Assembly (NCBI GenBank): GCA_000310025.1
Contig: FN649727.1
Coordinates: 7,554,909 to 7,593,992, forward strand
Source of the DNA: Ectocarpus siliculosus
Lineage: Eukaryota > Sar > Phaeophyceae > Ectocarpales > Ectocarpaceae
Direction of reading: 5' to 3'
DNA length: 39,084 nt
Both the position numbers and the translations under genes were made by a program. The notes below the pieces were generated by a model. The model ran no database searches and was not told the DNA's origin. It was given only the letters and a program-made list of their open reading frames with translations. Every line of letters begins with the position of its first letter. Position 1 is the first letter of the stretch. Of the stretch, positions 1-39,084 are shown piece by piece.

Positions 1-200
1 GGGGGGGGGGAAGGGGGGGTTTTTTGGGGGGGGGGGGGGGGCCGCGGGAAGGGGGGCCCCCCGGAAAAACACAAAAAAAAAAACAATTTTTCCCCGTGTT
101 TTTTTATAACCCCTTTTGGGCCCACAGGGCCCCCTTTTGGGTGGTGTTTATATTGGGGGGGGGGGGGGAATAGACCTTTTTTTTCGCCCCCCCCCCCCCC
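1..200. other. Low-quality or low-complexity left edge
   Basis: The first 200 bases are mostly long G, C, T and A homopolymers with no coding signal, unlike anything else in the window. This looks like poor consensus at a contig or scaffold edge more than a biological repeat. No gene can be called in it, and 201-1079 also shows no convincing exon, although the body of the AP-3 delta gene should lie to the left. Confidence 0.6.
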
Positions 201-1079
201 TGGTAGTTTGTTCAACTCTTTGACTCTTTCTCGCCAGACGTAACGAGCATGTGGATACCACGTGTAAAGGTAGGCTGGAGAGGTAACCAGCAAGTTGCCG
301 GGGGAGCATTGCCGTCAAAGATCGTCCTCCTGTTGACTGTAAAACATCCCCAAGCGGAATTATGTTCTTTCGAACCAAAGGTGCGCCGTGCCGAAAAGTG
401 AGAACACACGCCGCTCTGTAGCTCTTTACCGGGACGAACATTATACACATGCACGAACGAGGCACGCTATTTTGGTAACTTAGGGAGAGAAGCAAACGTT
501 ACTCAAATGCACCCGCCTCTGCCGTACAGCAAGCACTGTTTTGATTCTGCCTAGATGATCCCGGCACGATCAGCTGGCTAACCGGTGCGCGTAAGCAGTG
601 TCCACAGCATCCGCGGAGAGATGTATTCCGTGTCAGCGCTGGGTCGGGGCCGCATCCAGCAGAGAGGCTACATCATCAGGAGAGAGGCTTGAGTTTCGGG
701 AAACCCACGAAAGCAGCTACATTGCATGGAAGGCTAAAGCCATGCTCGCAAAAGAGATATTTATCTTCCTCGTTATCAAGGCTCGTCCGTTCCACAGCAG
801 TAGCACCGCTCTCTCTCTCTTTGCAGAGAGAGCAGGGGCACACCCCGCAGGTGTGACTGCTTGAGCAACAGAGGAAGGAGTCGTGCGGCCTTTACCAAAG
901 CACATGGCCGTAGTTTGGAAGCGCACTCCGCCCGAACATACTTGCTCTGCTAGCTCGTTAGCAACTCTTCCGAGGCAACAGGTTGTCCTGGTCATCATCC
1001 TCCCTGCATCTTGGCAGCAACTCTCCCAACGGGGTCAAGGATGTACCCAAGTTGTTATATCGCCCCTGTCATTTCTCAC

Positions 1080-1217
1080 CGCTTGCGCTTTGATGAAGGC
1101 ATCCGAGCTCCTGAGCTCCACTTTGATCTCCGCGATTGTTGCCGAGATGTAATCGGAAGGATCTCGCTTGTTGGCGCGGATGCCCTTGACAACATCCTGC
1201 AGACTTTTCTCGAACAT
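1080..1217 (-). CDS. AP-3 complex subunit delta, first coding exon (partial gene)
   Basis: The delta subunit is a large chain of the AP-3 adaptor, which sorts cargo from endosomes or the Golgi to lysosome- or vacuole-type organelles. The exon starts at the ATG complementary to 1215-1217 and encodes 46 residues beginning MFEKSLQDVVKGIRANKRD and ending FIKAQA. This matches the start of the adaptin trunk in AP-3 delta proteins, which begin MFEK-LQDLV-GIR and continue with a conserved helix (YIS...EIK.EL....IKA.AV). The ORF reads on, but the exon ends at a good donor, GTGAGA (1079-1074), just where the family would continue with the KL.YL.M.GYD block. That next block is not found between 1 and 1070, so the rest of the gene (normally over 800 aa) lies to the left. 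It is divergent from the UPF0301 gene at 1451. Sure of the family; the rest of the model is outside the window. Confidence 0.85.
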
Positions 1218-1450
1218 GGCCCCACAACCCACAACCCACAGCGCTAGCAACACAAGAACAAAGTGTGGCGTGATCAGCCCCAACCGCGCCTCTGCTCGGG
1301 AGAAAGCTGTCGGGGGCACACAGAAAGTACCTTACCGCAACTGAACTCACGGGGCCCCGCAACCCTCCCGTGGGTGCACCAGCACTGTGCTGAGCACACA
1401 CCACCACAGCAGCCACACAGCAGCACAGCAGCACCACCAACAAGGAGAGC
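1218..1450. promoter_or_regulatory. Short divergent (probably bidirectional) promoter
   Basis: Only 233 bp separate the start codon of the AP-3 delta exon (minus) from the start codon of the plastid UPF0301 gene (plus). Both promoters and both 5' UTRs must fit here. The part near 1385-1450 is rich in CAC/CAGCA words (several ACCACAGCAGC-like repeats) just upstream of the plus-strand ATG. I see no clear TATA box. Confidence 0.5.
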
Positions 1451-4275
1451 ATGGCAACACAGAGATCCACTCTCTGGTCGTGGGCCCTCCTGGTGTCGTG
1501 CTTGGTGAGACCAGCGGCGGGCTTCGTAGGCAATGCCGCCGCCCTTCGGCTGACAACAACAGAGCGTGCTTGTCCCAGAAAATCCGCACGCTCCCGCGCT
1601 GCTGCCGCCGAGAGCAGTAGCAGTGCGCTGCTGTGCGAAATGCGACGACGACGCGTCGCTGCAGGGGGTGTCGGGGGACTACAAGCTTCGTTTGAGGTGG
1701 AGTTGGACCGAGGCTTGGAAATTGGGAGCGTCCTGGTCGCGGGAGCTGACAACTACGGAAGCATGACGTTCAAGGTTTGACACATGATGCAGGACGTGCA
1801 AACGTTCAAACTTTGCTGTACATCGTGTTCACGATGTGTCGGCTGGCACGTCGAAGGATCCCATGACACCCTAGAATGCAAGCAATGCAGTACTTACGGC
1901 GCTGTCGACGGCAGGATCCTCACGCAAGCGGCACGCAAAGTTTCTACTACGGTTCTGAAGCTGTTTTTTTGCACGTTCTCTTAGGATCGCTCACAGCAGC
2001 CACTTTACAGCAACGACCATCACCTCTCGAACTCTGCACTTCCAGCAACTGGCCACACCCTCTAGTCGACCCGGCACGCGACCTGCGCTGTAACACCTGT
2101 TTCGGGGACCACATGACGTAAGGTTTGCGCTTGCATCCGCTCCCAAAGGGCCAACGGTGGCACACCACCTGTCTTACTTATCATCGAGTTCACAGGCTAC
2201 GCCTGTAGCAGTGTACGAACTGCAGCATGGCAACGCGCACGAGTGTTCGAGAGATCACGGAGTTGAAGGCGCGTCCACCAGCGTGCTGGTCCTGCTGAAT
2301 CTACCGCGTTCGGCCGCTGCTGTATTGCTGCTGTTTAGCGTTCTAGTCCATTGTGATCGTCGTGTTGACGCTACAAACGTGCGACCGCGGTAGGCCCTCT
2401 TCATGTACTTTGATTGATGGGCCACACCCTTTCCCCGGCCCACTCGAAACGCGTCGATCCCGCCTTCGGAACTGTATATGGCGTTGGCTCCAGCGGATTG
2501 CCGCATTGAGGTATCGCGTTGTACCATTCCTCCCAATAGATCGCATGATAAACGGCATATGAAAAGCTGTTATCGGATAAAGCAAAGAGCCATGCTTGAG
2601 ATGGCCACATGTGCGCAGGGGGGTGAAAATCTAGAACGGGCTGGTAGATGGTTTCCCTCTTCCAAGAAAGGACGAGTTTTGCTTGTACTGCAACACGGCT
2701 GTATCGAGTTCCTGCAGGGGAGCTGTGCTATGTACCGGCTGGGCAACAGACCACACCACCTCACACAAGCATCGCTCTCGCCTGTCTCCTTTTTCGTGCA
2801 CCGGTAGGCCGTCGCGCTAGTTTACGAGCACGGAGAAGGAGGGCCGTCAAGAGCGGTTTGCGTAGACAAAGGGTTGGACTTCACGATCGGGGAGATGTCA
2901 ACCGGAGACCTCGGACCGCTTTCCAACAACCGTCTTTTTCGGGGCGGCGATGTACGTTTGCGTGTGTGTGTATCCTCTCCCAGGCTTTCAAGTTGTTGCG
3001 TTTGCGGGCGTGTGTCCTCTCCCATGCGTTCAAATTGTTGGGAGTGCCTGTGTAGGCATATTATACCTGAAACTGCAGGTATCCCGCATACAACTCTTTC
3101 GTCCCACACGAGAGCAACCAGCAGAAAAGAGGCGGGACTTGCACTGACGACAGGGTTTGGGACACGTGTCCTCCAAGTTCCTCTAAGTGCCCCGTGTAAG
3201 CAAGCAATTGCATGTCGGGTCGTTGTAGGATGTAACTCGGTGTTACCGCCGGTTCCGTTTCGTATCGCATGGTGAAATGGTGTATTTTGTTTTTGTTGTT
3301 TCGGCAGCGCACGCCACCTCTCGGTCGTGATGCCATCGAGGTCCAACCAGCCCTCATCCACTCGCAAGCCCAACCACTTTCCTTTCTCCACATTCAGCCC
3401 TCGCAACGCCACTTTGCTCCGTGCTTTTCTTCCCCCTGGTCTCACTAGGACGGCGGGGAGGCCGCCATCATGATCCACCCGCACGACATCATGGGGTCGA
3501 GGCCGTTGGGCGACACGGGCCTGTTCGTGGGAGGCTTCGTGACCGCCTTGGATCTGGTGGAGGAAAACAAGGCGAAGCCCGGCGACTTCAAGTTTTTCTT
3601 CAACCATCTCTCTTGGCCGGCGGGTGCTCTCCAGGAGCAGGTGTGTGAGGGCAGAGGTCCCCTATGAAGTATAAAGATAACGCCGTTACGGGACCCCCTT
3701 GCTCCACTCCCGGGTTCCAAGTTTCCTCGGGAAGCTACCGCACGTCCCCGCGGTAGTTGGGTTGAGTTCGGCGACTACGTAAACCTAGGACCGATATTGA
3801 TGACGTAAACCTTGTTGATTAACACATGACCGTGCTCCTTCTAGCGCACACTACAGAACATAGAGAACACTAGACACATGCGCGTGCTCTCTCTCGTGGG
3901 GGCCCGCACTTGGACCCCTAATAACATACCCAGATCGGATCTCGTACCCAAATAACATGGCTAAATAGGAGCAGCCGTTTCACTCCGTACGCGGTGCGTG
4001 ATGTGCCCCCATTCCCATGCTTTGGAAACCCGTACGCGTTTCTCTGTGTTGTTGCTGTCCGTCTGAGAATCACGGTTTTTGTTCAAACGGGAGGTTATGA
4101 CACCCATTTCAAAAAATGCGACGCGTATCTACGTCTCTTGGCTTGCGTGCCCGTGTCTTTCTCCGGTTTGGTGGGGGTTGTGCTGCAGGTGGGCAAGGGC
4201 CTGTGGAAGGTGGTCCGACTGCCGAACGACGTGCTGCTCGAGACGAAACGAATGCGTGACATGGAGCTGTGGTGA
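1451..4275 (+). CDS. Plastid-targeted UPF0301 (YqgE/AlgH-like) protein, 4 exons
   Basis: The exons are 1451-1774, 2808-2951, 3449-3640 and 4189-4275, all joined in phase 0, giving 248 aa. Residues 1-26 form a hydrophobic signal ending RPAAGF. Phe follows the likely cleavage site, and an Arg/Ser/Ala-rich stretch follows, as in bipartite leaders of secondary plastids. The mature part follows the UPF0301 family: ELDRGLEIGSVLVAG (edge strand), AVALVYEHGEGGPSRAV (family: V.L..EH...G..G), LFRGGD (GGP/GGD turn), GLFVGGF, FKFFFNHLSWPAGALQEQ (family FRFF.G...W..GQLE.E) and GLWKVV. The usual LNRP motif is replaced (CVDKG). The exact role of the family is unknown; bacterial AlgH/YqgE has been linked to gene regulation. 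The last codons read CTG TGG TGA, and the same bases contain a perfect donor GTGAGT (4272-4277). Family members usually go on about 20 residues after this Trp, so a further 3' exon is possible, but I could not find one. Intron 1 is about 1 kb. Confidence 0.8.
2955..3042 (+). repeat. Tandem duplication at the 5' end of UPF0301 intron 2
   Basis: Two imperfect units of about 44 bp lie immediately after the GTACGT donor of intron 2. Both start CGTTTGCG, have a GTGTGT block, then TCCTCTCCCA, then a TTCAA(G/A)TTGTT ending. The first unit begins 3 nt after the exon/intron border. Confidence 0.7.
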
Positions 4276-5876
4276 GTTTGACGGCCAATTGCTACGGCTA
4301 GCACACGTTCTCAGGGTATACGAAACGCACATGACATCACAACGTGAGAGCCTGCGTTGCGTGGTCTGTGCCCAATGGGACGTTTTGTCGTTCAACTCGC
4401 ACTCCGGAACTGAGATGGAACTATCGAAAGAATTGCGAGAATAGCGTTGAAATACGGTGCAACGCTTGCTTTCTGCGAAAATTCTGTTGGGTGTCCGAAG
4501 GTCACCAAGCTTTAACATCAACGGTGAGACAAGAATTCCCCAATCATCACATTCGTTTGATCCAGGGCAGCAAAAAATGATTTCCCGAGTGTCCACCGGC
4601 AACCGTGTCCTGGTATTGCCCCGCCGCTTCCTGCCTATCGTGCGCATACAAACCCATTACTGCAGGGGTCGGATCGAGTTTGCCCTCCAGAAGAAGGCGG
4701 AGCAATGACGAAAAGCCACCACTAGCGGTGTCGTACAACAAAATGCGAGAGTCAAACCATCGGCCGTCAATCGGGGCGGGGCATAAGCTCCGGCAAGATG
4801 ATACCATTTGCTGGCGGAAAGCGGGGCTACCCTCACGTCCAGTTTGTCGTGTGCCGTATTTTTCGCGCGACGGCGGTTTCCCACCAAGAAGCTTGTTTTT
4901 CGGTATCTTCGGGCTACGGGCATTCAACAATGTACAGGAAATATATGTGCGCCTTCTGCAAGCTAAGGGTAACTTTGCCTCGGACGGAATTTTTTTATTG
5001 AAAGTGACCATAACCTCCCAGAAAGACTATTGTACCCGTTCGAGATATAACCTCAGTCGAAAGGGATGTGGTGAAATATTTTCAGTAAGTGGATTGAAAC
5101 CGAGTGGAGACTTGGCTTATTTTGAGTTTGTGTAAGCCTAACACTGAGTTATCAGTGATGCCAGTTGGTGCTAAGAACAAAGGCATCTGTATAGGCGGAT
5201 ACATTCTGAACTTTTTGTAGAATGTGGCCTTCACAGGGAACATGGCGCAGTGTCGTTTGACAACTTGCTGTTTTAAGAAAGTACTTCGCTGCTGTTTTAG
5301 GCGACTTGAATATAGACTACAGTATGTACAGCAGTAGGACTGATGTACACCCACCAATTTTTTTCTTTCGACATGTTGTCGAGCACTGCCAATCGCATGC
5401 GACAACCGCACATGACACACCGATGCTGCTGTCGCAAAGTCTATTGCGCCGCTAGGTGGCATTATTGCGACGCTGCGGTGGTTTGTGTTTCCAAAAGAAG
5501 GCTGCCTGCCCCTGTGCACGCGCATTCTCGTTCCGTTAGTTCACCAACGGAGCCGTACGTTGATAACCACCCAACTTTCAGCGGAAAAAGTCGATATCCT
5601 CACAAGGTTAGCCTTACGAAAAAAAAAGCAAATCGGGCGACTCTCGATTTGACTGGGTACCGACATACGAAGACCCATACGAAATGAAACGCTACACTCA
5701 GCTGAAACAGCACAACCTCGCTGACTTGCTGCTGAAACTTGCGGCAACGTATAAACAGCGCGAAATAGGCTGTCAGGTGGAGAGCGAACCATCCAAAACG
5801 CGCGTACGTACTTAGGTCTTTTGAGCGGTGGTGGTGTACTGCATCTATCAATCGGGAAAACACGTGAGAGAGCCAG
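4276..5876. other. Between convergent genes; no supported gene
   Basis: This 1.6-kb stretch lies between the 3' ends of the plus-strand UPF0301 gene and the minus-strand gene at 5877-7795. The longest open frames (for example 4605-5135 plus, 176 aa) show no family pattern, no clear splice boundaries and no coding bias. It probably holds the two 3' UTRs and perhaps an unfound last UPF0301 exon. Confidence 0.5.
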
Positions 5877-6920
5877 CTATGACGAGCCGAGTTCTCTCAG
5901 CAACCGCTTCTCCTCCTCGACGTAGCTCTTGCCTCGCGACGCCTGCCCCTTGTCTCGCTTTGCCTGACGGTTTCGAAGACGCGGACACAGCACGAGGAAG
6001 AACACTAAATTTGCTTGACAGAACGTTAAGGACCTACACAGTAAGTCGACTCAAAATATTTCGGGGGTTACTGGTCCGCTCGCCCGACTGCTGTAGACCG
6101 CACATGGTATCTCTCCGTCTATTGTTCATTGTTGCATTTTGGCCGCAACTTCAAAACCTGAGCCCTGAGAAAAACGAGCTCCAGGCTGGCAAAAAAGAAA
6201 AAACAGCTTCTTCAGGTTGGCGCGTGGCAACTGGAACATGGCTTGGCACAGCGCAAATAAGCTTCGGTGCAAGGGCAGCGGATCGTTTTCGCGGTGGACG
6301 AATGTGGCGCTGAACGGAGCTCGCCGGTGCGCTGAAAGTACACGTGCACGAGTACTTGTAATACGAAAGAGGACGAACTTGCACCTGCTACCAGTTGTAC
6401 CGGCTTGGTTGTCTTATGCCAAAGAATGGCGCCAATCTCTTGAAACAAAAGGAGGGGGGGGGGAGGGGGGGGGCAGACCCCCCGACACTTGTCTACAAAA
6501 ACGGGAGAACCCCACCCAGCGTCGCTTACCTTCTCTCTCTGCTTGAACGTCAACTCTTTCGCGCCCCCACCTTTCCCTTTGCCCGCTCCCCCCGCAGCCG
6601 CGGCGGCGGCCCCTCTCCTCTCCGCTTCGCCCTGCCGTTGCCGCTTCCTCGACGCGTCCGAGGACCACAAGGCAGAATCCTCCGTGACGATATTCGGCCG
6701 AGACATCTGCGGGGGAACCAGGCCCTTGTTCGCGCTCCCCGCCCCCCCCTTCGAGTCCTTGCTCTTCTTGTTGCTACTGCCGCCGCCATCTGTTTTCTTG
6801 CGCTTGGGTGTTGTGAGCGGGGCGTCTGTTGCTGATGTCGCCGGGGCGGACAGGAAGGAGGCGGAGCTCGTGTCTACGCTGTCGAACAGATCCGCGGCTG
6901 ACGGGAGGGAGACCTGCGAC

Positions 6921-6964
<44 letters not shown>

Positions 6965-7795
6965 CGTGTAAATGCATGCCGCAGCAGTTAGACCATTGAC
7001 CTCGCATCCCTGCAACGCCGGGACGGAGAGATATGCCGGGTTTTCGGTGGCCCAGGTTGCGTTTCGTAAGATCAAACGGAAGCTTGTCATCATCCTTGGG
7101 ATTGCTTTGCCAAACCAGATACCCCATGGATTGATTGGAGGAGGGGGGGGGACACAGAACGTCGATTTTCAACACCCGTGGGGTTGGAAATGATGAGTGA
7201 TGTGTTCTTCAAGCGATCGAACCCGGGGCCAGTGCTAACTCGGGAAAATCAGGAGGGTTGTACTTGTACAATGTTCGTCGGCGAGGGGGGGTGGTATACA
7301 ACGTACCAACCGTGCCACTCTCGAGAAAGACGTCAAAGCAACGAAACCCACGGAGAGACAGCCGATCTAGGTGTACGTCAACTGCGGATCCTTGCCCGGC
7401 CTTCCACCAGGGTCGTCAAGCGAGTACTATGTGCAGCGCCACGGTTATGAGTATGATCAAAATTGCTGCAAATGTAACCGCTTTTTCCGACCGCTGCAGA
7501 GATGAGACTGGTGTTTTTCACCTCTTGTCGTAGACCAACGTGCCCGACTGCCAGCAATGCGGTACTCACAAGTACTCCAAACCAGGAGCACGAGTGGGGG
7601 GAGGGGGGGGAAGGGCGCACGAGAGCTGTAGCTCCAAATCTATCCTCGTTTGACTTGAAAATAAAACAGCACCAACGGGGGGGCTTATAGCAATACCTGA
7701 GGTTTCTTCGGCTTTTGCTCCTCCTCTGACTCCTCCTCTGACTCCTCGGAAGAAGAACCCGAACCCCCATAGTCTCCCACAAGTGACAGAGCCAT
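5877..7795 (-). CDS. Conserved basic, probably nuclear protein of unknown function, 3 exons
   Basis: The exons are 7795-7697, 6913-6530 and 5963-5877 on the minus strand, both introns phase 0, giving 189 aa. Exon 1 encodes MALSLVGDYGGSGSSSEESE followed by a long Glu run, a YG.S.SE opening seen in several nuclear or RNA-processing proteins. Exon 2 gives VSLPSAADLFDSV...SFL, a poly-Lys/Ser segment with likely nuclear localisation signals (PKRKK, NKKSKDSK), a PNIVTEDSALWSSDASRKR block and an Ala/Gly-rich tract ending KELTFKQREK. Exon 3 completes it as AKRDKGQASRGKSYVEEEKR plus LLRELGSS and stop. Donors are GTATTG and GTAAGC; acceptors are CGCAG and CAG. The last block (FKQREK.KRD.GQ.SRGK.YVEEEKR.LRE) reads as a conserved signature in small eukaryotic proteins, but I cannot name the family. 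The open frame running past the exon 2 donor into poly-Pro is intron. Confidence in the joined exons is high; function unknown. Confidence 0.75.
6924..6961. repeat. (TG)n microsatellite in an intron
   Basis: About 19 GT units lie just upstream (in minus-strand sense) of the acceptor of intron 1 of the 5877-7795 gene. On the minus strand it reads (AC)n immediately before CCCTGTCGCAG. It should be highly variable between individuals. Confidence 0.9.
6955..7090 (-). mobile_element. Diverged copy of the tRNA-like, short interspersed element
   Basis: Inside intron 1 of the minus-strand gene, read on the minus strand, the sequence contains CTCCGTCCCGGCG, GGGATGCGAGGTCAATGGTC, TAACTGCTGCGGCATGCATT and GAGTAC. 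The same order of blocks is found at 24748-24880 and 36480-36577. This is the most diverged copy and its end is merged with the TG repeat. The orientation is the same as the host gene. Confidence 0.6.
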
Positions 7796-8527
7796 ACCTG
7801 AAGCAGGGAAGAAAGAGTAGGGTCTAGCAGGCACGGGCGCGTGTACTGCTGTCCAGCAGTAGTGGCGGATGCAATCGAGAGTTTTTGGTGGCTGTTTGAT
7901 TCGAGAGTTCCGGAGGCGTTATTCCGGAGCGGGGGCGCACAGATTTTTTCGCGGCGCAACGGTCTTTTACAAGCCTTTTTGCCTGTGCTTGTCGGTGCCA
8001 GTCTTGCTGTCTGCTCCCCCCGACTCGACAAAGAAGGACAGAGGAGGGCAATACAGAGAGAGACACAGGGAGAGAGGGAGCAACGCTGGTGTTCGGGGCT
8101 TGTTTTTTCTTGGCTAAAACAGCAAGGGTCCGTTTTGAAGGTATGCCGAAAGGTCAGATCGGCACTTCTGTAGTTCCAAACGCCGGCTGCGATGCGGGGG
8201 CGTAAGCTTAGTGGGACCGCCGGCTAGCGACCGCGTCGGAACGGTGGTAGCAGCTGTCGCATTGTAATACGTGGGGAGCTCCCCCTGATCGAATCCAAAC
8301 GGCATTGTTTCATTTGGAGCTGTGCTACTCTACTGTGTGAAGTCGGCATGGGCGTGTTAGAAATTCAAACACGAGAACCCGACGGCGCATTGGCTTATCT
8401 TTTTGTCGTCCCCGCTATAGAGGATTTGGGCTGCGGACGAACCCTCTGCACATCGGCCGTCCCACTACGGTACACCGTCACGAACTTAATCTCCTCCTAC
8501 AAGCCAACCAGCGCATTTTGAGTACGC

Positions 8528-8572
<45 letters not shown>

Positions 8573-8645
8573 TCCCAAGCAAGAGGATCATACCGCGGCG
8601 CCTGCATGACCAGTGTCGGGATGAGAGGAAACTGTGCTATCTAGG
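7796..8645. other. Divergent intergenic region, no gene seen
   Basis: This region lies between the start of the minus-strand nuclear protein gene (ATG at 7795) and the start of the plus-strand Gly/Arg-rich gene (ATG at 8646). It should hold both promoters. The minus-strand ATG is preceded by CTTCAGGT, so a 5' UTR intron is possible there; the plus-strand ATG is preceded by ATCTAG, which could also be an acceptor. A (TC)n tract occupies 8531-8568. No convincing coding exon. Confidence 0.45.
8531..8568. repeat. (TC)n microsatellite
   Basis: An almost pure CT dinucleotide run about 80 bp upstream of the putative start codon at 8646, in the divergent promoter or 5' UTR region. Confidence 0.9.
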
Positions 8646-9201
8646 ATGCCCGGGGCTTCTTTCGCTAGTGGCAGGAAACTCGAGACACGCGCCACTGCTG
8701 TCATGGGCTTTGATTTCATGGAGGACCGGCCGGTGAGTGACGAAGCCGTCATGTCAAACATTGCTGAAGGTATCAACATACATGATCTCAGCTTTTGCTT
8801 TCAATGGGCTATGCATCCTAGATAGGCACGGCAGCCTCTCGTTGTGTTTCATAGGGTCGTTCGTCTGTTCTTGCGTTTGTGTTCTAGCCCTTCGGTGAGG
8901 AGGTAGAAACGCCGACGAAAGCATTTGGACTGAACGCATCTTCGCGCTGCAACTCCGCGCTTTGTCGCTTCCAGAGGGGACCTCCTTCCGTCAATCCGCC
9001 TCGCGCCAAAACCAAACATCTTGTCGCCGACACGGTCAAGATCGTTCGGCGTGGACCAGCCTCCACAGTACCTTCGATGCAGACTGCTGTGCCGGTTAAA
9101 GTAAAGCACGTTGTCCGTAGTGCTCACCACCCTGTGAAGACTGCTACGTATCTCTCTCTCTCCCCCCCCCCCTCTCTCTCACACACACATTATTTCTGTC
9201 T

Positions 9202-9268
<67 letters not shown>

Positions 9269-11632
9269 CTTCTGTCTGTGTCGCTCGCACGCACGCTGTT
9301 TGACTTCTTCTCTACGAACTTGCATCCGCCAGTTGCACCAGAAGGGCGCTCAAGGTGGCGACGGCGACGGTGGCGACGGTGGCGGTGGTGGCGGCAGCAG
9401 CACGGTTGGGGTAGGCGACCCACATCACAGTGGCATACGACCTGCACCTGGCCGACCCAGCGCCCACAGCGAACAAAGGGTAGCTTCGCTCTTTGACCTG
9501 CTGCAAGAGCTGTCCGTACCGCCCAAGTCCGGAGGGTGAGCGAGTCGTCCTTAGACGCTGTAGCCCGGATCGTGAGGGACAAACCATTTGGACAAAGCGG
9601 AAAGAAGCGGTTCGTTTTGGAGAAAAAAAATGAATCTGTGGAAATCGAGCAGTGCTGCACAAGTCAGTGCCTGCTCAAAACCGGAGCGCACTGCCCCCCT
9701 TCCCGATATAGAATATTCATGAAAATGTTTCTACCTGGTCGCGCCTACTGCCGCGAGGCTTTCTCTGCATCTTCCTCGAGAAAAGGGGCATGCAGAGTAG
9801 CGCGGGTTTACAATACGTGCCGTGCCTGTCCCTGATGACGAATCCTGTGCGCATGTACACGCCTCATCCTTCGTTTCACCCTCCTGCCCACCCGGCATTC
9901 TCGTCCGTGCGGCTTGCTTGTCGATCCTTCCCACGCAAATCAAAACATCTTCTTCGTTTCTCACGGCAGTTCCTCCCTCGGCGCCCAAGCCGCTGGCGCA
10001 CCACGAGGCACAACTGCATCACCATTGGCTTCTCCTCTTTCCACGAAGAAAGCGGTTTGCTCGAAGGGCGGCAGCAGCTTAGATATCACTGGTGGGAACC
10101 AGCAGCAGCCATCAGCTGCCTCGCAGACGGGAACGACGCCTTCTTCTGAGGAAAAACGAAGACGACGGGATGGGGCAGGGGTGAGGGATGACCCGACCGG
10201 CGGAGTAGCGCTGGAGGCACGACCACGGGCTGTTGCTGGTTCTAGGCGGCGGCAGCAGCAGCAGCAGCAGCGGCGGCGGCCGGGGTGGGACAGCAGTATG
10301 CCTGTCAGCAATGGCTCTCCTCCGCGCCTGCCACAGAGGCCTGTGCTTCGGAGGGAGGGGCAACAAGACCGCAACTGGATAGGCGCGTCTTCGACCGACG
10401 AGGTGCGGCGCGTCACCTTCGCCGTCGACGAGGAAGCGGAGCAGGCTCGCAGTCGGCAGAGCGGCAGGGGATCCGGTGATTCCTCCTCGAGGGACTGTGA
10501 CCAGCGCGCGGCCGGCGGCGGCGGTGCCGCGGCAGCCGCCATCACGGGCCCGACCATCCCCTCGTCCCGTTCAGCCAACGCTCGTCCGGGCAACGACGAC
10601 GGCAACAGCAACAGCGGCGGCGGCGGCGGCGGCGGCGGCGGAAGACTCGCGAATGCCGCGGCAACCGCCCACGTCTCAGGCGCCACTCCCAACAGCAACG
10701 CTCTCGGGCGAAGGGTGGCCCTTCCCGCGGTGGCCGCCGCGCAGGCAGCACTACCAGTATCACCGGTGAACCGACCAGGGGCGCGTCAACGAGAAGTGGA
10801 GTTGTCCACAAGGCGTAGGCGTGTCGATGATGCCGGGGGCGGCGGGGGGCGGGAGAACAGTTGTCGTCGCGCCGCCGGCGGGAGCGCGCGAGGGGCGGCC
10901 GGCCGGCAGCGCGGCCCTCCCTTGGGCGTGCGAGAGAACAACGCGGCTGTTTCTGGTGCAGGGCCTCTTTGGCGAGAGGCTTTTCCTGCACGAGGAGGAG
11001 GAGGAGGTGGAGACGAAGGACCACGAGGGACGACGGGGGAGCGGCGGCAGGGGAAGGGCGGAACCAGGGGGGGGACATCGGAACAAGTCGACGACAGGGC
11101 TCGCAACAGCAGTGAACGGTGGACGACACTGCCGCAGGACGGAGGCGACGAGGTCCAGTGGATGAGCCAGGGGGGCGATCCCACCACGGCAGGGGTTGAC
11201 GGTAGCCGCCGATGGCCGTCAGCTTCCACCAACCTGGACAGTTTCCGCGGAGGTGGCCGTGGTGGCAAGGGGGCCAACGCCACGCGTACAACGTCGCAAG
11301 CAGAGGAGGAGGGGAACGATGTTGACAGCGGCGGCAGCGGCAGCGGCAGCAGCAGCGGCGGTGGCGGCCAGCGCGGGCAGATCGCTCGCCGACGAGCCCG
11401 AGAGCCTTCGCCGTCCGCCGGCGAGGACGTGTCGCCGGGACGCGCGAGGGGAGCAAAGAGGGCGAAACGAACGGTGGAGGGCAGAGACGACGGTGACCGT
11501 GGCGGCGGCACCGACGACGGGCAAGGGCTATTCGAGGGTTCTGGTGACGAGGTTTGTGTGGGAACAGCTCGTATGGTGGGTGCAATTGATGTTTCTGGGG
11601 TAGTGCACGTGGTGGGGAGCGGCGGAGACTGA
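8646..11632 (+). CDS. Large Gly/Arg/Ser-rich disordered protein with a PP1-docking RVTF motif, 4 exons
   Basis: The model is 8646-8732, 8888-9133, 9333-9535 and 9970-11632 (732 aa). Phases 0, 0 and 2 all match, using donors GTGAGT, GTGAAG and GTGAGC and acceptors TTCTAG, CGCCAG and CGGCAG. The N-terminus reads MGFDFMEDRP then PFGEEVETPTKAFGLN; these 180 residues are the only part that is not strongly biased. From exon 4 the protein is low complexity: poly-Gln, poly-Gly runs, RRR clusters. EVRRVTFAVDEE (near 10400-10425) fits the RVxF docking motif for protein phosphatase 1, and RARGAKRAKR near the C-terminus looks like a nuclear localisation signal. I do not recognise a family. The gene may not end at 11632: a donor near 11541 (CTG/GTGACG) would allow joining to exons at 12273-12950. 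Antisense frames of about 400 aa here are shadows of the GC-rich repeats. Confidence 0.55.
9205..9267. repeat. (TC)n microsatellite in intron 2 of the Gly/Arg-rich gene
   Basis: About 31 CT units lie between exon 2 (ends 9133) and exon 3 (starts 9333) and form a very long polypyrimidine tract before the CGCCAG acceptor. Confidence 0.9.
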
Positions 11633-12272
11633 CGAGGGTGGGTTGACCGGAGTCTGGAGCGTTGAAATCATGCCGACAGTGTTGTGTTTTTAGTTGCGTG
11701 GTCCCTCGCCCTCTCCAGGTCGGAGGGGAGGGGGGTGGCGCCCTCACTGGCATATCGTGCCCTTCAGAGATCTGACCGCTCCCTTCGCATCCCTTTCGAA
11801 TGGCAGGCGATAAACGCGGACTGTCCTTCTAGTTCCTGATCAAGACAGCTCAAACACGTTTTTTATGTGGTTGCTTCCAAGTTTTACGTGAATAATTTCT
11901 TGATTTTTGTGTCTCGTTGCTTGGTGGTAGTTCTCTCCTCGCGGTCATTATCTGTGAGCCGTACCTTTTCGCCGCATTTTCTTTCTCCTCCTTCTAGGTG
12001 CGTTTGTGACACAGCACGCAATAGTAAGTATTTCGGGCCAGCGAATGTCACGGCAATCGACAAGCCGAGGGCACGGGTACTCCGTTGCACGCCAACGGTC
12101 TTCAGTGACCTGCCGTGCACAACCGCTGTAGTTCCTTAGACAGTTGCGCCTCAAGGCATTTACTTGTCTCATTCCTAAGAGCAAGGAAATAACCCAGACC
12201 CCCCCCCCCCCTCCGATCTCTTGCCTCCCCACGTTGGCAACGGACGACGCTCGTTTCCTTGCAATCAAGCAG

Positions 12273-12950
12273 GGATGCACGTACTTCGAATACGAAGATC
12301 CCGCCACAGGAGGAGCACAAGACGACGGGCGGCCCGAAGACAACGGCCCGAAGGGGGGGCCGCAGAAGGAGTTGCTCAGGGTTCGCGGACTCTGCCGCAT
12401 GCAGGGCAGTGTGCTAGCACTGGTAGAGTGGTGAGCACATACATCTACGGTAGAACCAACGACGAGAGAGCGCTCAGCGAACCCGTTCATGACCCGCGGC
12501 CGGCCGGCCACGCGACAGCTCCTGAACCCCCAAGTGAAAAAATCTTGATGCCAGTGTACACCCTGCCGTCAAATATTTGCGGCCTTTGTCTTCCCACCAT
12601 GCCCCGCCCCCCACCCCCAAGAAAATTGCTCATTAATCCTGGACTATTTTCCTGTGGAGAGAGATGGATTCGTTATGTTGTGGCATCAAGAATACATACA
12701 CACACGGCTACAAGACTGACGTCTTTTCATTGGTCAGGCGGCTAGCGCGGTCCATGCTATCTAATACACCACACATGCCTGACCATGCACCAACGGGTCG
12801 CGCAGGAGCGTCGTGGACGTCGACGGGGCCGCCTCTACGGAGCTGAGCTTCGTGCTCTCCTCGACCCTCAAGGCCGAGTGGCCTCGGCAGTACATCGACT
12901 ACCTCGAGGCGAAGATGGTGTTCGAAGAGGAGAAGAACGACGGAGCGTAG
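12273..12950 (+). CDS. Two terminal coding exons of an unrecognised gene (possibly the 3' end of the gene at 8646)
   Basis: Exon 12273-12430 encodes GCTYFEYEDPATGG, an acidic Gly-rich linker, then KELLRVRGLCRMQGSVLALVE. The donor GTGAGC splits the Trp codon (phase 2), and the exon at 12806 (acceptor CGCGCAG) restores it: W-SVVDVDGAASTELSFVLSS, then LKAEWPRQYIDYLEAKMVFE, an acidic tail and TAG at 12948-12950. The phase match and absence of stops make the pair convincing, although the second exon has no start codon of its own. The 5' side is open: the frame continues upstream to 12144, and a 26-nt candidate micro-exon with strong borders (TTCTAG / GTAAGT) sits at 11998-12023. I do not recognise the domain. 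It may complete the Gly/Arg-rich gene, since no promoter-like gap or other start is evident. Confidence 0.6.
12716..12763 (+). repeat. Short dispersed repeat, copy 1
   Basis: This roughly 45-bp segment (TTTTCATTGGTCAGGCGG then CTAGCGCGGTCCATGC) matches 27555-27600 (TTTTCATTGGTTAGCCGG then TTAGCGCGGTCGATGC) at about 85% identity. It lies in the intron between the two exons at 12273-12950. The GGTTAGCGCGGTC part looks like a tRNA A-box region, so it may be a SINE remnant. Confidence 0.5.
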
Positions 12951-13375
12951 CGGCGGTAGAAGAACCACCAGGCAGCGAGTGTCTCCCGGCGGCGAGGCCG
13001 TGGTCGCAGCACGTCGGCGGCCATACCCGAAGCCGGACGTTGGCGTGGGTCAGGGAACGGAGTGACAGCTTCTGTGGCCTGAGACATGAATCGCGCGATT
13101 TACATGGCGGGCGAAGGGGGTGTGTGGGGGTGATGATGTGTTCCGTACGACGGGAAAGATGTGACGTGCTGTTGGTTGGCTGCTGCGCCCTCAGTGCGGG
13201 TCGGGTTGCGTGAGACAGGCAACGGCAGTGTCAATGGGTTCTCTGATGACGACCTCTACCGCTTGCGGTAGTGTGTGGGGGGTGGAGATCAGGGTGGGGA
13301 TGGAGAACCGGCTGCGTTGATGTATCTGTCGTCGTCCTCGCTGTCCTTGAATCAAAACCCGTCCGTCTTACCCAG

Positions 13376-13600
13376 GCAGCAGTGTGGACTACCACCGCAT
13401 ACTGCAGCGTTTTGACGGCCGCGATGGAGCTGGTTGTTTGGATGGAGTCGACCACTTCTCGTACTACTGGAACGTGGAGTCCGGAAGACACCATGGCACT
13501 AGTCTAGCCCGTTCTTCTCCAACGGCAGGCTGTATGTTGTGTATACTGGACTGCCTTCGAACCGGGAGGCTGTTGCGCAGAAGAACCCGGAGACCTCGGT
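13376..13600 (+). pseudogene. Coding-like fragment with a frame change (degraded gene or missed splice)
   Basis: After a possible acceptor (TTACCCAG, 13375) one frame reads VDYHRILQRFDGRDGAG, LDGVDHFSYYWNVESG and RHHGTSLA, to about 13508. A second frame, open from 13503, reads FFSNGRLYVVYTGLPSNREA then VAQKNPETSVSQ up to a possible donor at 13602. Both have the look of real globular protein and appear to continue one another, but the join needs a 1-nt shift and there is no good intron between them. A relic gene, an assembly indel, or an odd intron are all possible. I cannot name the family. Confidence 0.4.
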
Positions 13601-15342
13601 GTCGCAGGTTTATTGGGGGGGGGGGGGGGCTTCGTGTAGCGTTCTGTTTCTTTTTGTTGGAAGAGTAGCGAAGACACAACGACAGTTCTTGCGATGTACA
13701 ATACAGCCCCCGTTTTACGAAGAGTGCAATCTAGAAGACCTTTGTTTTTTACGCGGTGTGTGCTGCCCCTCAAGCTCAAGCGTCAGAAAATGCTCTTCTT
13801 CATGCGTGTGGTTATCGTCGAGTGCGACCGGGACCCGCCATATCGGAGATTCCGTCGGTTGGGGGTTAACGTTGTGTACATCGGTGGATTGCAGTGTTCG
13901 TCTCAAAAGCGGGAATCAGGCGGTGGCGTCGCAAATCTCATACGGTCGCTTCTTGTGCGCAGCAGCAGCACAAAACATACGGGCAACAGGCTCTTTCTTT
14001 CTGGGCGGCAGGTGGGGAAAAAACGGTCCTGTGCAACGTGAACAACGATCGAGACATGACAACACCGCTGCAAACACCGAGAGGACCCGACGCTGTGCTA
14101 ACGCTTTTCTATCTCTTGACCCGGCTTTTCCCCCCCATGCATACGGTGCTGGCGGGTAAACCGGTCAAAGCAGCAAAAACACGGATCCGCAGCTCCTCGG
14201 GTAGCGCTAGTAGGCGCCATGCTTCGCAAAAGCGTAAACATGGTGAAACTTCAGAAGGTGAACCAAACCTCTTTGTGACTTGGCACAGCACAGTAACAGC
14301 TCCTCCCCGGCAGCAGCAAGTACGAGCCCACAGCTAGCTGTCTCAATGTAATGACCATGTGATTAGAACCACGAGCAAAATAACGACAGCAAGCATCAGT
14401 GCTACGTCTCCACTATCTAGAGTGGCTGCGAAACCTGACCTCTGAAAATCCCCGTCCGACACCTACCCCTCGACCTCCACCTTGTAATTCGGGCCCTCCC
14501 CTGGTGATGTGATAAGACATGTACGAAAACCGAACGTACGTACATATGTTCCTTAGCGCAGCGCCCTATTAGTCTAGAGAGAGAAAGACATCAAGTGCTT
14601 TTTAAGCTGAACTGTGTTCCTCTCTCTTCATGTCTTTCTCTCCTCCCATGTCTATTTATTAGTACAGTTTTCTCTCAGCCATCCATCCATCCATCTCATT
14701 GACAAGAATCAAATTGAGCGGATATTATAATCAGCAGAGCGACCCGTGTCCTGTTATGACTTGCCAAGAACTTATTCGCACACACGTACCCAGAGGTTCG
14801 TGATCCATGTTTCCGCTCCGAGGGGGCTCTCGAAGAAACGAACCCGACCGCAGGACATAGAAACTACAGCAAGCACGATATCCCTGCATGACCAAAAAAT
14901 AAAACGAAACACGGTTGACAAGAAGAAGCAAAGCAGGAAGAGCATCAAGATCTCGTTCATCCACCTCACAAAATCCTTCCACCCTTGCTCGTGTCTCGCG
15001 GACACGCAAACGCCCCCCCAAGTATTTCCAGGGACGAAAAAAAAACAAAAACAATCCCCCTCGACTTGTTCTGGTGGCGTCTGGTAGACACGGGGGAAAT
15101 GTTTCACGACGTAAAAGCTACCACACAAACGTCGCCGCCGCCGCTGCCGTGCTCTAGTACTCCTCGTTCTCTTTCTCTCTCTACCGAGGTACTGCTGTGT
15201 AGTCTCCACTGACCGGCCTCCTCAAAAGTTCGGCAAAAGAAAAAACACCACGGATCTCTCCGTGGCGTTTGTTTTTTTTCCAACTTAACTCCTTGCCGGC
15301 TCCTCTTTGAGTTGTGATAAGGTACAGTAGCATGCTACCGCG
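13601..15342. other. Region without a confident gene; 3' flank of the TPR-Aha1 gene
   Basis: The region contains several mid-size open frames. One, ending at a stop at 14335-14337, has a basic tail (SASRRHASQKRKHGE) and could be a last exon, but its upstream boundaries are unclear. 14341-14720 is clearly non-coding, with a (CATC)n stretch at about 14681-14697. The part from 15280 up to 15342 should be 3' UTR of the minus-strand gene that ends at 15343. Confidence 0.4.
15240..15280 (-). promoter_or_regulatory. Strong hairpin just downstream of the TPR-Aha1 stop codon
   Basis: A perfect 7-bp stem CCACGGA / TCCGTGG with a TCTC loop (15248-15265) is extended by an A-rich left arm and a T-rich right arm to a longer, mostly paired stem. 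It lies about 60-100 nt 3' of the stop codon at 15343 on the minus strand, so it should be in the 3' UTR. The role is unknown: an RNA-stability or 3'-processing element is plausible. Confidence 0.5.
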
Positions 15343-18300
15343 CTACGAACTCTTGTACTCCACGAAGAAAACCCCGAGGGCGGACAGGAGGCCAGCCTTG
15401 AGGTCAGCGACGCAGGTCTTGACCCTGTCGTCGTACACGGAATCCCACTTTGAGCCCTTGTCCCACTTCAGCTCCGGCTTTTTTTTGCGTGCGCGGAACG
15501 TCCAGAGAGATTTGTGCGGGGTGCGGTGGAGGTGGAGGGGAACAACGCAGTCGGAAAACATCGATGAAATGAGTTCACCCCAGGTAGAGTCGGGTTAACG
15601 GGATGGAGCAGCGAAGTATGTGGTTGACCAAAAAAGAGCCTAGTGAGCAGATTCGCACTTTCGTAGTGTCCGTACTCGTCTGTTGCATGCATTCGTCGAC
15701 GTTCTAGAATATTCGCGACAGCCTTGCTTTGCACTACGAAACCCTACACAGTCTTGCCCACAGAGGAATGCAGTTCACAAAACAAGCAACCTATATTATA
15801 GCAAAAAATACCAAACAGCGACAACACCGGCACCCGACCAACAGAAAGAACACAATCAGGCAGCAGCAGCATCGGAGACCGCTCACCTCTGACTCAAACC
15901 GTCCGTTGTCCACATCGCCATTGGTCATGTCCAAGAACTCCAGCGTGGCCTTGTACGTCTTCACCAGGCCAGCGTCCTTGCTTGCTGCTTGCCCCTCCTG
16001 CTGGCAGCGTCAAACGAACATCATAGACAAAACAGTGGTCACCCATAGCCTAGCCACTCGAGATCACCTCCTTTGGCTGCTCCTGCTGTGAGACGGGTCT
16101 TGCACCTGGCGCCACTCCAACCCTCTCGACCAAATACGCAAAACGTAAAAAAACTGGAAATCGTTTCTTCTCGTGAGATATCCGAGGAACCGGATTTTTC
16201 GACGAGATTGTCGGTGTCGTTTTCGAAAAATAAAAGAATAAAAAAATGCACGCAAAACAACGCACCTCCTGTGCTTGCGGCTGCAGCCCCATGGACTCGT
16301 CGATGGTCAACGAGAATTTGACCTTGACGTTGAACTCGAAGAGGTGTTTGGTCTTGTTGCTCACGCAGATCACACGCGCGTCCGCCTCGACAATCTCGAC
16401 GCTCGTCACGCTCGCCCTCAGCTGCAGAAGGGAAAATTCCAAGCATAGAACCCGGGGGAAACAGGTCGGTGCTATGTAGCAACTAAACAGAAACGGAGGG
16501 GTAGGGCCTCTTGTGGCGTACTTCATCCCCCGCCTTGCAAGGAACAAGGCACTTGTTAAGCGCAAGCGCACGATTCGGAGTGTTTTGAGCCAACAACACA
16601 TGGGTTTCCCTACGGGATTTCCCCGCGGGTTTCCCCACAGGTTTCTCGGATAACGAACCACGGGTTTCCCCGGCGTTTCCCCGGCAGCGAAACGCGTCAA
16701 GGAAAAAAAATGCCTGCATTTGTTCTGCCGGCGCGATCGGGGGATTCGGAACATCGTCGCACCGGGTTAAAGGGTCTCGGGGAAAGTCTACGTCCAGCTA
16801 CCCATCGACCCCACGAGGGCCCTTGCAAACGCTACACTGCTGTTTAACCCCGTCCCAACAAAAATGCTTCGCTATTACATGGCAGGGCATCACCACTACC
16901 ACCATTAACCAACCACCACCAATATCACCATCACCACCAACAGCAACCACCACCACCACCACCACCACCGCCAGCAACACCCACCTTCGAGAGGGCCTGC
17001 TTCAGCTGGCCGAGCGCCTCCAGCCCCTTCCCGCCCCCGGCGCCGTCCCCCGCGGCGGCGGAAGCGAAATCGAAACCGCCGAGCTTCTCCAACAGGAACT
17101 CCGGGTCGCTGCGAGCGTCCTTCCCCACGGTCACCGATACCTTACTGCGGGGCCCCCGAGACGACACAGAGCACGAGAAAAACTAACCATGAGGACGATG
17201 ATGGAAGGGTTGTGCAATAATTAGTGACAGACTCTAAGGGATCTTCGGGAAGGGGTCTGCCATTTTCGACCAAAAGTACGAAAAAAAGAGCGAAAAGAAG
17301 GAAGAAAAACAACGAAAGAAAAAGGAACGTAAGATACACGAAGGGAAGATAGGAAAGAAATAGAGAGCGAAAAAGAAGGCAGAGATAAAGAGAACACTGA
17401 AATAAGAAAAGAGGTACACAAGAACCTGAAGGCTTCCGTAAGCTTCCCCTTGCACCAGTCCGTCTTCTCCGTCTCCTCCCAGGTCCCAGCGTTGTTCCAA
17501 GCGGACCTAACGGCATCCGCGTCCGCCTCCTTCTTTTCTGGGATGCTCGCCGGATCAGCCACACGCTGCGAGTCGGCCAAGCCAATGAGCGAGCGACGCC
17601 GGGGGGAGCAAGGGGCACACCACAATGTCGTGGAAAAGGGGTGCCGCGGATGGTCACCAAGAAACAATACAATACACCACCCCCCAACTATGATTCCATA
17701 CAAACTATTGAGAGCCCGAAAAAAAAAAAAAAAAAAGAGCCACAAGGCGGTGTGGTATCTTACGTCACCGGCGCGCAATTATCGGAAACACGGCATCGTA
17801 CTCTGCACGATTGGTCTGGTCCTGTGGTGGTGTCTTCCAGGGGCGTGAGAAAATCTAACCTGCCTTGTGCCGACGCTACAAGACGGTTTTCGTCTCTTCT
17901 TGGTTGCGTTCGTGCGTTCTCTACAAGCCATTGTCTGGCCGTCACCTGGGCGTTGAGCCCGGCAAACACTGACTCCGTACACGTACAACATATCGCTCGA
18001 CGCAGCGGTTGGCGGTACCCACTCTACCGCAGCTGTCGGAACTTCGTCAGCTTCGGACTCTACTTCTTAGGTACCTCGCCCGCCCTCCAACACACCGCAT
18101 GATTCTCTCGCACCCGGGAAACGCACACGCTTTCTTTCGCCCCCCCCCCGACCCCCCACCCCCCCACCCCTCCACCCCTCCGGCCCGGCGCACTCACCGT
18201 TTTGAGCTTCATCTGCTCCGCGTTCAACAGCTGCTGGTCCTGCTCGCTGAGCGTCCTCTTGAAGTAGCAGTACCCCTGCTTTTTCGTGTCCTGGATGATC

Positions 18301-20310
18301 TTCAGGTCGTCCTCGTCCAGCTCCATTTGGTAGTCGCCGTCCCCCCCCCCCCCCTCCTTCTTGGAAGCCTTTTTTGGCGGGGCGACGGGGATCGCGGGGG
18401 GCCGCGGCTTCAACCTCTCCTTCTCCTCGCGTTCCTTCTTAGCCTTCTCCTCCGCCTCTGCCGTGCCGAGAACAGAAGACCGCGCCCGTCAGACCCAACA
18501 CAAGAAAGAGAGGAGGAGACGGCAAACCCTTCTCCTGTGCCTCTGCCACGCATCAAGAACAGCAGTCAATACCCATCACAAACAACGCCAACAAAGAGAA
18601 AAGGAGACGGCGAACCTCACGTTGCGGTGGATGCGGGCGGGGGGCGTCGCGAGGAAATTGTGGAATCTCGCCGCGCAGGTAGATACCGTAGACCTACTAA
18701 ATACAAACCTTTCTTCTCCTTCCGCCAGTCCTCCAGCGTCTGCTCCTCCTTTCCATCCGCCTTCCTCTGCTCGTTGGCCTTGCCCCACTGTTCCTCCTCC
18801 TCCTTCTGACGCTTCAGGGCTTCAGCTTCTCGCTTCTTCCGCTCAACCTGTAACGAGGGGATAAGAGAGGGAGAAGGGTGTGTGTTGCTTTAGGCTCTTC
18901 CGCCCATCCTTCACGCATGTGTCTGTCAAGACGACCGTGTGTAGAAACAAAAGGTTCGCCTGCCGCGTGCACCTAAGCATATGATTGTAAGCTCACGCGA
19001 AGCGACATGTACGTACCCCAAAAAAGAAGGCAGCACCAGCCACCAGCCACTGCAACAGCAGTAGCAGCAGCGGTAGCTCAATCAACCTCACTTGTCGCTG
19101 TACCCAAGGCTTTCTGCCGAGCTGCCGAGCGACTATCCGTCAAACAGCCGATTCCCCAAAGGAAAAACAATTAAATACCACCAGCCACCACACGTAAGAA
19201 CGGAAGACGCACCGCGCCCTCTCTCTAGCCCCCGTTGACTCACGCTTTCTCCCCATCCTACCACCTCTTTGGACACAAAGTAAAAGCGGGTTGCAGCAGC
19301 AGTATATTTCTTCGGCCTACGAGACAAAATCACAATGCACAAGAGCGCGCCAACTCTGCCACCTCCGTGCAGTCACCAACGAGCCATCGCTTACCCGAAA
19401 AAGTCGAATGACTAGTTCGTGGTCCCGGTACAGCGGTCCCTTCTCCTTTTCGCGGGATGCCCTCAAAAGCGGTTCCACAATCTCGTGGCACGGCCGAGCA
19501 ATCGGTAGTCCAACTACTATACAACTGCCTATCCCGTTTAGCGGCGATGCCATCAATAGCCGTTATACCATTTTGTGACAATGTGGGTCGCTAAACCGGA
19601 ACCACGATTGCCGCATCGACACGTGAGAAAAACACGGTCTTGTACACGTCGTCGTCATCGCGAACGGACGCCCCCCCCGAAAATTATATCTGTGTGCCCC
19701 CCGAGGAGGAGCATGTATATACGGACCCCCTGCTTGCCTCTTTGTCGTTGTACATTGGCCCCTTGTCGAACAGGCCCCCGTAGCTCTCCTTCTCCTTCTT
19801 TCTGTGCTCCACGAGTCGGTCTCGCACCGCCTGTCGCACAGACGGCACGACGTGGTCGGGAGAGAAGGAGAGAGAGACACAAGAGTATAATGCATGAGAA
19901 AGAGAGAGCCTGCCGAAGAAAATAAAAAATTCCCACACAGATCTCCGCGATAGGCGTCCCCGCATCCCCTCTCCCCTCCCGTTCACAAAACAGGAGTGGG
20001 GGAAGGGGGGTGCCGGCTACTACTCCCGCGCCCCGGAGACCTCGTTCGCGTCGAGTCTCGTGTGACAGAACATGATAGGGAAGCAAGGACGACAGACCCG
20101 CACTCGATATGGCTACAAGTATAGTGCCCACTTTCTTCACAATTCTTTGGCATAACCACGGTGCACTCTTAAGCCGTGGGACTCTTGACCCCAAACTTGA
20201 AGGAAACCACAGCAGCAGAGCACGGCCTTGTTCGCAAAACAAAAGCACTGGGCCATCCCAGAGGAAAGGCGGACTTTGAGCAAATATGCAAACAACATCC
20301 ACGACAACGA

Positions 20311-20358
<48 letters not shown>

Positions 20359-20806
20359 CAGTAGCAACAACGCGTAGATCAATTCACCTTGAGCTCCTTC
20401 TTGGCTCCTCCATTGCGCGGGTCAGCCTTGACAACGGCCAGCAGGTCGCTCTTGGCGTCTTCCAAAGACCCGAGTCGTGCTCTGGCCACACCTCTCCGGA
20501 ACAAAGCCTACGACACGACCACGATTAAGCGACGCGTCGAATGCGGCTGAGAATAATCACAAGCCTTCACGGGCAGAGACACGCACGCACGCACACCATT
20601 TTCCTCGGGGGATTGCCGGAATTCTTGCTGTTACTAATGTTACTTATATCCATTCTCACTCTTTGCGAGCCAGCTCCCCCAACGACCACGAGAATTTTGT
20701 TTCGCAATACTTCTTTATAACGGCCACAGCACGGATGCTGTCGAGGCACTTGGAGGGTGTAGACGTGCCGTCAAAGCGGATCGCTTTAATGCGAGAACCA
20801 CATTCA

Positions 20807-20856
<50 letters not shown>

Positions 20857-22226
20857 TTTCGGGTCGAGGAAAAAATTATCTGTCTCTCTCTCTCGCCCTC
20901 TGATGCCAACCTTTTCACTGTTTCCCCCTCTCTGCCTCCCCCCCCCCCCAACGACGACCCCCACCTTGACGTTGGCAGCGTCGACCTCCAAAACCTTGGT
21001 GGCCGCGCTCGCGGCGTCGAAGTACCGCTCCTCCTTCGTGCAAGCCAGCGCGAGGTTGAGCCTGAGCGACAGCAGCAGTGCCTTCGCCTGCTCGTCTGTT
21101 CCCAGCGTGGAGACGATCTTGATGCCCCTCTCATAATGCTTAGCGGCGCCGGCGCTGTCGCTCGCCGCGATGCACACGTTGCCCTTGTCCTTGTACCCCA
21201 TGGCCTGCGTCGATATTCCGCGGGGGAGGCATCGGGGGGGCGGGGGTACTTCTTTCTTTGCTTGCCGGTCCGTGGGGGTGTACTTACACGCGTGCGTGCC
21301 TCGACTATCTCACCAGTACGTACGCATCTCTTACAGGTGCCAAAAGGGTACTCTCACAATTGATCAAGACTGTAGGAGGTACATATGCACATTCTTGCCG
21401 CGCTGGACGTGAACATCTCGAAAAGTCTCTGGCCCCAGCCTCATTAGGCAAGACACACCACCGACCGCTACATAGTGATAGCAACTACCCTCCAAGTAAG
21501 AGGGTCGAAAGCGTCCGGCGAGCCAGTCGCGAGGGGTGGGGTGATCGAAACATGTGTGTGGTACATCGAAAGCGCGCGTAAAAACAGCGGGGGAACCATG
21601 TCAGCCCTCCGAATACTGCACCCTAACGCTCTGCTCGTGTTCTGCGCGTTGGCGAGCTTTCGCATAGCAGGCGGGCAGGCAGGCCTCCGATGGCCTCTCG
21701 GACTGGGGCACACGACAACATAAACGGTGCTGCTTCTTCTCAACGAGGCGCGCATGCCGGGGGGAGGGGGAGGAGGTAACGTGTTGTTGTGGTCTTTTCT
21801 CGCCCCCTTCTGCGGAGTCATCTGAATAGATGCCGAATCCGTCTTCGGGACAGCAAGTCGGGCTCGGGACTAATTCAAGGCTGCGCTTGTCTTGCCTACT
21901 AGGTGCACCCGTTTGTCACCCCCCATCACGTGCAAGCAGGCATACCATGCAAACGGTACCTTGATGAGCTTCTCCTCGGGGGTCTTGCTGTTTTTAGTCG
22001 CCGCCGCCGTGCCGCCGTCGCCCCCGCCACCGCCGCCCCCCGTCGCCTCCGTGTCGTCGTCCGAGTCGGAGCCGGAAGATCCCTCTGCGGCCGCATCTCC
22101 CGACGCAGCAGCCGACGAGCCATTGGTTCCTTCTGCTGTCGCTACTGCTGCTGCTGCTGCTGCTGCCTTCTCTGGATGGGCGGCCGTCTCTGCTGGAGGC
22201 GGGAAGACGGCGTTAGGATCGGTCAT
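15343..22226 (-). CDS. TPR - Aha1 N-domain fusion, predicted Hsp90 co-chaperone, 11 exons
   Basis: The exons (minus) are 22226-21960, 21204-20965, 20507-20388, 19830-19738, 18847-18709, 18457-18198, 17565-17426, 17144-16985, 16421-16266, 15997-15887 and 15477-15343. They total 1821 nt, 606 aa, with every junction in phase (eight phase 0, one phase 1, one phase 2). Residues 1-89 are an Ala/Gly/Asp-rich leader. Residues about 90-240 are three TPR-like helix pairs with KDKGN, LRLNLALACTK and K-ALFRRG, followed by a charged extension (KKEKESYGGLFDK) typical of TPR immunophilins. A coiled-coil, Lys/Glu-rich linker follows, with a small block ending KKQGYCYFKRTLSEQDQQLL. Residues about 390-606 fit the Aha1 N-terminal domain: SAWNNAGTWEE...W...KL (human NNWHWTE...W), a VTSVE..EADARV...KTKHLFEFNVKVKF strand pair, KTYKATLEFLDM, and a final helix. 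Aha1 stimulates the Hsp90 ATPase; TPR clamps bind the EEVD tail. Intron 4 has a GC-AG boundary. The acceptor of exon 11 is the weakest. Confidence 0.85.
18458..18625 (-). repeat. Tandem duplication of the acceptor junction in intron 5 of the TPR-Aha1 gene
   Basis: On the minus strand the real border reads GTTCTCGGCACGGCAG / AGGCGGAGGAGAAGG (exon 6 starts at 18457). About 85 nt upstream, the intron contains GTTCTTGATGCGTGGCAG / AGGCACAGGAGAAGG (border at 18542), followed by the same GCCGTCTCCT.. CTTTGTTGG-like spacer. The duplicated unit therefore includes the polypyrimidine tract, the AG and the first 15 nt of the exon. A trace of a third spacer lies near 18600. Confidence 0.7.
20314..20355. 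repeat. (CAG)14 array in intron 3 of the TPR-Aha1 gene
   Basis: A pure CAG run (CTG in the transcript sense), followed by interrupted CAGTAG units, ends about 30 nt from the exon 3 donor. Confidence 0.95.
20810..20854. repeat. (CAG)15 array in intron 2 of the TPR-Aha1 gene
   Basis: A second pure CAG run (CTG in the transcript sense) lies in the neighbouring intron. In two minus frames it gives long poly-Cys or poly-Ala runs, which are not coding because the exon ends at 20965. Confidence 0.95.
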
Positions 22227-23628
22227 ATACGAGCTTGCGGTGCATTATTTCGTGTACAACAGGAGTTGTATGCATACTACAACAATACCTACGCGGTTCC
22301 TCTGCGGGAGGTAGCAGGTGGTTTGCCTCCCGGGGGCGACGCAAGAGGACATGGCCAATCAATGTCATCGCGGTCGCAGGTTGGTCGTCATTACGTTCGG
22401 TAGTGCCGGCTTACGTGCAACCTGCATACTAAAAATTTGCCTGGAATTTGCATCATATATGCCAAGTTGTATATGTGCGGGGTATTTTGTTTTCTCCCGC
22501 CGTGACTTTCCCTTGTGCGCGAGTGTGTGCTGTTAGGCTAGCGCTGTCTTTGCTGCAGGTCCTACTGCTGTAATCCGCTGCGTTTGATCACTTTCTCTTC
22601 TTGTGTGATCGTGTTCGTTCCCCATGGTCTGTGGAAATTTTTCACGCATACACCACACAACAACGGATCAAAGAGACGCTCAACGTGCCCAAGAACTGCT
22701 ACCTTACTTACCAAAGTTCTTTTTTTTACTTTTTCCATCTTTCGGAAGTGAAAAAATGAACGTAATTAAAAAAAATTAACGCTGCCAGAGTTGTGCGAGA
22801 GGACTTCTGTGTCGGGTGGTGTGTTCCCGTGCGCATCAAGAGTCTTGATCCCCGCTGTGGGTACACATGCGCCAGTTGCCGTACGGCGGTTGTGCGCAAC
22901 AATCACAGCAGCAGGTGTGTGGGCGCGTGGGCGCGTGGCGCGTGGCGCGGGGTACAAAAAAATTTCTGTTTTCAGTTTTCGTGCCGTTCGAGGAGGGTTT
23001 TATGGTTCGGATTCCCAATCCCTGAAAAAAGAACCAGTCCCAGCGACTTTTAGGCAGCCCTAACGCGCACCACCGGTGTCTCGCGAGCCCCACACGTAAC
23101 GGGTAATGTACCGACGGGTCCTCTGCGTGCCATGCAGAAGAAAGTGCGAGAAAAAACGCTGTCCCAGCGGAGAAAAACGACCGTGAAGAGTAAAAAAGTC
23201 GAAATCCTACATATGCATATTTAGTGTCAAGAGGGAATGTGGTCGCCATCCAGGGCGTTGCCGGTGTAGCGGCTATGCTGCAGTGGTGCCAGTCACGCGA
23301 CCCTGTGGTCAATACTCAGGGCATGCCGCAAAACACGGGGTTTGCCCACGACTACCGTACGGCGGCCGGTAGCTGACCCCGTACCCCCTTGCACGGCGGT
23401 TGTATCATAGGGGGAGGGGTATCATACGTCATCGGAAGAACAAGGTGTGGTATCTACCGAGCAAAGTGTGTCACTCGTTAAACGTTATTCCCCACTTCGG
23501 AGGAACACGGTGGATTGATTTTCAAGGGCTTCCGGGGAAACAGGCCCACGAAAAAGGGAGTGGGTTTCCGGGCTTCCCCCCCCACCCCGTCAAACCCCTG
23601 AGAGCTTGGGGGGGGGGGGGGGCGTACT
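22227..23628. other. Upstream region of the TPR-Aha1 gene, no gene seen
   Basis: The region contains the 5' flank of the minus-strand co-chaperone gene, an AT-rich stretch (22715-22780) with runs of T and A, and a small GCGCGTGG tandem patch (22919-22950). Several GTTTCC/CGGGAAAC words near 23530-23580 also occur at 16600-16690. No supported exon. Confidence 0.45.
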
Positions 23629-24747
23629 CTTATGTTTTGCATGCCGTAGTCGTTAGACGATTGACCACGCGTCCTCGAGAGGACGGAGCATTGTTCCCAC
23701 AGGACCGATCACCGATGGCCAATCGTTCCTTCCTACTTTGCCAAAGGTGGCTCAAAAATGTCTTCCCTAGTCTGTCTATCCTCACGATATCCCTTCCCGC
23801 CTTTTCAAACCACTTCCTACTCCCCAGTACAGCTACCGTCCTCTCCTCTCTATTCCATGCCTCAAACATCTCCCTGTACGTCCCTTGTATTTTTCCCAGC
23901 TCAGTCATGTACACTTTCCTCTCCTCTTCGTACCACGGACATTCCGCGACTACATGAACACGGTCTTCGCATTCGAAGCCGCAATCATATTTGAACTTGT
24001 CGTCTTCGTCGTCTACCGTCCTATGTCTTCGTCGGTCCTGAATTTGACCTTAAGCTTTGTCCCTGCATCCATTGGTCCATGTAGGTAATCCTTGAACCCT
24101 ATTCCTTCTTTCAACTTTCCGTACACTTCTAGACCCTCCTGATCCTCGGTTTCTTTCCTTAGATTATGTTTTTCTCTCTCTCGGCACAAGCAACAAATAT
24201 CTTCTCCTTGAACCCCTCTAGACCCTCCGTTTCCGGCGTTTCATCTTCGTCGATGTCTAACCCCTTCCATACGTCCTTCTGTGGGTTGTCTACCCCTGTT
24301 TTTGTTTGCCCACTTCGCCTCCCATACTATTCTTGGCAACCTCTCCTCTCCCATCCCGCACATGCGATACTGCCATGTCAGCTTCCTTGCGTCTCTTCCT
24401 GACCGCAGGGATTGGGTCCCCAATTCTGCCCTGACGGCTGCATTACTGTGCGCTTGGAGCATTCTAGGAAGAAAATCGCTGCTTTCATCTGCGCCGCCTC
24501 GAGTTCTTTCACTACCTTCTTTTTTCCTTCCCATACTTCTCCGGCGTACTCTAGCGGCGGTACGACTACGCTCTTCAAAACCGCCAATTTGATGCGTGTA
24601 TCGAGGTGCCGGTTTGCGAGTATTGGGTGCAGCTTCCCTGCTCGTGCTTTGCCCTTTTCCGCTCCTTGGGACATGTGTGCATTCCACGAGCAGTATTTTG
24701 CGATTTTTATTCCGAGGTAGGTGTACTGGTCCACTACGGCATTCTCC
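23629..24747 (-). mobile_element. Degenerate non-LTR (LINE) retrotransposon, 3' part
   Basis: On the minus strand, 24747 to about 24540 reads ENAVVDQYTYLGIKIAKYCS, WNAHMSQGAEKGKARAGKLH and LAVLKSVVVPPLEYAGEVWEG. This is the region after the catalytic core in LINE reverse transcriptases (YLG......W..H, then L..LY..V..P.L.YG.E.W). Further on, KLTWQYRMCGM..ERLPRIVW and, in another frame, an ECPWYEEERKVYMTELGKI segment match the C-terminal part of such ORF2 proteins (CP.Y..ER). Stops and frame changes break the reading, so it is dead. Its 3' end (23629-23745) is the tRNA-like block, and it ends in a C tract (minus sense). The 5' part, including the catalytic motif, is missing. Confidence 0.75.
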
Positions 24748-25290
24748 TGGGGGGGGGGGGGGGGTGTACTCATAGTCGTGCATGCCGTAGTCGTTTGACC
24801 ATTGACCTCGCATCCCTACAAAGCCGGGACGGAGCACGCCGGGTTCTCACCGGACCAGGCTCTCACATCACCAAGCGCGAAGCGCCGTGAGGTATTTGGC
24901 GAGTCGCATGAAGGGTGAGCTGCATCCTGCTAAGGGTGTTCGGCATCTTGTGCTTACTTCCTTGCGTACGGATGACAGCTACGTATGACTTAATTTATTT
25001 TCTGGTGCTTTCACTTCCAGAGACAGTTGTGAGCACTGTGTAACTGCCTCGAGGAAGCTTGACCATTTTAACACAACGTGGTACGATCATCCCCCGTTGC
25101 GCGGAGTGAGGTTTCTCGACCCCGCACAACATGATCTACTCGACCACCATTATGGTTACCGCCAAAAAAAAAAACGAGGTAAAAAAAAAAAACGGTAACC
25201 TGGTTGCCGAGTTCACGGAGTGAATTGGCTTGTTTTACAACGTCGTTGCCAAGCGACGAAAACCCAACCCCGATGACAAACACCGGGGGG
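24748..25290 (-). mobile_element. Dispersed element of about 0.5 kb with tRNA-like 3' end and C tail, left copy
   Basis: This element matches 36066-36577 in inverted orientation over almost its full length, with small indels (I estimate roughly 90% identity by eye). Read on the minus strand it begins in the CGTCGCTTGGCAACGACG block, passes GGTAACCATAATGGTGGTCG, CTCGAGGCAGTTACACAGTG and GCGCTTCGCGCTTGGTGATG, and ends GAGGTCAATGGTCAAACGAC, TACGGCATGCACGACTATGAG, TAC and a C run. No coding capacity is seen. It abuts the LINE fragment directly: its C tail touches the LINE sequence. Confidence 0.75.
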
Positions 25291-25364
25291 GGCGGCATGT
25301 TTTACAACGTCGTTGCCAAGCGACGAAAACCCAAACCCCGATGGCAAACATCGGGGGGGGGGGC
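25231..25364 (+). repeat. Two tandem 67-bp units
   Basis: Units starting at 25231 and 25298 share TGTTTTACAACGTCGTTGCC, AAGCGACGAAAACCCAA and a CCCCGATG.CAAAC..CGGGG palindrome-like end. The inverted copy near 36066 carries only one unit, so this duplication is local to the left copy. Confidence 0.85.
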
Positions 25365-25468
25365 GGGGGGGAGGTCTTTCGGGCCAAAACCGCGCCAAAA
25401 CTTTGTTTCAACCTTGCCCCCTCTTCCAATGCATGCATCCCGCAATGCGTCAAAATGGCTTCTTCCCC

Positions 25469-25568
25469 NNNNNNNNNNNNNNNNNNNNNNNNNNNNNNNN
25501 NNNNNNNNNNNNNNNNNNNNNNNNNNNNNNNNNNNNNNNNNNNNNNNNNNNNNNNNNNNNNNNNNNNN
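25469..25568. other. Assembly gap of 100 N
   Basis: Exactly 100 undetermined bases. The round number suggests a gap of unknown size. It lies just downstream of the orphan minus-strand exon and could hide its next exon. Confidence 0.99.
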
Positions 25569-25668
25569 AAGCCAGCACCTGAGAACGTTCACACAGCCAC
25601 GTCGGACTCGTAGCACGAGAGCTGTGCGCGAGCAATACTTGCTGCTCCCTTGCTTGCGTGTATCTCAC

Positions 25669-25738
25669 CTCCAGTCAACGCAGACGCCAGCGCTGGGGCG
25701 TCCACATCCATCGTTTCGGTGCTGCCGTTCTCATCCAT
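25669..25738 (-). CDS. Probable first coding exon of an unidentified minus-strand gene
   Basis: From an ATG at 25738 the minus strand encodes MDENGSTETMDVDAPALASA then LTG, ending at a good donor GTGAGA (25668 downward; phase 1). The acidic start with an MDVD motif is common in soluble eukaryotic proteins but not diagnostic. The continuation is not found: the next sequence holds the N gap and retroelement remnants, which would then lie in its intron. It is divergent from the SPX gene at 26088. It could also be an alternative 5' exon of the TPR-Aha1 gene (first exon 22226), but I found no matching acceptor. Confidence 0.4.
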
Positions 25739-26087
25739 AGCGGCTAAAGCAGGGGCCCACAGACCCACGCACGTGCACCCAGCTCTCCCCTTATTCGCCC
25801 GGTGTGGTACACACGCACACGTGGGTTGTACCCTGCAGAGTATCTGCACTCTCTCCACTCGCCTCTGCTCTGTCACTGTGCTGTCACGTCTGGTGGGCGC
25901 CTGGGGGTGACGCGATTCCTATGCATTTTGGGGCACCCCTCCACATGTGCGTACTTCTCCGCGGTGACAACGCAACAAACACACCAGCAGGTAAGTCCTT
26001 GCTTGTGCTGCGCGCGGCACTCAACCAAGCCAGGGGCTGGGGGCAGCAGACTGCCGGTAAGGGGGGAAGGAGGGAGGGAGGTAGACC
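25739..26087. promoter_or_regulatory. Divergent promoter between the orphan exon and the SPX-EXS gene
   Basis: The 349 bp between two divergent start codons contain a CT/GT-rich stretch and an AGGGAGGGAGGTAGACC purine run directly before the SPX ATG (26088). No obvious TATA box. Phosphate-responsive sites cannot be named by eye in this lineage. Confidence 0.35.
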
Positions 26088-29000
26088 ATGGTGCAATTCA
26101 GCCTCAAGCTCGAGGACAACCGGGTGGACAAGTGGTCATCGCAGTACTTGGACTACCGGAAACTGAAGAAGGCGATCAAGCAGATAGCTTCGCACCGAAA
26201 GACGGCCGCTCTTGTTGCCCAAAGGTAGGCCTGAGTTATGGCCTGCCGTGCGTGTAGTTAAAACGTTGAACCATTTACGCGCCCCTTGCAAGCTCCACGG
26301 TGAGAGGCAGCTCTTGGCCATATCATCTCTCAATCGGAAAGATACCCTTGTCTGAGTGCTGCTCTCAGCGGCATTGAAGACGGCTACTGCTTTCCTTGTA
26401 GCATGCCACACGAAGATTGCATTGTTGGAACAACCAACGTTAGATCTCCGCTGGCGTTATTTGGCAGCGTCAAGCGTCGGGGTTTACCTGCTGTGATGAT
26501 GAACACGGTACGTACACGGCACACGAAAAAGGGGGCAGCAGGCTTGCAATCTTGCAATGGGTGCGTACGCACCCGCGGTCCGCTGTAGGGCGTGCGCATC
26601 AACCACAGAACAAAACGCTCCAGCAACCATGCACCCTTGCCAGCATTATTTACAATGATGGTCGAATATTACCGTTCGTGCACATGTGTACCGAGTCGTT
26701 TTTTTATCGCACCCCGCAGCCCGGTGCCACCTCTCCGACCGGTGCCATCTCTCCGACCCCGGTGCGGAAATGCAATTAAATCCTTTCGTTCAGAATTTTC
26801 AAGGCACCCCGGTGCGATTTCTCCGACTGGTGCGATCCCCGATGAAATGCACACAGGTGTTGTATGCGCGCACCCCGGTGCCATCTCCCTGACCGTTGCC
26901 ACAGCAGTATTGATTGGTACCGAATATAGGCACCCACGCACGCACACGGTCTTTGCACACATGAATGTAGGTACCCACGCACGCACACGGTCTTCTGCAC
27001 ACACACGCATATATATCTGAGCCGGAAAAAAGGCGGCGACATACACACATACAACATACAGCAGTCGTGGCTCCGTTATAAGAGGGTACCTTACAAGAGG
27101 GGGTCGACTCGACTCGCTATAAATTAGTAGGGCTACCCTCTGTAGAGCCCGGACCCTTTATAGTGGGGTCACCCCACTATAGAGGGGGTTACCGCACTAT
27201 AAGGGGGCTTGTAAGCTAGGGACTGTCGCCTTTCACTCACGAACAAACGCACCTTCCTCACAACAAACGCCGCAGGAAGAATAGACCAGAGAGGAGCTGC
27301 CAAGGAATAGTGGTGTATTGGTGAAACTGGTGGCAAATGCAAGGGGGATATGATGCAAAGATGATGAAAGCACTCCGAAACGAACGCATGCGCAAAGTAG
27401 CAGCCTTGGGTAAACACGTGCAGCTCTCTTCTATTTTATTACTACCGTCTCTGTCTTAAATCTGGAGAGTAGCTTAGCCCCCCCCATTGCACCCCCTCAT
27501 GGGGTCACAGACCTTGGCCTTTCGAAGCACTTTCTTCTGTGTTAGCTGCACTGAGACTGGCGTGTTTTCATTGGTTAGCCGGTTAGCGCGGTCGATGCAA
27601 AAAAAAAAAGTAAGGTACAGCAGTAAACTACACACGAACACACACATCGCGGCGCTAAGTAGAAGCAGGGGGCTGCTTGTGCTAGGCTAGAATTTCGTCC
27701 CTTTGTGGTTGTTGTTGTTGTTGTTGTCTTGACGTTGAACTCGTGTCAGTTGCTAAATAATCCCAAACTCTAGCAAAGACGCGGTCCGTGGTCACAAAAA
27801 TGCTAGAGCCATCAGAAGATAGATCTAGAGAACACGCAAACTGGCAAGAACAGGGTACACAAGCCCGAAGAGGTACACCTATACATCCCTGCAGCACGTT
27901 TGCGTGCCCAAAACTGAAGTACCCGTCCACACACTTCATTCGACTACAGTACTGTATACAGCAGCATCATCCCCCCCGTCCCACACTGTACCAAAAGGAA
28001 TGTTTGTCGACTACAGCGTACAGCTGTCTGTCCTTTAGCATACGGTTGAACACCTGCAGCGCAGACAGTTAAGTTCTCCTCTAAATAAATATGGGCAATG
28101 TGTGTATGTTGGTGTGCGCCAGGGGCCAGGGGGAGGTAGATAGACCGTTTGTTGGTGCAATACAACACTTACTTATACCGTGTGTACATGAAGTTTCTCA
28201 TGTGGTCGGGGAGGTGTCCAGGAATTCTAACATGTCGGTTTTAATGCATGCATGAACATGCACTTTACCTCCTAGTGAAATGGCTGCGTCAACTTGGCTG
28301 CGAGGCAATTATTCTCTGGAGATGTTTCCACCCCATGAACTAAATACAAAACGGAAAGCGTTGGAAAGCGTTGCCGATACGATCACAATCACCCGGCTTG
28401 GTTTTGGCGTGTGAATTCGGGCAATCAGCCCACCACACGTGCGTACACTCCACCACGCCACTACATGCTTACACTACCTACTACACGGCATTGGTACGCT
28501 GTGCCGTAGTCAAAGTGCCTTTGTTGCTCGAGATTTCCCGATTTTCCCTTTTTTTTAAGAGGGTACCCTACTATGGAGCACCTTCATACAAGAAGGTAAC
28601 CCTCTTATACCGATACAAGAGGGGGCTCCGATACAAGAGGGCCGAGGGCCTTTGTCACACCACCCTCTTATAACGAAGCCACGACTGTACCCCGAAAAAA
28701 AGCGGCGAGATAGCGCATCTAAGTTGGTACCAGTTACACACGGTATCAATTGGTTCCCGCTTTCGTTTCGGTCTTCTTCAACGGATACCAGTACGTACGC
28801 AGAAGTACAACAGCTTCGGGTTGTGTACGGTGGGGTAGGGTGCGGCTTGTACGTTGTGTGCTTGGTTGAGTGTACGGTTGGCAACGCAACTTCCATGCCA
28901 ATAAAAATATGAAAACAACTGGCATCCCGCGTGAACCGCGACCATCCAATCATATGTAAAGGAGTGACGCTCCGCTGACTCCGTCCCCACGTGTAAAAGG

Positions 29001-32000
29001 TACGCACATGCACCTCATTCCGGCAGCTGAAAAGGAGTTCAATCTTTGATTTGGGGGTCGGAGAGATCGCACCGGGTGTGATCTCACCGACCCCGGTGCG
29101 TAAGTCGAATGAAATGTTCTCTTCTCGGGTTTTTTATCGCACCCCGGTGCCATCTCTCCGACCGGTGCCATCTCTCCGGCCCGTGCCAACTCTCCGACTC
29201 TTACGGTACTCAGCCAATAGACCCACGATCTCGACCATAGTTAGATGTTATGCATAGATACATGCTCATCTCTCCTGGCCTCACGCTCCCGGTTGTGCAT
29301 ACACGCAGGCGGGACTCTCACTCGCCGACTCTGACGGCCGTCCACACTGTTGTTGTTTGTTGTTTGCACGGTTTGCACGCTGTGTTCGCAACATATGTAA
29401 ACAACGGGTGTGCTGCATTTACGCGTGATGTGACACAGTCTAGTCTAACTGAGCAGTGCTGGCAGGCAATCATCTGCCCGGCTTAGGATTTGGCACGTGA
29501 AACAGCTGTACATTTATAGATAGTCACGACTTCTTTTACGAAAGGCTCGTTGGTGCTATTATAGCGCGTTCGCCGCGATCGCTGTTAAGTACGTTCCACA
29601 CCCCGTTACCGGTACCGCATCCGTGGCGCGCGAACTACCCAATAAGCGTACTGCTGTACGCCCGACCATTTTTAGCGCAACACCACAAGAAATAATTCCC
29701 GAGAAGGCTCGAATATACTTTACTTCTGTTGTCTTCTTTCACGATTAATAGAGGGCAAATAAATATAGTGCCAGTCTCCCAGCGCGCGCTCTCCCGGGGT
29801 TGCTATAATACAACAGCAACCGCAGCTGATTCATGGTGTACTCTATTGTTGTTGGTGTGGAAGGGTGTCTTCTTCACGTTGTTTACAAGCAAAACCTTCC
29901 GGTCTCCGCTCATCTCAGTACCTTGGAATATCCGTGGAATATCCGTATCGGTTAGTCCAACTGCTGCCCCTTCCGTGGTTGCAGGCCATCAAGAGAAGTA
30001 TCCAGTTTGCTTACTGCTGGTGACCCGGTTTCAACAAGATAATTCTCAGGGGGGGTGCGCTGAGGTTGAAGGCTTGGATCTGTTGTCAACCATTATTGTT
30101 TGGGGCAATGTATTCTTGGTGGTCTTCTCAATCCTCCCTGCCGTGCATGCTGGCGGCTCTTCTTCCAGAGGCGTTTGTTAAGTGTACCGAGTCTGGTTAC
30201 ACAGCAGTAGTCCGCATCCCACACACCACATAAGGCTGGGCTTGACCACTTTTTGTAGGTCTGTTTATGGTCTGTTCGTGTCTCTTTAGGTCTAACCAGT
30301 GTTGAAGGCTAGGACACACCGTGGCCGACCCAACCCAACCCAACCCTAAACCCTCACCCGCGGCCAACGCACGGCCTAGCGGCCGCGAACTGGGCGAGAA
30401 CGGTGAGAGGGCGCTGGACAGGGTCAAGGAACCAACGCCTGGCCAATCAGAGGGCGTGAAAAAGCGTAGATAGGAAGAGTCACTAACATACCGTAAGAAC
30501 TACTAATACTATTTTTTTGCTCCCAGAAGTCGCACCCACATATTGTATGTACTACATTGTAGCCTGCCAAGAGTTAGAGCGGAAGTACCCGCACAACTCT
30601 GGGAGTAACAGCAGCGTGGCGGGTCTTGTCCACAAACCAGACCCAGAGCGTGCAGCATAACAACGAATAGGCTGTGGTTGGGGTTGCGCTGGCTAGCGGC
30701 TGTGTGTAGATGGCTGCGGCCAGTGAGATCCCTGAGCTGCGCGGGCCGGGAATGCCCTCTATTAATAGTACATGCCTCAGCGGGAGGGGGGCACAAGCCA
30801 CAAACAACGCTTAAAAATAGGGGTTATGAATTTCACCCGACAACAACAACAACACCAACAACACCCAATCTAGCCGATGGTTCTGTCGATCTTTCCGGAC
30901 TTCAATTGATTATAAGAAGTCTGTTTTCTTCTTTTTGTTTTTTACATGAGCGCTGACAGAATTTCTTCGGGGTACGTGAGCTCAATCCGTCGCCACACAG
31001 AAGGTCCATTCGCTGACCTGCCCACTAGAAGGTCAAGGTTGCGAGGGTACCAACAATCTATTAATAGACTACCGGGCGACCGGCTACTGGGGTGTGAAAA
31101 TCCGGTCAACACGCGGTGGGTTTTGCAGAATGTCCTCTCGAAAATATCAAGAAACGCCTGCATATTTCGGTTTTCCGAAGCCTAACTCCAGGACGAATCT
31201 GCCATCGCGCCGCAACCGTCCGCCTCTTGAAAATATCAAGAAACGCCTGCATATTTCGGTTTTCCAAAGCCTAACTCCAGGACGAATCTACCGTCGCGCC
31301 GCAACCGTCCGCAGACGTCGCTGGTGTTCAATACTTGCAGTAAGATTGTAGCCCTTGTGATAGATACACTATTGCAGTGTACAGATTTGCGGCCCAAGAT
31401 TTTCGAAGCTACTGTAACCTTTTATGGTCGAGCTCGGTGTGAGCGATAAGCAGGATTTTTGAAGCTGCTGTGCGGTCCGCTTTTTGTTCGAACGCCTCAA
31501 AGGGTTCTGGGCTCCTCCCTGCAGCCTCTCGTGTTGCACGCACGTGCCCCCCCCGATGAAGGAGCTACAGAGAGACGACTGTTTTTGGGATTTTAATGGT
31601 GTAATCCCACAGCACGAGATGGATTTGGGTGGTGCCTGCCCAAAATAGGTCACTCGGGTGTTGAGTATGCGTGTCAAGAAATAAATGCTAACATGCAACT
31701 ACGGCAGTTACCCCCCGCGAAATTTGGCGTTTTGGAGGCAGTTAAGTGATTCGGTCCACACAGGCAGGGGACGGTTACGCTCAACATCAGGCATGCCCCG
31801 TAGCTGCACCGCCTCGCCACTCTCATGAAAGCTTAACCTACCCGTTGTGGTGGCGGGACTCCGAAATCGCTGTTTTGGATGCGTAGTCAGCGCTCACATC
31901 CAACAGAGTCGAACGCAGCCACGTCTCAAAACTAATTCAATCCTGCACTCGACTCCCCACCCCCCTATGCTACACAGGCGGGCACGGTACGGATCCGCCA

Positions 32001-33563
32001 GCTCACTCTCTTCTCAACCCCAAGCGGCCGCGGACGATAGGGCGGCGGCGGCGCAGTCATCGCGCCCGGGCGAGACCACCGGTCTCCTCCCGTCCAGGGG
32101 CGGGACTATCCAGGAGGATGGGGGCGGCGGCGGGAGGCCCGGCGGCGGGCTTAGGAGCGTGGGGTTCTCTGATACGGTCGAGCTCGCTTCGTTCGAGCAC
32201 CTCCTCGAGGAGGAGATCGACAAGGCAAGGAAACGCGAGTGTGTTGGTTGTGATTTTGGTTGGTCTTGGTCTTGAGGAGCAGGCAAGGAGTGTTAAATGG
32301 TCTTGAGAAGAATGCATGGCGCGAGTGTCATTGTGATTTTGGTTGTTCTTGAGGAGATGGGCAGGGCAAGGCATCAGTGTCGTGTATTTGTTGGTCTTGA
32401 GGTTTGTTGTGGTGGGGATCGTGGTGTTGCCATCATCGTTTGTCCAAGAAGAAAAAAGGATTCCAAACAAAGACGTGCACGAAATTTGAAGGCGGGCACC
32501 GCGGGGGGGAGTTTAGGACAGAGGAAGGACTGCGGAATACCGTAGGTTGCGCAATATACCACACCCTCTGGCCCGATTTTCGAAGCTCGATTACTCGGCA
32601 GGAAACACGGTGACGGTGCCCAAAATGGCGGGAGGCGTTGGAACCGTCCCGTCGAGAGCTTTCCGACAACGTATGCTTTGATCTCAGCATCCTCTTCGCC
32701 GGCGGTGGAGTAACACGGCTTTGGAAATCATTCTAGGGGGTGTGGTACCTTTTGCAGCCTACGGTACCCGTTCGATATATGTTTCTCGGAAGGGATGTTC
32801 TTGGAGATTACTCAAGGCGAAGATCTGAACGACACCTGCTGCTGCGAAAGTGACCTTTGGAAGGAAAGGTCCCATCTCCCTGACACCTAGATACATCGAG
32901 GACGATTGATTCCCCTCTGTAACAACTGGCGTCATCGCCGTGAATTTCTTTTTCGTTGCGCCCGCAGGTTTCTCGAAAACGAACTTCTTGGCGATTATTT
33001 TTGGCGATGGTTTGAACAACACGTGCCGTTTTTTTTTTTTATTGCCACAGGTGGAGCGTTTCTACCTGAAGGTGGTCAACGACCTGGAGGGCGAGCTTAC
33101 CGACCTTGACCCTACCGTGCCGATTCAGGCGGCCCTCGAGAGCCACAACGAACGCCACGCCGACCCGACCGCGGCGGGGGATAAGTCCCCCTGGGTCATG
33201 AAATGTGAGAGAATGCAACAGCAGCAGCAGCGGTGAAGCGCAAGGGATAACGCCGCAAGGTCTGGGTGGTGCGCTTGGTTGATTTGTGTGGCTTGACCTG
33301 TGAAACGCGAAGTGTTTTGTTTGCTGTGCTGATGTTGGATTGGTCACGAAAGTACCCTGGTGAACCGGTGTACCGTGTCACCGTGTCAGGGAGGGGGTAA
33401 ATTTTGTGTGCGAGACGGCAAGGAGCAGAATGAGAGTGCTTTGCTGCCTACATGACCACGCGGCACTCTCTTGTCTTGTAGGGCGTTGGTTATTTTTTTA
33501 GTTTTCAAGCGTTGCACGAGGCGGGTGGCTTACCTGCTTGGCGGTGTGCTGGAGGATCAGGCA

Positions 33564-33626
<63 letters not shown>

Positions 33627-36600
33627 TTCCGTCTCTTTCTTTCTCCCTCCGTTTATCTATTTATCTGTCTATCTTCAGTCTCTTGCTCTAAGTCTCGCTC
33701 CCTCGCTCTTTATCTATCTCTGTCAACCTCTACTATTCCTTTCTCTTCTTGCACCCACAAATTTCTTGCGTTCTCAAATTTCTCGTGCTCAAGCTCTTTA
33801 GTGGAAGAACGAATAATATCAGCGTGCCCATATGTCCGTTTTCACTACACCCTTCGGCGCCAAAACTTCCACTTCCCCCGGCCTATCCGCCCCGCCTACC
33901 CTGAACCATACCGCGCAGCGAAACCAAAGCTGGACAAGAAGAGGGAGGATTCTCTGAAGCGGGCACTCTTGGACCTGTACCGAGACCTTACCCTGCTGCA
34001 GAACTTCGCCATCGTCAACTACACGGCTGTCGTGAAGGTCCGCGTGGTGTTTGGAGCGCGTGTTTGTTTCGTGGCGGTATGTGGGGGGGGGGGAGCGGGG
34101 GCGACGACGCGTTTTGCGTTTTTTTGTTCCAGTTCCTAAGAAACTATTTCGTGAGCAATCGACGAAGAATTTTTATTTTTCTGGAGGGAGAATGAATGGG
34201 TCGAGGCTGTTTTTCCCTCAATGACAAAAAAGTGGGTGTCTGCGCGTTGTGCACCAACTGCAATACTAACTTCCCAGAGGCTTGGCTAAGAAAAGTGGTG
34301 AATTCGTTCCATTTTGTCCATGGGCCGGAAAGAAGGAAAATAGACAGACAGCGCCTCTTTTTTTGCACAACTGACTATTTTGGCCAAGAACACAGCAATG
34401 GCGTGGTAGTCAGGTGTCAAGGCAGGGCGAATCCGCAGCATATGCGATCGATAGCAGATGCGTGTTCGTGGCAGTACGCAAGTTAGCATAACAGCGAGCG
34501 AGTGCTGATTTGTAGTCGCCTTTTTTTTTTGCTTCTACCGGTGGGGCACGATTTTGGTGCGCGTGCGCGCTTTCGTTGATTCTCGCAACCACGATAGATG
34601 GCCTGTGATGTTGGACACCACGAAAGTAGTATGGTTTCTTTTCAGAAGCGTTCACGCCCCCCCCCCCCCCCCCTCCACGGCAGTTTGTTGCATGCACGAT
34701 CGGTGCCGTGTCATGTGGTTGAGGTGATGGTTGGTGGTTAGTGGTGGTGCTGCTGCTCTGGTGCTGCTCCTTTGGTCGATTTCAGGAAGGGAAACATTTT
34801 TATTTTTTTTTCACTGCCCGCCCCCGCCCCGCCGCCAAAGTAGGAAGGAACGACTGGCCATCGGTGATCAGTCCTGTGGGAACAAGGCTCCGTCCTCTCG
34901 AGGACGCGTGGCAAATGGTCTAACCGCTAAGGCATGCAACACATAAGAGTACGATCCCCCCCCCGCCCCGCCGCCACCGCTCCTCTGCCGATGGTGTTGT
35001 GCGGTGCGACTGACGACGCTACGCTACGCTGCGGTATCCGTTTTGTTGCGTGTTGCTCGTTTGTTGTGTTTTTGTTCGTGGCGTGATTAGATAACGAAGA
35101 AGTACGACAAGCAGGTGGTGGGGGCGGAGGAGCAGGAGTATCCCACCAGGGCGAGCCTCGACCCGGCGGTTGCTATCACGGGCAGGATGCTGGAGCACTT
35201 GCACCATCAGGTGACAAAATAGGGTACAGCAGGTGTAGCACGGAGCACTTGGTGGCAAGATAGGGTACAGGTGGTTGTGCGGGTGGGGCCTGGGGCGCTT
35301 GGTGACAATATAGGGTACAGGTGACGGTGCGGGTATTGCCTGGAGCACTTGGCGACAACAAAGGGTACAGGTGGTAGTGTGGGGGTTGCCTGGCGCACTT
35401 TAACCGTCAGGTGACAAGATAGGGTACAGGTGGCTGTGTGGGTGTTGCCTCGAGCACTTGGTGACACGAGTACACCGCCCTTCGTCCCGTCCCGTCTGGA
35501 CTTCTTCGTCCGTTGAACGTTCTTTTCGGTCAGGACTTCTACCACGTGAACAAGCTCAGGAGCGTAACCGCGGCGTGCGAGACTTTCTATGCCGGTATTT
35601 TCTGCGGAGGCAACGTGGCGCAGGCCCGGGGTCTGATGCTGCCGCAGAAGACGGACGAGAGGATAGATCTCGCACAATTCCAGGTAACAAAAGAGGGTAC
35701 AGACGCATGAACAACGGACGCCATTCGTTTAATAGCGGGATAAACAAACGGAGACGCGAACACGCTTTTTTTAGCCAACGGGATGCTTCTTGTAGTCAAC
35801 CGGCTTTCTCTACCCCCACCGTATCTCTCTCTCTCCCTCCCTCCCTCCCTGTTGCGTGTCTGGCGCCCCTGTGTATGTGTGTGTGTCGTAGCTCGGCTAC
35901 CGCATGGGCATGGCCGCGGTCCTGGCGTTCTGGATCCTCTGGGACTGCTGCCTGGAGCCCGAGGGAGACGACCCCGGCTGGCAAGTCAGCGTCCTCCTGC
36001 ACCCAGCCTTCCCGGTGAGAGCCGCTGCCAATAGCCCCCCACCACCACCACCGCCCCGCCGCCCCCGGTGTTCGCAATCGGGGTTGAGTTCTCGTCGCTT
36101 GGCAACGACGTTGGTAAACAAGCCAATTCACTTCGTCAACTCGGCAACCAGGTTACCGGGTTTTTTTTTGGCGGTAACCATAATGGTGGTCGAGTAGATC
36201 ATGTTGTGCGGGGTGGAGAACCTTAGCTCCGCGCAAGGGGGATGATCGCACCACGTTGTGTTAAAATGGTCAAGCATCCTCGAGGCAGTTACACAGTGCT
36301 TACAACTGTCTCTGGAAGTGTAGCACCAGAAAATAAATTAAGTCATACGCAGCTGTCATCCGTACGCAAGGAAGTAAGCACAAGATGCCGAACACCCTTA
36401 GCAGGATGCAGCTCACCCTTCATGCGACTCGCCGAATACCTCACGGCGCTTCGCGCTTGGTGATGTGAGAGCCTGGTCCGGTGAGAATCCGGCGTGCTCC
36501 GTCCCGGCTTTGTAGGGATGCGAGGTCAATGGTCTAACGACTACGGCATGCACGACTATGAGTACCCCCCCCCCCCCCACCGCCCGCCGCCGCCGCCGCC

Positions 36601-38082
36601 GCAATATGTAACACTGACGCTGGGCAGGCGATAACACCAAGAGGTGTGTGTGTGTCAGCGGCTACTGCTCACTGTCTGTACCCCCACCCCCCCACCCCTT
36701 TTCCGCTCCTTTCTGCTTCTTGGGGTGACGTACTTTTACGTGACGGCTGAACAATTTATTTTCCGCTGTGGAACGAACTCACCCGGGGACTTGAACCGTT
36801 TTTGGGAATGTCAGGTTTACCGCGCCTTGGCAGGCATTCTGCTTCTTAGGTGGTGCTGGGGGCTGTCCTCGCTGGTCTGGGGTAGAGCACGGTAAGTTGT
36901 TGGCCTCTGCGCTGCTGCTGGCGGGTTATTATGTACGCAGGGGAGAGGGTGCGTGGGCGTTTTTTTCTTTCTTTCTTAGACGTGTAAGTTCTTGTATCTC
37001 GTATAACACCCCCGTCTTTTCTGGCTGTAGCACACCTCTTGTGTGCGGTCTCCCCCCCTCTCTGCTGAGGAGGCTCGGCGTGTGCACTGAAGGGTTGATA
37101 TTCATCGGCAACAGTTCCTCCGCAACAGTTCCTCCGCAGCAATTCCTCTGCGGTGCGTGGACAAGAAGCCCCGTGCAAGCGATGAAGGATGGAGCCAAGT
37201 TTTGAGGGAAACTCCCTCTCCGTAATTGACTTGAGACTGCTATGCATGCGTACATGCTACTGCCGCTGCTGCTGTTGCGCGTGTTTTTTTTTGCCCCACG
37301 TGGCTCGGCGAGAAAGCGCCGTCAGTCATCATCGCCCCACCAATGAGCGACACGCGTCTCCAGTTCTTGCCCCCCGGGTATACGAACGTTAGGAAGAAGA
37401 AGGTTCCAAACATTCTAAACTGTTTCTCAAACTTGTGTCACCGCCGTTGTGAATCCATCGCCAAGATTCAGTTTTTCTGGAGTGTAAAATCTACGGATTG
37501 AGATGTGTTTGTGTTGGTTGTTTGTGTAAGAATTGCAGCAACATAAAACAATAACACTCAACACGGAGAGACAAGTATCCCTGGTGTCAGTGAGGGTATC
37601 GTCTGCTCAAGGAATCCCCAGCCATGTTCACCGCTGTGCCCTGTGGCATCACGTATCACATGCTGTTTCGGGGCAGAGTAGAGCAGTTTTTGTTGAACGG
37701 ACACAGCCTCCTGCGGAGCAAATAAAAAGGTGGTACAACAGCAGTAGAAGCGGCGCGCTTTGCACGGGCCCCCGACGGAAGATTGACTCGGAGGTGACAC
37801 TCATGGATTTATCGTAACCCCCCTCGTTGACTCCCCTCCCTTTTTTATTTTTTCCCGTCGCCGCTTGATTGCACCGCACCTTGCATGGCGTGGTCTTTCT
37901 TGGGCGGTGGGCTCGGGTGTTGTTGTTGTTGTTGTTGCTGTTTGATTCGGCGGAGGAGCAGAATCAACTACATCTACCTCTTCGACATGGACCCAAGAGC
38001 GGTGTCCTCTCCGCTGCAGGTGTTCAACAACGTGGCGGCGGAGACGGTGGTGTACCTGGCGAACCTGCTCCTGTACTACAAG
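26088..38082 (+). CDS. SPX-EXS phosphate exporter (XPR1/PHO1/SYG1 type), 9 exons, 3' end outside window
   Basis: The exons are 26088-26224, 31978-32224, 33051-33204, 33919-34037, 35091-35210, 35534-35683, 35892-36014, 36815-36891 and 37962-38082. All phases match (2,0,1,0,0,0,0,2,0), giving 416 aa so far. The SPX domain senses inositol polyphosphates and covers residues 1 to about 220. It starts MVQFSLKLED, then YLDYRKLKKAIKQ, FEHLLEEEIDK-VERFYLKVV, LYRDLTLLQNFAIVNYTAVVK and the basic ITKKYDK helix, whose lysines bind the ligand in this family. Next come FYHVNKLR.., then GMAAVLAFWILWDC (first membrane segment), VYRALAGILLLRWCWGLSSL and INYIYLFDMDPRA, which follow the XPR1 membrane/EXS start (family W.WG.N...W...NY..IF). 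An Ala/Ser/Gly-rich insert of about 55 aa splits the SPX domain. Intron 1 is 5.75 kb; intron 2 has a GC donor. The EXS domain should continue to the right. Confidence 0.85.
26695..27215 (+). repeat. Repeat block A in SPX intron 1: GGTGCCATCTCTCCGACC units plus palindromes
   Basis: The left part (26718-26900) contains four to six degenerate copies of a CCGGTGC(C/G)ATCTCTCCGACC unit. The middle has two copies of a CACCCACGCACGCACACGGTCTT unit (26930 and 26970). The right part has AAAAAAGGCGGCGAC, CGTGGCTCCGTTATAAGAGGG, TACCTTACAAGAGGG and a perfect palindrome TATAGTGGGGT/C/ACCCCACTATA (27159-27181). The same modules, in partly reversed order, recur at 28550-29205 and 38460-38640. This looks like a non-coding DNA-transposon-like or satellite-like element. 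Confidence 0.55.
27555..27600 (+). repeat. Short dispersed repeat, copy 2
   Basis: The second copy of the repeat described at 12716-12763, here followed by a run of A (27599-27609), as expected for a retroposed short element. It lies in SPX intron 1. Confidence 0.5.
28550..29205 (+). repeat. Repeat block B in SPX intron 1
   Basis: This block shares with block A the AAGAGGGTACC words, CCCTCTTATAACGAAGCCACGAC (inverse of the block A GTCGTGGCTCCGTTATAAGAGGG), AAAAAAAGCGGCGA, and, at 29145-29200, three GGTGCCATCTCTCCGACC-like units. CTCCGATACAAGAGGG here is mirrored near 38500 by CCCTCTTGTATCGGAG. Confidence 0.55.
29206..31130. other. SPX intron 1, no further gene seen
   Basis: Open frames such as 29729-30181 show no family pattern and no splice context. 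At 30328-30356 there is a degenerate CCCAA/CCCTAAA run (ACCCAACCCAACCC then TAAACCCTCACCC) that resembles telomeric repeat but is only about 30 bp. Confidence 0.45.
31140..31313 (+). repeat. Two tandem 89-bp units in SPX intron 1
   Basis: Units begin at 31140 and 31229 with GAAAATATCAAGAAACGCCT and end GCGCCGCAACCGTCCGC. They differ at only a few positions, so the duplication is young compared with the other repeats. Confidence 0.9.
32207..32400 (+). repeat. Tandem repeats seeded at the SPX exon 2 donor
   Basis: The real border is GAGGAGATCGACAAG/GCAAGG (32210-32230). Downstream, GAGGAG....GCAAGG is repeated as GAGGAGCAGGCAAGG (32274-32288) and GAGGAGATGGGCAGGGCAAGG (32351-32371). A unit CGCGAGTGT..TTGTGATTTTGGTTG(G/T)TCTT is repeated with a period of about 84 bp. 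Confidence 0.65.
33566..33623. repeat. (TC)n microsatellite in SPX intron 3
   Basis: About 29 CT units lie between exon 3 (ends 33204) and exon 4 (starts 33919), followed by more CT-rich sequence to about 33790. Confidence 0.95.
34775..34964 (+). mobile_element. 5'-truncated copy of the LINE 3' end
   Basis: AAAGTAGGAAGGAACGACTG, GCCATCGGTGATCAGTCCTG, CGTCCTCTCGAGGACGCGTG and the tRNA-like end (ATGGTCTAACCGCTAAGGCA, TGCAACACATAAGAGTACGA, C run) match the inverse of 23629-23790, the 3' end of the LINE fragment. The match starts weakly near 34775 (GGAAGGGAAACATTTTTA). It lies in SPX intron 4, same strand as the gene, inverted relative to the LINE fragment. Confidence 0.75.
35190..35470 (+). repeat. 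Tandem repeats copying the exon 5 / intron 5 border of the SPX gene
   Basis: Unit 1 is the real border: CTGGAGCACTTGCACCATCAG/GTGACAAAATAGGGTACAG (donor at 35211). Five further imperfect units of about 49-59 bp follow, each with (C/T)GG.GCACTTGG..(A/G)ACAA..(T/A)AGGGTACAGGTGG..GTG.GGGT(G/A)TTGC. Unit 5 keeps the full junction (ACCGTCAG/GTGACAAGATAGGG), placing a decoy donor exactly 200 nt downstream at 35411. Confidence 0.85.
36066..36577 (+). mobile_element. Dispersed element of about 0.5 kb, right (inverted) copy
   Basis: This is the inverted counterpart of 24748-25290, lying in SPX intron 7 in the same sense as the gene. It starts in the GTCGCTTGGCAACGACG block and ends GATGCGAGGTCAATGGTCTA, ACGACTACGGCATGCACGAC, TATGAGTAC and 13 C. 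It has only one of the two 67-bp units found in the left copy. No coding capacity. Confidence 0.8.
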
Positions 38083-38310
38083 GTATATAGACCACAGCAG
38101 TACAATAGTAGTACTTGGAAAATGGTGAGATGATATTTTTAGCGAGGATCACCGTTGAAAAGGGTCGCCTTTCACATCATCCCGCTCCTGTATTACAAGG
38201 CACGGCTTCCAAATTGTGGAGATGACAAGGGTCATATCAATCCTCTCCTGTATTATATACACTAAGGTTCTTCGATTCTGCTGCGGAGATGGCCTGTTAA
38301 AAAGGGTCGC
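38064..38310 (+). repeat. Degenerate tandem repeats copying the SPX exon 9 border
   Basis: The real border CTGCTCCTGTACTACAAG/GTATAT (donor at 38083) is echoed by CCCGCTCCTGTATTACAAG/GCACGG (38181-38205) and CCTCTCCTGTATTATATACAC (38242 onward). Between them, AAGGGTCGCCTTTCACATCAT, AAGGGTCATATCAAT and AAAGGGTCGCATGACG recur. Only the first matches a usable GT donor. Confidence 0.6.
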
Positions 38311-39084
38311 ATGACGTGGTGTTGCACACACAGAGAAGCGTGCTCTTGCATAACCACCAAGTGTAGCGCCTCGTTGGACACATCTTGGGGCGCTCGACCA
38401 GTCGCTGGTCCGATCATCTTGTTCCAATACATGCCTTCAATCGAGTGTACTCTTGGCTCCGATATTCTACAAGAGGGTACTGTGACAAAGGGCCCTCGAC
38501 CCTCTTGTATCGGAGCCCCGTCTTATTCCGGCACAAGAGGGTACCTGACTACCCTGAAAGCGGGTCGAGTCCGTGACACAACCGATTTCGACCCGCCCTC
38601 TCTCTTTGTTTTGGAGCCACGACTGACTGTACTGGCAAAATCACCGCGTAGCAAGGAATTTCTCAAGGCCGACCGTCTTCGACTCACAAATCTACGCCCC
38701 CCCACGCCAAAAGTTATGGACAAGAAGGAAGGCGCTCGGGACGAGAAGCGTTCCAAGATGAGGAACGGCAGCAAAATGTTGCCACTTACAATCCCAGACT
38801 CGAGCAACATACGCTGAACACTGGGGTTATAGTGGGGATAGTTGCTGCTGTTCCTCGTCCTCGCACGCTTGTCTTGCCTAAGCGCCTTCCGGCTGGTTCA
38901 GAAGTTTGGCGTGGCGGGCGTTTTGGGGAGTCGAAGACGGCCGGCCTGCCTTTGAGAAAATCGGAAGGGCTATTGCCAAGAGCTCCTGATACAGTCAAGT
39001 CAGATACTCTTGACGCCGGTATGATTTACTCCTCCGCACGATTCAGGGAAGGAGGCCCAGAGAGGGGGGGGAGACGAAGTACGC
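38311..39084. other. Right edge: SPX-EXS intron 9 with repeat block C
   Basis: No EXS-like exon is visible after 38082, so this stretch is probably intron 9. 38455-38640 holds modules shared with repeat blocks A and B (CTACAAGAGGGTAC, CCCTCTTGTATCGGAG, GGCACAAGAGGGTACC, GGAGCCACGACTG). The open frame 38311-38817 runs through these repeats and is not supported as a gene. Confidence 0.5.

Follow-up and report, generated by a model that had tools for sequence, protein, structure and literature searches.

Whether one polypeptide can both grip the tail of Hsp90 and contact its middle domain is the question raised by a locus of Ectocarpus siliculosus (Phaeophyceae), since TPR proteins and Aha1-type proteins are normally separate and compete with each other when co-chaperones are exchanged on Hsp90. 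The locus lies in a 39,084-nucleotide stretch of contig FN649727.1, hereafter the window. The original prediction from the DNA sequence had described a single chain that carries a TPR clamp and an Aha1 N-domain and that could tether and activate Hsp90 at once. Among nine neighbouring open stretches of the window, one gave a weak Pfam match, and all NCBIfam matches were far below cut-off.

We examined the gene model exon by exon (Table 1). Eleven minus-strand exons, spanning 22226-15343, joined in frame into a product of 606 aa followed by a stop codon, and the exon join and the profile searches supported the predicted combination of a TPR domain with an Aha1_N-like domain in one chain. Nine of the ten introns have GT-AG boundaries, while intron 4, the longest at 890 bases, is of the GC-AG type (GAG/GCAAGC, the slash marking the boundary); if a GT lying 15 bases downstream served as donor instead, the frame would hold and the product would have 611 aa. 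The GC content at codon positions 1, 2 and 3 was 0.62, 0.43 and 0.81 over the whole coding sequence, and third-position GC exceeded second-position GC in all ten of exons 2-11, including the linker exons 4, 5 and 6. The weakest exon is the low-complexity exon 1, which showed no codon-position bias (0.69/0.67/0.66); its last nine codons (aa 81-89) already fall within the alignment to PDB chain 2fbn. Between the two domains, the linker at aa 241-286 consists of D, E, K and R to 63%.

Table 1. Exons of the putative TPR-Aha1_N gene, in window coordinates
Exon	Position	Strand	Content	Basis of assignment
1	21960..22226	-	N-terminal tail of low complexity (aa 1-89), with the putative start ATG at 22226	
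2	20965..21204	-	TPR motifs 1-2; clamp K94, N98, N139; K169 as last codon	
3	20388..20507	-	TPR motif 3; clamp R173	
4	19738..19830	-	Segment beyond the last TPR repeat; KESYGGLFDKGPMYNDKE, with counterparts in 2fbn and FKBP51	Alignments
5	18709..18847	-	Charged linker	
6	18198..18457	-	Remaining linker; GYCYF...LSE element ahead of Aha1_N, common to the C14 gene	
7	17426..17565	-	Aha1_N start; SAWNNAGTWEE replacing NxNNWHW	
8	16985..17144	-	Aha1_N first strand; insertion of ~40 aa	Alignments
9	16266..16421	-	Aha1_N core; D487 (yeast D53), VSNK (yeast RKxK)	Profile below cut-off and alignment
10	15887..15997	-	Aha1_N-like domain, second half	Alignment only, without profile match
11	15343..15477	-	C-terminal end of the domain; TAG stop	Alignment only, without profile match

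Judged by its closest matches, the TPR domain is of the immunophilin type. The Pfam model TPR_2 matched aa 169-201 with 32.9 bits (cut-off 27), and the best PDB match for aa 81-240 was chain 2fbn (E 3.8e-21), followed by FKBP51 and FKBP52. Chain 2fbn, whose listing reads putative 70 kDa peptidylprolyl isomerase, is taken here to be FKBP35 of P. falciparum. All three motifs of the TPR are present, one repeat being above the Pfam cut-off and the others recognized through alignment to 2fbn and FKBP51. The 2fbn alignment extends past the last repeat into a segment that reads KESYGGLFDKGPMYNDKE in the window and RRTYANMF in FKBP51, presumably the position of the charge-Y motif of FKBP51/52. A scan with Pfam at E 1 found no FKBP-type PPIase domain in the 606-aa protein. 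All five residues of the carboxylate clamp (K94, N98, N139, K169 and R173) were found where they had been predicted, with K169 ending exon 2, and they agree with the published consensus K5N9-N6-K2R6 (PMC2939883).

The match to Aha1_N is weak but appears to be genuine. The expectation that both domains would be recognized by HMM search of the product held for TPR_2, which passed its cut-off, and was narrowly missed for Aha1_N (PF09229), which scored 23.3 bits against a cut-off of 23.6 at aa 407-520 (E 8.3e-5; profile positions 4-67 of 136). Profile support covers the first half of the domain, and from about aa 521 onward the domain is traced by MAFFT alignments alone. The Aha1 part by itself had no PDB match by phmmer, even at E 10, and a profile of both paralogues (the second is described below) reached an AHSA1 chain in the PDB only at E 0.006. 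When an alignment of the C14 paralogue with yeast and human Aha1 was compared with the window domain by hhalign, the probability was 95% over 113 columns. A profile from the same three sequences gave the domain 21.0 bits (18.1 within the full-length protein), against a best score of 10.0 bits among the 4126 scored of 5000 shuffles. Exon 9 alone reached 20.7 bits with the Pfam Aha1_N model in a whole-genome search, which is under the cut-off.

Alignment of the domain revealed that two motifs of Aha-type proteins are not kept. NxNNWHW is replaced by WNNAGTW at aa 396-402, and RKxK by VSNK at aa 493-496, where the last Lys alone is retained. The equivalent of yeast D53 is D487, a site at which the AHSA1 fragment has E; the strands around D487 align with Aha1, and the domain reaches a similar C-terminal end by MAFFT alone. 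Exon 8 also encodes an insertion of ~40 aa that neither the C14 gene nor the two aligned Aha1 fragments possess. A C-terminal START-like (AHSA1) domain had been predicted to be missing, and the Pfam scan of the 606-aa protein indeed gave no match to it.

A first genome-wide search with the Pfam Aha1_N model also identified a second fusion, at ~2025037-2029116 of contig C14, in which a Hop-like TPR is joined to a clear Aha1_N. A single open exon there (L002 3040-3690) contains TPR repeats, a Ser/Gly-rich linker, the GYKITADGKKTTYFNNDLTEE element and SAWNKAGTWESRDMT; Aha1_N starts within it, with SAWNKAGTWE, and the remainder of the domain lies in later exons. Scanned alone, this exon matched TPR_2 with 27.0 bits, equal to the cut-off, and did not match Aha1_N, because the domain only begins there; the joined product matched Aha1_N with 69.3 bits and four TPR models above cut-off. 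No 5′ exon was found for this gene: when the 2530 bases at the start of L002 were searched for the K..GN clamp motif, one unconvincing site appeared, and three of the five clamp residues are seen in the TPR as it stands without that exon. In two comparisons that each carried one spurious residue, the C14 TPR was closest to Hop/STIP1 and not to the FKBPs, and the window TPR barely matched it. Both genes share the order of TPR, GY..YF element and Aha1_N with WN[NK]AGTW. Their Aha1 regions are 28% identical where aligned, and BLASTP between the Aha1 domains was significant over the first ~75 residues only (8e-8). On these comparisons the Aha1_N halves of the two genes look related and the TPR halves look to be of different classes. 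An ancestral fusion may have diverged, a TPR may have been exchanged, or two fusions may have occurred.

We then asked what tail the genome offers to such a clamp. Matches to Hsp90 were found on four contigs, C4 (the strongest), C26, C13 and C2. The last two exons of the C4 copy join across ATC CAC AG/G CTT, and the resulting tail product matches Hsp90-alpha/beta over its full length (E 2.6e-20), with MEQVD, not MEEVD, as its last residues. The fetched ends of the other three copies contained no tail, so that C4 provides the one tail resolved. A pattern search for MEEVD followed by a stop gave a single genomic match, which does not resemble Hsp90 and was rejected. Hsp90 of Leishmania also ends in MEQVD, described as a 'suboptimal' MEEVD variant, and deletion of the motif lowers Sti1 binding (PMC3654555). 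The C4 tail, together with this precedent, suggests a usable, slightly altered tail for the TPR clamp.

Taken together, we consider it fairly probable that the product of this one gene is an Hsp90 co-chaperone, built from a TPR clamp of immunophilin type, a linker rich in charged residues and an N-domain of the Aha1/Hch1 type, and that it is a tail-tethered, Hch1-like modulator. The clamp would dock where cytosolic Hsp90 ends in MEQVD and compete there with Hop/Sti1 and other TPR partners, while the linker would allow Aha1_N to reach the middle domain. Once there, Aha1_N could nudge the catalytic loop and stimulate the ATPase mildly, like Hch1 or the isolated Aha1 N-domain, at a local concentration that the tether would increase. 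Hch1 and the isolated N-domain attach to the middle domain of Hsp90 and are weak stimulators; full ATPase stimulation requires the Aha1 C-domain (PMC5018835). NxNNWHW and RKxK are reported to matter for Aha-type activity, and deletion of NxNNWHW left stimulation by the N-domain alone unimpaired (PMC6426937). We propose an Hch1-like modulator because of this weak stimulation, the altered motifs and the tolerated deletion. Yeast Sti1 is displaced jointly by Aha1 and Cpr6, a TPR immunophilin, and this requires the Aha1 C-domain (PMC5018835); Hch1, which is without that domain, displaces Sti1 inefficiently (PMC6426937). The window gene product unites modules of both kinds in one polypeptide. The domain required for Sti1 displacement is missing here, which counts against displacement of Hop. 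Of the predicted two-handed action, tethering appears plausible, though the resolved tail is MEQVD; activation is less secure in view of WNNAGTW, VSNK and the weak stimulation by N-domains, and we regard it as uncertain.

The main rival to activation is a role in binding only, in which Aha1_N has lost activation and provides a second, non-stimulating or inhibitory Hsp90 contact, or binds another ligand, so that the protein would be mainly a TPR adaptor. We judge this rather unlikely. The changes in RKxK and NxNNWHW, the insertion of ~40 aa within the domain, the borderline profile score and a second half without profile match would all fit such a loss, but the D53 equivalent and its flanking strands align, the C-terminal end is similar (by MAFFT alone), and WN[NK]AGTW is common to both paralogues, which points to some kind of retained function.

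Very improbable, in our view, is that two adjacent genes were wrongly joined, an immunophilin-like TPR gene ending at exon 4 and an Aha1_N gene starting from exon 5 or 6. The 2fbn alignment does stop at the FDKGP..K segment, where exon 4 ends, and intron 4 combines a GC donor with the greatest length, but the codon-position bias of coding sequence runs through exons 4-6 in the frame that joins them, an in-frame GT donor is also available, and in the C14 gene, which shares the architecture, a single exon holds both the TPR repeats and the beginning of Aha1_N. The existence of this second TPR-Aha1_N gene makes an annotation artefact unlikely. It is also improbable that the clamp binds chiefly the tails of Hsp70, or those of Hsp70 and Hsp90 alike, which would make the protein an Hsp70-Hsp90 bridge and not a tether on the same Hsp90, since its best PDB matches are the immunophilin TPRs of 2fbn and FKBP51/52, which are Hsp90 partners, and since the attached Aha1_N makes Hsp90 the economical partner. 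In favour of Hsp70, proteins that bind Hsp70 and those that bind Hsp90 have the clamp residues in common, with specificity arising from other contacts (PMC2939883).

We also considered free Aha1 genes and relatives. Across the 189-Mb genome, the Pfam Aha1_N model at E <= 10 returned three candidates with three matches, all in the window and C14 genes. Of the searches for a free Aha1 we give this one the greatest weight; it caught exon 9 alone of the window gene, and a divergent free Aha1 could escape it. The Aha1 C-terminal domain was not found in the genome with Pfam AHSA1 (E <= 1) or a yeast C-domain query, searches of low sensitivity given the introns. A query with the yeast Aha1 N-domain had no match in the genome and missed even the C14 gene, so yeast queries appear too distant. 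The absence of a free Aha1 is thus suggestive only, because introns split genes and one exon of the window gene was detected. Weak protein-query matches on C47 (E 1.64), C138 (E 0.17) and C12 (E 1.09) were taken as chance. No relative was confirmed in viral or genome contig collections, neither of which is meant for algal or protist nuclear genomes, and no TPR-Aha1_N fusion was found in the titles and abstract beginnings of the literature searched, a scope outside which subscription papers and domain databases lie. The architecture may already sit unremarked in sequence databases. In trypanosomes, Aha1 is classed among the non-TPR co-chaperones (PMC9538636).

The second fused gene, with its different grip, implies that the organism may deliver its Aha1-type helper in tethered form only. 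More broadly, and tentatively, the lineage might have lost free Aha1, with all Aha1-type regulation of Hsp90 passing through tail-tethered chains, here with an immunophilin-type and on C14 with a Hop-type clamp; each would be a switch factor in a single chain, expelling Hop and governing the ATPase cycle, and WN[NK]AGTW would be the lineage's version of NxNNWHW. The presence in one genome of two fusions that differ in clamp type, with no free Aha1 found, suggests that the lineage has its Hsp90 system organized differently. A natural fusion of this kind would allow a direct check on whether tethering to the tail and modulation of the middle domain can be combined on one Hsp90 dimer, and on whether tethering makes the Aha1 C-domain and NxNNWHW/RKxK dispensable.

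Compared with known systems, the window gene resembles FKBP35, FKBP51 and FKBP52 in having a TPR clamp and a following segment with Y..(L/M)F, whereas it has Aha1_N in place of their FKBP peptidyl-prolyl isomerase domain. With Hch1 and the Aha1 N-domain it shares Aha1_N at a borderline profile score, the D53 equivalent and the lack of a C-terminal AHSA1, and it differs from them in WNNAGTW, VSNK, the internal insertion and the TPR clamp in front. Its N-domain is related to that of canonical two-domain Aha1 (yeast Aha1, human AHSA1), whose START-like AHSA1 was not found in the protein or, at the low sensitivity imposed by introns, in the genome. A counterpart in architecture is the C14 paralogue, in which the linker is Ser/Gly-rich where that of the window gene is charged, and whose Aha1_N lies much nearer to the family (69.3 bits) than the window domain (23.3 bits).

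Contig C14 of the same genome holds another gene of the TPR-Aha1_N type, whose TPR resembles that of Hop; the 5′ exon of this gene was not found in L002, the C14 stretch that carries it. A short way upstream of its exon for ISFSRGK lies a near-copy of that exon's start, reading ISFSRGKMYNV and then a stop; the arrangement suggests that part of the exon was duplicated in tandem. Upstream of this fusion, in the stretch L010, an open frame matched a helicase C-terminal domain in Pfam (43.3 bits). Together with a shorter stretch that had no Pfam match, it looked Dicer/RIG-I-helicase-like by eye.

In the window, one open stretch gave a weak AlgH-like (DUF179) match in Pfam, with 17.6 bits against a cut-off of 27. 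Judged by eye, the open stretches lying upstream of the TPR-Aha1_N gene resemble remnants of LINE reverse transcriptases; they had no Pfam match. Introns 2 and 3 of the gene each contain a CTG run.

Locations of the features described
Feature	Location	Strand
C14 TPR-Aha1_N gene	L002:2538-6617	
Near-copy and ISFSRGK exon	L002 about 5595-5630 and 5719-5874	
Helicase-domain frame	L010:4723-6615	
Stretch without Pfam match	L010:1029-1373	
Dicer/RIG-I-helicase-like region	L010:1029-6618	
AlgH-like stretch	window 3449-3664	+
LINE-like stretches	window 23633-24815	-
CTG run, intron 2	window about 20805-20855	-
CTG run, intron 3	window about 20310-20370	-
Hsp90 C-terminal end	L026:551-742 (C4:4665850-4666041)	

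The Hsp90 encoded on contig C4 ends in MEQVD in place of MEEVD, an ending that is also reported from Leishmania and T. cruzi (PMC3654555).
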